DNA of 64,000 nt, taken from assembly GCF_000691505.1 (NCBI RefSeq), contig NZ_JMIP02000017.1:186001-250000 (forward strand). The letters run 5' to 3'. Under the pieces are notes generated by a model that saw nothing but the letters and a program-made list of their open reading frames with translations, did no database searches and was not told the origin of the DNA. Both the position numbers and the translations under genes were made by a program. This document shows positions 1 to 64,000 of this stretch, piece by piece (the stretch's first letter is position 1; every line of letters begins with the position of its first letter). Origin of the DNA: Halostagnicola sp. A56 (lineage in GTDB: Archaea > Halobacteriota > Halobacteria > Halobacteriales > Natrialbaceae).

Positions 1-1
1 A

Positions 2-511
2 AAGTATCTCGATCGAATCGCGAAGCCACAGTCCATCAGTAGTGTTCAACCGGAGGTGAACTTCGGCATGTCCGGCGACGGGAATCGGAGCCTCGATATC
101 GCAATTCTAAAGCCGCGTCACGAGTCGGAGTATGACGGCCTCGAATACCTGCCGGAGGGAGAGAGCCCAAAGGTCACAGTCCGCCTCATCGACGGAAGCA
201 AGTACTTCTCGGCCGCGTCGGTCAAACACGCAATCGAGCTCAAGTACATCAAGAACGTGGACGTCGCCGGTGCGAAGTTCGAACGCAACAACATCGACGA
301 GTGGCCGCATTTCTCCGCGGATTTAGCCAAGCTAGGCGATCTCTCGAATGCCGAATCACGGCACCTCATCGTCGTCTCGAACAAGAACCCATTCCAGCAA
401 GGAGAGGTCGATAGTCGGAGTACGGCGAAGGCTCAGCGGCGCTACGAGCGAGTAGAGGAGGAAAGTGAAAAGCGCGCCGTCGAACTTACCGAGATACATC
501 CACGGGAGTAG
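2..511 (+). CDS. 3' end of a PD-(D/E)XK nuclease-like protein (partial)
   Basis: The frame is open from the left edge of the window to a TAG at 509-511, so the gene starts outside the window; a GTG at 56 lies inside it and is probably not the true start. The visible part carries LDIAIL followed about 48 residues later by AIELKYIK. A hydrophobic strand with Asp and then a strand with E-x-K is the arrangement of the PD-(D/E)XK nuclease core. The C-terminus is charged and probably helical. A role in restriction, repair or a mobile element is only inferred, because the N-terminal part that would identify the family is missing. It is followed 22 bp later by a broken TFB gene. Confidence 0.45.
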   Translation, partial: KYLDRIAKPQSISSVQPEVNFGMSGDGNRSLDIAILKPRHESEYDGLEYLPEGESPKVTVRLIDGSKYFSAASVKHAIELKYIKNVDVAGAKFERNNIDEWPHFSADLAKLGDLSNAESRHLIVVSNKNPFQQGEVDSRSTAKAQRRYERVEEESEKRAVELTEIHPRE

Positions 512-533
512 GGCAGGCAAAGCAGCTGTCTGA

Positions 534-1393
534 GAATGCCCCGAATGCAACGGACGAATCACGACGAACGCGGTCGAAACGGTCTGCCAGGACTGTGGCC
601 TGATCATCGACGAACAGCGCATCGATCACAGGCCGGAGTGGCGGGCGTACGACGACGAGGAGTGCGAGCGAACGGGCGTCCCGCTCGCTGTGGCTCGCCA
701 CGATCGCGGCCTATCGGCAGAAATCGGTCGCGGCACAGACGCGAAGGGGAACGAACTCTCCGGGAAGAAGCGATGGCGACTCGCTCGGATGCGCCGTGAG
801 CAGACCCGGGGCCGCTGGCGGTCGAAAGCGGAACGGAATCTCGTCCACGGGCTGGGCGAGGTGTGCCGGTTGGCGAGTGCGCCCGAGCTCTCCGATTCGG
901 TCCGCGACCAGGCGTGCCAGCTCTTCCGGAGCGCCCAGAACGAGGAGCTGCTTCGTGGCAGATCCATCGAGGCCATCGCCGCGGCCAGCGTGTACGGGGC
1001 CTGCCGGTGCAACAGCCGCTCGCGGTTGCTGGACGACGTCAACAAGATGGCCCGCGTCGCGGAGTCACGAGTTACGAACGCGTACAAAACGCTGAACGAA
1101 GGACTAGGGCTGCCAGCTGGCCCGTCTCCCCCAGCATGTTCGTGCCGCGGCTCGCCTCAGATCTCGAGTGTCCGGACGAAATCCGACAGCGGGCCCGAGC
1201 CCTCGCAGAGCAGGCCGAGGAGCAGGGCGTGACGACGGGCGTCCATCCGGCCGGGTTCGCCGCGGCCTGCCTCTACAAAGCGGGGCAGGAACAGGGGCAA
1301 TGGGTGACGCAAAACGACGTCGCGGAAACAGGGAACGTCACACCAACGACTGTCCGGACGCATCACGAAACACTCGATGAACTCGCTGTCTAG
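534..1393 (+). pseudogene. Transcription initiation factor B (TFB), frameshifted
   Basis: TFB is the archaeal TFIIB homologue that bridges TBP/BRE and RNA polymerase. The first frame encodes a zinc ribbon (CPEC ... CQDC, about residues 2-20), the acidic linker and the first cyclin fold (SIEAIAAASVYGACR). It is interrupted near 1118-1125, where the second cyclin fold (SPSMFVPRLASDLECPDE, then GVHPAGFAAACLYKAG) continues in another frame. The shift fits loss of one base in the run before CCCGTCTCC. There is also no start codon in the zinc-ribbon frame, because a TGA precedes it at 531. Haloarchaea carry several tfb paralogues, so loss of one in an accessory region is tolerable. Confidence 0.85.
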
Positions 1394-1878
1394 ACTGGCC
1401 AGGTAGGAAGCGAAGGCGTCCCGTTCTCCCAGTGAATCGCCTCTACCGCCGCCGGGAATTGTTGTAGTCGGTCATCGAGGACAGCGAGTGGATGCGCTTC
1501 GAGAAACGTCGCCTCATGCCGATCGACCGGCGTATCTTCGTAATTGAGTTGGATGTGACAGGGCCCAAGGTCCGGATGGTCGGCGTCCTGGTGGAAGCCG
1601 AGCATCAGGTTCTGGTCCGGTTCGACCCAGTTGATGCGGTAGTATTCATGGTCGACGCCTGCGGGATACCAGAAGCGAATCTCCAGGCGTGCGGCCCCCA
1701 CATCGTAGGAGTCACTCAAGAATGTGGTCGGATCGACATCCGCGATGACGTACCGGGGTCGGCGTCGAGACGGGCGATAGCGTACGTCCTCACACCCTGC
1801 CTGGTTCGTCAATCGGTCGTGAACGTCGCGGAGGAGAGTCCGCTGTGTATAGCGGTCGCGACCGGCGAGAAAGATCAT
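1390..1878 (-). CDS. Conserved haloarchaeal protein paired with an HTH gene (TumE-like?)
   Basis: 162 aa, starting at ATG 1878 only 17 bp after the upstream HTH gene on the same strand, so the two are almost certainly co-transcribed. The central part has aromatic-rich strands (LEIRFWYPAG, YYRINWVEPDQN) and then GFHQDADHPDLG, with two His and two Asp, and a C-terminal helix region (HPLAVLDDRLQQFP). The order HTH gene then small protein, and the strand-rich sequence ending in an aspartate/histidine patch, recall TumE/DUF6516-type toxin partners, but I cannot confirm membership. It could equally be a haloarchaeal protein of another role. There is no signal peptide or membrane segment. Confidence 0.55.
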   Translation of the reverse strand: MIFLAGRDRYTQRTLLRDVHDRLTNQAGCEDVRYRPSRRRPRYVIADVDPTTFLSDSYDVGAARLEIRFWYPAGVDHEYYRINWVEPDQNLMLGFHQDADHPDLGPCHIQLNYEDTPVDRHEATFLEAHPLAVLDDRLQQFPAAVEAIHWENGTPSLPTWPV

Positions 1879-1895
1879 ACTGTGTGAAAGGGGGA

Positions 1896-2447
1896 TTAGC
1901 TCGTGGCGCGGTCGGCCACGTCGGTCATCTGTTCGCGGGCGGCTTCGACGTCGGAGTAGAGTTCCAAGGCGTGCTTGATGAGGCGGCGATCCTCCTCGTT
2001 CTCACGCCAGAACGCGATGACGTCGCGGCGTTCGCGGAGCTCCACACTTGCGAGATCATCGTCGGCAAGCGATTGTTCGAGCTCCTCCCACGTCTCGATG
2101 TCGTAGGCCGCCTGCCACCCTTCGATCTCCTGGGTGATAGCAGCCAATTCGTTCCGCAACTCCTCGCGCGTGTTCTCCTCGATGAGCGTCCGGATCTCTT
2201 CGAAGAGTAGGCGCGTGTAGTCCGGCTGGTAGCGCGTCGTCTCACCGGCCTCGACACGGCGTAGCTGGCCTTGGTCGACGAGATCCTGGAGTTCCTCGTT
2301 GGTCGTGCTCCAGGCGGCGTCAGCCTGCTCGCTGATCCAGTTGACCGACCGCGGTTCGCGAAGCGTCTCGGCGACCGCACGAATACGGTCGCGGGCACTC
2401 ATCGACTCAGTCCACGACTGGACCCCATCTCGCGAGGATTCGGACAT
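1896..2447 (-). CDS. HTH regulator, DUF7342-type
   Basis: 183 aa. I chose ATG 2447 (MSESSRDGVQ) because the family begins with this kind of short acidic lead and because the open frame further upstream codes for non-acidic, low-quality sequence. Residues about 18-75 form a winged-helix-like domain (DRIRAVAETL, SVNWISEQAD, LVDQGQLRRVEAG), followed by a long Glu-rich helical tail with LIEENTREELRNELAAI and WQAAYDIETWEEL, typical of the haloarchaeal DUF7342 group. It is likely a DNA-binding repressor. It sits directly upstream of the 162-aa partner on the same strand, so autoregulation of a two-gene unit is a reasonable inference. Confidence 0.75.
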   Translation of the reverse strand: MSESSRDGVQSWTESMSARDRIRAVAETLREPRSVNWISEQADAAWSTTNEELQDLVDQGQLRRVEAGETTRYQPDYTRLLFEEIRTLIEENTREELRNELAAITQEIEGWQAAYDIETWEELEQSLADDDLASVELRERRDVIAFWRENEEDRRLIKHALELYSDVEAAREQMTDVADRATS

Positions 2448-2571
2448 GCTTGGCACCTCTTGCAACAGTGTTCGCGCTGTACTCCCATATATGTTTGTAC
2501 TCTCTCGTATAATCAAGAGTTCGTTGCGAGCATAGGCGTCCGGACGTTGAAATGCGATACCGACAGAAGCT

Positions 2572-3470
2572 ATGAGCCAACCGATACACAATCGATATTC
2601 TGACTGTGAGGAACTGCAGCCGACCGGCGAGTGGCCCCACATTCCGGACGAGAAGTTGGACGACGGGTGTGAAGGTGACCCCCGACGACAACGCGTCGCG
2701 ACGAGCACTGGTGGCTACCCCGATGTACTGACGGCCCCGACGGCGAGTGCCGTTCCTGTGGGGCGTCAGTCCCAGACTGCCAAACGAAATGCCGATTCTG
2801 TCTCACCAACCATCTCAGAAGTGAAGTCACCATCAAGGACGAGTCAGCGTCGACGACGTTCCTCGGCATCGTCCACCTGGTCGTCGAGTCGACCCGTTCT
2901 ACGGTGCCGTGGCGAAGGGCGGCGCCGCGGCGAACCTCCTCTCTGCCAACCAGGCGGAGCTTGCCGTCGACGACTACACGCTCATCTACGATCTCAACGA
3001 GGCGCCGGCGCGCCAGCTGGCCCAGCAATGGCCCTCACTCCCCGACGCGGTACAGGTGTCGTCAGAGGAGGGAGAGCGGCTTCTCAGTGCCGCCCGTGAC
3101 CGGACTGGGTCACGGGAAGGAAGCGTCGGAGCGTCCGGAACAGGGCCCAACGCGGCTCTACGACCAGCGTGGGGACGGCATCCGCGACGGGTCGCGTCTC
3201 GACGCGGTCCTCGACGACGACGCGGTGTGGCTGGTTCCAGCGATGGCGCTGACCGAATCTACTGGTGAAGCTGCGGCTGATCGGCAGTTGTCGGCGGTGC
3301 CGACTACTCAGGAACCCGAGTGTCAAACCTGTGGACGGGCGACCGACCATCGGTTCAAGACCCACGAGTGGGTCCCGGATGAGGCTTGGACGGGGCAACC
3401 GATCTGGGAGTGTCGAGTGTGTGGCTCGGCTCGCTACGGGCCGAATCCATCGACGCACTGTTCGTCTTAA
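2572..3470 (+). pseudogene. Zinc-finger protein of haloarchaeal mobile regions, multiply frameshifted
   Basis: A start at 2572 gives MSQPIHNRYSDCEELQPTGE and continues to VATSTGGYPDVLTAP. One base is then missing near 2741 and the sequence goes on in another frame with CRSCGASVPDCQTKCRFC. A second shift near 2900 leads to AKGGAAANLLSANQAE, and a third near 3105 leads to RLYDQRGDGIRDGS and the C-terminal CQTCGRATDH ... WECRVCGS. Joined, these give a protein of about 290 aa with two CxxC pairs in the N-terminal half and two at the C-terminus, a family I recognise from haloarchaeal plasmids and integrative regions but whose function is unknown. At least three shifts argue for real decay. Confidence 0.7.
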
Positions 3471-3581
3471 CCAACAAAATGGCTAAATGATTCTCAATGT
3501 TGGTTAATAGACGCACTCAGTCCCACAGCTACCCGCAGCCGGAGATGTTTCTCTGCGCCGTGAATCGGCGAGGCGCTTCAA

Positions 3582-3770
3582 ATGGACCCACGCAACACGC
3601 CCGGATATCGACCGCATCGCTCACTCACCAATCTCAAGCGCATCGAGATGGCCGGACTCGACAACGCAGATCAGGAGCGGATCGAGGCAGCGAGAGCTCT
3701 CCTACAGGACGTGAGCCTGCTCTCTCATCCGAAACACAGCGGGGACGCCGATACACAGGCCGTGTCCTGA
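3582..3770 (+). CDS. Small hypothetical protein (62 aa)
   Basis: The ATG at 3582 opens a short frame with haloarchaeal composition: a basic start (MDPRNTPGYRPHRSL), then a likely amphipathic helix (DNADQERIEAARALLQDV) and a polar tail. No domain is recognised. It lies 109 bp upstream of the DUF6735-type gene fragment, among broken genes, and may itself be a remnant. Its acidic helix and GC-rich third positions are the only support for coding. Confidence 0.35.
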   Translation: MDPRNTPGYRPHRSLTNLKRIEMAGLDNADQERIEAARALLQDVSLLSHPKHSGDADTQAVS

Positions 3771-3878
3771 ATAGCGTCGCAGGGCGGAATTCGGATGTCT
3801 CGTTCAGGAGGCTGTTATTGCCCCCCAGAGGGGGTGCGGGGCGACCGCGACTGGGTCGCCCCGTGAGGTGATTGCTCA

Positions 3879-4004
3879 ATGGGACACCGCGCACTCGTTG
3901 CGTACGAACGCACAGACGGACAGTACACGCTCCACTACAGTCAATTTAAGAATGAAAGAGCCAAACCATTCACCGTCGAAGAGAATTGCCTAAACTCGCG
4001 GTGA
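3879..4004 (+). pseudogene. DUF6735-type gene, 5' fragment cut by a transposon
   Basis: ATG 3879 begins MGHRALVAYERTDGQYTLHY, the characteristic opening of the haloarchaeal DUF6735 family, whose members normally run to roughly 200 aa. After ...HYS at 3941 the frame enters transposon sequence and stops at 4004, leaving 41 codons. The base order immediately right of the transposon (ctggggt from 5369) would restore the family's HYS-HWG continuation, which locates the insertion precisely. The remaining right-hand part reaches a TAG after only a few codons, so the gene is not recoverable even without the transposon. Confidence 0.7.
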
Positions 4005-4075
4005 CCAGTCATAGTACAGTTCCTCGGCCAAACCGCAGGTATCCACACAGACACGATCCGATGGAGGGAATATAG

Positions 4076-5299
4076 ATGGAGATTCAGCGTACCGCCGTCG
4101 TCAAGCTCTCTATACCCGACCATCGACGGGACGACCTGAAACGGACGATGGATACGTTCCGGGATGCCGTACAACGATTTGCAGACCGGGGATGGGAGGG
4201 CGATGACAACGGGTACGTGATTACCACACGCACACAGCTCCAACCGCTCGTCTACGACGAGGTTCGTGAGGACACCGGGTTACATGCGGACCTCTGTGTT
4301 GGAGCTGTAAATCAAGCCGCCGATGCACTCTCAATCTGCGTCAAGAAAATGAAAGAGGGCGAACGCACCTCGAAGCCAGTGTTCACCTCAAACACGACCG
4401 TCTACACCACCAACGCGATTACCTATTTCGACGGGTACTGTTCGCTCGCTGCATATGGCAACGGGCGTGTTCACGCCGAGTACGTCTACCCGGATGAGTC
4501 GCCACAGGCGAAGTGTATGGAAAGCGACGAGTGGAACAAGCAAGGAGCAAGACTCCGATACGACCAGCAGTCCGATACCTACTACCTCCATGTGTCCGTC
4601 ACGCAGGAACGCGAGGTGTCGTCGGGAGAAGCCGAGAACCGAACAGTTCTCGGTGTCGATCGGAACGTGGACGGGAATCTCGCCGTCACAAGCACGGGAG
4701 CATTCATCGGTAACGCCGACCTGCTGAATCACAAGCGCCGCGAATACAATCGTTGCCGTGCTCGCCTCCAGCAACAGGGCGAGCGAAGCGCCCACCTCAC
4801 CATCCAATCGATCGGAAAGAAGTTCTCAAACTGGAGTGAAGACTTCTTGCATCGGGCGTCGAAGCGACTAGTGAGTGAACCCGTATCCCAAGACTGTACC
4901 ACCATCGTCTTCGAGGACTTAGAACAGATACGCGAGCGTATCTCAAACGCCAGCAAGTTCCAACAATGGGCGTTTCGTGAGTTGAAGCGACAAACCGTCT
5001 ACAAAGCCCGAGCAGAAGGCATCACGGTTGAAACGGTGAATCCCGCCTACACCAGTCAGCGGTGTAGTCACACCGAGTGTGGATTCACCGACGACTCGAA
5101 CCGTGACGGCGACGCGTTCGTATGTCAGAAGTGTGGTAAAGAGCTTCACAGCGACTATAACGCGGCGCGGAACATCGCACATAAATTCATCCAGAACCGG
5201 CGCACGTCTGGTTCTGGGGGGGCAACTTATCACCTTGCCCTGAAGTCCGGAACGGTGAACGGGAACGGCGAATACTCGCCTTCCACCGCTGGTGGATAG
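4076..5299 (+). CDS. tnpB: RNA-guided nuclease TnpB, IS1341-type
   Basis: 407 aa, close to the usual TnpB length. The RuvC-like triad is visible: D195 in GVDRNVDG, E280 in IVFEDLEQ and D360 in HSDYNAARN. The zinc ribbon uses C330, C335, C350 and C353. The N-terminal half forms the REC/WED-type region that binds RNA. TnpB proteins are known to be guided by a short RNA made from the transposon right end and to cut DNA beside a target motif, which favours retention of the element. All catalytic and zinc residues are present and the frame is intact, unlike most neighbouring mobile genes. The ATG start follows a purine-rich stretch (gagggaat). Confidence 0.92.
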   Translation: MEIQRTAVVKLSIPDHRRDDLKRTMDTFRDAVQRFADRGWEGDDNGYVITTRTQLQPLVYDEVREDTGLHADLCVGAVNQAADALSICVKKMKEGERTSKPVFTSNTTVYTTNAITYFDGYCSLAAYGNGRVHAEYVYPDESPQAKCMESDEWNKQGARLRYDQQSDTYYLHVSVTQEREVSSGEAENRTVLGVDRNVDGNLAVTSTGAFIGNADLLNHKRREYNRCRARLQQQGERSAHLTIQSIGKKFSNWSEDFLHRASKRLVSEPVSQDCTTIVFEDLEQIRERISNASKFQQWAFRELKRQTVYKARAEGITVETVNPAYTSQRCSHTECGFTDDSNRDGDAFVCQKCGKELHSDYNAARNIAHKFIQNRRTSGSGGATYHLALKSGTVNGNGEYSPSTAGG

Positions 5300-5368
5300 A
5301 CCAGGAGTTCGCCGACAAACCTTGGATTCCATACCGAGGTAGGTGATTGAGGTGCAGCGAATCTTTAA
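5160..5368 (+). ncRNA. Possible TnpB guide RNA (omega/reRNA) region at the element right end
   Basis: The 3' end of tnpB and the sequence after it fold well: a 6-bp stem gggcaa/ttgccc at 5220-5225 and 5235-5240, and a perfect ccacc-gct-ggtgg hairpin at 5283-5295 just before the tnpB stop. In known IS200/IS605 elements the guide RNA overlaps the end of tnpB and runs through the right end, with the guide taken from flanking DNA. Here the guide would begin at about 5369 (ctggggtacg...). This is inferred from family behaviour; no promoter or transcript can be shown. Confidence 0.4.
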
Positions 5369-5750
5369 CTGGGGTACGCCATCCGGCCGAACCGCCCGCT
5401 AGTGCAAGGGAGACGACTCTAAGTGAACGAAGCGGCTCTGTTGAAATATTCAGGGGTTAATAAGTTGAGAGGCACTATTTGATAGATACAGAAGCGCTAT
5501 CCAACAGATGCCTCGTCTACCCTGGAATCCGCTCGAGTCGTGCGCTTGGAGATTCGAGAGCGTGTACTCGCCGACTTTCCGGAAGTCGCATGTGTGATGA
5601 GAATCGCCTGACCGTCAGAGAGCTCAATTGCCAGCTACCAGACGGTGAGTGTGCGAATGTTGCGAGCAGCTGAATTCCCGGAATTATTGAGATCGCCACA
5701 GGCACACTCTTATCGAAATATATTTCACCCTGTTAACTTATTAGCCGGCA
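5369..5750. other. Non-coding stretch with IS-end-like sequence
   Basis: After the TnpB element the DNA has short, poorly coding frames only. The segment ggctctgttgaaatattc around 5431 resembles the terminal sequence of haloarchaeal IS5-type elements and may be a solo end left by a lost element. Sequence becomes A+T-rich towards 5710-5745 (aaatatatttcaccctg), a plausible promoter zone for the gene that starts at 5751. Nothing else is recognised. Confidence 0.4.
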
Positions 5751-6620
5751 ATGCCATCAGAAGGGTCTGCATCTGATGCGATCGAATTCTCTTATAACGG
5801 CCATCTCGTTTTTAACGGCCTCTACATTACGGCTCCCGCGAACCTCGATGTCGATGAAAGCGACATTGAAGCCATCCGTGACCGGATTGATGAGCTTCTC
5901 CCGCCGCTTGAAGCGGAGTACAATGGCGGCCCAAAGAACGGATTCCAGGATATCGATCTCGATTCGTACTTCGACCAGTATAATTTTGAGAGCGAAAACG
6001 CCCGGCTGAGTTCTGAGCATCGTAAACTTGCAGCTGAACTCTTCGACCGAGAATACGTTCGAGAAGAGTTCAGCGGCGACACCGAAATCCAAACCGAGGA
6101 TGGTCGCTTCACTGGAAAAGAGGTATCACGACATACAGCGTACCTCTACTGGCTCCTTCCGTCGCTGCTGATGGTGCAGGGAGCGAGGCCCGATCGAAGG
6201 AAAGCGATGGGGACGGTTAACGGAGTCGTCGGGATTACTAACGAGGGGGACGATGATAAACGGCTCATCCGAATCGAGCCGCTCGAATTTGACCCACTCT
6301 TCTTGCTCTGGCTGCTGTACAAGGAGTGGCAAGACGAGTCCTTCGATACTGGACTGACAATGGTGAATATCTCTGAAGTCGGGTTGCTCGGGAGCAATCG
6401 AGATTACTTCGGTAAATCTGCAAAGATCACTGGCTCGACAGACATATTCCAGTCATTGCCGTTCATTCAGGGACTCCTCAAAGCTAAGTTCCCGAACCAA
6501 GTCGCTGGGAAGTTCCAGGTCAGTCAGAAGGACTGTTCTGCTATGATTCCTATTCGTGCAATCATTTCAATATATACAATGATGAATACTCCCGAAATAG
6601 CGAGAATCCAAAGTAATTGA
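5751..6620 (+). CDS. Unknown protein with a foreign C-terminal tail (3'-truncated)
   Basis: The frame gives 289 aa with no recognised domain: an N-terminal strand-rich part (FSYNGHLVFNGLYI), a charged helical middle (RIDELLPPLEAEY, LSSEHRKLAAELF) and a hydrophobic region (YLYWLLPSLLMV, LFLLWLLYKEW) that may be buried helices rather than membrane spans. From about residue 261 the frame reads through the complement of a truncated NRAMP transporter gene, so the last 25-30 residues are not native and the true C-terminus is lost. Base composition is more A+T-rich than the core genes, which suggests transfer. Function unknown. Confidence 0.55.
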   Translation: MPSEGSASDAIEFSYNGHLVFNGLYITAPANLDVDESDIEAIRDRIDELLPPLEAEYNGGPKNGFQDIDLDSYFDQYNFESENARLSSEHRKLAAELFDREYVREEFSGDTEIQTEDGRFTGKEVSRHTAYLYWLLPSLLMVQGARPDRRKAMGTVNGVVGITNEGDDDKRLIRIEPLEFDPLFLLWLLYKEWQDESFDTGLTMVNISEVGLLGSNRDYFGKSAKITGSTDIFQSLPFIQGLLKAKFPNQVAGKFQVSQKDCSAMIPIRAIISIYTMMNTPEIARIQSN

Positions 6621-6772
6621 TATCCATATAATGCACCAGCAGTTGTCAGGATCACAAACGATCCAGGGCCAAGCATTAGTGCGGCGACAATGAATGCGGG
6701 CCCAATTTGCTTTATTCCCTCTCTGATTGAGGGATATTCTATACTAGCTATTCCATGCGAGTCTGTAGCCAT
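6524..6772 (-). pseudogene. NRAMP-family metal transporter, N-terminal fragment
   Basis: 82 codons starting at ATG 6772. The sequence IGPAFIVAALMLGPGSFV, followed by a second helix (LLWILAISGVFIIVYIEM) and ARIGI, is the start of an NRAMP/MntH-type Mn/Fe importer: TM1 with its unwound metal-binding region and TM2. Family members have about 400 residues and 11 or more helices, so about 80 percent is missing. The break lies near 6525-6535, exactly where the convergent unknown gene also loses its own end, marking a recombination junction. The upstream side (6773-6850) keeps an A+T-rich promoter-like segment. Confidence 0.75.
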
Positions 6773-7201
6773 GGTGCGAGTTAACTATTGTAATACCTGT
6801 GTATAGTTCTTTCGGTGATCCAAACGAAGAGTGTCAAGATTAGAGCGTCACATTGTGGAAAGCAGCAAAGACCGTAAGCCACGATCTGCGGATCTGACGT
6901 TCGTAAACCTACAATCAATTACGGGGCCATCCGCGCGAACAACATCCGGGGAAAACCTCCAATAGAGTCTCGAAGAGCTAAGAGACGATCTCGAAACGCC
7001 GGAAGACGTATATTTCCTTGATGATAACCATCTCACCCTGTGAGGATTAAAGAATTCCACCAAGTGCGCCGAGGACAATGTGCACCAGTTTATAGTGGTC
7101 TAATAGTACTGCTTTGTTGAATGGATGCTGGGTCATGGCTACAACGGCTCACAGAGCAATTCTATGTTGATGATAGCGGACACCAGAACAATTTCACGGG
7201 A
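6773..7201. other. Degenerate region without an intact gene
   Basis: No credible complete gene is seen. The segment at about 6973-7042 reads EELRDDLETPEDVYFLDD in one frame after a TAG, which looks like the C-terminal remnant of an acidic haloarchaeal protein. Around 7110 the sequence tgctttgttgaatggatg resembles an IS5-type element end. The region joins the NRAMP fragment to a decayed transposase. Confidence 0.35.
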
Positions 7202-7646
7202 TTACTGATACCAGCCCAACGCTCGCACGGCGTCGCCAAGCAAACGCTTCGTTGTCGAGTACGAGGTTTCGGCCATCCAGCGCTGAGCGTAGTTATTTGC
7301 CCGGGTGATCGTGTTGTTTACGGCTGCGTTCAGGGATGAGTCGCGGTAGTGAACAAGATATTCGACGTCAAGCGCAGCAATTTCGCACTTAGTGTGCCAG
7401 TCTTGGAACCCATTGTCGACAGCCACGGACTGCAGGTCATCCGCGTTTCGGCGGACGACCTGCGGTCCAGTCTTCGTATTATGCTTCCACCGTGCTGTGA
7501 TATGAACGTTAAGAACGGCGAGTGACTCTACGTCAGTTAGTGTCGTCACTTTCAACGTCTGCACAGTACTTCCTGAACGCTGGTAGAAGTACGAGGAAGC
7601 GTGACGGTGGTCGAAGAACGTACTGTCGAGAGCAGCGTGCCCAGAT
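7202..7646 (-). pseudogene. IS5-type transposase, C-terminal fragment
   Basis: Reading on the minus strand from 7646 gives LDSTFFDHRHASSYFYQRS, then TVQTLKVTTLTDVES, VRRNADDLQSVAVDNGFQDW and RWMAETSYSTTKRLLGDAV, which correspond to the first Asp, second Asp and Glu regions of a haloarchaeal IS5-type DDE transposase. The N-terminal domain is missing at the ISH3 boundary (7647) and the C-terminus ends early at a stop at 7202, where the family continues with a further helix. It is inactive and lies within a nest of mobile elements. Confidence 0.75.
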
Positions 7647-7662
7647 CAGTACCTCACAAAGC
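7647..7662. repeat. ISH3 terminal inverted repeat (left)
   Basis: CAGTACCTCACAAAGC; perfect inverted match to 8984-8999. It lies downstream of the transposase stop. Confidence 0.8.
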
Positions 7663-7812
7663 ATCGCCAGTTAGCCTGACCTGAGTCACCTGTTCTGTCG
7701 TCATGAGTCGTCGATAGTGGTTGGACAACGCTAATCGAAGACGGAGCTGTCGGCGGTCAGCCGCTGACAGCGACAGCATAGCCACTCACAAGGCGGCGTC
7801 CCCGGTTAGTGA

Positions 7813-8952
7813 CTACCGGTGGAACCGGTCGTCAGGTGGCTGGTTTGCGGGGACGGCCCGTCGAACCATATTCACGAACTCCTTGTACGGCCACCACCAG
7901 AGGCGACGCCCGCCCCGGCGGGCGTCGCCACGTATTTGTAGTGGAGATACCGCCACACATTCTGAAATAGCAGACTCACCACGACGTATAGCAGTCTCAC
8001 CGTTGCGTCTCGCGTCGTTGTCGTCGCTATCGCTTGCTCAGACAAACGATAGCTCGGCTCGATACCGAAGCGTTTCGAGTAGTGGTATTGGGCGTCGCGT
8101 GGCGTCTCGATGAACGGCGCGTCAGCGGCATAGCCGTGACGCGCCACGCCGTGGTCGTCATATCGTCCGTTCAGGTACGTACAGTCGATGTAGACGGGAC
8201 ACTCAACGGTCCAGCTGTGACCGTCGAGTTTCCCTGTCAGGTCGTGTTGAATAACGCGACTCCACCCTTCCAAAAGTTCCTGATGAATTTCTTCTCCCTA
8301 CTAGATGATCGGAACGGCGTAGGCTACGTTGTGCGCCTGTAACAGCGTGAGACACTTGCTGTCGTAGAATCCGCGATCAAGGTAGACGGCCTTGACTTTG
8401 GTGTCAAGACCGTCGAGAACACCGAGGAACTCAGCGAGGACGCTGCTGGCGGTGTCGTCGTCTTCGAGACGGCGCACCGCCAGCGTGTAGCGTTTGTTCT
8501 TCACACGCGCGTAGAGTTTGGCGTAGGCGTAGAACGCAGTGGTTCCACGCTTCGCTTCCGAGTGGTAGAGAGCGTCTGTGTCGTCTTCGTCACCGTAGTA
8601 GGGCAGCAGGTGGAGGTCTGCACAGACCTCCACCTGCGCGGGGAGGAGTTCGACGATGTCTCGTCGAAGAAGTGTGTTAGCGACTTGTTTGAGCCGTTCC
8701 GGCTCGAACTTCGTCCGGAGATGGTAGAGAATCGTGTTCGCCGATGGCGAGTCTTTACTGGAGTTGCATAGTGTCGAGATCGAGGTCCTCGTCGGCGTAA
8801 CCGCCGACGAGGACCTCGTAGATGCCCTCTGCATCGATTTCGGCATTGTTGGCGAGGCTTAGAGAAACTTCCTCGTCAAGTCGGTTGACGAGGAAGTTAA
8901 GGAACCGGTCTTCGTGGATTTCACTGTCTGCTTGCTGCTGGTACTTGGACAC
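7813..8952 (-). pseudogene. ISH3-family transposase, frameshifted
   Basis: The N-terminus (MSKYQQQADSEIHEDRFLNF) starts at 8952. Near 8760 the sequence shifts into a second frame carrying LPAQVEVCADLHLLPYYGDE and VKAVYLDRGFYDSKCLTLLQ, the two Asp motifs of the DDE core. After about 8300 a further change of frame leads to EGWSRVIQHDLTGKLDGHSW, RFGIEPSYRLSEQAIA (the Glu motif) and VSLLFQNVWRYLHY. A last shift near 7905 is needed to reach the family-typical end (PDDRFHR, stop at 7813-7815). All catalytic motifs can be traced, but the gene cannot make a full protein of about 380 aa. Confidence 0.85.
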
Positions 8953-8983
8953 ATCTTCAGCAAGCAGACATTCTAACTAACTA

Positions 8984-8999
8984 GCTTTGTGAGGTACTG
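8984..8999. repeat. ISH3 terminal inverted repeat (right)
   Basis: GCTTTGTGAGGTACTG, perfect complement of 7647-7662. It interrupts the reading frame of the neighbouring IS5-type transposase directly after ...KANAIL. Confidence 0.8.
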
Positions 9000-9433
9000 A
9001 GGATAGCGTTCGCTTTGGCATTGACTAAGAGCGTGACTTTCAGTTGCTGAATCGTCAGCTTCACCCGTTTCGTGTAATGCTTCGAGGCGTGACTGCGGTC
9101 AAACCCCGAGGCGTCGATACCCGTAACACCGTTAGTCGGGAGCAGTGAAACAGAGAGATTGAGAAGCACTCGCCAGACAGCCATATCGAACCTGTTGAAC
9201 GCCTTTTATAGCGTAGACGGTGCAGGGAGTTCGGTAAGGTTGATCGCACTTCGAATGCGGGGCATCTCGATGAATTCGTCGAGGAGTGTACGATACGTTG
9301 TGTTCTTCCGAACCTTGAGACAGAGGAGAACGATGTGCTGATGGAGCGTATAGCGTTGTTTCGAGAATTTCGAGGAATATTGAGCAACAGCACGTTGGGC
9401 TAACTGAAATGCTTCCTCGACAAACCGGAGCAG
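9000..9433 (-). pseudogene. IS5-type transposase, N-terminal fragment
   Basis: On the minus strand 9433-9000 encodes LLRFVEEAFQLAQRAVAQY, YTLHQHIVLLCLKVRKNTTY, then MAVWRVLLNLSVSLLPTNGV, TGIDASGFDRSHASKHYT and LTIQQLKVTLLV. This is the N-terminal domain and first catalytic Asp region of a haloarchaeal IS5-type transposase. A TAA interrupts the frame near 9208 and the sequence ends at the ISH3 repeat after KANAIL. It is not the missing half of the fragment at 7202-7646, because both contain their own version of the first-Asp region. Confidence 0.75.
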
Positions 9434-9443
9434 TCGTAACTTT

Positions 9444-9624
9444 CGAGTCTTCCGTTGTTTTCGACACGACTGAGCGGCAGCGACGGAGTGTCGAACGCTC
9501 AGAAGACGAGCGGATCGAGTCTTCCGTTGTTTTCGACACGACTGAGCGGCAGCGACGGAGTGTCGAACGCTCAGAAGACGAGCGGAGCGAGTCTTCCGTT
9601 GTTTTCGGCATGACTGAGCGATAG
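9444..9624. repeat. 72-bp direct tandem repeat, about 2.5 copies
   Basis: Units begin at 9444, 9516 and 9588 with cgagtcttccgttgtttt; the first two are nearly identical over 72 bp (atcg/agcg differences at the joint) and the third is cut after about 37 bp. Because 72 is a multiple of 3, the repeat stays open on both strands and encodes a 24-residue repeating peptide (SSVVFDTTERQRRSVERSED on the plus strand). It starts next to the decayed IS5-type transposase N-terminus. It is probably duplicated flanking DNA rather than a gene. Confidence 0.85.
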
Positions 9625-9826
9625 GAGCTGAGTTATCGAGGGTGTGCGTCGCGACCGAGTTGTCAGGACTGCGCGTATGACGAAGTTGTAGAGCTATTGT
9701 AGCGACGGAGTCTAGGGGTTGAGTCGTCGCGACGAAGTCAGGCGATTCCGTTCGGCCGTCTCTCGTAGCTCAAACGATCGTTTCAGCTTGGGAAGGTGCT
9801 ATGTGTCACTGGTCCAATTTGAGCGT

Positions 9827-10560
9827 ATGAATCGACGACGACTCCTCGCAGTGACGGCCGCTGGATTGACCGCGAGCGCCGCAGGCTGTCTCGGCGCTGC
9901 CGAGACTGGCGACGAGGGCCACTCCGGCGACGGAACCGACTCGAGCGGGCGCGAAATCGAAGTCCGGGCGGCCGGAGAGGTCGAAACGGAACCAGACGAG
10001 GCCGTGGTGAGCGTCGGCATCGAAGCGACGGACGATAACGCGGCGGCGGTCAGAGACGAACTGGCGACGCGAGCCGAGACCTTCGGGAGACGTTCGACGA
10101 CCTCGAGATCCCGGACGATCGTGTCGAGTCCGGGCGGTACGAGGTTCGAACCCGCTACGAGGAGTCGGGGTACGTCGGAACCCACCAGTTCCAGGTCGAA
10201 ATAGACGACGTCGACCGCGTCGGTGAAATCATCGACGCGTCGGTCGAGGCCGGTGCCGACGACGTTGGGCGGGTGAACTTCGGGTTGAGCGACGAGCGAC
10301 GGGCGGAGATGCGCGACGAGGCGATCGATCACGCACTCGAGAACGCCGACGACGAAGCCGCCCACATCGCGGACAATCGCGGCGTCGAACTCACCGGAAC
10401 GAAGTCGGTCTCGACGAGCAACGTCGACGTACAACCGGTCCAGTACGAAACGAGCGCGGACGCCAGCGGATCGAGTGAGTCGGGCGCACCGAGTACCGAC
10501 ATCGACTCCGGGCCGGTCAGCGTCCACGCGAGCGCGACGGTCGTCTACTCCTTCGAGTAA
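9827..10560 (+). pseudogene. SIMPL-domain (DUF541) Tat lipoprotein, single frameshift
   Basis: ATG 9827 begins MNRRRLLAVTAAGL with a twin-arginine signal and lipobox AAGC, predicting export and lipid anchoring. After an acidic linker the SIMPL domain starts (IEVRAAGEVETEPDEAVVSV). Near 10083-10092 (gaccttcggg agacgttcg) the frame changes and the domain continues in the next frame as RYEVRTRYEESGYVGTHQF and DDVGRVNFGLSDE, ending at 10560. Only one base separates it from an intact protein of about 240 aa, so a sequence error is as likely as inactivation. SIMPL proteins are envelope proteins of uncertain function. Confidence 0.8.
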
Positions 10561-10648
10561 GCGCTCCTCGTTGACACAGACGCGACGCTCCGTCGAGGAA
10601 TTGCTCGGGAAAACGAACGACCAATGCAGTTGCGACGCGGCGAATCGA

Positions 10649-11722
10649 TCAGTCGTCCGCCGGGACCGCTCGAGCGGACTGCTCGCCCATCGCGAGTACG
10701 TCGTCGAAGAAGCTGAGGGAGTCCTGCGGGCCGGGGTTGGCTTCGGGGTGGTACTGACGGGTGAGGATGTCGTACTCGACCCCGTCGAGGCCTTCCGGCG
10801 TGTCGTCGTTGACGTTGATCTGGGAGACCTCGAGGTGCTCGCCCGGTTCCGCGACGGTGTAGCCGTGGTTCTGGGTCGTCATGAGGACCTGCTTGGACTC
10901 GAGGTCGAGCACGGGCTGGTTGACGCCGCGGTGGCCGAAGTCCATCTTTTCGGTCGAGCCGCCGAGCGCGCGGGCGACGACCTGCTGGCCGAGACAGATA
11001 CCCGCGACGGGCGTGTCTTCGACGAACGCCTCGACGAGCGCGATCGCCTGCTCGAAGTTCGCCGGATCGCCGGGTCCGTTCGAGATGAACAGGACATCGG
11101 GGTCGATGGCTTCGACCTCGGCGACCGTCGAATCGTGGGGGATGACGTGGATCGTCGCGTTTCGCTCGAGCAGCGAGGAGACGATCGAGCCCTTCGCGCC
11201 GCAGTCGACGAGCGCGACCGTTTCGCCGTCGTTATCCTCGCCGTGGACGACGGCGTCGTCGACGCTGACCTGTTCGCCGATCTCCGTGTGTTCGCTCATC
11301 CCCTTGCAGGCCTCGAGTTCCTCGAGTGCGTCCTCGGGGGTGACATCCTCGCCGACGGCGATTCCGCACTTCATCGCGCCGCCGTCTCGGATGTCGATGA
11401 CGACCTCGCGCGTGTCGAGGTGGTCGAGTGCGGGAACGCCCTCGCTCTCGAGCCACTCGGCGACATCCTCGGTGAGTTCTCGCGCGAGGACTGCGCGCGG
11501 ATGGACGCGATCGGACTCGAAGCGTTCCTCTCGGACGCCGTAGTTGCCGATCAGCGGGTACGAGAAGGTCAGCACCTGTTCCTCGTAAGAGGGGTCGGTG
11601 AGACTCTCTTCGTATCCCGAGTACGCTGTCGTGAAAACCAATTCCCCACGAGCGGTTCCCGAAGCACGGCCACGGCCCTCGATCACGTGGCCACCTTCCA
11701 GTGCTACGTAGGCTGCTGTCAT
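10649..11722 (-). CDS. carA: Carbamoyl-phosphate synthase small (glutaminase) subunit
   Basis: 357 aa, normal family length. CarA releases ammonia from glutamine for CarB, which makes carbamoyl phosphate for arginine and pyrimidine synthesis. The N-terminal CPSase small-chain domain covers about residues 1-130; the class I glutaminase domain follows with FISNGPGDP, the catalytic cysteine in VAGICLGQQ and the His/Glu pair in RQYHPEANPGP. carB is not in this window. The ATG at 11720-11722 is preceded on the minus strand by a TATA-like CTTATGAT about 30 bp away, and a TTACGAA element overlaps the start region, shared with the divergent Lrp gene. Confidence 0.95.
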   Translation of the reverse strand: MTAAYVALEGGHVIEGRGRASGTARGELVFTTAYSGYEESLTDPSYEEQVLTFSYPLIGNYGVREERFESDRVHPRAVLARELTEDVAEWLESEGVPALDHLDTREVVIDIRDGGAMKCGIAVGEDVTPEDALEELEACKGMSEHTEIGEQVSVDDAVVHGEDNDGETVALVDCGAKGSIVSSLLERNATIHVIPHDSTVAEVEAIDPDVLFISNGPGDPANFEQAIALVEAFVEDTPVAGICLGQQVVARALGGSTEKMDFGHRGVNQPVLDLESKQVLMTTQNHGYTVAEPGEHLEVSQINVNDDTPEGLDGVEYDILTRQYHPEANPGPQDSLSFFDDVLAMGEQSARAVPADD

Positions 11723-11788
11723 TACGAACTACGTATTTGTGCGACCATCATAAGTGTTGTCTTCGAAGCTGAGTTACGAAATTCGTAA
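11722..11788. promoter_or_regulatory. Divergent carA/lrp promoter with probable Lrp operator
   Basis: A perfect 15-bp palindrome TTACGAAATTCGTAA lies at 11774-11788, and another copy of its half-site TTACGAA is at 11722-11728, next to the carA start. The 66-bp space between carA and the regulator must hold both promoters. Lrp/AsnC proteins bind such A+T-centred dyads and often control a divergent gene and themselves. Binding is inferred from position and symmetry only. Confidence 0.65.
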
Positions 11789-11821
11789 TCGGTAAGTGTG
11801 AGTCGATCGAAGCTCTCGTCC

Positions 11822-12235
11822 ATGGACGAGTTGGACCGGCGAATCCTGAACGTCCTCCGATGGGACGCCCGGACGCCCTACACCGAGATCGCCGACGAGG
11901 TGGGAACCAGCGAGGGAACGGTTCGCAACCGCGTCGAGCGCATGATGGACGAGGACATAATCGAGCGGTTTACGATCTCGACGCGGACCGGGAACGTAAA
12001 GGCGATGATAGAAGTCAGCGTCGCGGTCGACGTCGACACGGCGAACGTCTCCGATCGCATGGCCGAGTGGGAGGAAGTCGACTTCGTCTGGCAGGTGTCG
12101 GGCGAGCAGGATATCGTACTCGTCGTCGACGCGGCGGACACGCGAGGGGTCAACGAACTCATCACGAACGCGCGCGAGCAAGACGAAGTCGTAAGCACGA
12201 AGACGCGGCTCATTCTCGACGAAGAACTGGGGTAA
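11822..12235 (+). CDS. Lrp/AsnC-family transcriptional regulator
   Basis: 137 aa from ATG 11822 (MDELDRRILNVLRWDARTPY). A GTG at 11798 would add eight residues, but the family starts at MDELD. Residues 1-50 are the HTH domain (YTEIADEVGTSEGTVRNRV) and residues about 60-137 the RAM ligand-binding domain (VWQVSGEQDIVLVVDA). Such proteins form dimers to octamers and respond to amino acids. Divergent placement from carA and the palindrome between them suggest that it senses an amino acid and controls carbamoyl-phosphate supply, which is inference. Confidence 0.9.
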   Translation: MDELDRRILNVLRWDARTPYTEIADEVGTSEGTVRNRVERMMDEDIIERFTISTRTGNVKAMIEVSVAVDVDTANVSDRMAEWEEVDFVWQVSGEQDIVLVVDAADTRGVNELITNAREQDEVVSTKTRLILDEELG

Positions 12236-12327
12236 GATCGCCGCTCTGGAGGGACCTACAGCAGGGCGTCCCTCACCGAGGCGTCCCACACGAAGCTGTC
12301 CTCCATCGGGGCGCTCCACACCGCGAG

Positions 12328-15045
12328 CTAGTCGGCGTCCCCGGTTGCCGCGCCGGCGATGCTCGAGTCGATTTCACCCGCCGTCCCGGAACGGTTTCGA
12401 AGCGAGAGCCCGACGAGTAGCCCCAGTCCGACGAGTCGAAGCGGGAACGTTATCGCGAAGATCGTCAGGAACGACGGTATTCCGGCCAGTCCCAACAGCG
12501 CCTCGACGACCAGCAAGAGCAGTTCGGGGACCATCAGGAGGATAGAGGCGATCGAGTAGAGCCCGCGGGCGGTCGGGCCGACCTGAGAGTACTGATAGCC
12601 GATGATCGTGACCCCGAGGGCGTAGACGCCGAGGAACATCCCGAGCACGGGGACCACGACGCTCGGGAGGAAAAAGCCCGGGTCGACCACGTCCGACCAG
12701 CCGATGACGCCCCATCCCGACGTGCGTTCGCGCAACAGGAGGATACCCGGCGAGAAGACGAACGCGAACGGAACGAGGATCTTGTTCAGCGACAGCAAGA
12801 ACGCGGTCGTCGCGGTCTTGAACTCGTCGGCTTTCGCCACGCCGGCGCCCGCGAACGCGGCGACCGCGACCGGCGGCGTCACGTCCGCCATCAGGCCGAA
12901 GTAGAGGATGTAGAGGTGGACCGCCAGGATCGCGATGCCCGTCCCGCGAGCGATCGGCGTCTCGAGCATCGCGACGAGGATGATGTACATGACGGTCGTC
13001 GGCATCCCCATGCCGAAGATGATCGCCGCGACGCCGGTGAGGACGAGCAACAGCAACATCGAATTCCCGCTGACGGAGCTGATGAGCGCGGCCAGGTTCG
13101 GCCCGAGCCCTGAGAGGCTGATGACCCCGGGGATAACGCCGGCGGCGGCGACGGCGATGACGACGGTCGTCGCCGTTCGAGCGCCCGACTCCATGGATTT
13201 GAGTACGAACCCGCCGAATCGGTACCACGCCTTGCTCGCGAGCGACGGCCGATCGAGAACCTGCGTACTCCGCTGTATCGTCGTCTCGACCGAATCATCG
13301 AGCTCGAGAAGCGGGGAATCGATACCGGGGCGAGCCAGCATGACGACGACGCTGACGAGGATCGTAATCGTGCCCAGATCCGCCGTGGCGGCGGTGGCCG
13401 CAGTTCCAAGCGAGAGTGCCCCGCCGGCGGATTGACCGGTAGCGACGGCGCCGAGCGCCTCGAGAACGCCGCCGCCGTAGAACGCGAACGCGCCGAATTG
13501 CGCCAACAGGAGCGCAGCGATTCCGCCGAACAGCGGGAGCCGAGTCCGCTCGTCGTACGCGGTCAAGGCCGCGATGAGCGCGACGACGGCGACGATGGTG
13601 TACCAGCCGGCCCGGTTGATCGACAGGCGAGCGATGATCAGGAAGTACAACAGGAGCGCGAGCGGGACCAGGTAGAACCACCCGCTTCGGACGTGCGATC
13701 GCAGGTTCGGAAGCTGCTCTCGCGGGAGACCGCCGATCCCGGCCCGCATCGCCTCGAAGTGGACCATCACCCACATCCCGAAGAAGAAGGCGATGGCGGG
13801 CAGCGTCGCGGCGATGATCACGTCCGGGTACGGCGTCCCCGTGAACTCGACGATGAGGAATGCGGCCGCGCCCATCACCGGCGGGAGCATCTGTCCGCCC
13901 GAGGACGCGGCGGACTCGACCGCGCCCGAGAACGACGGCGTGTACCCCGACCGCTTCATCAACGGGATCGTAAACGCGCCGGTCGTCACCGTGTTCGCGA
14001 TCGACGAGCCGGAGAGCATCCCCATGAAGCCGCTCGAGACGGTGCTGGCCTTTGCAGGCCCGCCCTTTCGAGTGCCGGTCAGCGAGTACGCCAGGTCGAT
14101 GAACCACTTGCCGGCGCCGCTCATCTCGAGGAACGCGCCGAACAGGATGAAGATGTAGATAAAGCGCACGCTGACGGTGACGGGCGTGGAGAACACTCCC
14201 GCTTCGACGGTGTACCACAGGTTGTAGACGATCTCCGTCCAGGTTTCGGGCTGGACCGACAGCGCGCCGATCACCGAATCGCGCGGGACGAAGTGGCCCC
14301 ACTTGGCGTAGACGATGAAAAAACCGACCAGCGACATCAGGATGAGGCCGAGGGTCCGACGCGTCGCCTCGAGCACCAACAACAACCCGAGCACGCCGAG
14401 CAGGAAGGCGTAGGACACCTCGTCGATCGGGATTCCGACCATGGCGATGGCGCTGGCGACGGGCTCGAGGATCGGATACACCCCCTGAACCGGCCGCGTT
14501 GGCCCGAACCGCTGGAACGCGATCGTCTGGATCTCCTCGAACTCCGTGAGGATGTAGAGGGCGGGCAACACCGAGAGCACGGCCAGACAGCAATCGACCG
14601 GCGTAATACGGTTCATATCGGTATCGACGACCGCCCAGCGAACGCCGTCGCCGAGTCGCTCGACGAGACGCGTCGGGGCGGCGTCAGTGCCGAATCTGGC
14701 ACGCGTCGCCGGCTCGAGGCGCGCGAGACGACGCGAGAGGAACCCGTCCCCGCGCGTCGTCGGGAACAACAGAAACGCTAGCACGAGCGCGAAGGTGACG
14801 TGGATCGCGTTAACCTGCAGTTGCTGGAGCGACGTGAGCTGGTACTCGCCGACGATCGGAAGCGTAACGGCGATATTGTAGCTTCGGGCGGCGAGCCACA
14901 GCTGAAACGCCGAGAACGCGATCCCGACGAACGCGACGAGGATCACCGCGACCCCCTGAAGCGTCCGACGGCGTTCGACCTCCTGGATGATCTCCGCCTG
15001 TTCTTCGTCCGAGAGCGATTCCGATTCGTCGGTGTCTGTACTCAT
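12328..15045 (-). CDS. TRAP transporter fused permease (TAXI type)
   Basis: 905 aa. It imports a carboxylate-type substrate by sodium- or proton-coupled symport together with a TAXI periplasmic protein. After a short acidic N-terminus come several helices replacing a separate DctQ, then the large DctM-type domain (IYIFILFGAFLEMSGAGKWF, KASTVSSGFMGMLSGSSIAN, SAASSGGQMLPPVMGAAAFL) and a second helical block (TGVAAIIFGMGMPTTVMYII, LMADVTPPVAVAAFAGAGVA), with the conserved glycine/serine-rich loops of the family. It is the last gene of the TAXI-DUF1850-permease unit, starting 9 bp after the DUF1850 gene. Confidence 0.92.
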   Translation of the reverse strand: MSTDTDESESLSDEEQAEIIQEVERRRTLQGVAVILVAFVGIAFSAFQLWLAARSYNIAVTLPIVGEYQLTSLQQLQVNAIHVTFALVLAFLLFPTTRGDGFLSRRLARLEPATRARFGTDAAPTRLVERLGDGVRWAVVDTDMNRITPVDCCLAVLSVLPALYILTEFEEIQTIAFQRFGPTRPVQGVYPILEPVASAIAMVGIPIDEVSYAFLLGVLGLLLVLEATRRTLGLILMSLVGFFIVYAKWGHFVPRDSVIGALSVQPETWTEIVYNLWYTVEAGVFSTPVTVSVRFIYIFILFGAFLEMSGAGKWFIDLAYSLTGTRKGGPAKASTVSSGFMGMLSGSSIANTVTTGAFTIPLMKRSGYTPSFSGAVESAASSGGQMLPPVMGAAAFLIVEFTGTPYPDVIIAATLPAIAFFFGMWVMVHFEAMRAGIGGLPREQLPNLRSHVRSGWFYLVPLALLLYFLIIARLSINRAGWYTIVAVVALIAALTAYDERTRLPLFGGIAALLLAQFGAFAFYGGGVLEALGAVATGQSAGGALSLGTAATAATADLGTITILVSVVVMLARPGIDSPLLELDDSVETTIQRSTQVLDRPSLASKAWYRFGGFVLKSMESGARTATTVVIAVAAAGVIPGVISLSGLGPNLAALISSVSGNSMLLLLVLTGVAAIIFGMGMPTTVMYIILVAMLETPIARGTGIAILAVHLYILYFGLMADVTPPVAVAAFAGAGVAKADEFKTATTAFLLSLNKILVPFAFVFSPGILLLRERTSGWGVIGWSDVVDPGFFLPSVVVPVLGMFLGVYALGVTIIGYQYSQVGPTARGLYSIASILLMVPELLLLVVEALLGLAGIPSFLTIFAITFPLRLVGLGLLVGLSLRNRSGTAGEIDSSIAGAATGDAD

Positions 15046-15054
15046 AGTTGCTAT

Positions 15055-15654
15055 CTACGCCGTATTCGATTCGGCTATCGTGGGGCCGTCCACCGCCGAC
15101 GGCTGGTGAACGAGCGTCTCGAGCGTCGGTTCGTCCGGCGGTGCGTGCGAACTACCAGTTGCGGCGAGAACCCCCGCAATTCGGTCGCCAATGGGACGGT
15201 CCTCGACCGTGATGCGAACGGGGCCGTCGGATCGTTCGACCAGATCGTATCGCTCGCCGTCGACGACGAGTTCGTGTCCCGCGATCGATCCCGGCACGAC
15301 GGGAAGCGTCTCGTAGGATCTGTTCGGACTGACGACGAACCCCTCTTCGGTCACCTTGATATCTGCGTCGGCGGGCAACCCGGCCCCGTGAGAATGAAAC
15401 ACCATCCGATCGGTTCGAAGCTCGAAGTCGTCGACGACGTAGATGTCCTGTATCGCCGTCTTCTCGACGCTATGGGTGTACGCGAGCGTGACGTTCTCGC
15501 CGTCTTCGACCGGCGTCTCGAGGATCACCTCCTCGGTGTGGGCGTCCGTGACGACGAGCGTCTTCGAGGGCGACGCGGAGACGACGAGCGCCGCCGTCGA
15601 GGCGAGTATCGTGAGAACGACGAGCGCGACGAGCGTTCGACGGAGCGTGTGCAT
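15055..15654 (-). CDS. DUF1850 protein associated with a TRAP transporter
   Basis: 199 aa. An N-terminal hydrophobic segment (TLVALVVLTILASTAALVVS) anchors or exports it. The rest matches DUF1850: FTYTHSVEKT-like region (LAYTHSVEKTAIQDIYVVDD), then FELRTDRMVFHSHGAGLPAD. DUF1850 genes are usually found between TAXI solute-binding proteins and fused TRAP permeases, exactly as here, but their role is not established. It starts at ATG 15654, 119 bp after the TAXI gene, and is very close to the permease. Confidence 0.85.
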   Translation of the reverse strand: MHTLRRTLVALVVLTILASTAALVVSASPSKTLVVTDAHTEEVILETPVEDGENVTLAYTHSVEKTAIQDIYVVDDFELRTDRMVFHSHGAGLPADADIKVTEEGFVVSPNRSYETLPVVPGSIAGHELVVDGERYDLVERSDGPVRITVEDRPIGDRIAGVLAATGSSHAPPDEPTLETLVHQPSAVDGPTIAESNTA

Positions 15655-15773
15655 AATCCGATGGCAGTTCGTGGTGTGTTCGATCGTGCGTTTCGTCGGT
15701 CGCTACCGCAGTGAAGATAGCCGATTATCACTACGCCGGTTCCGGATGCGATCCGGTGGAGCGGGCGCTCGGC

Positions 15774-16793
15774 TCACTCGAAGTACCGCTGTGCGCCCGG
15801 ATGGAGGTCGATCGGCATCGCGTCCTGTGCCGAATCGACGTCGATGAAGTCCGATTTCTGCCCGATGTCGTCGGTGTTGTCGAATATCGCGGTGGTGACT
15901 TCCTCGACGATACCCTCGTCGACGCCGTCGTGCGTGGCGATCATCGCTTGGACCGAGACCGTGTGGACGTCCTCGTCGATCCCGTCGTAGGTGCCGGCGG
16001 GAACCACGTCGCTCGCGAACCACTCCGCCTCGGATTGAATCGCCTCGTTGAGATCCGCGGAGAGTTCGATCAGCGAGATGTCGTCGGTCGTCGCGAGCTC
16101 TTCGACCGAGCCGACCGGCCAGCCGCCGACGACGAACGACGCGTCGACGTCGCCGTCTCGAATCTGATCGGCCGCCGTCGCGAAGTTCGTGTTCTGTTCG
16201 TCGAAATCGCCGCTCCCGACCCCGGCGGTCTCGAGTATCTGAAGGGCGTTGACCTGAGTTCCGCTGCCTAAGTCCCCGGTGTTGACCGACGCCCCCTCGA
16301 GGTCGCTGATGCTCTCGATGCCGGAATCCGCCTGCGTGACGACGTGGATCGTCTCGGGGTACAACGTCGCGACGCCGCGAATGTTCGAGACCGGCTGGCC
16401 CTCGAATTCGTCGATGCCCGTTCCGGTCGCGGCGAAGTGTGCGACATCGTTCTGAATCAATGCGAAGTGGGCGTCTTCGCGGCTCAAGCTCCCGACGTTT
16501 TCGACGCTCGCGCCGGTCGACTGAACCTGCAGTCCGTGGGGCGTGTGCTCTTCGACGATCGATTTGAAGTCGCCCGAGAGCGGGTAGTACGTCCCGCTCG
16601 TCCCGCCCGCATGCCAGGAGAGGATCTGGCCATCTGCGTCCGGATCGGCTTCGCCGATGTCTCCGCCGCCGTCGCCGCCCTCTTGCTCGTTTTCTTGCTC
16701 TTCGGCGTCTTCACCGATGCAACCGGCGAACGCCGCGGTTGCAGTCGTGCCGCTCGCCGCGATGAACGCCCGACGTCTGATACGTGGACCCAT
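15774..16793 (-). CDS. TAXI-family TRAP solute-binding lipoprotein
   Basis: 339 aa from ATG 16793 (MGPRIRRRAFIAASG). The start carries a twin-arginine signal and lipobox AFAGC, then a Glu/Gly-rich tether, so the protein is anchored outside the membrane. The binding domain shows ILSWHAGGTSGTYYPLSGDF, IQNDVAHFAATGTG, GVATLYPETIHVVTQADSGI and VNTGDLGSGTQVNALQIL, standard for the TAXI family that feeds fused TRAP permeases. The open frame continues upstream of 16793, but that part is the complement of a separate gene and has no acidic protein character. It is the first gene of the transporter unit, with a 197-bp upstream gap for a promoter. Confidence 0.92.
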   Translation of the reverse strand: MGPRIRRRAFIAASGTTATAAFAGCIGEDAEEQENEQEGGDGGGDIGEADPDADGQILSWHAGGTSGTYYPLSGDFKSIVEEHTPHGLQVQSTGASVENVGSLSREDAHFALIQNDVAHFAATGTGIDEFEGQPVSNIRGVATLYPETIHVVTQADSGIESISDLEGASVNTGDLGSGTQVNALQILETAGVGSGDFDEQNTNFATAADQIRDGDVDASFVVGGWPVGSVEELATTDDISLIELSADLNEAIQSEAEWFASDVVPAGTYDGIDEDVHTVSVQAMIATHDGVDEGIVEEVTTAIFDNTDDIGQKSDFIDVDSAQDAMPIDLHPGAQRYFE

Positions 16794-16990
16794 GGATCCG
16801 ACGTACAACGAGAGACCGTGATGGTTATTTGCAACACCAATTTCTATAGCCGACAAATACAGTCGTGTAATAGTGTCATATACGCCTCCAAAGCTGACCG
16901 CTCGAAATCGACTCGAGGTCGCGAAGACGGATACTTCAGGCGGATTATCCGAATTTATGGGGGCGTACGGCAGTCGAAAGCCGCCCGTAC

Positions 16991-18718
16991 TCACGCCGGT
17001 CGCGTTTTCCCGATAAACGACGAGGGGACCGACTCGTCGGGATCGTAGAAGCGGCTCCGGGCGGCAAGTCCCATCCGCACGCGCCGTTCCCCGTCGTCGA
17101 TACCATACGGATCGTCGACGTGGTGAGTTCTGGCGACCGTGAATGCTCGTATCCGCTCGGTGTCGTGGTTCTGCAGGCAGATTCGATCGCCGACCGCGAC
17201 GGGCAGGTCCGCGAGGAACGATTCTTCGACCGAACACGCGTTCGCGTCGTTGAGGATCTCCCACTCGAGCTGTGCCGGTCTCACTTCTAACAACGCCCAC
17301 GGATCCGGGTCGTACCCGCGAACGGCCGAATCGAACCTCGTCGGAACGTTGTCGTCGGGTTCGTAGAACCGCTCTCGAGCGTTCGCTCCGATTCTGACGG
17401 CCCGTGCGCCACCCTCGTCGTGGGTTCGAGCGACGTAGTACGGACGGACTTCGTCGTTCACGTCGTTTCGTACGAGAAGCGTTCCGCCGACGTCGACGGG
17501 GAGCCGCTCGAGGAAACGGCCGTCGACAGAGCACGCGACGGCGTCGTTGAGGATCTTCCAGTCGACCATAGCTGTCGACACCGACGCGTTCACCCACTCG
17601 TCCATCGGGACGTCCTTCGGTGGGAGGTCCGTGTTGTACCGCTCGCCCCGTTTGGGGATGTCCTCGGCGAGCGCCGGATCGATCTCGAACAGCGACCCGT
17701 CCGCCGTGGCCTCGAGCAGGTGTTTCACGATGGCTAACTCGTTTCGAATTCGCCGTCCGAGCGCCTCCTGGCCCATGTGCCCGCGCGTCTCGAGTAACAT
17801 GCACGCGATCCCGGCCGCGCCGTAGCTATTTCGCGCGATGCCGAGTTGGTTTCCGCCCGGATAGCTGGTGACCGTCGCGTTCCCGAAGCGGTCCGCCTCT
17901 TCGAACGCGGCCCAGCAGAGTTGCTTCCCGAGCCGTCTCGTCTCGTCCGGAACGTCTTCGCGGGTCGGCCAGTACACCGAGTTCGAGACGATGTCGCCGT
18001 CGTCGGTCTTGTAGGTGAGCTGATTGTGCATATCGACCATCCAGAGCGGGTCGATCTCCTCGACGACGTCGACGATCGCCTGCGCCTCGGGAACGGGATT
18101 CTCCGGGTACTCCTCGGGACGGTTCTGATACAGTTCGCTTTCGGTCCAGTCGAACCAGTGATACCGATTTATATCCCAGCCGATTCCCGCCTGCGAGTAG
18201 GCGGTATAGAGTCCCTCGTCGGGATCGCGAAACGGCGCGTCCTCGTCGACGTTGAACCGGGTGAATACGTCGGGTTCGCCGCCATCGGGATTCGCCCGCA
18301 CGATGGCGTGAACGGTCACGTTCTCGAGCACCTGGAGCAGCCGACCGCCGTGCCCGTATCTCGAGGAAATCTGACGTAACAGGTCGAGAAGCGTTTCGGT
18401 TCCGGTCGGTTCGTGGCCGTGTTGCTGGCTACAGAGCACCACGTCGATGTCGCCTTTTCCGACACTGGCCATCGGAACCGAACGACCCTGATTGGACGTT
18501 CCGATGGAGCGAATCGAGATCGAACCGAGCGTCCGTTCCTCGAGCCAACGAAGCTCGTCCATCAACTCCTCGTAGTCGTGAAACGCCTCGAGCGACTCGT
18601 CGTCGGGCCACGACCGGCCGAACGTCATATCTTCGGGCGACGCCTCACCGACCGTCGACGCGAGTGATCCGCCGACCGCTGCCGTACCGAGCCATGCGAG
18701 TGCAGTTCGTCGTCGCAT
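16991..18718 (-). CDS. Tat-exported M14 zinc carboxypeptidase with a C-terminal duplicated domain
   Basis: 575 aa from ATG 18718 (MRRRTALAWLGTAAVGGSLA), a twin-arginine signal; the frame further upstream is A+T-rich and not protein-like. The M14 domain (about residues 70-350) has the zinc HxxE in SQQHGHEPTGTE, a third ligand in MVDMHNQ and the catalytic Glu in LLETRGHMG. Residues about 385-470 and 484-570 are two copies of the same domain, each with ILNDA-ACSV, LPV-VG and VARTH and ending R-RFY-PD-VP. The repeats probably bind cell-surface or substrate material. It lies upstream of the TAXI-TRAP genes on the same strand, so it may release a substrate taken up by them. Confidence 0.88.
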   Translation of the reverse strand: MRRRTALAWLGTAAVGGSLASTVGEASPEDMTFGRSWPDDESLEAFHDYEELMDELRWLEERTLGSISIRSIGTSNQGRSVPMASVGKGDIDVVLCSQQHGHEPTGTETLLDLLRQISSRYGHGGRLLQVLENVTVHAIVRANPDGGEPDVFTRFNVDEDAPFRDPDEGLYTAYSQAGIGWDINRYHWFDWTESELYQNRPEEYPENPVPEAQAIVDVVEEIDPLWMVDMHNQLTYKTDDGDIVSNSVYWPTREDVPDETRRLGKQLCWAAFEEADRFGNATVTSYPGGNQLGIARNSYGAAGIACMLLETRGHMGQEALGRRIRNELAIVKHLLEATADGSLFEIDPALAEDIPKRGERYNTDLPPKDVPMDEWVNASVSTAMVDWKILNDAVACSVDGRFLERLPVDVGGTLLVRNDVNDEVRPYYVARTHDEGGARAVRIGANARERFYEPDDNVPTRFDSAVRGYDPDPWALLEVRPAQLEWEILNDANACSVEESFLADLPVAVGDRICLQNHDTERIRAFTVARTHHVDDPYGIDDGERRVRMGLAARSRFYDPDESVPSSFIGKTRPA

Positions 18719-18942
18719 GTGTGAGGGATACACGCATGGATAGATTAAAACCTGTATCTTTTTCATATTATGATAAGCTATCTATCTAGAATATTATCTC
18801 CGCTAGTCGGAGATTTTTCTCCTATTCTATCGAGTTATACGCGATGAAAGTGCGACACCACCGATCTGAGGGGGTGAGCGGGGACGGTGTCGGAGCGGAA
18901 GCGGTTTTATCGCCGAGCGGGAACGTCTAGTAACTGGACTCG

Positions 18943-20175
18943 ATGAGTCGTCTGCTATCGATCCGTCGCGAAGCGAGCGAGCTCTGGGCGGGAGGCACCG
19001 GCAAGTCGTTGATCGCCATCGCGCTCGGATGGGGGCTGCTAAACGGAACGCGGATGATCTACCCGGTACTGCTCCCGGATTTTAGCGACGAGTTTGGACT
19101 GACGCATACGACCGCCGGGTTGCTCGTGACCGTCGTCTGGCTCTGCTATGCGATCGGCCAGCTGCCGGGCGGCGTCCTCGCCGACCGGTTCGGAGAACGA
19201 ACGATGCTGACCGCGAGCGTCTCGCTCGTCGTCGTCGGCGTCGGTCTCGTTCTGGTCGCGCCGACGGCGCTCGCGCTCTACACCGCGACCGGTGCCGTCG
19301 GTCTCGGACTCTCGCAGTATCCGATCGCCCGAATCACGATCCTCTCGAGGCTCTATCCGGATCGTATCGGGCGCGCACTCGGTATTACGATGGCGTCTGG
19401 CGACATCGGGCAGACGATCATCCCGCCGATCGCCGGCGTCCTCGCAGCCGCCTTCGCCTGGCACCTCGGCCTCGGATTCGTCCTCCCCGTCCTGTGTCTC
19501 ATCGCGGGCCTCATCTGGGTGACGCTGCCAAAGCACGGCTCCGAGAGTCAGAACGACGAGGAGGCCTCGCACGAGCACGACGGGTACGTCGACTACGTCC
19601 TGTACCTCCTGAGAGAGCTGCTACAGCGGAAGTTCCTCGTCGTCGGGGTGATCCTGTTCCTGTTCATCTTCGTCTGGCAAACGTTTTCGGCGTTCTATCC
19701 GACGTATCTGGTCGAGCAGAAGGGACTCTCGAAGACGGCCGCGGGCGCGCTGTTCGGGCTGTTTTTCGCGGTCGGCGTCGTCGCCAAGCCCGCCGCCGGT
19801 GTGGCGTACGATACGATCGGCCTCCGTAAGTCCCTGCCCATCGTCTTGGCTGGCTCGATCGTCGGCCTCGCTCTCGTACCGAGCGTCGAGGGGTTCTGGC
19901 CGCTTGCCGGCGTGACCGTTCTCGTCAGTACGATGCTCGGATCGGGCGCGATCACGCAATCGTATCTCGCCGAAGCGATTCCGGCGGACATACAGGGGAC
20001 CGGGCTGGGGCTCGTCCGCTCGAGCGCCGCAATGTTGGGCGCGACGGGGCCGGTGCTCTTCGGGTTCATCGCCGAAAACGGCTACTTCGACGAGGGGTAC
20101 GTGCTCCTGGCGGGTATCGTCGGATTGAGTACGCTCCTGACGGTGTTGATGCCTCGAACGGAGTCGGGCGAGTGA
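18943..20175 (+). CDS. MFS transporter, 12 TM
   Basis: 410 aa with about 12 hydrophobic segments, split by a charged central loop (KHGSESQNDEEASHEHDG). The MFS A-type motif is seen as GVLADRFGERTML after TM2, and a related GVAYDTIGLRKSLP follows in the second half. It resembles NarK/OFA-like or general permeases of haloarchaea, but the substrate cannot be read from sequence. A TATA-like GGTTTTATCG about 35 bp before ATG 18943 supports the start. It stands alone between the divergent peptidase gene and aglM. Confidence 0.85.
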   Translation: MSRLLSIRREASELWAGGTGKSLIAIALGWGLLNGTRMIYPVLLPDFSDEFGLTHTTAGLLVTVVWLCYAIGQLPGGVLADRFGERTMLTASVSLVVVGVGLVLVAPTALALYTATGAVGLGLSQYPIARITILSRLYPDRIGRALGITMASGDIGQTIIPPIAGVLAAAFAWHLGLGFVLPVLCLIAGLIWVTLPKHGSESQNDEEASHEHDGYVDYVLYLLRELLQRKFLVVGVILFLFIFVWQTFSAFYPTYLVEQKGLSKTAAGALFGLFFAVGVVAKPAAGVAYDTIGLRKSLPIVLAGSIVGLALVPSVEGFWPLAGVTVLVSTMLGSGAITQSYLAEAIPADIQGTGLGLVRSSAAMLGATGPVLFGFIAENGYFDEGYVLLAGIVGLSTLLTVLMPRTESGE

Positions 20176-20226
20176 CGGTCCCGTGAACCCAAAAGTAACT
20201 AACGTTCACCGGTCGTTCGCACAGGC

Positions 20227-21516
20227 ATGCAAATCTCTATCATCGGAAGCGGCTACGTCGGGACGACGATCGCCGCCTGTCTCGCGGACATCGGGCACGA
20301 CGTGATCAACGTCGAAATCGACGAAGATGTCGTCAAATCGATTAACGCGGGCACCGCACCGGTCCACGAACCGGGGTTACAGGAGCGGATCGCAGAACAC
20401 GCCGGCTCGCAGCTCCGGGCGACGACCGACTACGACGCAGTCCGTGAAACCGACGTGACCTTCCTCTGTCTGCCGACGCCGCAGGCCGACGACGGGAGCC
20501 TCGATCTGGCAATCATGGAAGCCGCATCGGAATCGCTCGGTGCAGCGCTCGCGGACAAATCCGACGACCACCTCGTCGTCGTCAAGAGCACGGTCCTCCC
20601 GGGTACCACCGAGGACGTGGTCGCGCCAACTGTCGTCGACGCCGCGGGTCCGGGCGCTGATGAGAGGATCTCCTTCGCGATGAACCCCGAGTTTCTCCGC
20701 ATGAGCACCGCCGTCACCGACTTCCTCGAGCCGGACAAAGTCGTGTTCGGAACCACAGATGACTCGGCCGCGGCGACGCTCCGAGAGCTCTATGCACCGA
20801 TCCTCGAGCGCGAGAAGACCGATCTGGTCGAGACGGATATCCGCGAGGCGGAACTCATCAAGTACGCGAACAACGCCTTCCTCGCGTCGAAGGTCTCGCT
20901 GGTCAACGAACTCGGAAACATCGCCGAGGAGTACGGCGCGGACGCCTACGAGGTCCTCGAGGCGGTCGGCCTCGACGATCGGATCTCCGAGCGGTTCATG
21001 CGGTCGGGACTCGGTTGGGGCGGTTCCTGTTTCCCCAAGGATGTCAACGCGCTACGGGCAGGCGCGCGAGAACAGGGATACGAACCCGAACTGCTCGACG
21101 CCGTCGTCGCCGTCAACGACCAGCAACCCCGGCGACTCGTCGACGCGCTCGCAGCGCACGTCCCCCTCGAGGGGGCGCGAATCGTCGTCCTCGGCCTGTC
21201 GTTCAAACCGAACACGGACGATATCCGCAAGTCCCGGTCGCTCGATGTCATCGATCACCTCCGCGCCGCCGGTGCGACAGTCGTCGCCTACGACCCGGTC
21301 GCGATGGACAACGTGCGAGAGCGGTATCCCGACCTCGAGTACGCCGAGACCGCCGAATCGGCCCTCGAGGGCGCAGACGGGGCCGTTCTCGCGACCGACT
21401 GGGACGGGTTCGCCGACCTGTCGTTCGACGGCATGGCTCGGCGGGTCGTCGTCGACGGTCGACGAGTCGATATCGACGCGGACGAACTCGAGGTCTACGA
21501 CGGTCTGACCTGGTAG
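20227..21516 (+). CDS. aglM: UDP-glucose 6-dehydrogenase, AglM-type
   Basis: 429 aa. It oxidises UDP-glucose to UDP-glucuronate with two NAD+; in haloarchaea AglM supplies hexuronic acids for N-glycans of the S-layer. The N-terminal Rossmann domain has GSGYVGTTIAACLADIGH, then LCLPTPQADDGSLD and the conserved VVKSTVLPGTT. The central domain has the catalytic cysteine in GWGGSCFPKD and NPEFLRMSTAV, and the C-terminal domain has GLSFKPNTDDIRKSRSLDVI. The next gene, a glycosyltransferase 141 bp downstream on the same strand, fits a protein-glycosylation role. Confidence 0.92.
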   Translation: MQISIIGSGYVGTTIAACLADIGHDVINVEIDEDVVKSINAGTAPVHEPGLQERIAEHAGSQLRATTDYDAVRETDVTFLCLPTPQADDGSLDLAIMEAASESLGAALADKSDDHLVVVKSTVLPGTTEDVVAPTVVDAAGPGADERISFAMNPEFLRMSTAVTDFLEPDKVVFGTTDDSAAATLRELYAPILEREKTDLVETDIREAELIKYANNAFLASKVSLVNELGNIAEEYGADAYEVLEAVGLDDRISERFMRSGLGWGGSCFPKDVNALRAGAREQGYEPELLDAVVAVNDQQPRRLVDALAAHVPLEGARIVVLGLSFKPNTDDIRKSRSLDVIDHLRAAGATVVAYDPVAMDNVRERYPDLEYAETAESALEGADGAVLATDWDGFADLSFDGMARRVVVDGRRVDIDADELEVYDGLTW

Positions 21517-21657
21517 TCGTGTCTCGCGAACGCGTTCCCCGACGCTGGCGGGTCGCGCCGATCCGTCAGCGGCCTCGAATTCCCCACGCGTTCGTACACT
21601 GCTCGGAAAGCGTTCAGCGGGCGACCAGTACGCTTTTGCGCTCCCGGCGGGGACGTG

Positions 21658-22668
21658 ATGGCGATGGCAAACGATGGCGCTCGCGCGGACCCCGTCGCTC
21701 GCGGCGACGAGGTGACGGCCGTGAGTGAACGAGACCGCGATATCTCGCCCGAGGAGGTCTGTATCCTCATCCCGACGCTCGACGAAGCCGCGACGATCGG
21801 CGACGTGATCGACGGCTTTCGGGCACACGGCTACACGAACGTGCTCGTCGCCGACGGCGATTCGGACGATGCCACCCGGGAAATCGCGAGCGAGCGAGGC
21901 GCCCGGGTCCACGTCCAGTCCGGGTCCGGCAAGGGACAGGCCCTGCGCGAAGCCGTCGCACACGTCGACGTGCCGTACGTACTGATGCTCGACGGCGACG
22001 GCACGTACGACCCGGCAGACGCTGATCGGATGCTCGAGCCACTGGCAGACGGGTACGATCACGTCATCGGAAACCGGTTCGCAGATATGGACGACGACGC
22101 GATGAAGGCGCTGAACGGGTTCGGAAACCGGATGATAAACCGAGCGTTCGCGTTCATTCACGGCGCAGAGTACGAGGACATCCTCTCGGGCTACCGGGCG
22201 TTTACCGTCGATTCGTTCGACCGATTCTCGCTCGACTCGGACGGCTTTACGATCGAAACCGAACTCGCCGTCGAGTGCGTCAAACACAACGCCAAGACGG
22301 CAGTCGTTCCGGTCAGTTACAGCGCCCGCCCGGAGGATTCGGAGACGAACCTCCATCCCGTTCGCGACGGCGGGACGATCATCCTCGCGCTGTATTCACT
22401 CGCGAAGACGAGCAACCCGCTGTTTTACTTCGGCAGTCTGGGCGTCGGCGGGATCGTCTCCGGCGGCCTGATCGCGATGTACGTCCTGAGCAAGTGGATC
22501 TGGTACGATACCGGCCACGAAATCCTCGCAATGGTCTCGGCAGCGGGCATCTTACTCGGCGTCCAGTTGCTCATGTTCGGCGTGCTCTCGGACATGATCG
22601 TCACGCTCCACCGCGAACAACGCAACCACCTCGAACAAATTACGCGCGAAGCGAATCGAGAGGACTGA
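21658..22668 (+). CDS. aglJ: GT2 glycosyltransferase with C-terminal helices, AglJ-type
   Basis: 336 aa. The GT2 domain shows ILIPTLDEAATIGDVIDGF, VLVADGDSDDATREIA, the DxD-like LMLDGDGTYDP and LSGYRAFTVDSFDRFSLDSD. Two C-terminal hydrophobic segments (FGSLGVGGIVSGGLIAMYVL and ILAMVSAAGILLGVQLLMFG) anchor it to the membrane. This layout is that of AglJ, which adds the first hexose to dolichol phosphate in haloarchaeal N-glycosylation. GTG 21655, ATG 21658, ATG 21664 and GTG 21724 are all possible starts; a TATA-like stretch (tacgcttttgc) about 28 bp ahead of 21658 favours the early ATG. The aglJ assignment rests on architecture and the aglM neighbour. Confidence 0.78.
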   Translation: MAMANDGARADPVARGDEVTAVSERDRDISPEEVCILIPTLDEAATIGDVIDGFRAHGYTNVLVADGDSDDATREIASERGARVHVQSGSGKGQALREAVAHVDVPYVLMLDGDGTYDPADADRMLEPLADGYDHVIGNRFADMDDDAMKALNGFGNRMINRAFAFIHGAEYEDILSGYRAFTVDSFDRFSLDSDGFTIETELAVECVKHNAKTAVVPVSYSARPEDSETNLHPVRDGGTIILALYSLAKTSNPLFYFGSLGVGGIVSGGLIAMYVLSKWIWYDTGHEILAMVSAAGILLGVQLLMFGVLSDMIVTLHREQRNHLEQITREANRED

Positions 22669-22692
22669 AATCGAGGGCGAGACGGACCCCGC

Positions 22693-23022
22693 TCAAAACG
22701 GGAGCAGCGATCGCATCTGCTGGACGACCCCGCCCGAGTGTTCCTGCCGATAGGTCTCGAAGACCGGATGCAACGCGTTGAGCAGTTGCTGACGCGACTC
22801 GAAGCGGGACTGTTCGACATCCTCGAGGATGACGCCGAGTGCGACCTCGCCCCCGTGGACGTCGTAGGGGATCTGTTCGTGGCCGAGTGCAGCCGCGACG
22901 TCGTCTTCGGTCGCCGGAAACGAGAGGTCGGATCGCCGCAGCCGCGCATCGACAGCAGCGATACCGAATTCCACGGTCTCCGGGTCGTTATCGTCGTTGT
23001 TCGATGGTGGCCGGACTCCCAT
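22693..23022 (-). CDS. DUF5789 family protein
   Basis: 109 aa, small and acidic, matching the haloarchaeal DUF5789 family in length and order: VEFGIAAVDARLRRSDLSFP, then DVAAALGHEQIPYDVHGGEV, LLNALHPVFETY and a basic C-terminus (QQMRSLLPF). No enzyme motif, signal or membrane segment. It is convergent with aglJ, with 24 bp between stops. Function is unknown; the phrase DVHGGEVALGVILEDV suggests a compact alpha/beta fold. Confidence 0.75.
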   Translation of the reverse strand: MGVRPPSNNDDNDPETVEFGIAAVDARLRRSDLSFPATEDDVAAALGHEQIPYDVHGGEVALGVILEDVEQSRFESRQQLLNALHPVFETYRQEHSGGVVQQMRSLLPF

Positions 23023-23127
23023 ACACCTCCCTTGGCAGGCGGAGGTAAAAATGGGTGTGGATACCGCCGGCTCACCGACACCGGCGCGACGGATCGCCTC
23101 GAGTTCGGCTGGCGACGAAATCCTCCC

Positions 23128-23228
23128 GGCGTCACCGCATCGCGGCGACCCGTTAGGACCCCCGAGGCGTCACCTCATCACGGCGATCGACGACGGAACT
23201 CTCGCGGTGTCACCCACCGCGGCGACAC
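23128..23228. promoter_or_regulatory. Three dyad repeats upstream of a ribbon-helix-helix gene
   Basis: Imperfect direct repeats lie at 23128-23150 (ggcgtcaccgcatcgcggcg), 23166-23188 (ggcgtcacctcatcacggcg) and 23206-23228 (ggtgtcacccaccgcggcg), spaced 38 and 40 bp. Each is itself a dyad of the form GTCACCGC-n-GCGGCGAC. The last copy ends 30 bp before the start of the RHH gene. Such arrays are typical binding sites of CopG-like proteins, so autoregulation is a reasonable inference. Confidence 0.5.
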
Positions 23229-23258
23229 GTCTTTGGGGCTTCCGGCGAACGGTTTAGT

Positions 23259-23468
23259 ATGACCGAGTACACTACCGTCTCCATCCCGAAGGAACTGGCG
23301 GACCGCGTCGACGAAACGATCGAGGGAACCAGCTTCCAGAGCACGAGCGATCTCGTTCGGTTCCTGTTGCGAAGCATCGTCATCCAGCACCAGCAGACCG
23401 ATCAACTCACCGAGGCAGAGTTCGAGGAGATTACAGAGCAGCTAAAAGGGCTCGGTTACCTCGAGTAG
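23259..23468 (+). CDS. CopG-like ribbon-helix-helix protein
   Basis: 69 aa. The N-terminal strand TEYTTVSIPKELADRVDE followed by two helices (FQSTSDLVRFLLRSIVIQ) is a clear ribbon-helix-helix DNA-binding domain; the C-terminal tail (LTEAEFEEITEQLKGLGYL) is acidic and probably helical. RHH proteins act as dimers that insert the strand into the major groove. No toxin gene accompanies it, so it is more likely a small transcription regulator than an antitoxin. Three dyad repeats occupy the upstream region. Confidence 0.85.
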   Translation: MTEYTTVSIPKELADRVDETIEGTSFQSTSDLVRFLLRSIVIQHQQTDQLTEAEFEEITEQLKGLGYLE

Positions 23469-23491
23469 CGATCGGCGAACCGCCAGGCTGG

Positions 23492-23929
23492 TTAGTCGAA
23501 AATCGACTCGTTGGACAGTGACTCGGCCGGCGGCTCCGCGTCGATGATCTCGAGTGGCAGGCGCTCGCCGCGACGGGTGAACGCGCCGAACGAATCGTCG
23601 GCGTCGGTCCAGGGCGGCACCGCCACGAAGATTATCTGTGCGAGGTCGTCCCGTCTTGTCACCGCGAGTTCGCGAACCGGATGCGAATTGAACCGCCCCT
23701 GTGACTGGCGGGCCGGCGTCGAGAGGTCGACGCCGAAGACGGCGTTGACCGAGTCGCCGACGTGCGGTAACACGAAGTCGGTGAACACGGGTGTCTCGGG
23801 CGGTAATTCCTCACCCCCGCGAAGCTCACCGGCTGGCGTGATCGACACGCCGGTCGAGACGCCGTTCGGATCGGCGTCGCGGGCGAGATCCAACAGGATA
23901 TCGACCAGTCCGCGCGTTATGTAGACCAC
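23492..23929 (-). CDS. JAMM/MPN-like protein with incomplete metal site
   Basis: 145 aa starting at a GTG (23929). The layout follows small archaeal JAMM proteins: an opening helix (ITRGLVDILLDLARDADPNG), a strand, a central GRFNSHPVREL where active enzymes have G-x-HSHP, then DLAQIIFVAVPPW matching the typical late strand and LPLEIIDAEPP at the end. The first His of the HxH zinc pair is Asn here, and the Ser-x-x-Asp part is not clear, so peptidase activity is doubtful. The assignment is a structural inference. It is convergent with the RHH gene. Confidence 0.5.
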   Translation of the reverse strand: MVYITRGLVDILLDLARDADPNGVSTGVSITPAGELRGGEELPPETPVFTDFVLPHVGDSVNAVFGVDLSTPARQSQGRFNSHPVRELAVTRRDDLAQIIFVAVPPWTDADDSFGAFTRRGERLPLEIIDAEPPAESLSNESIFD

Positions 23930-23997
23930 ATGGGTAGTACGGGCGGCGGTTAATTAGCTGTATCCCCAGCGAATCGGATATCGGTTCGAATCCGGAC

Positions 23998-24681
23998 TTA
24001 CACTGGGAGCAGTTCCCGGACCGTTCGGCCGTACAGCCACGGCATCCGTCGCCGAGAGCTGGCGAGCGCGTCCGCGAGTGCGGCGTCTGCGTCCTCAAGC
24101 ACGCCCGACCCGTGCCCGACGAGTACCCGGTCCGGTTCGAACCCACCGAGTTGCTCGCGCGGCGGAATCGCCCGAAGCGCCGGGTGGACGCCGAGGCGTT
24201 CGCCACGGGCCAGAAAGTACGACGATCCGCCGACCGACTCCGGGACGACCAGCGTTGCCCCCGCGGGGTCGTACAGCGCGACCTCCTGCCAAAATCGACT
24301 CTTTCGAACCACGTGGGCCTCGAGACCGGTATCCGCGAGTTCGGCACCGAACCGAACGATCGGTGCGTCGATGTCCTCGGCGACGCCGTCGAACCAATCG
24401 GGCAGGTAGACCTCGACGCCGTGTCGGTTCGCCACTGCCGCCGCGTCGCGTTTGTGGCGATCGAGCAGCGTGACCACGCCGGCGACCGTGCCGAGTTCCG
24501 CGAGCAACTCGTCGACTCCGTCGGCGTCGACGGGATCGATGACCCAGACGTCGCCGTCGATCTCGAGGGCGTGGCTCGCGCGGCGCATCCGCTCGTCGGG
24601 GTGGGCGATCCACCCGATGCCGCCATCGAAGCGGTCGATGACCTCGAGGCCGGCCGCTCGTTCGTCGATGCGAGATGTCAT
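23998..24681 (-). CDS. Haloarchaeal MBL-fold-like hypothetical protein
   Basis: 227 aa from ATG 24681 (MTSRIDERAAGLEVIDRF). The sequence follows the outline of a metallo-beta-lactamase-like fold: GDVWVIDPVDADGVDELLAE, VVTLLDRHKRDAAAVANRHG, YDPAGATLVVPESVG and VLVGHGSGVLEDAD. The usual metal motif HxHxDH is reduced to LLDRHKRDAA, and a final VGHG is kept, so catalysis is uncertain. It is soluble, with no signal. The 100-bp gap to the divergent VOC gene may carry both promoters. Function not known. Confidence 0.6.
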   Translation of the reverse strand: MTSRIDERAAGLEVIDRFDGGIGWIAHPDERMRRASHALEIDGDVWVIDPVDADGVDELLAELGTVAGVVTLLDRHKRDAAAVANRHGVEVYLPDWFDGVAEDIDAPIVRFGAELADTGLEAHVVRKSRFWQEVALYDPAGATLVVPESVGGSSYFLARGERLGVHPALRAIPPREQLGGFEPDRVLVGHGSGVLEDADAALADALASSRRRMPWLYGRTVRELLPV

Positions 24682-24781
24682 ACCGCTCCGTACGGTCGGC
24701 GCGCAGTTAAATGACCGAGATGCGGAACCCTCCCGGAGAGCGGGCGACGCCACTATGCGACTGGCCCGCGTAGGAACGCCC

Positions 24782-25522
24782 ATGTTGACCGGCCTCGCAT
24801 GGCTCGGACTCGAGGCGAAATCGCTCTCCCGCGCGCGCGAGTTCTACGAGGAGACCCTCTCGATGGCCCTCCAGCGCGAAGACGAACTCGCGTTCGAAGC
24901 CGGCGAAAGCGCCCTCCGGATTCGCCGACCGACGACGATACCGCGCGGCGGACTCCACACCCACTACGCACTGTCGATTCCGGCCGACGCCTACGACGAC
25001 TGGTGGGACCGACTCGGGGCCGACCACGACCTCGAGGAGGCTCAGTTCGGGTCGTCGAAATCGCTGTATCTCTACGATCCGGACGGCAACTGCGTGGAAC
25101 TCGGCCAGTCGGCCGTCGACGGCCCGGGCGTCGACGGCATCTTCGAAGTCGTCCTCGAGGTCGAATCGATAGAGCGCGCGGCGTCGCTGTACGCCGAGTT
25201 GGGATTCGGTATCGTCGATCGCGGCGACCGGCGACCGCGGGTCCGAATGGACGGCCCGGTCGCCCTCGAGCTGTGGGAACCGCACCTCGGCATCGCGGAC
25301 GCCCGCGGCGGGGTCCACGTCGATCTCGGGTTCTACGCCGCGGATCCGACCGCCGCGGCGACGGCGATCGCCGACCGCGTCGATACCCTCCAGCAGTCGG
25401 GCGACAGTCTCGAGTCGTCCAACGGTACTCTCGAGTCGATCGAGGGCGGGGTCCCGGAGACGGCCGTCGTTCGTGACCCCGACGGCCACCACCTCACGTT
25501 CGTCTCGAGCACGGACGCGTAA
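24782..25522 (+). CDS. VOC-family (glyoxalase/dioxygenase fold) protein, two domains
   Basis: 246 aa from ATG 24782. Two vicinal-oxygen-chelate halves are seen: residues 1-115 (LAWLGLEAKSLSRAREFYEE ... LYLYDPDGNCVELGQ) and about 120-246 (GIFEVVLEVESIERAASLYA ... AVVRDPDGHHLTFVSS). The DPDG-N/H-E/T ends of both halves are the standard fourth strand with a metal-binding position, as in glyoxalase I, fosfomycin-resistance proteins and ring-cleaving dioxygenases. The substrate cannot be told. A second in-frame start upstream (24752 region) lacks support. Confidence 0.8.
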   Translation: MLTGLAWLGLEAKSLSRAREFYEETLSMALQREDELAFEAGESALRIRRPTTIPRGGLHTHYALSIPADAYDDWWDRLGADHDLEEAQFGSSKSLYLYDPDGNCVELGQSAVDGPGVDGIFEVVLEVESIERAASLYAELGFGIVDRGDRRPRVRMDGPVALELWEPHLGIADARGGVHVDLGFYAADPTAAATAIADRVDTLQQSGDSLESSNGTLESIEGGVPETAVVRDPDGHHLTFVSSTDA

Positions 25523-25592
25523 GACCCTCTAAATGGACGTGGTCGATCCGACAGCTCTGGAGGGTGTGAGAACGCTCTCGAGAAGAGCCGAC

Positions 25593-26579
25593 CTAGACGG
25601 TCGGGCTGGCGTTCGGGCCGAGATCGTCTTCTAACTGCTCGAAGATCTGTGTAATCTCCGTGATCTGTGACGACTGCGTTTGCACCTCGTCGGCTATCTC
25701 TCGCGTCTCGGCGACGACCGTCTCGGCGCTTTCGACCGTACGGTCGGCCATACTCGCGACTTCCTCCGTGCTCGCCGCCTGCTGGTCTGTCGCGTCCGCA
25801 ACCTGAGCGATTCCCTCCGAAACTTCGTCAACGGTTTCGTGAATCTCCTCGAGGACGTCGATGGCCGTCTCGACCGACTCGATACCCTCTTCGATGCGTT
25901 CGTTGTTCGAACCGAGGTTCTCGACGGCCGTCCCCGTGTTCGCCTGGACGTCATCGATCATCCCCTCAATTTCGGTGGCACGGCGCTGTGAGTCCTCAGC
26001 CAGCGACTTCACCTCCGAGGCGACGACGCCGAAGCGGTCGCCGCTGGCGTCTGCACCCGCGGCCTCGATCGAAGCGTTGATCGCCAGGATATTCGTCTGG
26101 TCGGCGATGTCGTTGATGACTTCGACCACCTTGTCGATCTCCTCGACGCTTCGCCGGATCGCCGTGACGTCTTCTGTTACCACGTCCGCGGCAGATCGAA
26201 TGTCTTCCATGGCCTTCGAGAGCTCGGTCGCGGACTCCTGGCCGGTCTCGGCGAGGTCCCGGGCCTTCTCGCTCGCGGCTGCGACCTCCTCGGAGGAGGA
26301 GGCGATTTCCTCGACCGACGCCGAGAGGTTCGACGCCTCGCTTGCGACTTCCATGTTTGCATCGTACTGTGCCGTCGCCTCGTCGTGAATCTCCTCGAGT
26401 CGATCGCCGATTTCGGCCGTACTCCGGCTCAATCGACCGACCGCGGATTCGATCTCCGTCGCGGCTTCGTGTTCGATGTTCGAATCGATGTCCGTTTCAT
26501 CGACCGTGTCGATGTCGGTATCTAAATCTTCGGTAAGATCACCTTCGTCGGGGGTATCGTCGTGTGTGTCGAACGACAT
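25593..26579 (-). CDS. Soluble methyl-accepting chemotaxis transducer domain protein
   Basis: 328 aa with no membrane segment. After an acidic N-terminus (about 45 residues) nearly the whole protein is a coiled-coil MCP signalling domain. The hairpin tip is unmistakable: DQTNILAINASIEAAGADAS then FGVVASEVKSLAEDSQ, which binds CheA and CheW. Flanking Glu/Gln/Ala-rich heptads hold likely methylation sites. There is no PAS, HAMP or ligand domain, so the input is unknown; it may sense through another protein. It is a lone gene here, as is common for haloarchaeal Htr proteins. Confidence 0.88.
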   Translation of the reverse strand: MSFDTHDDTPDEGDLTEDLDTDIDTVDETDIDSNIEHEAATEIESAVGRLSRSTAEIGDRLEEIHDEATAQYDANMEVASEASNLSASVEEIASSSEEVAAASEKARDLAETGQESATELSKAMEDIRSAADVVTEDVTAIRRSVEEIDKVVEVINDIADQTNILAINASIEAAGADASGDRFGVVASEVKSLAEDSQRRATEIEGMIDDVQANTGTAVENLGSNNERIEEGIESVETAIDVLEEIHETVDEVSEGIAQVADATDQQAASTEEVASMADRTVESAETVVAETREIADEVQTQSSQITEITQIFEQLEDDLGPNASPTV

Positions 26580-26728
26580 TCAGCTATGTAGTACGTACGG
26601 TGTAATAAATACGTTCTGGCAAACTACCAAAACAAACTATCGACTGAAGATTGGATTACAGATAACGGAACGGCGGCAGAGACCGTGCTCGGCGTCGAAA
26701 TCCGCCCTCGAGGAGGCGCCGCCGGTAC

Positions 26729-27022
26729 TCACTCGAGTCGACTCGTGTCGACGTCGATTCCCGGCGGAGTCACGATCAGGAACCCGCGGAAGTGAACCAG
26801 ATTCCCGCCCGACTCCTTGACGTTCCGTGCGAATCCCGAGGCGAGTTCGTTGATATTGCCCTCGCCGCGGAGTACGAGTACGTTCCCGTTCGCGATCGCT
26901 TCGACCCAGGTCTCGGGGTCGGTCGTGCCGTCGAGTACGCCCAGGACGATGCTTCCCTCGAGGTCGAACTCCTCGTCCATGTGGTCCTCGACCGCCATCA
27001 GGTCGAGATCGAAATCGCTCAT
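26729..27022 (-). CDS. DUF5779 family protein
   Basis: 97 aa from ATG 27022 (MSDFDLDLMAVEDHMDEEFD); upstream codons are open to 27094, but the family begins here. Core segments GSIVLGVLDGTTDPETWVEA, NVLVLRGEGNINELASGFA and GNLVHFRGFLIVTPPGI fit the haloarchaeal DUF5779 family. It appears to be a small alpha/beta protein with no known role. It is followed downstream by the transducer gene, 149 bp away on the same strand. Confidence 0.75.
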   Translation of the reverse strand: MSDFDLDLMAVEDHMDEEFDLEGSIVLGVLDGTTDPETWVEAIANGNVLVLRGEGNINELASGFARNVKESGGNLVHFRGFLIVTPPGIDVDTSRLE

Positions 27023-27215
27023 GTGGTCTGGGTCGAAGCGCGACGAGAAAAACGTTCCCCACGCCGTAAGTCTCTCGGCGAGCGAACGGTACACTCCGTA
27101 AAGCGGCAGTGGAGTGGTAAAATCGGCGACAGCGACCGTTCACTATCGAACGACGCGTCGTTTCCGTAATCGACGCGTCGATCGTGGAAACGACGAGTCC
27201 ACTACCGAATCGGTC

Positions 27216-27671
27216 TCAGTCCATCGGGAACTCCTTCTCGAATCCGCGGAACTCCGATCGGTGGGCTTCCTCGTCGGACAGAATGGTCACGGCTACGTCC
27301 TCTGTCACCGGATCGTTCGCGGACTGGGCCGCCTCGAGCAGCGACCGATACGTCTCGATGGCGTCGTCTTCGGCCTCGAGGACGCCCTCGATGACCGACT
27401 GCACGTTCGTCGTGTCCGTCGGCGGCTGGAGCGACGACTGCTGGGCCTCAAACTGCTCGGAGCCCGGCGGCGACTGATCGAGTTGCTTGAGTCGCTGGCC
27501 AAGCAGTCGCGCGTGCTCGAGTTCCTCGTCGACGTCCTCCTCGAGGCTCGCTTTGACCTCCTCGGCGTGGACGCCGTCGAGTACGATGGCGTTGGTCAGG
27601 TAGTTCATTACCGTCTCGAGTTCGTCGAGGTACGCGTCCGTGAGCAGGTCTGTGACTTCGTCGGATGACAT
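27216..27671 (-). CDS. Ferritin-like di-iron protein
   Basis: 151 aa from ATG 27671 (MSSDEVTDLLTDAYLDELET). The four-helix bundle is visible with di-iron ligands: Glu in the first helix (DELETVMNYL), ExxH in DEELEHARLLGQR, Glu in the third helix (EAEDDAIETY) and a second ExxH in ILSDEEAHRSEF. A loop (SPPGSEQFEAQQ) separates the two helix pairs. Such proteins store iron or protect against oxidants, but this branch is not well characterised. It stands alone. Confidence 0.85.
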   Translation of the reverse strand: MSSDEVTDLLTDAYLDELETVMNYLTNAIVLDGVHAEEVKASLEEDVDEELEHARLLGQRLKQLDQSPPGSEQFEAQQSSLQPPTDTTNVQSVIEGVLEAEDDAIETYRSLLEAAQSANDPVTEDVAVTILSDEEAHRSEFRGFEKEFPMD

Positions 27672-27863
27672 TGCGGAGGGCGCTACCACGAGCGACACTA
27701 AAATGTTGACACGCTCGCGGACCCAGCACCGAGCACCGCGTGCTCACTGACCGTGGTGTGACGACCGAGACGATCCGCGTGATGCGCGATACGTGTCGTC
27801 CGCACCCGCTCAGCGAGTCGAATTCGACAGTGGGACACCTCGAAACGGGTGAGACGGTGGTCG

Positions 27864-27913
27864 ACCCTCGAGCCGCTTCCTCGAGGGTCTCGCACTCGAG
27901 TCTCGCTCGAGTG
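27864..27913. repeat. Pair of adjacent perfect hairpins
   Basis: ACCCTCGAG at 27864-27872 pairs with CTCGAGGGT at 27880-27888 (9-bp stem, 7-nt loop). Immediately after, CACTCGAG at 27893-27900 pairs with CTCGAGTG at 27906-27913 (8-bp stem, 5-nt loop). Neither is followed by a T-tract, and both adjoining genes are transcribed away from them, so they are not ordinary terminators of those genes. Confidence 0.6.
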
Positions 27914-28311
27914 ATCTAGCGAATCGCGCCACGTCGAGCGGTACGAAACTTACCGGAACGGACGCGATCGATACCATTGATCGAATAGATTGTGAAATAA
28001 ATCCATGAACGGTAGGGTCAAAACTTTTTCTGGGAGAAAACGCACTATCATTTGGTTTCTCCCCGTTGAAACAGGCGTTATTGGCCGAACGTCAATTCCG
28101 GGACCGCGCGCGAGCAGTGGTGTGATCGATTCGCCGTTCACTTGCCGTAATTTTCCTCGATATCAACGACGGGACGCTCGAGCCAGCACGAAAGTACGGT
28201 ATAGTCTAAGGATATGGCTATGCATATTAGGTCGTTGGTGTCCTGCGGTTTTTGACGAATTCCGGAATGGATCGGTTACAGAAGACACCGGAAAAGGAGC
28301 GACAGCGGTAG

Positions 28312-28320
28312 TTTTATATA
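28312..28320 (+). promoter_or_regulatory. TATA-like box of leuA
   Basis: TTTTATATA lies 27-35 bp before the ATG at 28347, the archaeal TATA distance for a transcript that starts at or just before the start codon. It supports 28347 as the real leuA start with a leaderless mRNA. Confidence 0.7.
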
Positions 28321-28346
28321 CGCCGTCGCACGTCGAATTGGATACA

Positions 28347-29577
28347 ATGTCTTCACCAGACAACGGCTCTGATACCAGTCAGGGCGGTCGAGTTCTTCCA
28401 GGGCACGTTAGATTCCACTGAAGAAATCGAAACTGCTCGAGTCTTCGATACGACGCTCCGGGACGGCGAACAGTCCCCTGGAACGTCGTTCTCTTACGAC
28501 GACAAGCGCCAGATCGCCTCGATTTTGGACGAGATGGGCACCCACGTGATCGAAGCTGGGTTCCCCGTCAACTCCGACGCGGAGTTCGAGGCAGTCCGGG
28601 ATATTGCTTCGGCAACCAACACGACGACCTGCGGGTTAGCCCGCGTCGTCGATGCGGATATCGAAGCAGCGTTAGATTCCGGCGTCGAGATGGTTCACGT
28701 CTTCGTGAGCACAAGCGACGTCCAGATCGAAGATTCGATGCACGCCACACGAGACCAGGTCGTACAGAACGCAGTCGAGTCGGTCGAGCGCGTCGTCGAC
28801 GCGGGAGCAACCTGTATGTTCTCCCCGATGGATGCGACGCGAACCGACGAGGCGTTCCTGATCGACGTGATCGAAGCGGTCACCGAGGCAGGAACCGACT
28901 GGATCAACATCCCCGACACCTGCGGCGTCGCCACGCCCGGCCGATTCCAGGCGATGATCGAAAAGGTGTGTGCACACACCGACGCGCGCGTCGACGTCCA
29001 CACCCACGACGACTTCGGACTGGCGACCGCGAACGCGATCGCCGGCATCGAAGCCGGCGCCGATCAGGCCCAGGTATCGGTCAACTCGATCGGAGAGCGG
29101 GCGGGCAACGCCGCCTACGAGGAGTTCGTCATGGCCGTCGAATCCCTCTACCAGGTCGATACCGGTATCGACACCACGCGGATCACGGAGCTCTCTGACA
29201 TCGTCGAGGACAAAAGCGGCATGGAGACGCCGGGCAACAAGCCGGTCGTCGGCGACAACGCCTTCTCCCACGAGAGCGGCATCCACGCCGCGGGCGTGAT
29301 CGAAAACTCCGATACGTTCGAACCGGGCGTCATGACCCCCGAAATGGTCGGAGCCGAACGCAAACTGGTCATGGGCAAACACACCGGCACGCACTCCGTC
29401 CGCGAGCGCCTGCACGAACGCGGGTTCGATCCCACCGACGAGCAGGTTCGCGCGGTTACCCGACGGGTCAAAGACTACGGCGCCGAAAAGCGCCGCGTCA
29501 CCGTCAGCGACCTAGAGCGCTTCGCCGAAGAGGCCGACGTCGAGCGCACACAGGAAAAAGAGGAGGTGCGCGCCTAG
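28347..29577 (+). CDS. leuA: 2-isopropylmalate synthase (frameshift near 5' end)
   Basis: LeuA condenses 2-oxoisovalerate with acetyl-CoA, the first step of leucine synthesis; the family also includes citramalate and homocitrate synthases. The TIM-barrel domain shows ARVFDTTLRDGEQSPGTSF (metal-binding Asp), HVFVSTSDVQIEDSMHATRD, VDVHTHDDFGLATANAIAG and SVNSIGERAGNAAYEE, followed by a C-terminal subdomain (GIHAAGVIENSDTFEP). The short length of about 400 aa, without a full regulatory domain, is usual in haloarchaea. The ATG 28347 frame runs to about 28390 and the conserved protein continues in the next frame (FFQGTLDSTEEIE), so one base is missing. The first in-frame ATG at 28525 would lose the catalytic motif. 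Confidence 0.88.
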
Positions 29578-29650
29578 GGATGTTCTCCCCGTTTGCAAGC
29601 GTTCTCGAGCACCGGCTACGCCACCCGATCGACTCGAGTGAAACGCACAA

Positions 29651-29660
29651 GAGTTATGAT
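29651..29660 (+). promoter_or_regulatory. TATA-like box ahead of the ilvB leader
   Basis: GAGTTATGAT at 29651-29660, with a TATA-like TTATGA core, sits about 30 bp before ATG 29686 and about 225 bp before the ilvB start. Transcription from here would begin close to 29683 and give ilvB a leader of about 200 nt. Confidence 0.5.
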
Positions 29661-29685
29661 AGTCGAGAGTGCAAGACTCGAGGTA

Positions 29686-29766
29686 ATGAGGCCACGCCCA
29701 CAGCGGTCGGCCGACGCGGCCAAGACCAGCGTGTTCGCTCCGTTCGCTATTGTAGGGGCCGTCTAG
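29686..29766 (+). CDS. Putative 26-codon leader ORF with overlapping hairpin, upstream of ilvB
   Basis: ATG 29686 opens a frame of 26 codons ending at TAG 29764-29766. It begins MRPRPQRSADAAKTSV and ends with a hydrophobic tail FAPFAIVGAV that includes Val and Ile codons. The TATA-like box at 29651-29660 would make it a leaderless ORF. A hairpin GGGGC (29755-29759)/GCCCC (29766-29770) overlaps its last codons and stop. ilvB, 115 bp downstream, has its own ribosome binding site (ggagg at 29871-29875), as expected for an internal gene. Whether it is translated or regulatory is unproven. Confidence 0.4.
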   Translation: MRPRPQRSADAAKTSVFAPFAIVGAV

Positions 29767-29881
29767 CCCCTCACACACCTCCTTCTCGTTCCGGCCTCGC
29801 ATCGATCACACAGCCACCAGTCAGCCAGCAGACACCACAGCATATGACAACTGATCGCCACAAAACGGCGGGAGGATTCCA

Positions 29882-31695
29882 ATGAGCGAACGCGCGACCT
29901 CGGTCACGTCACCGACCGACACGGACGAACCAGGGGAACAGCAGGCGGACGAATCGACGGCGTCGGACGCGTCGACGCCACCGGCGGAGGGGGAGACCGG
30001 ACAAGAGCCCGTCACGACGGGTGCACAGTCGGTCATCCGAGCCCTCGAGAACGCGGGCGTCGAGTACGCCTTCGGCGTGCAAGGCGGCGCTATCATGCCC
30101 GTCTACGACGCGCTCTACGATTCGGACATCTACCACGTGACGATGGCCCACGAACAGGGAGCCGCCCACGCGGCGGACGCCTACGGCATCGTCTCGGGCG
30201 AACCGGGCATCTGCCTGGCGACCTCGGGGCCGGGGGCGACGAACCTCGTCACGGGGATCGCAGACGCGACATGGATTCGGATCCGATGGTCGCGCTGACC
30301 GGACAGGTCGCGCGGGATTTCGTCGGCAACGATGCGTTCCAGGAGACCGATACGACCGGCGTCACGACGCCGGTGACCAAGGACAACACGTTCGCGAGCG
30401 ATCCGGACACGGTCGGCTCGGACGTGAGTGAAGCGTTTGCGCTCGCACGTGAGGGGCGACCGGGACCGACCCTGGTCGACCTCCCGAAGGACGTGTCGAA
30501 CGCGGACACCGACTGCGAACCCGACGAGCCGAAGGTTCCGGACACGTACGAAGTCCAAGAGCGCGCCGACCCCGAAATCGTCGAACAGGCCGCGCGACGG
30601 ATCGAGAACTCGAGCAAGCCCGCCTTGCTGCTTGGCGGCGGCGTCATCAAGGGAGAGGCCAGCGAGGCCTGTCGCGAGTTCGCGATCGAACACGAGATCC
30701 CGGTCATCACGACGATGCCCGGCATCGGCTCGTTCCCGGAGGATCACGAACTGTCGATGGAGATGGCCGGCATGCACGGCACCGGCTACGCCAACATGGC
30801 GGTCACCCACTGTGACACCTTAATCGGCATCGGAACGCGCTTCGACGACCGCCTGACCGGCGGCATCGAGACGTTTGCGCCCGACGCCGAACTGATCCAC
30901 GTCGACATCGATCCGGCTGAAATCTCGAAGAACATCCACGCGGACTATCCGCTGATCGGCGACGCCGAAACGGTCGTCACCCAACTGGCCGAGGAGATAG
31001 AGACCTCGCCGCAGGCGACGAAGTGGCGAGCCCAGTGCCAGCAGTGGAAGTCCGACTACTCGATGGCCTACGACGCTCCCGAGGACCGGCCGATCCAGCC
31101 TGAGTTCGTCGTCGAGGCCCTAGACGAGGCGACCAGCGACCGCGCGATCGTGACCACCGGCGTCGGCCAACACCAGATGTGGGCCTGCCAGTACTGGACC
31201 TACACCGAACCGCGGACGTGGGTCTCGAGTCACGGGCTGGGTGCGATGGGATACGGCCTGCCCTCGGCGATCGGCGCGCGTATCGCCGCCGACGACGACC
31301 AGGAGGTCGTCTGCATCGACGGCGACGGCTCGTTCCTGATGACCCTGCAGGGACTCTCGGTCGCGGTTCGCGAAAACCTCGACATCACCGTCGTCGTGCT
31401 CAACAACGAATATATCGGCATGGTTCGACAGTGGCAGGACGCCTTCTTCGAGGGCCGTCACTCCGCCTCCGAGTACAACTGGATGCCCGAGTTCGACAAG
31501 CTCGCCGAAGCGTTCGGCGCGAGAGGGTTCCGGATCGACGAGTACGACGAGGTCGCAGACACCATCGAGGAGGCGCTTTCCTACGACGGGCCGTCCGTTA
31601 TCGACGCGCATATCGATCCGCAGGCAAACGTTTACCCGATGGTGCCAAGCGGCGGCGACAACGGCCAGTTCGCGCTGGCGGAGGACCAGCTATGA
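29882..31695 (+). CDS. ilvB: Acetolactate synthase large subunit (internal frameshift)
   Basis: IlvB is the TPP- and FAD-dependent enzyme that makes acetolactate or acetohydroxybutyrate for valine, leucine and isoleucine. A Ser/Thr/Glu-rich extension of about 45 residues precedes the PYR domain ([16 protein letters not shown], catalytic Glu in [15 protein letters not shown]). The frame breaks at about 30268-30271 after [14 protein letters not shown] and resumes one frame over with [17 protein letters not shown]. The central domain follows, and the TPP domain has [17 protein letters not shown] ... LNNEYIGM. All motifs are intact apart from one missing base, so error in the sequence is likely. 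The stop overlaps the ilvN start by 4 bp. Confidence 0.9.
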
Positions 31696-32348
31696 CCGGC
31701 GGACTCGACGGACCGGCCCCCGAGGAACGCCCGACACCGGCTGGTCGACGCACCGCACAGGGAATTCGCGTCGACCCCGAAGTGGAGGCCGAACACGAAC
31801 CGCGCCGAACCGTGATCTCGACGCTCGTCGAGCACGAACCCGGCGTGCTCTCGGACGTCTCGGGGCTGTTCTCGAGGCGGCAGTTCAACATCGAGAGCCT
31901 GACGGTCGGTCCCACCGACGACGAGGGGAGAGCGCGAATCACCCTCGTCGTCGAAGAACCCGACCCCGGCATCGAACAGATCAAGAAACAACTCCGGAAG
32001 CTCGTTCCGGTCGTCTCGGTCCGCGAACTCGAGCCAGACGCGATGCGACGCGAACTCGCGCTCGTGAAGGTCAACGCGATGCGGCCCGACCAGGTCGCCG
32101 CAGTCGCGGAGATGTACGGCGCCACGACCGTCGACGCCTCGCCCGAGACGGCGACCGTCGAGATCACCGGCAGCGATCAGAAGATCGACGCGGCGATCGA
32201 GGCGTTCAGCCAGTTCGGGATCCGCGAGATCTCCCGAACCGGAACGACGGCGTTAGCGCGGGGGACGACCGATACCGCCCGCGAGACGCCGCCGGAGGAA
32301 TCGGCACAGCAAACGAACCCACAACAACCACACGCAGACGATGACTGA
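31692..32348 (+). CDS. ilvN: Acetolactate synthase small (regulatory) subunit
   Basis: 218 aa from ATG 31692, which overlaps the ilvB stop (ATGA). The ACT domain covers about residues 35-110: [40 protein letters not shown] and [20 protein letters not shown] second small domain follows ([20 protein letters not shown]). ACT domains bind the end-product amino acid and give feedback inhibition. The long C-terminal tail from about residue 185 is acidic and probably disordered. It overlaps the start of ilvC by 8 bp. Confidence 0.93.
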
Positions 32349-33393
32349 CGAATTCACCACCGAAATCTATTACGAAGAAGACGTAGACGAATCGCAACTC
32401 GCAAACTCGACCGTCGCCGTACTCGGATACGGCAGTCAGGGCCACGCTCACGCGCTGAACCTCCACGAGAGTGGCGTCGACGTGGTCGTCGGCCTTCGCG
32501 AGGATTCCTCCTCGCGAGAGCCAGCACGCGCAGAAGGACTCGAGGTCGCGACCGCTGCCGAGGCGGCCAAACAGGCCGATATCGTGTCCGTGCTGGTTCC
32601 CGATACGGTCCAGCCCGCCGTCTACGCGGAGATCGAACCACACCTCGAGGAAGGCGACACGCTCCAGTTCGCTCACGGCTTTAACATCCACTACAACCAG
32701 ATCCAGCCGCCCGAACACGTCGACGTGACGATGATCGCGCCGAAATCGCCGGGCCACCTGGTGCGGCGCAACTACGAGCGCGGCGAGGGGACCCCCGGAC
32801 TGCTCGCGGTCTATCAGGACACGACCGGCGACGCGAAGGAGCGCGCACTCGCGTACGCGAAGGGGATTGGCTGCGCTCGAGCGGGCGTCGTCGAAACGAC
32901 GTTCCGCGAGGAGACCGAAACCGACCTCTTCGGCGAGCAGGCCGTCCTCTGTGGCGGGATTGCAGAGCTGATCAAGGTCGGCTACGAGACACTCGTCGAC
33001 GCCGGCTACAGCGAGGAGATGGCCTACTTCGAGTGCATGAACGAGATGAAGCTCATCGTCGACCTGATGTACGAGGGCGGCCTCGGCGCGATGTGGGATT
33101 CGGTTTCGGACACCGCCGAGTACGGCGGGCTCACCCGCGGCGACGAGATCATCGACGACACCGCTCGAGCCAACATGGAAGAAGTGCTCGAGCAGGTTCA
33201 AAACGGCGAGTTCGCGACCGAGTGGGTCGCGGAGAACCAGGCCAACCGGCCGGTCTACACGCAGCTGAACCAGGCCGAGAAGAACCACGAGATCGAGGAG
33301 GTCGGCGAGCGGCTTCGCGCCCTCTTCGCGTGGGAAGGCGAAGGAGAAGAGAGCGAAGACGAAGACGAGAAAACGCGCGTCCAGGCGGACTGA
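32341..33393 (+). CDS. ilvC: Ketol-acid reductoisomerase
   Basis: 350 aa, class I (short) type. It rearranges and reduces acetolactate with NAD(P)H and Mg2+ to the dihydroxy acid. The Rossmann domain shows [20 protein letters not shown] and [20 protein letters not shown]; the knotted C-terminal domain shows [16 protein letters not shown] (Mg-binding Asp/Glu), [19 protein letters not shown] and [12 protein letters not shown]. The C-terminal tail is strongly acidic ([13 protein letters not shown]), a haloarchaeal feature. It starts inside the end of ilvN (8-bp overlap), so translation is likely coupled. Confidence 0.95.
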
Positions 33394-33431
33394 TCGACGA
33401 ACGAACACAGCTCGAGAACGAACGAATACAG

Positions 33432-33770
33432 ATGACACGAGAGACGGAACCGACGGCACCCGATGTCGGGACGACGACGGAGCCCGCGTCCGGTTCGGGG
33501 GAAAGCATGGCCGAGGTTAGCCATACCAACCCCTACACCGACGAGTCGACTGGACAGTTGTTCAGTCGCGGGCCCACCGTTGCGGCCGACGGCGGTCGTG
33601 CGAACGCCGTCGAATCGAACGACGAACAGACCGACCGACCGGCGACGGGCGAGCGGACGATGGAAACCGTCAGTCACACGCCACCGACCGAAGCGACGGA
33701 GACCAACCGGACGAATCGGGTCTTCGAACGGGGACGGGTACGAACCGACGGTATCGAGGACGACAGATGA
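33432..33770 (+). CDS. Small conserved protein inside the ilv-leu operon, with an internal repeat
   Basis: 112 aa from ATG 33432, 38 bp after ilvC and overlapping leuC by 4 bp, so it is part of the operon. No known domain. Two similar segments are visible: [20 protein letters not shown] followed by RGPTV, and [20 protein letters not shown] followed by VFERGRV, each with M-x-x-VSHT-x-P and F-x-RG. The rest is polar and probably disordered, rich in Thr, Glu and Asp. I recall similar small genes before leuC in other haloarchaea, but no function. It may be an accessory or regulatory factor for LeuCD; that is inference. Confidence 0.65.
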
Positions 33771-35188
33771 GCGAGGGAACACTCTACGACAAGGTGTGGG
33801 ATCGGCACAAAGTTACGACGCTACCGACCGGGCAGGATCAACTGTTCGTCGGACTGCACCTCATCCACGAGGTCACCAGTCCGCAGGCGTTCGGCATGCT
33901 CGAGGAGCGCGACCTCGAAGTCGCCTACCCCGAACTGACCCACGCGACGGTCGATCACATCGTGCCGACGGCCGACCAGTCTCGGCCCTACGCCGAGGAC
34001 TCGGCCGAGGAGATGATGTCCGAACTCGAGCAGAACGTCCGCGAGGCGGGCATCGAGTTTTCGGACCCGACGACGGGCGATCAGGGGATCGTCCACGTCA
34101 TCGGGCCGGAGCAGGGGCTCACCCAGCCCGGCAAGACCATCGTCTGCGGAGACTCACACACGAGCACCCACGGCGCGTTCGGCGCGCTGGCGTTCGGTAT
34201 CGGGACCTCGCAGATCCGCGACGTCCTCGCGACGGGGACCATCGCGATGGAGAAACAGAAGGTTCGAAAGATCGAGATCACCGGCGAACTCGACGACGGC
34301 GTCGAGGCCAAAGACATCATCCTCGAGATCATCAGCCGGCTGGGCACCGAAGGCGGCGTCGGCTACGTCTACGAGTACGCCGGCGAAGCCATCGAGAGCC
34401 TCGGTATGGAAGGTCGGATGTCGATCTGTAACATGTCCATCGAGGGCGGTGCTCGAGCGGGATACGTAAACCCCGACGAGACCACCTACGAGTGGCTCGA
34501 GGAGACCGACTACTTCCAGGAGAATCCCGAGAAGTTCGAGGAGCTAAAACCCTACTGGGAGTCGATCGCGAGCGACGACGACGCCGAGTACGACGACGTC
34601 GTCACCATCGACGGCTCGGAGCTCGAGCCGGTCGTCACCTGGGGAACGACCCCCGGCCAGGGAATCGGCGTTACCGATCCGATCCCAGCACCGGAGGATC
34701 TCCCCGCAGACAAGGAAGACACCGCGCGACGCGCCCAGGAACACATGCGCGTCGAGCCGGGCGAAACGATGGACGGCTACGACATCGACGTCGCCTTCCT
34801 CGGCTCGTGTACGAACGCCCGACTGCCCGACCTCCGACGCGGTGCCGAGATCGTCGAGGGCCGGCAGGTCGACGACGACGTTCGCGCGCTCGTCGTCCCC
34901 GGCAGTCAGCGCGTGCAGGAAACGGCGGAGAAAGAGGGACTCAAGGACATCTACGAGGAAGCCGGCTTCGAGTGGCGAAACGCCGGCTGTTCGATGTGTC
35001 TCGGCATGAACGAAGACCAACTCGAGGGCGACGAGGCCTGTGCCTCCTCCTCGAACCGGAACTTCGTCGGCCGACAGGGATCGAAGGACGGCCGCACAGT
35101 GCTTATGAACCCGCGGATGGTCGCCGCCGCGGCGATCACCGGGGAGGTTACTGATGTGCGCGAACTGAAGGAGGTGTCGACCGCATGA
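33767..35188 (+). CDS. leuC: 3-isopropylmalate dehydratase large subunit
   Basis: 473 aa. With LeuD it isomerises 2- to 3-isopropylmalate. It belongs to the aconitase superfamily with a 4Fe-4S cluster; the cysteine ligands are in [20 protein letters not shown] (first), [12 protein letters not shown] (second) and [10 protein letters not shown] (third). [10 protein letters not shown] and [19 protein letters not shown] at the start are typical of LeuC. It overlaps the upstream small gene and leuD by 4 bp each, so stoichiometric coupling is expected. Confidence 0.95.
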
Positions 35189-35967
35189 GCCGCGAGGACG
35201 AGCAAAGTGAGTCCTCGGAGCGAGCGAATAGCGCGGAGCAACGCTCCGCGGACCGTTCGAGCGGGCGAAGCCCGCGAGAAGACGGCGAGGAACGACCCGT
35301 GAGCATCGACGCCGAGGTTCGGGAAATCCGAACCGACGGCGGCGACGAGGTCGACATTCCCGAGGTCAAGTACGCTTCCGGATCCGGCGTCCCGATTCAG
35401 GGCAACGACATCGACACCGACCAGATCATCCCCGCGCGGTTCATGAAGGTCGTCACCTTCGACGGGCTGGGCGAGTTCGCGTTCTTCGACCTGCGCTTTG
35501 ACGAAGACGACAACCAGAAAGAGCACCCGTTCAACGAGCAGCGCTACCAGGACTCCTCGATCATGGTCGTCAACGGCAACTTCGGCTGTGGCTCCTCGAG
35601 AGAGCACGCGCCCCAGGCGCTGATGCGCTGGGGGATCGACGCGATCATCGGCGAGAGCTTCGCCGAGATTTTCGCCGGCAACTGTCTGGCACTCGGCATT
35701 CCGACCGTCACCGCGGATACCAAGACGATTCAGGAACTGCAGGCCTGGGTCGACGACAACCCCGACGGCGAGATCGACGTCGACGTCGAAGCGGAGACGG
35801 TAACCTACGGGGGGCAGACGATCGACGTTACCGTCGACGACGCCCAACGGAAGGCACTGGTCGACGGCATCTGGGATACGACGGCGCTGATGAAGTCGAA
35901 CGCGGGCGAAGTACAGAAGAAGGCGGAGGAACTGCCCTACGTCGACGATTCGGCCATCTCGTCGTAG
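35185..35967 (+). CDS. leuD: 3-isopropylmalate dehydratase small subunit with N-terminal insertion
   Basis: 260 aa, longer than the usual 190-210. The swivel domain is normal: [40 protein letters not shown] (substrate-binding loop) and [19 protein letters not shown]. The extra N-terminal part of about 55 residues ([20 protein letters not shown] ...) is low-complexity and is encoded by a cassette of two perfect hairpins at 35232-35275, the pattern of haloarchaeal REP-like repeats. It is in frame, so translation from ATG 35185 (overlapping leuC) still reaches the catalytic domain. GTG 35299 is a possible internal start. Confidence 0.92.
35232..35275. repeat. REP-like double hairpin inside leuD
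   Basis: CGCGGAGC-aac-GCTCCGCG at 35232-35250 (8-bp stem, 3-nt loop) and GCGGGC-gaa-GCCCGC at 35261-35275 (6-bp stem, 3-nt loop). Flanking sequence (gagtcctcggagcgagcg, cgcgagaagacgg) also resembles repeats scattered in haloarchaeal intergenic DNA. Here the cassette is translated. Confidence 0.7.
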
Positions 35968-36128
35968 AGCCAGCGTTTCAGACTCATTGTTGAGATTTTC
36001 GTTTCGTTCATCGACGTCTCGAGCGACCCCCACGTCCAGCAGCGACGCGAACTGGGACACTGCTGCCAGTTAGGACTCTCCATCCCGGTATCGACACGCT
36101 CATTTCGGTCCTCTCGAGATGGAAAAGC

Positions 36129-37109
36129 ATGACTCACGAGATCGCTGTCATCCCCGGCGACGGAATCGGACAGGAAGTAACCCCGGCGGCAGTCGAGGTG
36201 CTCGAGGCCCTCGAGATCGACTTCGAGTTCCGCGAGGCGGACGCGGGCGACCGCGTCAAGGAGATCACGGGCGAGGCGTTGCCCGAGGAAACGTACGAAC
36301 TCGCGGCCTCGGCGGACGCGACGCTGTTCGGCGCGGCCGGCGAGACGGCCGCGGATGTCATTTTGCCGCTCCGAGATGCGGTCGATTCGTTCGTGAACGT
36401 TCGCCCCGCGAAAGCCTACCCGGGAATCGACGCCGTGCGCCCGGAGACGGATCTGGTCTTCCTCCGCGAGAACACCGAAGGCGTCTACGCCGGCCACGAG
36501 GATCGGCTCTCGGAGGACGTTGCGACGCTGACGCGAGTCGTCACGCAGTCAGCCTCGAGCGACCTCGGCGAGTTCGCCTGCGAGTACGTCGAAGACGGCG
36601 AGCACGACGGCTTTACGATCGCCCACAAGGCGAACGTCATGCGAGAGACCGACGGCGTCTTCCGCGATACGATCAAGTCGGTCGCCGACGAGCACGGCGT
36701 CGAGACCGACGAGGTGCTGATGGACGCGTTCGCGACGAAGGTCTGTCTCGATCCCGAGCAGTTCGACGTCGTCGTCTGTCCGAACCTCGCGGGTGACGTG
36801 CTCTCGGATCTGGCCGCGGGACTGGTCGGCGGCCTCGGATTGCTCCCCTCGGCCAACATCGGTCCGGAGCGCGGGCTGTTCGAACCCGTCCACGGAACCG
36901 CACCGGACATCGCGGGTGAGGGAATCGCGAACCCGGCCGCGACGATCATCTCCGCCGCGATGTTGCTCGAGTACCTCGGCCACGACGAGGAGGCACAGCG
37001 AGTACAGACCGCGGTCGAGACGACCCTCGAGAGCGGCCCGCGAACGGCCGACCTCGGCGGCGACGCCTCGACGGAGGACGTGACGGCGGCGATCATCGAC
37101 ACGCTGTAG
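36129..37109 (+). CDS. leuB: 3-isopropylmalate dehydrogenase
   Basis: 326 aa. It oxidises and decarboxylates 3-isopropylmalate with NAD+. The isocitrate/isopropylmalate dehydrogenase fold shows [34 protein letters not shown] (substrate-binding), [13 protein letters not shown] (catalytic Lys), [20 protein letters not shown] (metal-binding Asp) and [19 protein letters not shown] (NAD site). Linkage to leuC and leuD decides for LeuB rather than isocitrate or homoisocitrate dehydrogenase. The 161-bp gap after leuD may hold its own promoter or a processing site. Confidence 0.92.
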
Positions 37110-37229
37110 TCCGCGTTCAGCGCGTTTCGTCGAGTTTTCGACCTTCTCGAGAGGGGATACTTCGATCGAGAGGAGAGGTTTCAGTTCGCTTGAGATCCCT
37201 CTCACCGAACGGTTCGAGAGCCCGGCGAC

Positions 37230-38042
37230 TCAGACGATATCCAGCGCGTCGCGATCCGCACCGGCGAGTTCGACGAGCGCGTCGGCCTCGAGCAGGTGAC
37301 ACTCGCCGGGGATCACGAGGAGGTGAAGCGGATCGCCAAAGTCCTGAGCCGCGAGTTCGGTCATCGTTCCGGCTTCGACCAGCGGGTCGGGGCTTCCCGC
37401 TCGAGCGACGGCGACGCCGACGAGATCGGGGTACGCCTCGGCGAGCAACCCGGCGCCGATATCGGCGGTCATGTACTCGGCTACCGCCTCGTCGGTGTCG
37501 ACGCGCTCGAGTGCGGCCTCGTTGTCGACTTTGATGTCCAGATAGACGACGGTGTGGCTACCCGCCTCGCGGTTCGCGTCGATCGTGTTCGTCACGCTCG
37601 CCGGAAGGCCGTCGGCGCCGTGGGCGTAGGGAAACGGCAGCGTGGTCGCGGTTCCGAAGCGATAGTTCTGGAGCCCAGTCAGGGCGCTCGTGGCCGTCTG
37701 GGCCGTTATGCCGTGGATAACCCGCGTCTCGATACCCCGATCGTGTGCCCGGAGTCGGAGGTCGACGTGGGTCGTCGAGATCATCGTATCGCCCGCGGTC
37801 AGGAAGGCGACCGATTCGGTTTCGGCGGCCTCGAGTATCTCCTCTGGATGCTGTTCGACACCCGCGCGGTCGCGGATTTCGATCGTAACGTCGTGGTAGT
37901 CCTCGAGTTCCTCGACGGTCGCGCCCAGAAGCGCGCTGGTGTAAAACTCCGCGAAGACGCGGTCGGCGTCCCGAAGCGCGGCCCGCCCCTCGACGGTGAT
38001 CGAGCGTTCGTCGTAGAGACCGAGACCGATGAAGGTGAGCAT
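37230..38042 (-). CDS. dphB: Diphthine synthase
   Basis: 270 aa from ATG 38042 (MLTFIGLGLYDERSITVEGR). It methylates the modified histidine of elongation factor 2 with SAM during diphthamide synthesis. The tetrapyrrole-methylase-like fold is clear: FIGLGLYDERSIT at the start, ESVAFLTAGDTMISTTHVDL, VIHGITAQTATSALTGLQNY and FPYAHGADGLPASVTNTIDA, and VGVAVARAGSPDPLVEAG near the end. It is convergent with leuB, with about 120 bp between stops. Confidence 0.93.
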   Translation of the reverse strand: MLTFIGLGLYDERSITVEGRAALRDADRVFAEFYTSALLGATVEELEDYHDVTIEIRDRAGVEQHPEEILEAAETESVAFLTAGDTMISTTHVDLRLRAHDRGIETRVIHGITAQTATSALTGLQNYRFGTATTLPFPYAHGADGLPASVTNTIDANREAGSHTVVYLDIKVDNEAALERVDTDEAVAEYMTADIGAGLLAEAYPDLVGVAVARAGSPDPLVEAGTMTELAAQDFGDPLHLLVIPGECHLLEADALVELAGADRDALDIV

Positions 38043-38192
38043 GATCGGTGTTGTCCCGGCCGAAGGGAGAAGGTTTCGAGTCGCGAGTCCGACCGCCTTG
38101 AGGACTGGTGGCACTCGAGTTCCGTGCAGTGATCGGGATCGGACAGTCGATCGCCCTCGAGCGCTCACAACGAGATCTGCGGCGACAAGCTG

Positions 38193-38642
38193 TTACAGCG
38201 AGATGTGCGACGTCGAGTCTGGACCGCCATCGTCGTCGATACCGCCCTCGTGGGCGAACGTCGCGTCGTCGTCGGTGAGAAAGACCGTCCCGTCGGTGTG
38301 GACCGTGATGTCGACGGCTGGTAGCGTCGTGTCGGCCGCCTCGCCGTTGTCGCAGTACCCCGAACAGGAGTCGAACAGCGAGCCGTGGCGCGGGCAGATG
38401 ATCTGGCCGTCTCGCATCGGCACGCCCCGGCCCGTATCGAAGCGCTGGGCCTCGTGCGTACAGCGGTTGATCCACGCCTCGACGCCGTCGTCAGCCCCAG
38501 GCTGACTGCCTGTCGAACGCTCCTCGGCACCGTCTTCGCAGGGGACGAGGATCACCTCCTCTTTTTCGCCGTGTCGATCCCTGATCGTAAACAGCCACGA
38601 CCCTTCCTCGTGAACCGTCTCGACGGTCGTGAGTCGCTCCAT
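38193..38642 (-). CDS. Rieske [2Fe-2S] domain protein
   Basis: 149 aa from ATG 38642 (MERLTTVETVHEEGSWLFTI). The Rieske cluster motifs are CTHEAQRFDTGRG and CPRHGSLFDSCSG, that is C-x-H and C-x2-H with 2Fe-2S ligands Cys, His, Cys, His. The length and absence of a membrane anchor indicate a ferredoxin-type Rieske protein, which could serve an oxygenase or nitrite-reductase-like system, not a bc1 complex. A long open frame continues upstream on the same strand, but it is the complement of trm5. The start regions of the two genes are divergent. Confidence 0.88.
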   Translation of the reverse strand: MERLTTVETVHEEGSWLFTIRDRHGEKEEVILVPCEDGAEERSTGSQPGADDGVEAWINRCTHEAQRFDTGRGVPMRDGQIICPRHGSLFDSCSGYCDNGEAADTTLPAVDITVHTDGTVFLTDDDATFAHEGGIDDDGGPDSTSHISL

Positions 38643-38768
38643 ACGGGCAGCTACGATGGGAACCTCAAAACAGTTCGCGAAGCGGCAGCGTCCGGTCCCA
38701 GTAGCATCTACACCTCCACTCGAGGCGCAAAACGTCATCGTTACGGTCGCCCGGTGGCCAGTTGCGGT

Positions 38769-39749
38769 ATGGAAGTGCCGTGTGTCCGCGTGGCCCGCGA
38801 GGCGGGCGAGAAGACCCGCCAGACGCTCGCGGACGCGGACCTGATCGACGACGAGTACGAGATTTCCGTCGAGGATGGGGTGCTCTACATTCCGGTCACC
38901 GAGCCGACTGCAGTTCCCGCGAATCTGGATGTCGTTTCTCGAGCGGTTCCCGAACGGGAGACACAGACGCGACCGGCGGACCTGTTGGGCTTCGAGCCGT
39001 CCTACGAACGGCTCGGAACCGCTGCCCTGCTCGACGAGGACGACGACGAGCGAGCGCGGGAGATCGCGCGTGCGATCGTCGAGTCGGAACTGCCCCTCGA
39101 GACAGTTCTCAACAAGGCCTCGAAGGTCAAAGGCGAGACGCGGACCCGCGACTGGGAGGTCCTCGAGGGCGAGGGGACCGAGACGGTCCACCGCGAGTAC
39201 GGCGCGGTCTTCGAACTCGACCTCGCCGAGGTGTACTTCTCGCCGCGACTGGCGACCGAACGCCACCGCGTCGTAGAGCAGGTCTCGGCGGACGAGCACG
39301 CCTTCGACATGTTCGCCGGCGTCGGGCCGTTCGTCGTTCCGTTCGCGAAACGCGGTGCAACTTGTGTCGGCGTGGATATCAACGAGACGGCCATCGAGTA
39401 TCTGCGCGAAAACGCTAGGGGGAACGGCGTCGAGGATCGTATCACCGGAATCTGCGGGGACGTCCGCACCGTCGCGCCGGAGTACGAGAACTGGGCAGAC
39501 CGACTCGTGATGAACCTCCCTCACAGCGCCGACGCGTTTCTCGAGTCCGCAGTCCGGATCGCGAGCGATGAGTGCGTGATCCACTACTACGACATCCAGC
39601 ACGAAGACGATCCGTTCGGCCCCGGGGAGCAATCGATTCGAGAGGCCGCCGAGCCGGAGTACTCCGTCACTGTCGAACAGCAGCGGGTAGTTCGATCCTA
39701 CGCGCCCCACGAACTCAACGTCTGTCTCGACGTGCGCCTCGAGCGGTGA
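38769..39749 (+). CDS. trm5: tRNA (guanine-37-N1) methyltransferase Trm5
   Basis: 326 aa from ATG 38769 (MEVPCVRVAREAGEKTRQTL). It methylates G37 of tRNAs with SAM, which prevents frameshifting. The N-terminal D1/D2 region binds tRNA (LLGFEPSYERLGTAALLDED, LNKASKVKGETRTRDWEVLE); the Rossmann domain has FDMFAGVGPFVVPFAKRG, VGVDINETAIEYLRENARGN and the catalytic-loop NLPHSADAFLESAVRIA. This length and layout match archaeal Trm5b. A tRNA gene lies just downstream. Confidence 0.92.
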   Translation: MEVPCVRVAREAGEKTRQTLADADLIDDEYEISVEDGVLYIPVTEPTAVPANLDVVSRAVPERETQTRPADLLGFEPSYERLGTAALLDEDDDERAREIARAIVESELPLETVLNKASKVKGETRTRDWEVLEGEGTETVHREYGAVFELDLAEVYFSPRLATERHRVVEQVSADEHAFDMFAGVGPFVVPFAKRGATCVGVDINETAIEYLRENARGNGVEDRITGICGDVRTVAPEYENWADRLVMNLPHSADAFLESAVRIASDECVIHYYDIQHEDDPFGPGEQSIREAAEPEYSVTVEQQRVVRSYAPHELNVCLDVRLER

Positions 39750-39808
39750 TCCGCCGCGACAGTGTCGCGTAAATTCACTATCCAACGAGGCGATCGCGAT
39801 TCGCAACC

Positions 39809-39815
39809 CTTATGG
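39809..39815 (+). promoter_or_regulatory. TATA-like box of tRNA-Thr
   Basis: CTTATGG lies 34-40 bp ahead of the mature tRNA start, fitting a transcript that begins a few bases before the tRNA. Confidence 0.5.
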
Positions 39816-39848
39816 CCCGTTTCGGACCTACGTAGTGATGTCGACCGC

Positions 39849-39922
39849 GCCGGTGTAGCTCAGACTGGCAGAGCGAATCCTTCGTAAGGATTAGGTCGAG
39901 GGTTCAAATCCCTCCACCGGCT
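39849..39922 (+). tRNA. tRNA-Thr(CGT)
   Basis: A complete cloverleaf can be drawn: acceptor GCCGGTG with CACCGGC, D-arm GCTC-agactggca-GAGC, anticodon stem AATCC-GGATT around loop TTCGTAA (anticodon CGT, reading ACG), a short variable loop and T-arm GAGGG-ttcaaat-CCCTC. The discriminator base is T, as is usual for haloarchaeal tRNA-Thr. No intron is present, and CCA is not encoded. Confidence 0.95.
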
Positions 39923-40165
39923 TCACTTCTGCGACGAACAACGTATGGAGCGAAGCAACCGCTTGTGACCGAGAGTCTCGAGTGGAGACATCATCGAGCC
40001 GATGTGAAACGACCGATCAGGCGGTCGAAGTCACGGGTAGGACGGCGTTCCGTTCGACCGTGACGAGTGCCGAGAGCACGGCTTCGACGAACGGCGTTGC
40101 TGGTGTGGTATATTCTCCGCTAACGAGCGACTCGAGCGAAACGAGCGGGAACACGACGAGTCGTA

Positions 40166-41437
40166 CTAGGCTCCGAGGTGTTCGATTCGCGCGTATCGAC
40201 CGGCCCGCCAGCCGGCGACGAGCGCGACGATGGTGCCGACGAGAGCGGCGAGGACGAACCCGACGACGTACACCTCGAGGGGCGTCCGCAGGAGGCGTTC
40301 GAAGCCGATGACCTCGATCACGACCCGGTTGAGTCCCGTCGCGAGCGCCGGCGTGGCGAGGAGGCCGACGATCCCGCCGAGCAGCCCGATGACGAGCCCC
40401 TGCGCGCCGATCGTGCCGGCGAGGACCCACCTCGAGAGGCCGATCGCCCGTAGGGCTGCCAGTTCCTCGCGCTGCTGGGAGGCGACGAGCGCGAACAGGT
40501 TCACGGTCAGGACGACGCCGCCGACGACGGCGAGGCCAACCAGCGTCAGGCCGCTGGCGAGAACGAGCGGCCGCTTCTCGGCCATCGCGCCGATCTGCTC
40601 GTCGCTCGCTCGAACGTCGTATTCCGGGTAGGCGTCGTCGATATCGGCGGCGACCGCCTGCGGGTCTTCCCCCGGTGCGGCATCTGCGGTGACGAACGTC
40701 GACCGGTCGGTTCCGGACGTGCCGGCGACGGCCAGCAGATCGGGCAGCGGAACGGCAGATGCTTCCGAGCCGAGGTACTGCGAGTAGTACCCGGAGGTTC
40801 CGACGACGGTAAATTCGTACTCCGGCGCTGATTGCCTGCTGGTGGCGATGTAGACCGTGTCGCCCGGGGACGCGTCGAGCCGATCGGCCGTCGCCGGATC
40901 GAGGACGACCTCCTCGGTCGTCGGCTCGCCCTCGGTCATCGCTTCCTCGGCCGCCTCCTCCTCGATTTCGAACCCGCCGCCCGCCTGAAAGTCGAACCCC
41001 GAGTGCGTCTGCGGGACGCCGACCGCGGACGTTCGTTCCAACGCTTCTGGGTCCGTCCCGAGGTAAACCTCGTACATCGCGATCGGAGAGGCGGAACTCA
41101 CGTCCTCGCGCGCCTCGAGGTCGGCGGTCACCTCGTGTGCGCCGCCGATCGGATTTTCAGTCCCGCTGGCGGCCGGATCGATCGGATCGCTCGAGAGCCA
41201 GATGTCCCGGTTGGCGTTCTCGAGGCCGTCCTCACCGATGGCGACGACGCCGACGCCGAGACTCGCGAGCAGCGTCACCGAGAGGACGACCAGCGCGACC
41301 GCGAATACGGCGAGGACTGTTCGTCTGGGAGCGCGGCGGATCTGGGCGAACGCGACGCCGACGACGCCGCTCGCTCGAGCGCCCCGGCGTCGAAGCCCGA
41401 TCGCCGCGCGCAGTCTCGCCGCGACTCGTCGGATCAT
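40166..41437 (-). CDS. ABC transporter permease, MacB/FtsX type
   Basis: 423 aa from ATG 41437, overlapping the upstream permease stop by 4 bp. An N-terminal TM (PRRTVLAVFAVALVVLSVTL) is followed by a large extracellular MacB-like domain of about 220 residues and three C-terminal helices (LVGLAVVGGVVLTVNLFALV, GLVIGLLGGIVGLLATPALA, VYVVGFVLAALVGTIVALVA). QREELAALRAIGLSRWVLAG is the FtsX-type coupling region that contacts the ATPase. It forms an exporter or mechanotransmission complex with the adjoining permease and ATPase; the substrate is unknown. Confidence 0.85.
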   Translation of the reverse strand: MIRRVAARLRAAIGLRRRGARASGVVGVAFAQIRRAPRRTVLAVFAVALVVLSVTLLASLGVGVVAIGEDGLENANRDIWLSSDPIDPAASGTENPIGGAHEVTADLEAREDVSSASPIAMYEVYLGTDPEALERTSAVGVPQTHSGFDFQAGGGFEIEEEAAEEAMTEGEPTTEEVVLDPATADRLDASPGDTVYIATSRQSAPEYEFTVVGTSGYYSQYLGSEASAVPLPDLLAVAGTSGTDRSTFVTADAAPGEDPQAVAADIDDAYPEYDVRASDEQIGAMAEKRPLVLASGLTLVGLAVVGGVVLTVNLFALVASQQREELAALRAIGLSRWVLAGTIGAQGLVIGLLGGIVGLLATPALATGLNRVVIEVIGFERLLRTPLEVYVVGFVLAALVGTIVALVAGWRAGRYARIEHLGA

Positions 41438-42714
41438 CGTCCCACCTCGGACAGAACGGAGGTCTTGGCCGCGATCGCGAGCGGATACGGAACCGCAATC
41501 GCGCCGGCGACGAGTGCGATCGCGAGCGCGTATGGGACGAATATCGGGTGGGCCATCGCGACGGTCCCCGACGCCACGGTCGCGCCGGCGACGGCGTTGA
41601 TCGCGGCGATTCCGAGGCCGCCCAGAACGATCCCGCCGACGGCACCGCACAGCGTCGCGACCACCGTCGCTGTGGCGACGACGACGAGCCGGCCTGACAG
41701 CGGGATCCCGACCGTCTGCAAGACGGCGAGCGTTCGCCGGTCCCGATCGACGGCCATCCCCATCGTCGTCGCGACGAACGAGGCGCAGATCGTCACGCCG
41801 ATGAGCACGGCGACGACGCTCGTCGCGAACGCGAGCCCGTCGTCGAACAGCGCCGACGGATCTCCCCCGCTCGTCGATTCGACGGTCGCGTCCGGATACG
41901 CGTCCATCGCCGCCGACTCCGCGGCCGCGGTCTCGCCCCACACGAGGACTCGGTCCGCGAGCTGGTCGTCGCTGCTGCCGGCGAACGTCTGCAACTCGCT
42001 CAGGTGCACCAGCGCGATCGGCGCGTCGCTCTCGCCAGCCGCTCCGGCAGCGTTAACATCGGCGACAGTCAGCGACGGGACCGCAGCCTCGATAACCCCA
42101 CTCGAGACCGTCCGTTCGTCGCCCGCCGACGCCTCGAGTCGATCCGCGGCGCTCGACGAGAGCACGAGCTGGCGCTCCGTCGGACCCGCGTAGGAACCGC
42201 CGTCGTAGTGGGAATCGCCGGGCTCGAGGCCCGCCGTCGAGAGGCCCGCCACGGTTCGCGGGGTGTCGTCCGGCACGACGCCGACGAGGAGGATCGTCCG
42301 GGTCTCGCCGCCCGGCGTCTCGAATTTCGTCGGCTCGACGAGCACCGGCGAGGCGTGTTCGACCTCCTCCGCCGATCGGATCTGCGCCGCTCGCTCGTTC
42401 GTCTCCCCGAGTCGCGCGCTCTCGACGCCGTCGACGGTCGAGAGCGAACCGCTGCCCTCCGGCGCGATCGTCACGTCGGCGTCGTCGGTCTGCATCGCCC
42501 CGCCGTCGGCGAGCGCCAGCGCGATACCGCTGATACAAACCAGCAGGGCGATCGTGAGCGCGACGACGACGACCGCCATTCGGATCCGACTCGAGTTGGT
42601 CCGGGTCTGACGGTGCCAGAGCCTGGCGATCGAGACGCCGACGAGGCCGCGCCAGCGGTGGCGTCGCTTTGCTCCGGTGATGTCGATCGCCGACCCCCGG
42701 CGCTCATCGCTCAC
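41434..42714 (-). CDS. ABC transporter permease, MacB/FtsX type
   Basis: 426 aa. It has the same layout as its downstream partner: TM1 (IRMAVVVVALTIALLVCISG), a large extracytoplasmic domain, and three C-terminal helices (FATSVVAVLIGVTICASFVA, VVVATATVVATLCGAVGGIV, AIALVAGAIAVPYPLAIAAK) with RDRRTLAVLQTVGIPLSGRL as the coupling loop. It overlaps the ATPase gene by 11 bp and the second permease by 4 bp, so the three genes are one operon (ATPase first). A heterodimeric permease pair is like LolC/LolE, but no lipoprotein partner is seen here. Confidence 0.85.
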   Translation of the reverse strand: MSDERRGSAIDITGAKRRHRWRGLVGVSIARLWHRQTRTNSSRIRMAVVVVALTIALLVCISGIALALADGGAMQTDDADVTIAPEGSGSLSTVDGVESARLGETNERAAQIRSAEEVEHASPVLVEPTKFETPGGETRTILLVGVVPDDTPRTVAGLSTAGLEPGDSHYDGGSYAGPTERQLVLSSSAADRLEASAGDERTVSSGVIEAAVPSLTVADVNAAGAAGESDAPIALVHLSELQTFAGSSDDQLADRVLVWGETAAAESAAMDAYPDATVESTSGGDPSALFDDGLAFATSVVAVLIGVTICASFVATTMGMAVDRDRRTLAVLQTVGIPLSGRLVVVATATVVATLCGAVGGIVLGGLGIAAINAVAGATVASGTVAMAHPIFVPYALAIALVAGAIAVPYPLAIAAKTSVLSEVGR

Positions 42715-43474
42715 CCTCGATCACCGCCCCGTCCCGGAGCGTCACCACCCGATCGGCGACGGCGAGCGTCGCGGCGTCGTGGGACGCCACGATCACGGCC
42801 CTGTCACGACCCACGTCGGTCAGCAACTCGAGGACGTCCGCTCCGGTATCGGTGTCGAGTTCGCCCGTTGGCTCGTCGGCGACGAGGATGTCGGGATCCG
42901 TCGACAGCGCGCGCGCGATCGCGACGCGCTGGCGTTCCCCGCCGCTGAGTTCGCTGGGCAGGTGCGTGACCCGATCCTCGAGGCCGACCTCCGAGAGCAG
43001 CGTCGTCGCACGCTCCCGTCGCGCCGACTTCGGAAGGCCGACCTGAACGAGCGGTAACGCGACGTTCGCGCGGGCCGAAAGCGACTGAAGCAGGTGAAAA
43101 CGCTGGAAGACGATCCCGACGTGGCGGCGACGGGTCCGCGTCCGTCCCCGGTCGGATAACTCGGTGAGGTCGGTTCCCAACACTGAGACGGTACCATCCG
43201 TGGGAACCAGCAGTCCCGCGATCGCGTGGAGGATCGTCGACTTGCCGCTCCCGCTCGGTCCCTCGAGACCGAGCACTTCGCCCCGTTTCACGTCGACTGA
43301 AACGTCGCGAAGCGCGGTCACCGCCTGCTCGGAGCGCGATCGGAACCGGCCGGTCGTCGAGCCGTACTCGTGACGGACGTTCTCGAGGCGGACGGCGGGG
43401 CCCGTCTCGTCGTCGACCGTCGCTTCGGTGTCCGCCGAACTCGAGCGTCGGAGTGATCGGTTGGGTATCCTCAC
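42704..43474 (-). CDS. ABC transporter ATP-binding protein, MacB/LolD type
   Basis: 256 aa. Walker A is GPSGSGKSTILHAIAGL, the Q-loop region follows in GIVFQRFHLLQSLSARANVA, the signature is LSGGERQRVAIARAL and Walker B is ILVADEPTGELDTDTG, with the H-loop in VASHDAATLAVADRV. The short A-ANVALPL-type spacing and TGELD are typical of the LolD/MacB/FtsE group that powers FtsX-type permeases. It is the first gene of the three-gene unit on the minus strand. Confidence 0.92.
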   Translation of the reverse strand: MRIPNRSLRRSSSADTEATVDDETGPAVRLENVRHEYGSTTGRFRSRSEQAVTALRDVSVDVKRGEVLGLEGPSGSGKSTILHAIAGLLVPTDGTVSVLGTDLTELSDRGRTRTRRRHVGIVFQRFHLLQSLSARANVALPLVQVGLPKSARRERATTLLSEVGLEDRVTHLPSELSGGERQRVAIARALSTDPDILVADEPTGELDTDTGADVLELLTDVGRDRAVIVASHDAATLAVADRVVTLRDGAVIEGER

Positions 43475-43872
43475 AGCGTACTCCGGCGGACGGGCTACGG
43501 ACCCATTGTTTCAGTCCGGCTTCCCGGAGACAGGCGGCGGTTTCGAATCAGCAATACGTCAGAAACATCGATCACCTCTCGAGAACGCTGTAACCCCTCG
43601 AGACGCCGATTCTTGCCGAACGTTTCAGTTTCGAAACTCGCCCCGTTGCGCTCCGGTGGGCGGCCCCCACTGGACCCGATTTCGATCGTCGAAGGCCGTT
43701 CTCGCGAGCCGTGTTCGATCACCCTTCGCTGATGAAACGGATTCGTACAGCTCGGACGGATCGGCGGAGTCGGGCGATTTCGAATCTCACTCACGCGTCG
43801 GTGTAAGTCTCGATTATACGGGCCCGCTCGAGGGACGACCGGGTTACGCGTTCCGAACAGAACCGGCGTCGA
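43475..43872. other. Intergenic region, no gene seen
   Basis: Between the ATPase start and the cofG stop no frame has acidic haloarchaeal protein character. It should hold the promoter of the ABC operon near 43480-43530. No repeats or RNA recognised. Confidence 0.4.
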
Positions 43873-45021
43873 TCACGGGGCTCCTTCGCGAAGCACCGAC
43901 CGGTACCGCCTCCCCGCTTCGTCGTCGGCCTCGAATGCGTCCCGAATCGCTGGCGAGATCCAGCCCCCCTCGTCGGCACCCGCCGCGGGAACGCCGTCGA
44001 AGTCGCTCGTTCGAAGCGACGGCTCGAAGAATCGCTCGTAGACCGGGAGCCGTTCGCGGAGGGGAACGCCGGCCTCCGATGCGATGTCCTCGAGTTCGCG
44101 CAGGGCGGGCCAGGCGTAGTCGGGGTTGATGTGGTCGTCCGTGATCGGCGAGACGCCGCCGAGATCGTCGACGCCGCAGTCGAGAAGGTCGCGGGCGGGC
44201 GCGAGATTCGGCGGGACCTGCACGGATATTTCCGCCGGGAGCGCGACCCGCGCCATCGCGGTCACCCGGCGCATCGTCTCGAGGTCCGGCGTGTTGCCCG
44301 ACCATCGCTCGTTTCGCGAAACCGGCTGGATGATCACCTCCTGGATGTGATCGTAACGCTCGTGTAACTCGCGAATCGCAAGTAGACTCTCTGCTCGATC
44401 GTCCCACGACTCGCCGATTCCGACGAGGATGCCGGTCGTAAACGCCACGTCGAGTTCGCCCGCCGTCCGAATCGTGTGCAGGCGCTGGCCCGGACTCTTC
44501 TGGCGCGGGCCCGCGTGGGCGTCGACGTCGGCTGTCGTCTCGAGCATCACGCCCATGCTCGCGTTTACGTCCGCGACGGCTTCCATCTGCTCGCGCGTCT
44601 GGTCGCCGGGGTTCGAGTGCGGGAGCAGCCCCTCCTCGAGGGCGACCTCGCAGGCCTCGCGAAGGTAGGTGTGAATCGAGTCGTGACCCCACTCTGCGAG
44701 CTGGTCGTGGATCTCGGTGTAGCGCTCGTCGGGGTCGTCGCCGAACGTAAAAAGCGCCTCCGTACAGCCCGCATCGGCGCCGGTTCGACAAATGTCTCGG
44801 ACTTCCTCGAGCGAGAGCAGCGAGGCGTTGCCGGGGCCGTCGAAGTAGGTACAGTACGTACAGGTGTAGCGACACGCCGTCGTCAGCGGGACGAACACGT
44901 TCCGGGCGAAGCTGAGTTCCGGCGCCGACCCGACATCCTCGGGGGTCACGGCACACAGCCGATCGATCGCCTCGTCGTCGATCGACAGCGAGATGTCGTA
45001 GTCGCTCGCACCGGGGATCAT
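43873..45021 (-). CDS. cofG: FO synthase subunit 1 (radical SAM)
   Basis: 382 aa from ATG 45021 (MIPGASDYDISLSIDDEAID); an upstream start at 45051 is possible. CofG with CofH builds the 7,8-didemethyl-8-hydroxy-5-deazariboflavin core of coenzyme F420. The radical-SAM cluster motif CxxxCxxC is in ACRYTCTYCTYFDG. Further family signs are FTFGDDPDERYTEIHDQLAE, LPHSNPGDQTREQMEAVADV, TTGILVGIGESWDDR and QPVSRNERWSGN, and the end GGVSPITDDHINPDYAWP. cofC follows upstream on the same strand; cofH is not in the window. Confidence 0.94.
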   Translation of the reverse strand: MIPGASDYDISLSIDDEAIDRLCAVTPEDVGSAPELSFARNVFVPLTTACRYTCTYCTYFDGPGNASLLSLEEVRDICRTGADAGCTEALFTFGDDPDERYTEIHDQLAEWGHDSIHTYLREACEVALEEGLLPHSNPGDQTREQMEAVADVNASMGVMLETTADVDAHAGPRQKSPGQRLHTIRTAGELDVAFTTGILVGIGESWDDRAESLLAIRELHERYDHIQEVIIQPVSRNERWSGNTPDLETMRRVTAMARVALPAEISVQVPPNLAPARDLLDCGVDDLGGVSPITDDHINPDYAWPALRELEDIASEAGVPLRERLPVYERFFEPSLRTSDFDGVPAAGADEGGWISPAIRDAFEADDEAGRRYRSVLREGAP

Positions 45022-45124
45022 TCTACCTCGGTCTGTCGTCGCTCGGCACATAAGCGCTTCACTTCGAGCCGATTCCGGGATGGATATCGTCGGTTCGAGC
45101 CCGCGGTCGACGGGGTTCCCCGTC

Positions 45125-45775
45125 TCACGGTTCGGCGGATCGAACGACCTCGAGGCGCCCGTCCGTCGAATCGAGTTCGAACCCGAACTCGCGCAGGCAC
45201 GCCGGGGTTCGGCCGGTTCCATGAACGAGCACCTCGACCAGATCGTCGGGTTCGTCGATGTCGGTTCCGAGCCGGAACGAATCGATCGTCTCGAGGGTCG
45301 CCCCGACGTCATCCGCGATCCGGCGGTGATCGAGGTAGGAGCCGCCGTGGTAGTCGACTCTGAACTCGGGGTGGCGAACGACGAGCGCGTTCGTCCCGAC
45401 GCCCCGACCCGGCGCGATGACGACGTCCGCGTCGGGGGCAAAGAGCCGCTCGAGTGCTTCGGGCGTCGTCAACGCGAGATCGGCCATGACGACGGCGACG
45501 CCCGTAGCGTCGCCCGATTCGGCCGCCGCGTTCTGCGTTCGGGACCGTACGACCGCGTTGACAGCCTCGGTCAGCGATCGCCGGTCGACGGCGACCGGCG
45601 CGTCGACCTCGAGCGGTTCCGTCGAGAGCACCGTCGGCTCCCGACCCGTTTCTCGGACGGCCGCGAGCACGTCTTCGAGCATGACCCGAGCGAGCCTCGT
45701 GCGTTCCCGTTCGGATAGCACCGGCTCGAGACGGGTCTTCGGCGCGTCCGGCGCGTACGGAACGACGACGTGCAT
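45125..45775 (-). CDS. cofC: 2-phospho-L-lactate guanylyltransferase
   Basis: 216 aa. CofC activates 2-phospholactate (or a related acid) with GTP for attachment to FO in F420 synthesis. The nucleotidyltransferase fold begins MHVVVPYAPDAPKTRLEPVL with the conserved Lys-Thr-Arg, followed by VMADLALTTPEALERLF and VIAPGRGVGTNALVVRHPEF. It is the gene upstream of cofG on the same strand, 103 bp from the cofG start, so the two may be co-transcribed. Confidence 0.92.
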   Translation of the reverse strand: MHVVVPYAPDAPKTRLEPVLSERERTRLARVMLEDVLAAVRETGREPTVLSTEPLEVDAPVAVDRRSLTEAVNAVVRSRTQNAAAESGDATGVAVVMADLALTTPEALERLFAPDADVVIAPGRGVGTNALVVRHPEFRVDYHGGSYLDHRRIADDVGATLETIDSFRLGTDIDEPDDLVEVLVHGTGRTPACLREFGFELDSTDGRLEVVRSAEP

Positions 45776-45990
45776 CTCCGGACGGTTGGTGGTACGCGCT
45801 CAAAAATACGTCGAACCCACCAGAACAGCCGTTTCCGCTCGCGTCGGCGTGACCACCCACGATCACGTCGACAGTGCATTCGACACGATAGTGCGTTCGA
45901 TACCGAGCGGCCACCGTCCCCCCGGGCGGTAGCCGCTCGAGACGACCAGCGCGGCGGTTCCACGCCGGCGCGCCGTTCTCGGCACCGCGC

Positions 45991-47172
45991 CTAGAACAGC
46001 GGCTCGAGTTCGTCCTCGTCGTCTTCGACGAGTTCCTCGAGGTTCTCTTCGCTTTCTTGTTGGATGTCGTCCATGTTGTCCTGGGCTTCGATCGCGACCT
46101 GCTGGAGTCGCTTGATCCGCGGCACGTTCGTCACGCCCGAGAGCAAGATCGCCGCGGAGACTTCCGGCTCGTCTCGCGGGAAGTCGCCGCCGCGTACCTC
46201 CATGCTGCCGGTCTCCTCCTCGAGCCACTTCCGGCCGCGTTCGATGCCCTTCCGATTCAGGTACTTCGAGGGACCGGAGAGGACGAGCAGTGCGCGCTCG
46301 GTGCCTTCGATCTCACACGGGAGCGTGAGTCGGCCGAGCGCCGCTTTTCGAACGAGACTCGTGATGCGGTTGGTGGTGTTGGCCGCGTCGAGGCCGTCGC
46401 CGCCACCGCCGTCGCCGCCGGTAAATCTCGAGAGCAGGCCGCCGCTCGTGTTGAGTTCGACCTCCTCCGAGGCATAGCCGACGGTCGAAACGCCGCCGCC
46501 CGAGAGCGTGTTGATAATCTCCGAGGAGTCGACGACGCTCTCTGCGACTTCCTGACCGTCGCCGACCTCGCCGGCGCCGAAGAGGACGCCGAATCGCCTG
46601 ACGATCTCTTCGTTGATCTTCTCGTAGCCGCCTTCGACCGATTCGCCGGTCTGTCGCCACGAGTCGTTATCAAAGACCAGCAGGTTGTCGACCTCGCGGA
46701 CGAACGTCTGGAACGACCGCGCGGCGTTGAGGGTGTAGATGCCCCCTTCGTCGGTTCCCGGCAGGACGCCGAGCCCGTAGACCGGAATGGTGTAGATCCG
46801 CTTGAGGTGTTTCGCCAGGACCGGTGCGCCACCGGAGCCGGTGCCGCCGCCCATGCCCGAAACGACCAGGAACGCGTCGACCTCGTGGGTCGGAATCGAA
46901 TCGATCGCGTTCTGGACCTCGTCGATGTCTTCCTCGGCGATTTCCGCGCCGAGCTCGTTGTCAGCACCCACGCCGTGGCCCTTTACCCGGGCCTGGCCGA
47001 TGAGTACTCGGTTCTCCTCTGGTATCCGGTCCAATCCGATAAGATCCGCTTTCGCGGAGTTAACAGCGATCGCCGCGCGGACGATTCCGCTGTTGGTTCG
47101 ATCGTCGTATTCGAGGAATCGATCGACGATCTTGCCACCGGCCTGTCCGAATCCGATCATCGCCAGCTTCAT
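45991..47172 (-). CDS. cetZ1: Tubulin/FtsZ-like cytoskeletal protein CetZ
   Basis: 393 aa from ATG 47172 (MKLAMIGFGQAGGKIVDRFL). CetZ proteins are haloarchaeal cell-shape GTPases. The tubulin signature is GGGTGSGGAP at about residues 108-117; N-terminal GFGQAGGKIVD is the first nucleotide loop, and the T7-like region and the C-terminal domain (LVLSGPSKYLNRKGIERGRK) are present. GQARVKGHGVGADNELGAE and the acidic tail (NLEELVEDDEDELEPLF) match CetZ1 rather than FtsZ1/2. It is a single gene with an A+T-rich upstream region. Confidence 0.92.
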   Translation of the reverse strand: MKLAMIGFGQAGGKIVDRFLEYDDRTNSGIVRAAIAVNSAKADLIGLDRIPEENRVLIGQARVKGHGVGADNELGAEIAEEDIDEVQNAIDSIPTHEVDAFLVVSGMGGGTGSGGAPVLAKHLKRIYTIPVYGLGVLPGTDEGGIYTLNAARSFQTFVREVDNLLVFDNDSWRQTGESVEGGYEKINEEIVRRFGVLFGAGEVGDGQEVAESVVDSSEIINTLSGGGVSTVGYASEEVELNTSGGLLSRFTGGDGGGGDGLDAANTTNRITSLVRKAALGRLTLPCEIEGTERALLVLSGPSKYLNRKGIERGRKWLEEETGSMEVRGGDFPRDEPEVSAAILLSGVTNVPRIKRLQQVAIEAQDNMDDIQQESEENLEELVEDDEDELEPLF

Positions 47173-47421
47173 AGTTGATAGGGGGCTCCGTGAATTGAAG
47201 TCAGAGCAATTAGCCATATAAAACTTGTGTTGGTATGACTTTCACGCGTTCGTGTAGAAAGACAAAACCGTTCGTACTTCCGTAATTGAACTCTGTAAGT
47301 CATCTGCTATTGAAGGAGCATGTCACAAAATAAATTATATTCCTTTGAGCGCGTTAGTAAACAGTCAAGACAATCTGCATTCATGCGGCATGAAACCACA
47401 TACAGGTAGGGCAAACAAGAA

Positions 47422-47898
47422 CTATGTGTCGGAGTGATCGGTTGATGCACTATCAACGTGTGGCCCCGATCCGTCACCGTTCGTTTCAGTTGATACTTGT
47501 AGGAGTTCTTGTTCAAATCCGTCATCCTCACGCCAGCGCCATGAACTCACGTATGGATAGCCGTCAAGCGAAACGATGACATATGAGTATCCCGACCAAG
47601 CTGCTTGTTTGGTATCAATTTCAGTCGGCTGTGTCGGTCCAATAGGATGGGAGTGATAGAAACCGACGACTCGCTCACCGGCTGCCTCAATCGTCTTCAT
47701 AAGCTCCAGTTGCTTCTTGGGGTCGATTGAATAGCGGATTTTCGGCGTGTTTGCTACGTTCTCCGCAGTATATACTGATTCGACAATCGATTGGTCTTCC
47801 CCGTACGTTCCACCGAGGATTCCACAGACTTCCTCTTCATCTTTATTGCACGCCTGCTCAACTACGCGGTCATACAATGGTCGAGAGAACTTGATCAT
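47422..47898 (-). CDS. JAMM/MPN-domain metalloprotease
   Basis: 158 aa from ATG 47898 (MIKFSRPLYDRVVEQACNKD). The JAMM motif is complete enough for activity: Glu in EEVCGILGG, then GFYHSHPIGPTQPTEIDTKQ, where HxH is followed by a Thr-x-x-Asp in place of Ser-x-x-Asp. Archaeal JAMM enzymes remove ubiquitin-like SAMP proteins or process sulfur carriers. The genes around it do not point to a pathway. Codon use is more A+T-rich than in neighbouring cetZ1, which suggests acquisition with the rearranged region that follows. Confidence 0.8.
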   Translation of the reverse strand: MIKFSRPLYDRVVEQACNKDEEEVCGILGGTYGEDQSIVESVYTAENVANTPKIRYSIDPKKQLELMKTIEAAGERVVGFYHSHPIGPTQPTEIDTKQAAWSGYSYVIVSLDGYPYVSSWRWREDDGFEQELLQVSTETNGDGSGPHVDSASTDHSDT

Positions 47899-48737
47899 AC
47901 TCACAGTACCAGACTCAGTTATAAAAGTTAAAAGAGATAGTCTAATCAGATGCAGGTGTCCACAGATCACAATTGAAGGACGGTACAAGACGGTGTTGGG
48001 AAGTCGATTTGCTATGTACCAGAAACCACCATCACCTCGTCACTTCAAGTTCTAATTTGAACATCACTAGAGGTACTAACACACCAAGCGACCGGTCGAT
48101 CCACTGACCGTTCGTGTCAAGGCGAGACCGTGACCAGTCTCGATTCGTTTTTACATGTCGTCTGGTTTGATCTGATGACTGTGATGGAATACTACTAATC
48201 ATCTGATCGAGCTTTCGGGATGATCACCATATACTATGCGCCGTCTACTTGATGGTATCAAGCAGTTACTTACGCCGTTCTCATTCAGAAAGCGACGAAA
48301 AGTCTCTCAGGACAAAGCATCGGCAGGCATCACGTAGTGGTTGGGTTAGTAATGATTATCGTATCGATCTCCTGAACAACCGCAGTAGACCACGGCGCTC
48401 AAGCCCTTATTTCCCCGGAATTCTATCTCCATAGTGAACATGGGTTCTTGATGTACGTGTTTGTTGTGACAGTCAAAACGTTCGTTCGAGCAGTCGTACG
48501 ATATTTCCGTGAAGACGGTTGAAGCTACGGTACGGTTCACGGGTAGCACGTGAGAGCTGAAACCCTCGTACTCTCCGTTGCCTTCTGAGTAGTGGGTCGT
48601 CGTTTACTGCATGTTACCGGCCATCAGTGAACCGCACAGTCGATTCAGAGTTAACTGTCTGGCTCTGTTAAGACCCTAATTAATCCACCTAAACGGTCTA
48701 CTGAATACAGGGTGTAAGTCGGTCATGGCGGATGAGG
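47899..48737. other. A+T-rich region without an intact gene
   Basis: About 840 bp with only short frames. A small frame from ATG 48236 (MRRLLDGIKQLLTPFSFRKR) follows a TATA-like catatact but ends after 33 codons and may be the beginning of a lost gene. The sequence ctctgttaagaccc near 48662 resembles an IS terminal sequence. The region separates a JAMM gene from a decayed menA and appears to be rearranged accessory DNA. Confidence 0.35.
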
Positions 48738-49511
48738 TCAGAAGAAGGATGGCGTCGCAAGACCGACTGCGAACAGAAGTGAGAACGCGAGGAAAAGCTT
48801 CCCGGTCCGTTCTAATGCTGGGTTCAGAGCTTCTCCTGTCGTCTCGTCCCGAACTGTGTTCCACAGTCGCCAACCCAGTGGTGCTGTCAACAGCCGGGCA
48901 AGGGGGAACACACTCTTCAACATTCCTGCAAAAACTAGGGGACGAGATAGGCGAGTACGAGCAGTGTAGCATACTCAATCCGGCTCCACCGGTATCCAAT
49001 CTTTACAGCTAGTGTCTCCTTCCCGGTTTTCCGGTCTGTTTTCAAATCCCGAATGTTGTTCACGATGAGGATGTTCGTCGAGAGCGCGGCTGCCGGATAC
49101 TCGCCACAACTGCGGCGACCGTGACTGTGCCAGTAGGTATCGTGACCGGAATGAGTTCCACGGAAGCGACTGTCGAAACTGCTTGCACGTAGTAGGTGCC
49201 GGTCACTGCAATGAGCCCGAAGAAGACGAACACGAATAGGTCCCCGAGACCGTAATATCCGAAAGGATAAGGACCACCAGTGTACGCGAAACCAGCAAGG
49301 ATCGAGAGGAGACCGACGACAAGGATTGGCACACCACCGACAGAGACTAGGTAGACGCCGACGAACGCCGCAAGCGAGAACGCAACGTACATCGCTCGGC
49401 GGACACGCGTGGGAGAGATGAGGCCCGACTGCGTAACCCGTTGGAATCCTTCTCGTTCCTCTGTGTCAGTACCGCGGATGGCGTCGTAGTAATCATTTGT
49501 AACGCTCTTCT
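48738..49511 (-). pseudogene. menA: menA (UbiA-type prenyltransferase), truncated and frameshifted
   Basis: MenA prenylates dihydroxynaphthoate to make menaquinone. On the minus strand the fragment begins near VTNDYYDAIRGTDTEER, the conserved Asp-rich prenyl-diphosphate site, and continues GFQRVTQSGLISPTRV and GPYPFGYYGLGDLFVF. A shift near 49085 leads to NILIVNNIRDLKTDRKTGK, the second Asp motif. Another near 48945 leads to LKSVFPLARLLTAPLGWRLW and the C-terminal helices, ending at 48738. The N-terminal first helices are replaced by the IS1595 end at 49512. Since menaquinone is essential for most haloarchaea, an intact copy should exist elsewhere. Confidence 0.82.
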
Positions 49512-50494
49512 GTAGGAGATTGTTGATGGCGCTTAGCTGACGCTGTAGAATCGAAGAGAGCAAGGACACCGCGTCAGCGGTGTCCGTTAGGCATGATTCC
49601 GCTAGATGCGTTTAGGTCGGAATCGGTCGCAGCGGACCTGTTGGAGCAGGTTCGCTGGCGTAACGGTGTTACTTGCCCTCGCTGCCGTTCTGACCTAACG
49701 GTCAAGAACGGCAGCTATGGGCACTTTCAGCGCTATCTGTGTAAGAATTGCGACCGCACATTCAACGACAAGACCGGCACGATTTTCGCCCATTCGAAAG
49801 TCGCGCTCAGGAAGTGGTTGTTCTCGATTTATGCGTTTCTTCGGTTTAACACGAGTCTTCGCCAACTTCACCTAGAAATCGACGTTCAGTACAAAACGAT
49901 CTACCAGTGCGTCGACCGCTTCACGAAGGCGCTTGACGCACCTTCGCTTGACCTCGTTGGTCCCGTCGAAATCGACGAAGTCTACGTTTCTGCAGGGCTG
50001 AAAGGCCGCGAGCGCGACCGACCGTCGCGCTCGCGTGGCCTGTCCACGCGTGGACGAGGATCGTACGAGCAGGACAAACCGCCAGTGTTCACGATCGTCG
50101 ATCGCGGCACCGGCAATCGGTACGTGATCCGCGCGAAATCCGCCGACGAATCGACGGTTCGGCTCCTTCTCGCAAACCGCGAGAAGGAGCCACTGACCAT
50201 CTACACGGACGGATTTCGTGCCTACGATCCACTCAACGAGGACAACGCATTCGACCGCGAATTCGTCGTCCACGACGACGGCGAATACGCGGATGAAGAC
50301 GTCCACGTCAATACCTGCGAGAGCCACGGATCGCTGCTGCGACCGTGGCTCTCGCCTCATCGAGGCATCTCAAAAGATAAGCTCACACAGTATCTCCGAG
50401 CGTTCCAACTTCGACGAAAGCTACTGCGGAAGCTGGGAAGAGAAGCGCTCAAACACGCTATCAAAGCTACGCTGTGAAATCAACAAAGTGCTAC
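49512..50494 (+). mobile_element. IS1595-family insertion sequence
   Basis: Ends are defined by imperfect 16-bp inverted repeats, GTAGGAGATTGTTGAT at 49512-49527 and the complement of GTAGCACTTTGTTGAT at 50479-50494 (four mismatches). The size of 983 bp and one transposase gene fit the family. IS1595 elements normally make an 8-bp target duplication, but here the flanks gctcttct and acaaggtc differ. With menA on one side and a permease fragment on the other, the copy probably results from recombination between two IS copies. Confidence 0.75.
49593..50477 (+). CDS. IS1595-family transposase
   Basis: 294 aa. The N-terminal zinc ribbon (VTCPRCRSDLTVKNGSYGHF then YLCKNCDRTFNDKTGTIFAH) is followed by a helical region and the DDE-type catalytic core: Asp in VGPVEIDEVYVSAGLKGRE, Asp in LTIYTDGFRAYDPLNED and the DDE/N-E part in HVNTCESHGSLLRPWLSPHR, typical of ISXO2-like transposases. 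KDKLTQYLRAFQLRRKLLRK closes the protein. The frame is intact, so it may still be active, unlike the ISH3 and IS5-type copies in the first 10 kb. Confidence 0.92.
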   Translation: MIPLDAFRSESVAADLLEQVRWRNGVTCPRCRSDLTVKNGSYGHFQRYLCKNCDRTFNDKTGTIFAHSKVALRKWLFSIYAFLRFNTSLRQLHLEIDVQYKTIYQCVDRFTKALDAPSLDLVGPVEIDEVYVSAGLKGRERDRPSRSRGLSTRGRGSYEQDKPPVFTIVDRGTGNRYVIRAKSADESTVRLLLANREKEPLTIYTDGFRAYDPLNEDNAFDREFVVHDDGEYADEDVHVNTCESHGSLLRPWLSPHRGISKDKLTQYLRAFQLRRKLLRKLGREALKHAIKATL

Positions 50495-50823
50495 ACAAGG
50501 TCCTCCCGAATATTATGCCCTACGTCCTAATTAATTTTGTAAACTCAGCTCGTGGGATTATCTTCGGTTCAGTTGCGCTCTTTTATCTCGGGTTCCTTGG
50601 CGGATTCTCGAACAATTGGGGAATCATGCTCAACCAAGCCTATACCGACGCAGCAATCTACTCGCTAGATAAAGCGTACTGGCTTCTCATCCCGATGGCA
50701 ACGATCGTTGGACTCTCGTTCGGGCTGGTGCTGTTCGCACAGGGAACGGAGAAACTGTTCAATCCGCGTATTCGGGCACGCCACGCGGACACGGTCGATG
50801 ATACCGCGCCTTACGAGGAATAA
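50495..50823 (+). pseudogene. Dipeptide/oligopeptide ABC permease (DppC-type), 3' fragment
   Basis: Directly after the IS end the sequence encodes HKVLPNIMPYVLINFVNSAR, then YLGFLGGFSNNWGIMLNQAY and PMATIVGLSFGLVLFAQGTE, ending at TAA 50821-50823. These are the EAA-like coupling loop region and the final helices of a DppC-type permease, which should have about 300-450 residues; roughly 110 are left. It runs 3 bp before the first ATPase gene, so it was once part of a dpp operon. Its 5' end, the partner permease and the binding protein are absent. Confidence 0.8.
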
Positions 50824-50825
50824 CA

Positions 50826-51878
50826 ATGCAGCAAAAACGCACGAAAACCGTCGACGATCCGATCTTCGAAGTGCGAGACACGACCGTCTCGTTCGACATG
50901 GACCGTGGGGAATCGAAAGTACTGAACGAAGTAGATATCGACGTTGAACGAGGTGAAGTCCTCGGCGTCGTCGGCGAGAGCGGGAGCGGAAAATCGATGT
51001 TCGCCTCCGCGTTGCTCAACGCCGTCGTCGATCCCGGCGTCCTCACCGGTGACATTACCTTCTACCCCGAGTCGGGGAGCGCCATCGATCTGCTCGAACT
51101 CTCCGAGTCGGAGATCAAGGAAGTTCGTTGGGAAGAAATCTCGATGGTGTTCCAGGGCGCGATGAGTTCGTTCAATCCGACGATGTCGATCGAGGGTCAC
51201 TTCCGAGAGACACTATCTGCCCACGGCTACGACGTCGAGGCGGGGATGGAGCGAGCCAGAGAGTTGCTCTCGGATCTCTATCTCGAGTCCGATCAAGTGC
51301 TTGGCTCCTACCCGCACGAACTGTCTGGTGGGATGAGCCAGCGCGCGCTTATCGCGCTGAGTTTGGTGCTCGAACCCGAGGTACTGGTGATGGACGAGCC
51401 GACGGCGGCACTCGATCTACTCATGCAGCGCAGCATCATCCAGTTGATCCAGGAAATCGCAGATGAGCGCGATCTAACGATCGTTTTCATCACGCACGAT
51501 CTGCCGCTGGTCGCGAATCTAGCCGACCGAATCGCAGTCCTCTATGCGTTCGAGTTCGTCGAGGTTGGCCCCGCCTACGATGTGTTGACGGAAGCGAAAC
51601 ACCCCTATACGCGAGCGCTGCTCAACTCGACACCGAATCTCGAGACGCCACGCGAACAGATGCGACCGATCGACGGCGCAGCGCCGGATCCCGTCTCCGT
51701 TCCGAACGGGTGTTCGTACCATCCTCGGTGTCCGGTGGGCGACGAGACGTGCGAACACGACGATCCACCGCTGGACTCGAGGACTGACGAAGGCGAACAC
51801 GTTGCGGCCTGTCACTACGTCGATGAGGTTTCGACATCGGTTCCGTTGACCCTACAGGAGGTGACGGTCAATGAGTGA
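50826..51878 (+). CDS. dppD: Dipeptide/oligopeptide ABC transporter ATPase (DppD-type)
   Basis: 350 aa. Walker A is GESGSGKSMFASALLNAV, the Q-loop is in SMVFQGAMSSFNPTMSI, the signature is ELSGGMSQRALIALSLVL and Walker B is VLVMDEPTAALDLLMQ. The C-terminal oligo/dipeptide extension has RCPVGDETCEHDDP with conserved cysteines, as in DppD/OppD, some of which bind an Fe-S cluster. It energises peptide uptake with DppF. It starts 3 bp after the truncated permease and overlaps dppF by 8 bp; without permeases it cannot work unless another set is present. Confidence 0.9.
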   Translation: MQQKRTKTVDDPIFEVRDTTVSFDMDRGESKVLNEVDIDVERGEVLGVVGESGSGKSMFASALLNAVVDPGVLTGDITFYPESGSAIDLLELSESEIKEVRWEEISMVFQGAMSSFNPTMSIEGHFRETLSAHGYDVEAGMERARELLSDLYLESDQVLGSYPHELSGGMSQRALIALSLVLEPEVLVMDEPTAALDLLMQRSIIQLIQEIADERDLTIVFITHDLPLVANLADRIAVLYAFEFVEVGPAYDVLTEAKHPYTRALLNSTPNLETPREQMRPIDGAAPDPVSVPNGCSYHPRCPVGDETCEHDDPPLDSRTDEGEHVAACHYVDEVSTSVPLTLQEVTVNE

Positions 51879-52995
51879 CGAACACGTTGTCTCGTTGCAA
51901 GACGTGGAAGTACACTTCGAGTCTGAGTCGTCACTTCTCTCTCGGGTCAGAGGGGAGACAGACGTCGTCAAGGCCGTCGACGGCATCTCACTCGACATAC
52001 CCGAAAACGATGTCGTCGCACTAGTCGGCGAAAGCGGCTGTGGCAAGACGACACTCGGAAAGACCGCTATCGGGGCACAGCGTCCGACCGGCGGGACGGT
52101 GTCCTATCGCGGACAGGACATCTGGAAGGCCAAAGACAACGATGGAGACGTCGAGATACCGTTCGACGAGATCCGCAAATCCCTGCAGATCATTCCACAG
52201 GACCCGGGTGCGTCACTCAATCCGAACAAGACGGTCCAACACTCCCTTGCAGCGCCTCTGAAACTCCGCAAACCGGACATGGACTCTTTCGAACGACGGG
52301 ATCGCATCCACGAAATGCTCGCACGGGTCGGGATGGAACCGCCCCAAGACTACGCGAAGCGATTCCCACACCAGCTTTCCGGCGGAGAGAAACAACGCGT
52401 CGCGCTTATTCGGGCACTGTTGATGAATCCGGACCTCATCCTCGCCGACGAGGCGGTGAGCGCGCTCGACGTCTCCTTACGGATCGATATGATGGACCTC
52501 ATGCTCGAGTTACAGGGGCAGTTCGACACTTCCTTCCTGTTCATCAGCCACAACCTCTCGAACGCCAGTTACGTCGCAGGGAATTCGAACGGCCGGATCG
52601 GTATCATGTATCTGGGCGAACTCGTCGAACTCGGTCCGATCGACGAGGTCCTCGAGAATCCAAAACACCCCTATACGAAGGCGCTCGTCTGGGCGACGCC
52701 GAATCTCAACCCCGACATCGAGACGGAGACCGAATCACCACTGCGAAAAGTCGACGTTCCGGATCCGCGAAATCCGCCATCTGGCTGTCGATTCCACACG
52801 CGCTGTCCAGAGGCGCGAGAGGCCTGTAAACGAACGACTCCCGAATCGGTGGCCGTCGACGGCGACGAAAACCACTCGGTAACCTGCCTTCGGGCGCTCG
52901 AGAACCACGAATACTGGAACAGCCCGGAACTCGAAGGAGAATCTGCCGAGACTCCCACGGAAGAGCCGACGCTCGCGGATGAACCGGTCCAGTAA
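51871..52995 (+). CDS. dppF: Dipeptide/oligopeptide ABC transporter ATPase (DppF-type)
   Basis: 374 aa. Walker A GESGCGKTTLGKTAIG, Q-loop in LQIIPQDPGASLNPNKTVQ, signature LSGGEKQRVALIRALLMNP and Walker B LILADEAVSALDVSLRID are present. The C-terminal extension (GCRFHTRCPEAREACKRTTP) matches DppF/OppF. A loop of about 12 residues after VHFESESSLLSRVRGE is usual in this group. It overlaps dppD by 8 bp and shares 17 bp with the following small gene, so the three remain co-translated. Function depends on permeases elsewhere. Confidence 0.9.
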   Translation: MSDEHVVSLQDVEVHFESESSLLSRVRGETDVVKAVDGISLDIPENDVVALVGESGCGKTTLGKTAIGAQRPTGGTVSYRGQDIWKAKDNDGDVEIPFDEIRKSLQIIPQDPGASLNPNKTVQHSLAAPLKLRKPDMDSFERRDRIHEMLARVGMEPPQDYAKRFPHQLSGGEKQRVALIRALLMNPDLILADEAVSALDVSLRIDMMDLMLELQGQFDTSFLFISHNLSNASYVAGNSNGRIGIMYLGELVELGPIDEVLENPKHPYTKALVWATPNLNPDIETETESPLRKVDVPDPRNPPSGCRFHTRCPEAREACKRTTPESVAVDGDENHSVTCLRALENHEYWNSPELEGESAETPTEEPTLADEPVQ

Positions 52996-53266
52996 CCGAC
53001 CTGAAAACCCCTTCCAGTACTTCTTTAACGGAGTCGCCGAAACAGCAGCGACAATGAACACGAGTGAAGCCGTCTTCCGCGTTCTCCTCTCGATAAGCCT
53101 GACGTTTGCAGTCATCCTGTTGGCGTTGTTCCCGTTTCAAGACCCCGGATCGGGAAGCCGTAGTATCTCTATTCTAGCACTTGCAATTCAGGGCGGAATG
53201 ATGGGAATCGCTGTAGCGGGACTGTACTTCGAGTGGCAGCCGTTCTCGTTTCTCGACGAGGAGTGA
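52979..53266 (+). CDS. Small membrane protein at the end of the dpp cluster
   Basis: 95 aa from ATG 52979, overlapping the end of dppF by 17 bp; an internal ATG at 53054 would give 70 aa. Two hydrophobic helices (VLLSISLTFAVILLALFPFQ and ISILALAIQGGMMGIAVAGL) frame a short loop, followed by FEWQPFSFLDEE. It has no recognised domain; small membrane genes of this kind follow dppF in related haloarchaea as far as I recall. It may assist the transporter, which is inference. Confidence 0.6.
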   Translation: MNRSSNRPENPFQYFFNGVAETAATMNTSEAVFRVLLSISLTFAVILLALFPFQDPGSGSRSISILALAIQGGMMGIAVAGLYFEWQPFSFLDEE

Positions 53267-53682
53267 GTTGGTGAAGATTAAAAGTCGGTTCCCGTTGTAT
53301 GAGTCATCCGATACTGAACAGGTGTGACTTGCCGCCGTTTGACCTGGTACGAGGGCAGCGTCGTGTATAAACACAGATATATTTTCGTGATGACGCTCGT
53401 AGCCGTTCGATATCGTCAATAGTATAGGTCATCTCGAGATAGCGGAGCGGCTTGTTGCGTTCTGTCCGACAGGCTAAGCGGGGCGAGTGCCTCGAGACTT
53501 TCCTTCGAGGGGGTTCACATCTGTGTCTCGTGGTTTTATATTGTCGTTACGTAGGGCCAACTGTTTTAGTAACAGACGAAAAAAACGAACGATTCAGCGC
53601 TGGTGAATTACATGGCTTCGTGGACCTGAATTATTAGAACGAGAGGAATGAAGAGTATTGCCGTTTCAGCCGAAGAAACTCC
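53267..53682. other. Intergenic region, no gene seen
   Basis: About 415 bp, A+T-rich in places (aaacacagatatattttcgtg, ttatattgtcgtt). Short frames lack acidic bias. It lies between the end of the dpp cluster and a convergent membrane-protein gene. Confidence 0.4.
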
Positions 53683-54171
53683 CTAGGAGCGGATCTCAAC
53701 CCAGATACTGCTCAAACCGTACAAGAGCACACCGGACACGGAACAGGCGATACTGAACGGAACGAGTAACAGACCGAGAACGAACAGATAATCCACTTCG
53801 GTCGGGATACTGGAGTAGAGAATCGTCGTCAGTCGGAATTTGACGAGAATCCATTCCAAGATCAGTATCCCGGTCCCCGTTGCGCCGAAAATAACCCCTC
53901 CAGTGACCAGTCGGCGAGGCCATCCACTAGAATTGAAACGGCGTATCAGAAGCGCCAGGAGACCCACTTCCATGAGAACGAACATTCCAAGCAATGCGTA
54001 GAGAATAGTGATAAGAACGCTTGCACCCGCCGCAAATTCCCCGACTGCGGACTTCTCAGGGAGCGTTGTGGCCATAAACACCGCAATACCGATACTAGTT
54101 ATCCCGAGAACGGATGCGAGTATCGCGATCATCCAGAAGCTATTACGTATAGCCCATCTCATAAGCCACAT
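53683..54171 (-). CDS. Four-TM membrane protein of unknown function
   Basis: 162 aa from ATG 54171 (MWLMRWAIRNSFWMIAILAS). Starts at 54225 and 54162 are also possible; a TATA-like TTATTACAATA about 25 bp before 54171 favours it as a leaderless start. Four hydrophobic helices are seen: SFWMIAILASVLGITSIGIA, LITILYALLGMFVLMEVGLL, VTGGVIFGATGTGILILEWI and FVLGLLLVPFSIACSVSGVL. No motif or family is recognised. It stands alone. Confidence 0.65.
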   Translation of the reverse strand: MWLMRWAIRNSFWMIAILASVLGITSIGIAVFMATTLPEKSAVGEFAAGASVLITILYALLGMFVLMEVGLLALLIRRFNSSGWPRRLVTGGVIFGATGTGILILEWILVKFRLTTILYSSIPTEVDYLFVLGLLLVPFSIACSVSGVLLYGLSSIWVEIRS

Positions 54172-54463
54172 TGTTAGACTTATTGTAATAAGCCTTCTGA
54201 GGGGTTTGTGAATTGACCGTTCCAACGACGGTAAATCACTAGCCGCCGCTTCCCGTTTTTCCCTCCCTCGGTGTGGCAGTTCGACTCAAGCAGCCTCGCG
54301 ATTAGCCAGAGTCGACGGTTCAGACGGGGCCATACGGGAGAGCGAGCGAACGGCGCAACGACGAGCGTCGCGAGTCAAAAACGAGAAGCTCAGATGTCTT
54401 TCGAACAGTGGGATCGCCTGTACCGGCGCTCGAGCGGAGGAATCGTTTCCGACGCGATCGCAA

Positions 54464-55084
54464 TCAGTGCATCGTCGGGATCGACTCGGTCGTCGTCCGT
54501 ACCCACCCGTCTTCGTACTCGATCGCACCGACGTCCGCGAGCGCGGGGAGGTGCGAGTGATGGAGCGCGATAGCCGCGGTCTCCGTGTCCGAGATCGGAC
54601 TGGCTCGAAGCGTCGTCAGCTGGGAGGCGAGCACGGCGATCGAGCACGGTCGACCGCGTTCCTGGAGCGTTCGGAGCAACGGCATGCGAACTGGGTGGAC
54701 GATCGTCTCGAGGGCCCGCTCGTCCGCGCTCGAGCACGCCTCGAGGAGAGACGCCACGTTCATCGGCGGGATCGGGGCGTTCGACCCGATCGATGCGGTC
54801 TCTCCGTCCCACTCGATGACGCCGTAATCGGCGAGTTTGGGGAGATGTGCGTGGACGAGGCTCGTTCGGATCTCGCGTTCGGTCGGCCGGTCCTGGCCGG
54901 CAGACGCGTTCCGACGGCGAACCTCCGTGGCCAGTTCGGCGAGCGATACTGCCCGATCGTAGCCCCCCAGGACCTCGAGCACGCGGAGGCGTCGCGGGTG
55001 CCGAAGAACGTCGTAACACTCCGACGGGATCTCGGCAAGCGAATCGCTGCTGTCGTCGCCGCCGAAGTGGGCATCCGAGCTCAT
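54464..55084 (-). CDS. HTH regulator with two similar halves (DUF7344-type)
   Basis: 206 aa from ATG 55084 (MSSDAHFGGDDSSDSLAEIP). Two winged-helix-like repeats are visible: SECYDVLRHPRRLRVLEVLG ... LVHAHLPKLADYGVIEWDGE, and TIVHPVRMPLLRTLQERGRP ... LHHSHLPALADVGAIEYEDG. The HxHLPxLADxGxIE phrase marks the recognition wing of haloarchaeal DUF7344-type regulators. Tandem domains suggest that it binds as a monomer to a two-part site. The target is unknown. It is divergent from the DUF7113-type gene, with a 140-bp gap. Confidence 0.82.
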   Translation of the reverse strand: MSSDAHFGGDDSSDSLAEIPSECYDVLRHPRRLRVLEVLGGYDRAVSLAELATEVRRRNASAGQDRPTEREIRTSLVHAHLPKLADYGVIEWDGETASIGSNAPIPPMNVASLLEACSSADERALETIVHPVRMPLLRTLQERGRPCSIAVLASQLTTLRASPISDTETAAIALHHSHLPALADVGAIEYEDGWVRTTTESIPTMH

Positions 55085-55224
55085 TAGGACGACACACCCG
55101 CCCAACGGGTATAAGCCCGTTTCCAAAACGATTTGGGTAGGGTGCTTGACAGCCGATCGGCGTCGACTCGGGTGGCCGTTCGCCACTCCACGCCTTTTTG
55201 CATCTTCGGGCCGTATATCGGCGT

Positions 55225-55569
55225 ATGTTGCTGGTACGCGGTCGCGCCGGCGGAACCGAACTGACGGGAACGCTCTACGAGCGCGGCGAGCAGGCGCCGT
55301 CGTTTCGGGGCGCACCCGACGAAGCTGCCGCGTACGTCTGGGTCTGTGACGAGTTCTACGAGGTCGACAGCGGCGGGACGACCCAGCTCGTCAACGACCG
55401 AGAGGTCAACGTCGCCTTCGAGTCGCCGATGCCTCGCGGCTTCGACACGCGCGAACAGGCCCTCGAGGCCGCCAAAGAACACGTCCGGACGCAGTTCGCC
55501 CGCATCGGCGTCCCCGAGAGCGAGGTCGAACTCGCGGTCGAAAAGAGCGAGCCCGAACCGGAGATTTAG
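55225..55569 (+). CDS. DUF7113-type haloarchaeal protein
   Basis: 114 aa from ATG 55225 (MLLVRGRAGGTELTGTLYER). The body (YVWVCDEFYEVDSGGTTQLV, VAFESPMPRGFDTREQALEA, HVRTQFARIGVPESEVELAV) is characteristic of a conserved haloarchaeal family I know as DUF7113, with strands in the first half and a helix in the second. No enzyme motif or signal is seen. It is convergent with the cohesin-like gene, with 4 bp between them. Confidence 0.7.
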   Translation: MLLVRGRAGGTELTGTLYERGEQAPSFRGAPDEAAAYVWVCDEFYEVDSGGTTQLVNDREVNVAFESPMPRGFDTREQALEAAKEHVRTQFARIGVPESEVELAVEKSEPEPEI

Positions 55570-55573
55570 GCGA

Positions 55574-56329
55574 CTACCGAGACCCTCGAGTCGACAGAAA
55601 CACGACGACGAGACCGACGAAGACGGTGGCGATCAGGACGAACGCACCGGGACCGAACGGTGAGCCGTCGGGCTCGTCGGTCGGCGGCTCACCACCGTTC
55701 TCGTCCGTATCGCTCGCTTCCGTTGCCTCGAGTTCGTCGGGGTCCGGATGCTCGAACGACTCGAGCGACTCGTCCCCATCGTCGATCGACACGGAGACGT
55801 CCTGCCCGTGGACCTGTAGCGGGTAGGATTGCTCGAGGCCGACGCTCGTCTCCGTCACGTCGATGGCGGTCTCGCCGGCCGGTGCGTCCGCGGCGACTTC
55901 GACGGTGAGCGTCACGAGGCGCTCGTTCCCGGTCGCTCCGCCCGCGACTGGATCGCGCCACTGCTCGAGGACGGCGGTCCCGTTCTCGTGGGCGAGGGTC
56001 TCGTCGCTTCGAACCGTCGTCTCCTCGCCCTGCTGGAGCCACGGCCCGGGCTCGATCGACGTGATCTCGAGGTACTCCGGATGGTACTGGGCGACGAAGT
56101 CGACGGAGTCGACGCCCTCGCCGCCGTAGCCGCCGTCGGTGACCATGGTGATATCGACGGTGAACTCCTCGCCGGGGTCGGCCTCGACGCTATGGGGCGT
56201 CGGCGTCAACACGGCGAGTTGATCGGCTCCGGCGACCGCGCCGACGGTAAAGCCAGCTGCGGCGAGGACGATTACGAGCGCGAGCGAGGCGCGTTGCAGG
56301 CGGTCGATTCGAGTGCTGTCGTCTCCCAT
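55574..56329 (-). CDS. Secreted, membrane-anchored cohesin-like domain protein
   Basis: 251 aa from ATG 56329 (MGDDSTRIDRLQRASLALVI). A signal or TM segment (LALVIVLAAAGFTVGAVAGA) leads to an extracellular cohesin-like beta-sandwich: SVEADPGEEFTVDITMVTDG, SVDFVAQYHPEYLEITSIEP and LVTLTVEVAADAPAGETAID. An acidic linker rich in Asp and Glu and a C-terminal helix (FVLIATVFVGLVVVFLSTRG) anchor it. No dockerin partner is visible here. In archaea such proteins are cell-surface adhesion or scaffolding domains of unknown partner. Confidence 0.8.
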   Translation of the reverse strand: MGDDSTRIDRLQRASLALVIVLAAAGFTVGAVAGADQLAVLTPTPHSVEADPGEEFTVDITMVTDGGYGGEGVDSVDFVAQYHPEYLEITSIEPGPWLQQGEETTVRSDETLAHENGTAVLEQWRDPVAGGATGNERLVTLTVEVAADAPAGETAIDVTETSVGLEQSYPLQVHGQDVSVSIDDGDESLESFEHPDPDELEATEASDTDENGGEPPTDEPDGSPFGPGAFVLIATVFVGLVVVFLSTRGSR

Positions 56330-56587
56330 TTCTGTCAGAGATCGATGTGAAGGCTCGTTCGCAGGCGAACGGTAGGCACGTGCGGGCATACGACCTCGTG
56401 AGCAGGTTGTCAGACCCGTGATGCAGGTTGTCAGGTCCGTAGATCAGATCCGCTCAGGCCCGACCAGGTCGGGCAATGGTCTATCGTACGACTCGTTTAC
56501 ACGCCGGTCGTCTTGTCGCCTTCGCTCCGCAATGTTCGAGGGGTTTGAACGTCCGCGAGTTCGGCGATGCACACCGTTCGTCGGGAG

Positions 56588-57877
56588 TTAGACCAGATCC
56601 TCGCCCCACCGGTGATTGTCGTAAGTCCGGTCCCGCGTCGTGTCGAAACTGTCCTCTAAACTCTCGCGGAGCGAGCGCTTCTCCGGATTGCTGATTCGGG
56701 CCAGTTCGTCCGCCTTCTCGATGATCGTTGGCGGGCCGTGGGCGATCGCCACGCTCTGGAGCACGGACGTTGTCAACCGCTCGCGGGTCTCCGGATCGCG
56801 GGTGAAGGCGTAGGGCGCTTCGACTCGATAGAGCAGGTCGTCGCGCGGATCGTAGAGGACGAAAAACGTCACCTCGTAGTCCTCGAGGTCTCGCTTTCGC
56901 TCGACGCCTAAGGCGTCGCCCTCGACCGAAAGGGGCCGATCGACGCCGCCTCGAGACCGGAACCAGTTGGTGTAGGTCAGCGCGGAGGTGTCTCGCTCCC
57001 AACGCTCGCCGTCGACGTCGTCGACGTACTCCCCGCACTCTAAGATCCGGGTGAACATCGCGGAGTCGTCGGCCCAGGGAACGTCGATTCCCACGTCCCC
57101 CTCGGTTCGCTTCTTTCGTTTGAGCGTCCGGGTTATGACGCGCGTTGCGGGGTTCTTGACGAACCCGATCAGGGGAACGTCCCGTTCACAGAAGTGCTCG
57201 ACCAGCCGAACGTAGTTCTCGAGGACCGTCTCCGGGCGCGGATCCTCGAGCAGGAAATCCGCGAGGTCGGGGTGTTGGTCGGCCCATCGAAGCAGTCCGC
57301 GGGGATAGAGCGGACCGTCCAGAACGAGCAGATCGGAGACGTCGTCGGCGTGTTCGCGGGCGTGCTCGCTCTCGGCGAGATACAGCGCGAGCGCGTGGAC
57401 GACGCCCTCGGCGAACCGGGGTAGCGGCGGCACCTTCACCGCGCGCGAGCGGCTGTACCCCTCGTCGAAGGTATCCCATCGATCGTCGACCCGCGCGGTC
57501 TCGTCGTTCGAGTGAACCGTCGCGACGACGGTTCGCGAGCGGTGGAGGTCGAGGTCACTCGGGGTCGTGCTCATCGCGGCCTGTGCGATGTCGATGACGA
57601 GCCCGTTTTTGAACGTCGTGGGATTGATCGTCCCGGCGTCGAGGCCGTGCTGGGTCGGAAACGGCCGCTCGCAGAGTGCAACGTCCTCACAGCCGACGAG
57701 ACGCTTTCGCTGCTCGCCGACCGGCTCGAGAATCGTTCGACCGTCGTACGCGAGCGGATCCAGAAACGACTCCCAGACCGTCTCGGCGAACTCCCGGTGG
57801 TCCCGCTCGTCGGCACCGTGGTCGATCCGCCGCGCCAGCCGCGCGATGCCGTCGAAGTGGACCGGATCGAGCGTCAT
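56588..57877 (-). CDS. nurA: NurA-domain DNA repair nuclease
   Basis: 429 aa from ATG 57877 (MTLDPVHFDGIARLARRIDH). NurA is a 5' nuclease that works with HerA helicase in end resection. The RNase-H-like core has its first Asp in HGLDAGTINPTTFKNGLVID and a second in LLVLDGPLYPRGLLRW; GFVKNPATRVITRTLKRKK and the RVEAPYAFTRDPETRERL region fit archaeal NurA. It is longer than NurA of thermophiles (about 330-340 aa), as usual for haloarchaea. herA and mre11/rad50 are not adjacent here. Confidence 0.85.
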   Translation of the reverse strand: MTLDPVHFDGIARLARRIDHGADERDHREFAETVWESFLDPLAYDGRTILEPVGEQRKRLVGCEDVALCERPFPTQHGLDAGTINPTTFKNGLVIDIAQAAMSTTPSDLDLHRSRTVVATVHSNDETARVDDRWDTFDEGYSRSRAVKVPPLPRFAEGVVHALALYLAESEHAREHADDVSDLLVLDGPLYPRGLLRWADQHPDLADFLLEDPRPETVLENYVRLVEHFCERDVPLIGFVKNPATRVITRTLKRKKRTEGDVGIDVPWADDSAMFTRILECGEYVDDVDGERWERDTSALTYTNWFRSRGGVDRPLSVEGDALGVERKRDLEDYEVTFFVLYDPRDDLLYRVEAPYAFTRDPETRERLTTSVLQSVAIAHGPPTIIEKADELARISNPEKRSLRESLEDSFDTTRDRTYDNHRWGEDLV

Positions 57878-58055
57878 GACCGACTCCACCGACCCCACCC
57901 GCAAAAATCCCGCGATCGGTTCGACTCCTCGGCCACCGCCCGCATCGAACCAATCCCCCGCTACAATTCATGCCGTGCTCGAGCGGTTCACTCGAGACCG
58001 GGTAAATAATTATCAGAAAACGTATATGACTGGGTGTCGACCACCCGAATACCCG

Positions 58056-58310
58056 ATGTCCAAGCGAGGAATTCGGACCGCCGATTCGGAGACACAACCG
58101 ATCAATTGGCACCGCACGGAAAACGGTGTGACCATCCGCGACGAGGAAAACCCCGACGCGTGGGTCCATATGGAGTTCGAGGCGGGCGTTCCGCCCGAAC
58201 ACCGACTCTTTATGATCTGCCCCGACTGCGGCGCGGTGTTCGCCCAGCGCAGCAAACCGGGCCACGGCACCGTCTGTGGCGACTGCGGCGCTGAGTACGA
58301 ACACGAATGA
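58056..58310 (+). CDS. Small zinc-ribbon protein (DUF7837-type)
   Basis: 84 aa from ATG 58056 (MSKRGIRTADSETQPINWHR). Two CxxC pairs, CPDCGAVFAQRS and CGDCGAEYEH, form a single zinc ribbon after a strand-rich segment (WVHMEFEAGVPPEHRLFMI). Small proteins of this design are common in haloarchaea and unstudied. ATG 58027 in the same frame is possible, but a TATA-like taaataattat at 58003-58013 places the transcript start after it. Function unknown. Confidence 0.7.
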   Translation: MSKRGIRTADSETQPINWHRTENGVTIRDEENPDAWVHMEFEAGVPPEHRLFMICPDCGAVFAQRSKPGHGTVCGDCGAEYEHE

Positions 58311-58578
58311 GTAGAATTTGACATCACCCGGCCGTCGAGAGTGGGTATCCGACGATCGTGGTGACACGGTTTCTGTATTTTGCCTTCCGCCTGAAACCCG
58401 ATCCACCGGTTTAGTAACTACACTGCTAATCGAACACCGAGTCGAGTCTAGAATCTCTCGACTGGAGTTCGACCATCGAGGGCTCGATTCGAACGATCGT
58501 GGTTATCGTCGCGTATCTGTAGGTATTGCGTTGTTTCTGACGTGATTCGAATCCATGCGCCCGGTGTTGGGACTTCGG

Positions 58579-60321
58579 TTAGTCCTTCACGGCTGTTTCT
58601 GACGTTTCGCGTGGTGATTCCTGGGACGGTTCTGGATGGTCAGTACGTTCGTCGGTCTCCGGTATCTGCCGTGGCAAAAACGTCGATGCGATAAGCAGGA
58701 GCAACACGATTAGTACGAGGAGGAGTAGCGTCGCCCGCTGGGCGTCGAACATCGCGGCCTCGAAGACACCCTCGAGCAACTGTCGTTGCGTTGGGGTGAG
58801 TTGGTTCAGAAACTGTTGTTGCGTGGCCTCGGTCGCCGTCTCCGCTGCGTCCTCAAGAGCGATCACCAGATCGTTTCGTTGCGCTGTCGAAACGCTCACG
58901 TGTTCCACTCGGAGCACTCTGTCGACGACGCCACCGTAGAACTGTCCGAGAAAAAACGAGCCGACGACTGCGGTCCCCATGGCGAAGCCGATCGAACTGC
59001 TCACGTTCAGGACACCGGACGCCTCGGGGGAGTTCGCGGTCGAGACCGCTGACATCGTCATATTGCCGATCTGTGCCACTACGAACCCGACACCGGCTCC
59101 GTAAAGCGCCACTGGAACGAGCATGCTGCCGATCGTCTGTCCGGGTCCCGTCTGCTCGTACAGTGCCAACAGTCCGGCGCCCATACACACGATGCCGATC
59201 TGAACGAGCGTCTTTGGCGAGACGTGCTTTCGCCAGCCGGTCGTGATCGTCGCAAAGAGGATCGACGCGACGGAGTACGGCAACAACGCGAGTCCGGTTT
59301 CGAACGCAGTGTACCCAAGTACCGCCTGAAGATAGACCGGGAAAATAAACATGAAGCCGGCAGAGACTATCGAGCGAATATTGTACGTTACGACGCCGGC
59401 CACAAAAGGACGATTCGTCAGTACGTGTAGCGGAACGAGCGGTGACTTCCCGGCGCGTTCAATCCGGCGTTCGTACTGAACGAACGCGGCGAACGCGAGC
59501 AGTCCGACCCCGAGAAACCAGATCGCCGGCGACGTTCCGAACGGATTGAACTGCACCTCGCCGACGACGAACGGCCGCCGTTCGATTAACCACCCGTACT
59601 TTCCGCTGAGGAGGAACCCAGCAACGAGCGATGTCGCACCGACGATGGACAGCGCCATTCCGCCCGTATCCAGCGAACTTCGCGACTCCGACAGTGGGTC
59701 CGGGGTCACGTACCGAACGAAGCAGAGAATAACCCCCGTACCGAGAATTTGGAGGGAAAAACCCCAGCGCCAGCTCGCGTACGTGGTCAGTGCGCCACCG
59801 ATAATCGGTCCGAGAGTCGACCCAACTCCGTGTACGCCTGCTAACAAGCCGAACGCCTTCGCCCGGTCATCGTCTTCGTAACTGATCGTCAACACGGTGA
59901 ACGTCAGGGGAAATAACACGGCGGCCGCGCCACCCTGGATGAGTGACCAGCCGGTATAAAGGATCGCCGTGTTCCAGCTGATCGCTGCCACCAGCGTCCC
60001 ACCGGCGTAGACGATCAGCGCGACAGTCAGTACGCGCCTCGTACTATACCGAGACGGTAGCGTACCGGCCGGCAGAATCAGCGCAGCGATCACCAGCGAG
60101 TAGAGTGATACCGCCCCCTGAATCACGGTGACCGTGGTATCGAACTCGTTTACCATCGTGGGGATCGCCACGTTCATCAGGGACGCGTTGACGATCACGA
60201 TGAACGTCGTCAGACTTGCAGCGATTGCCGGAGCCCAGTATTGTATCCTCGTCTGTAACTCCGCAGATATGGACGTATTGCCCCTCAAGAAAGGCTCGTC
60301 CGGGGTCATAGAGTGTCTCAT
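58579..60321 (-). CDS. MFS drug/proton antiporter, DHA2 (14-TM) type
   Basis: 580 aa with about 14 helices. The N-terminal domain has FIVIVNASLMNVAIPTMVNE, GTLPSRYSTRRVLTVALIVY (loop 2-3 motif A) and LIQGGAAAVLFPLTFTVLTI; GVHGVGSTLGPIIGGALTT is motif C, which marks exporters. A long extracytoplasmic segment follows TM13 (VDRVLRVEHVSVSTAQRNDL). DHA2 members export drugs or dyes; the substrate cannot be told. ATG 60309 is an alternative start. No TetR/PadR regulator is adjacent, and no partner genes are seen. Confidence 0.88.
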   Translation of the reverse strand: MRHSMTPDEPFLRGNTSISAELQTRIQYWAPAIAASLTTFIVIVNASLMNVAIPTMVNEFDTTVTVIQGAVSLYSLVIAALILPAGTLPSRYSTRRVLTVALIVYAGGTLVAAISWNTAILYTGWSLIQGGAAAVLFPLTFTVLTISYEDDDRAKAFGLLAGVHGVGSTLGPIIGGALTTYASWRWGFSLQILGTGVILCFVRYVTPDPLSESRSSLDTGGMALSIVGATSLVAGFLLSGKYGWLIERRPFVVGEVQFNPFGTSPAIWFLGVGLLAFAAFVQYERRIERAGKSPLVPLHVLTNRPFVAGVVTYNIRSIVSAGFMFIFPVYLQAVLGYTAFETGLALLPYSVASILFATITTGWRKHVSPKTLVQIGIVCMGAGLLALYEQTGPGQTIGSMLVPVALYGAGVGFVVAQIGNMTMSAVSTANSPEASGVLNVSSSIGFAMGTAVVGSFFLGQFYGGVVDRVLRVEHVSVSTAQRNDLVIALEDAAETATEATQQQFLNQLTPTQRQLLEGVFEAAMFDAQRATLLLLVLIVLLLLIASTFLPRQIPETDERTDHPEPSQESPRETSETAVKD

Positions 60322-60724
60322 GCTTTTGACCGGGAAATAACCGGGCCGTGATCAGGTACTTCGATTCGGCAGCGACTGGCGGGACAACGAACAGTCGAAG
60401 CGCCCGGTTCGACCCGCCCGACGGACGCTGGTGCGGTAATACTACGGAAACGTAACGACGAGACGTATCGAGAGGAAGGCGACGAGTACGACTGCGGTCG
60501 AATTCCGCACCCAGTCCTCGCTCGTGGCAGTCGAAGACGACCGAACTGTGGGCTACGCCTGCCGACGCGTAAACGGAACGTCACGTATCAGACGAGATTT
60601 CCGTAGATGGAGGAGTAGCTCACATTGAAACCGTCTTCCCATTCGCGTGTTCACTTCACGATCGAGCGACTCCCAACCCGACGTGAGCGACAGCTAGATA
60701 CGGCGGGACCCGTTGGACTCGAAC
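60322..60724. other. Intergenic region, no gene seen
   Basis: A 400-bp stretch between divergent genes. A TATA-like ggttatttcc at 60337-60346 (minus strand) probably serves the MFS gene; gpmI transcription would begin near 60690. No coding frame, RNA or repeats recognised. Confidence 0.4.
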
Positions 60725-62298
60725 ATGGACGCGGCACTGATCGTCCTCGACGGCTGGGGACTCGGTGATGACGACGGCGGACGAAACGCAGTCGAGGCAG
60801 CCCACACGCCGGTCTTCGATCGGCTCTCGAGAACCGGCGCGTCGGGCAGTCTCGAGGTCGCCGGCCGGCGCGTGGGCCTGCCCGACGGACAGATGGGAAA
60901 TAGCGAGGTCGGCCACCTCAACATCGGCGCGGGTCGGGTCGTCTACCAGGAGTACACCCGGATCTCGGACGCCATCGACGACGGCTCGTTCCGCGAGAAC
61001 GACGCGATCAACGCGGCGTTCGACCACGCCCGCGAGAACGACGGACGGGTGCACTTTCTCGGCCTCGTCAGCGACGGCGGGGTCCACTCCGATCAGGAAC
61101 ACCTCCACGCGCTGATCGAACTCGCCGCGGACCGCGACGTCGAGGCCGTCACCCACGCGATCACCGACGGCCGAGATACGTCCCCGACCGGCGGCAAGGG
61201 GTATCTGACGGCGCTCGAGGAGGCCATCGATACCCACGGGACGGGCGACGTTGCGACGGTTTCGGGGCGGTACTACGCGATGGACCGCGACCAGAACTGG
61301 GACCGGACGAAACGCGCCTACGACGCCATCGTCTCCCGCGAGGCCGAGTACGATGCCGAGTCGGCAGTCGACGCCGTCGAATCGTCCTACGACCGCGGGG
61401 AGACCGACGAGTTCGTCGAGCCGACGGTCATTTCGGGTGCACCGGCGCTCGAGGACGGCGACTCGGTCGTCTGGTTCAACTTCCGATCCGACCGGGCGCG
61501 ACAGCTCACGCGGCTGCTCGCCGATATTCGGCCCGAGTGGGAGTTCGAGACGAGTCCGCCAGACATCGAACTCGTGACGATGACCGAGTACGACGAGACG
61601 TTCGACCAGCCCATCGCGTTCCCGCCGAACCAGCCCGAGCAGGTGCTGGGCGAGGTGCTCGCCAACGCAGGGATGAGTCAGCTTCGGATGGCCGAGTCCG
61701 AGAAGTACGCCCACGTCACATACTTCCTGAACGGCGGTCGCGAGGTCGAGTTCGACGGCGAACACAGGGAGATCATCGAGAGCCCGGACGTCCCGACCTA
61801 CGACCAGCAACCGGAGATGAGCGCCCCCGAGGTGACCGACACCGCGATCGAGACGATTCGACGCGAAGATCCGGACGTACTCGTGCTCAACTACGCCAAT
61901 CCGGACATGGTGGGTCACACGGGCGACTACCGCGCCGCCGTCGAAGCCGTCGAAGCCGTCGATTTCGAACTCGGACGACTCGTCGACACGCTCGAGGACC
62001 ACGGGGCGCACGTCCTCATCACCGCCGATCACGCAACGCCGACGATATGGGTACCGAAGAGCGCCCGCACACGGCGCACACGTACAACCTCGTACCGTTC
62101 GTGTACGTTGCGCCGGGAGCGGGGTCGGAAACCGACCACGAAGACGCGAGCGAGGAGGGACGACCCGCGAGCGACGACACCGACGACGGCCGACAGGTCC
62201 GCGACGGCGGGACCCTCGCGGACATCGCTCCGACGATGCTAGAGTTGATCGGCATCGAGCAGCCCCCGGAGATGACCGGCGAGAGCTTACTCGAGTAG
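60725..62298 (+). CDS. gpmI: Cofactor-independent phosphoglycerate mutase (frameshift near 3' end)
   Basis: The 2,3-bisphosphoglycerate-independent enzyme interconverts 3- and 2-phosphoglycerate. [20 protein letters not shown] opens the alkaline-phosphatase-like domain; the phosphoserine is in [20 protein letters not shown]. The transferase domain contains [20 protein letters not shown] and [15 protein letters not shown], and [20 protein letters not shown] is a late metal-site motif. The next conserved motif, ITADHGNADDMG, is broken at 62033, where one G is missing, and continues in the next frame to [20 protein letters not shown] and a stop at 62298. Everything else is intact; an error in the sequence is likely. 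Confidence 0.9.
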
Positions 62299-62341
62299 TT
62301 CGCACCGACGAACCGGGGTACTGGAACGCTGCGGTCCGTCC

Positions 62342-62809
62342 TCAGCGCTGTCCGACCGCGTCGATCGCCGCACAGCCGAGTTCGATTACGTCGGCGTCGA
62401 GGTCGCTCGCCTGGAGTTCGTCGGGTGTGTACCAGGCCCACGCGTCGACACCGGCCTCGCCCGGACCCGGATCGATTTCGCGGCTCGGCACGGAGCCGAA
62501 GTAGACGTGATCGATGTGCTGGTGGCCGACGGCGCCGTCGTAAACGTCGACGTCGTAGAGCATCTGCCGACGAGGCTGGGGAAGACTCCGGCCCGCGTCG
62601 CTCTCGAGTGAGTCCTGAACTCGCGGGATCGACGCCTCGAGGCCGGTTTCCTCGCGACACTCACGGATCGCCGCCTCGTGTGGCAGTTCGTCGCGGTCGA
62701 TGTGGCCGCCGGGCGGGATTCGCTTTCCGAGCCTATCGTGCGCGTGAAGCGCCGTCGCGCCGTCGTTGACGATGTAGAGCGTCACGGTGAAGTGACGAGT
62801 CGTTTCCAT
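62342..62809 (-). CDS. NUDIX hydrolase
   Basis: 155 aa. The NUDIX box GHIDRDELPHEAAIRECREE followed by TGLEA matches Gx5Ex7REUxEExGU and binds Mg2+ at the Glu cluster. METTRHFTVTLYIVNDGATA starts the fold and VYFGSVPSREIDPGPGEAGV with AWYTPDELQASDLDADVIEL ends it. NUDIX enzymes hydrolyse nucleoside diphosphates linked to another group; the particular substrate cannot be inferred. It is convergent with gpmI, with 43 bp between stops. Confidence 0.9.
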   Translation of the reverse strand: METTRHFTVTLYIVNDGATALHAHDRLGKRIPPGGHIDRDELPHEAAIRECREETGLEASIPRVQDSLESDAGRSLPQPRRQMLYDVDVYDGAVGHQHIDHVYFGSVPSREIDPGPGEAGVDAWAWYTPDELQASDLDADVIELGCAAIDAVGQR

Positions 62810-62948
62810 GCTCGAGTGGGGAGCACCGGACGATCAAAGGCGCTCCGATCGAACGCGTTATGCCAGATTTGAACTGTTACAAGAGAACGAATAGCACGGT
62901 GGATGGATCACACGTAATATTATAGTAACCGAGTCGAAAGTCACGATC

Positions 62949-63119
62949 ATGGCTAATCAGGAATCTCAGGGCTCACTCATGATGGACGAAGACGAAGACT
63001 TCGTCCGCAAAGCGATGTACATCATGTTCGGCTGGGTCGTCGTCGTCGTGGCTGCAGGCGTCCTCCTGTTGTTACTTCGAGAACCGCTCGCCGGCCTCGT
63101 CGCGATGGGTCTGCTGTGA
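62949..63119 (+). CDS. 56-aa single-span membrane protein
   Basis: ATG 62949 encodes MANQESQGSLMMDEDEDFVR, then a hydrophobic helix (MFGWVVVVVAAGVLLLLL) and a short C-terminal tail (REPLAGLVAMGLL), ending at TGA 63117-63119. The acidic start with one helix is typical of small haloarchaeal membrane proteins. A TATA-like taatattatagt (62914-62925) lies about 25-35 bp before the start. No partner genes; function unknown. Confidence 0.7.
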   Translation: MANQESQGSLMMDEDEDFVRKAMYIMFGWVVVVVAAGVLLLLLREPLAGLVAMGLL

Positions 63120-63212
63120 AGATAGGCGTCGATCGGATCCACGACCGCAGTTTAGCTTTCGAACGGTGACTGTCCCCCTCGACGTGCGATTCGATCGACG
63201 ACGTCGCTCGAA

Positions 63213-63277
63213 AATCGGCGGCAGCATCACTCGGAACGGCGACAGCACCATTCTAAACGGTGACAGTACCGCTCTCG
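63213..63277. promoter_or_regulatory. Tandem 21-22 bp repeats ahead of the sulfhydrylase gene
   Basis: Three tandem imperfect units follow each other: aatcggcggcagcatcactc (63213), aacggcgacagcaccattct (63235) and aacggtgacagtaccgctct (63256). A further copy of the core, aacggtgactgtcccc, lies at 63162-63177. They are about 100-200 bp before the sulfhydrylase start and could be sites for a regulator of methionine or sulfur genes. This is inferred from position only. Confidence 0.4.
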
Positions 63278-63368
63278 GAAGACGGCGTTCTGATGGCCGC
63301 CCCCGGCGAACGCTGTATCATCGGATATCGGATACTTTTACTACGGTCCCGATCATCCGTTCGCGTAC

Positions 63369-64000
63369 ATGAGCGACGAACAACCGAATCACCGCTTCGC
63401 CACGAACAGCGTCCACGCGGGCCAGGAACCAGATCCGACGACGGGGGCCAGAGCGCCGCCGATCTACCAAACGACGTCCTACGTCTTCGACGACACCGAG
63501 CACGCGGCGGACCTGTTCGGGTTAGAGGAGTTCGGCAACATCTACTCGCGGATCATGAACCCGACCAACGCGATGTTAGAAGAGCGCATCGCGACGCTCG
63601 AGGGCGGGGTCGGCGCGCTCGCGACCGCGTCCGGGATGGCCGCCTTCGACCTCGCAACCTTCATCCTCGCCGAGGTCGGCGATAACATCGTCTCCGCGTC
63701 GGCGCTCTACGGCGGCACCTACACCTACCTCACCCACACCGTCGCGAAGCGTGGCATCGAGACGAAGTTCGTCGATACGCTCGATTACGACGCCTACGAG
63801 GAGGCCATCGACGACGACACGGCGTTCGTCCACTTGGAGACGATCGGCAATCCGGCGCTGGTCACGCCCGACATCGAACGGGTCGCGGAGATCGCACACG
63901 AACACGACGTGCCGCTGTTCGTCGACAACACCTTCGCCACCCCACACCTCTGTCGGCCGTTAGAACACGGCGCGGACCTGGTCTGGAACTCGACGACGAA
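63369..64000 (+). CDS. O-acetylhomoserine sulfhydrylase / cystathionine gamma-synthase family (partial)
   Basis: PLP-dependent enzyme of the Cys/Met metabolism family, starting at ATG 63369 ([20 protein letters not shown]) and running out of the window after 210 codons. Family marks are [40 protein letters not shown] (PLP phosphate contacts), [40 protein letters not shown] and [20 protein letters not shown], with Asp binding the PLP ring. The Lys that carries PLP lies beyond the edge. [14 protein letters not shown] and the ALYGGTY loop point to MetY-type O-acetylhomoserine sulfhydrylase, which makes homocysteine; a gamma-lyase is the alternative. Confidence 0.88.

Follow-up and report, generated by a model that had tools for sequence, protein, structure and literature searches.

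How is the operon ilvBNC-leuCD of Halostagnicola sp. A56 controlled, and what part does the short reading frame ahead of it play? We addressed this question in a 64-kb window of the genome (the whole stretch of 64,000 nucleotides that was analysed, numbered from its first letter) and in related genomes. An initial annotation had described a 26-codon ORF behind a TATA-like box, a stop codon placed within a hairpin at 29755-29770, and a separate ribosome binding site for ilvB. All of these coordinates were reproduced.

Layout of the ilvB leader

The features of the leader in the window are as follows.

29654-29661, + strand: TATA-like promoter box TTATGATA, 32 nt before the ATG at 29686
29686-29766, + strand: ORF1, 26 codons, putative leaderless leader peptide MRPRPQRSADAAKTSVFAPFAIVGAV (from frame and stop conservation)
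29749-29754, + strand: candidate sensor codons ATT (Ile) and GTA (Val), both of low usage in the genome (from codon counts in 127 ilvB leaders)
29754-29771, + strand: hairpin AGGGGC-CGTCTA-GCCCCT, with the TAG of ORF1 at the loop/3' arm
29771-29787, + strand: G-free, pyrimidine-rich tract directly 3' of the hairpin (from base composition in 97 leaders)
29844-29885, + strand: ORF2, a second mini-ORF whose TGA overlaps the ilvB ATG as ATGA (from ATG frame counts)
29871-29875, + strand: GGAGG, a Shine-Dalgarno-like site for ilvB, within ORF2
29882-31695, + strand: ilvB, encoding the large subunit of acetolactate synthase, at the head of the operon, with a frame split near 30268

ORF1 ends with a TAG at 29764-29766, inside the hairpin. 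The hairpin core, GGGGC-CGTCTA-GCCCC, spans 29755-29770, and the stem reaches 6 bp once the A29754-U29771 pair is added. The ilvB ATG at 29882 lies 115 nt past the ORF1 stop. The initial annotation had not included the ATT-GTA codons, the G-free tract, the overlap of ORF2 with the ilvB start or the copy of the leader at valS.

The hairpin region (46 nt) was more stable than shuffled sequence (z = -2.5), and the fold of the whole leader showed no extra stability over its shuffles (z = 0.1). The 64-kb window contains 17 mini-ORFs behind a promoter-like box, of which the ilvB leader alone has its stop covered by a hairpin of 5 bp or more; over 390 kb of the A56 genome, three of 63 such mini-ORFs do. 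An Rfam search of the leader region gave no significant match among 4227 families, ilvB/leucine leaders, T-boxes and riboswitches included.

The ilvB gene is split in the window into two frames, 29882-30298 and 30271-31695, and is uninterrupted in the relative L002 (573 codons within its locus). The draft assembly is 84% complete, and the split may be an error of assembly; otherwise the gene is broken.

Conservation across the order Halobacteriales

The initial annotation had made its reading depend on conservation in relatives. We compared 127 unique ilvB leaders from the order, and the ORF1-hairpin arrangement upstream of ilvB was conserved across nearly the whole of Halobacteriales, with start, frame and stop-in-hairpin all kept. 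The pattern ATYGTAGGGGC..GCCCC was present in 90 of the 155 genomes of the order, and the reversed-pattern control gave approximately zero. Of the genomes lacking the exact pattern, 30 were sampled, and in 26 of these a relaxed form of the leader stood directly before ilvB. A further set of 48 named haloarchaeal genomes was chosen by IlvB homology and not by motif. The leader with its stop inside the hairpin was detected in 43 of them, and in two more the motif was present but the stop fell immediately past the hairpin. Nothing similar was seen upstream of ilvB in Halorutilus and one other of these genomes, and the element was absent from families f9 and f11.

In 204 genomes of the phylum from outside the order, the motif gave seven scattered matches, and these were unlike the leader. 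When the exact hairpin was followed to other genes in 25 genomes, only the copies at ilvB and valS were leaders; the remaining loci examined were gene ends or had no convincing ORF. One genome (G255) carried two copies of ATTGTAGGGGCGAGTGTGAGCCCC (L113 and L114) with neither ilvB nor valS detected downstream. These copies are possibly a mobile element.

Evidence for translation of ORF1, and choice of codons

No in-frame stop occurred in the 60 nt before GTA in any of the 127 ilvB leaders, a weak test because the DNA is GC-rich (27 of 127 leaders had stops in frame +1 and 0 of 127 in frame +2). The positions of ATGs were stronger evidence: 45-115 nt upstream of GTA, 173 ATGs shared the ORF1 frame and 20 did not. 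The distance from box to ATG had its mode at 32 nt (69 of 127 leaders) and was 31-33 nt in 92 of 127. As this spacing fits leaderless transcripts, the transcript very probably starts at or just before the ATG at 29686. The stem-loop enclosed the stop in 121 of 127 ilvB leaders and in all 23 valS leaders, although loop lengths vary, and TAG, TAA and TGA all occurred as ORF1 stops among the ilvB leaders.

The codon preceding GTA in the 127 ilvB leaders was ATT in 94, ATC in 30, and GTC, GTA or CTC in one each, so that the residue was Ile, Val or Leu without exception. Within the ilvB coding sequences, GTA makes up 0.6% of Val codons and ATT 7% of Ile codons; usage of both in the leaders far exceeds that in the genome. 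The invariance of GTA is partly a selection effect, since most leaders were gathered with patterns containing GTA; the samples chosen by IlvB homology nonetheless showed that GTA is general. The G and T of GTA were unpaired in approximately half of the ilvB leaders and in 22 of 23 valS leaders, and in these the codon, not the stem, therefore explains its retention. The most invariant bases were GGGGC, where the codon and hairpin constraints are inseparable.

Some leaders of family f17, those starting with ATGCGAC(A/G)GTC (L053-L065, L144, L146), had an extra stem reaching from the start codon to just before the II-V codons. This stem covaries (CGACAG/CTGTCG and CGACGG/CCGTCG), and a long inserted hairpin was often present inside ORF1.

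Sister leaders at valS, pheS and trpS

A second copy of the leader was found upstream of valS (valyl-tRNA synthetase) in many Natrialbaceae. Its peptides end V-F-V-G-A-x before the stop, or V-R-V-G-A-x in family f7, and contain Val codons only, Ile being absent. The hairpin of the valS leader of A56 (L200) is compensated, reading GGGCC-GTCCTA-GGCCC. A strongly conserved block, CCCCGTTTCGACGGATGTATTGTCGCCGACCAGCATTCACCGAGCAACGA, was also observed approximately 10-60 nt after the valS hairpin (L031-L047); as its ATG falls in varying frames, it looks more like a signal in RNA or DNA than like a reading frame.

Differential RNA-seq of H. volcanii has placed a 23-aa uORF before trpS and a 26-aa uORF before pheS (Babski et al. 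2016, PMC4983044 Table 2). We therefore searched for leaders at these two genes and found them. The pheS leaders (L341-L362; L347 in the A56 genome) are Phe-rich and end GFGFFFAR, with the stop in or beside the hairpin in 18 of 25 genomes; an example is the hairpin GCCCGG-TAA-CCGGGC of L348. They had been missed by our automatic scan because their promoter box is TTTTG-like, and were revealed by reading of the sequence. The trpS leaders contain Trp-Arg-Trp (WRW) and were found in 10 of 13 cases and on three named plasmids. Their WRW codons sit in the loop of a longer, covarying stem, and they precede a second trpS that is partly plasmid-borne (L366-L376, L414-L416). The trpS leader of Haloferax mediterranei is 23 aa long. 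A 25-aa trpS leader used as a tblastn query against plasmids gave no matches, and the loci were found with TrpS itself as the query. Among 91 control mini-ORFs, a Phe-rich tail occurred in none and W.W in one.

The amino acid matched the gene in all four cases, that is, ilvB, valS, pheS and trpS. No such leader was found at ileS by the scan or at the four leuS loci containing the gene start, nor was a Trp-rich leader found at trpC, and the leader logic is therefore not applied to every pathway gene. The 390 kb of the A56 genome yielded no further convincing cognate leaders.

Sequences between the hairpin and ilvB

The tract behind the hairpin contained 4% G; of 97 non-redundant leaders, 82 had no more than one G there vs. 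seven of 97 in a control stretch. Five consecutive pyrimidines occurred in 80 of 97 leaders vs. two of 97 in the control, and the tract was pyrimidine-rich around +12 to +16. A conserved oligo-T/U-run was not found after the hairpin: four T were present in only nine of 97 leaders, runs too short for a conserved oligo-T terminator of the standard archaeal kind. The hairpin was the sole structure conserved order-wide (pair probability 0.99 in RNAalifold, 97 divergent leaders). No antiterminator was found in the same 97 leaders, in which no other pair exceeded a probability of 0.1 in the region from -45 to +60 around GTA.

Between the hairpin and ilvB, 108 ATGs were in the ORF2 frame vs. six and 14 in the other frames; for the first ATG after the hairpin, the counts were 92 vs. 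two and eight. The ORF2 stop overlapped the gene start as ATGA or GTGA in 95 leaders having an ATG-started ORF2, and ORF2 and ilvB thus share the stop/start overlap of coupled ORF pairs. ORF2 is mostly 9-45 codons long, with no known product. A frame like ORF2 was present at valS too, where many end in RRRP.RAVRA. As for sequestration of the ribosome binding site of the erm type, in most leaders 50-300 nt separated the hairpin from the gene start, which does not fit such a design.

Proposed mechanism and alternatives

The ORF, its start spacing, its frame, the stop in the hairpin and the pathway codons are conserved and recur at valS, pheS and trpS, which is the signature of leader-peptide control. 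Judged from these sequence comparisons, the ilvB 5' leader is probably a ribosome-mediated amino-acid switch. That ORF1 is translated, with its amino acid matched to the gene, appears well supported; the level of control, transcription or translation, is what we infer in the following.

When charged tRNA-Ile or tRNA-Val is scarce, a ribosome whose A site has reached ATT or GTA would wait. A ribosome footprint covers roughly a dozen nucleotides downstream of the A site, and that of the waiting ribosome would mask the following GGGGC, the 5' arm, so that the hairpin is blocked and the operon is on. With ample amino acids, the ribosome would terminate quickly and leave, and the hairpin would form beside the G-free pyrimidine tract. 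Hairpin and tract together would most likely cause a stop or pause of transcription, assisted by a factor such as FttA and not brought about by a simple oligo-T terminator. Transcription through ORF2 and ilvBNC-leuCD would then be confined to starved cells, and ORF2, ending on the ilvB start codon, would probably deliver ribosomes to ilvB by termination-reinitiation. The hairpin would be occluded directly by the ribosome, without an antiterminator of the bacterial type. The same design would sense Val at valS, Phe at pheS and Trp at trpS, in the last case with the Trp codons in the loop of the longer stem.

FttA is an archaeal factor thought to act on RNA that is not followed by ribosomes (PMC11616081, PMC12548453), and haloarchaea couple transcription physically to translation (PMC8576121). 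We tentatively propose, at slightly less than an even chance, that the leaders at ilvB, valS, pheS and trpS form a general attenuator class of Halobacteriales, in which ribosome pausing at cognate codons directly blocks a stop-overlapping hairpin and so controls termination of the FttA type. This would be the first archaeal translation-coupled attenuation.

Control could instead be translational, a possible but rather doubtful reading: the full transcript would always be made, and the position of the ribosome on ORF1 would decide over ORF2 and then, by reinitiation, over ilvB. The overlap of ORF2 with the gene start, conserved at ilvB and also occurring at valS, agrees with this, as does the lack of a conserved T-run terminator, and H. 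volcanii is an established case of termination-reinitiation (reviewed in PMC12548453). However, the distance of the hairpin from the gene start and the lack of conserved pairing in the region from -45 to +60 speak against it, and it gives the G-free tract no obvious role. An arrest peptide, whose nascent ...IVGA would sense free Val or Ile in the ribosome and stall it as TnaC does for tryptophan, is very unlikely. V-G-A before the stop is nearly constant and the stop position is conserved, but what follows GTA in the peptide differs between leaders (GA, GAx, GV, or on to GALSPLI) while the GGGG nucleotides stay, rare codons are preferred to their synonyms, and the sister leaders have unrelated peptides with cognate codons. 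Least probable is a protein- or ligand-binding RNA or DNA hairpin with an incidental ORF, or a functional microprotein, for which the almost invariant hairpin core and the similar look of Rfam-type elements could be cited, but the frame is kept with the stop in frame despite varying loops and stop types, the promoter-to-ATG spacing and the cognate amino acids at four genes are retained, and the peptide body of ORF1 is not conserved.

Relation to known systems

Leader-peptide attenuation is a textbook bacterial mechanism, and we know of no archaeal case. The putative amino-acid switch shares with the bacterial attenuators (trp, his, pheA, ilvBN/ilvGMEDA, and the Corynebacterium ilvB-II motif, PMC10272879) a short ORF at the transcript start, codons for the pathway product, a hairpin at the ORF end, and a position before biosynthesis and tRNA-synthetase genes. 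Unlike them, it has a leaderless ORF, a stop within the only conserved hairpin, and an ORF2 overlapping the gene start. The attenuation-type control suggested by the initial annotation holds as an analogy of function, its conserved layout being joined by cognate codons at four genes. The antiterminator and U-tract of the bacterial systems were not found to be conserved, and because these two defining parts fail, we do not class the leader as a bacterial-type attenuator. In attenuation of the pyrBI and tnaC type, the ribosome itself masks the terminator or loading site. The haloarchaeal leader shares the principle that ribosome position exposes or hides a signal, and would use cognate sense codons, not UTP or free tryptophan.

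Two descriptions from haloarchaea come close. The uORFs in long 5'-UTRs of H. volcanii (PMC4983044) precede the same trpS and pheS genes; ilvB and valS are unlisted, and function, codon bias and hairpin are not noted there. Haloarchaeal ATGA termination-reinitiation (Huber et al. 2019, cited in PMC12548453) shares the TGA overlapping the ilvB or valS start, whereas the upstream partner here is a short ORF without known product. The view that no comparable system had been described in haloarchaea agreed with both Rfam and the open-access literature searched, in which no description of archaeal leader-peptide attenuation was found.

Since the element occurs order-wide and has cognate codons at four unrelated genes, it makes translation-controlled transcription of archaeal amino-acid genes directly testable with reporters in Haloferax volcanii. 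It would imply tight coupling of transcription and translation and efficient leaderless translation of mini-ORFs, and the leader could offer a natural tRNA-charging sensor for haloarchaeal genetics.

The start region of leuA

Directly upstream lies leuA, whose start region (28349-28421 of the window) contains a conserved leaderless ATG that is out of frame with the LeuA body. We compared relatives of this region (L004-L020, L068, L303, L439-L457). In all 29 distinct loci, drawn from several families, the ATG lies 37, 40, 43, 49 or 55 nt (1 mod 3) before (V/I)EFFQGTLDS, and its frame stops 26-35 nt later. No ATG, GTG or TTG in the LeuA frame was present within 66 nt in 25 of the 29 loci. From these frames, a +1 frameshift appears to be required for leuA throughout the order. 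The junction, CAGGGGGGTCGAGTTCTTCC, resembles the bacterial RF2 site, with an SD-like G run before CTT.
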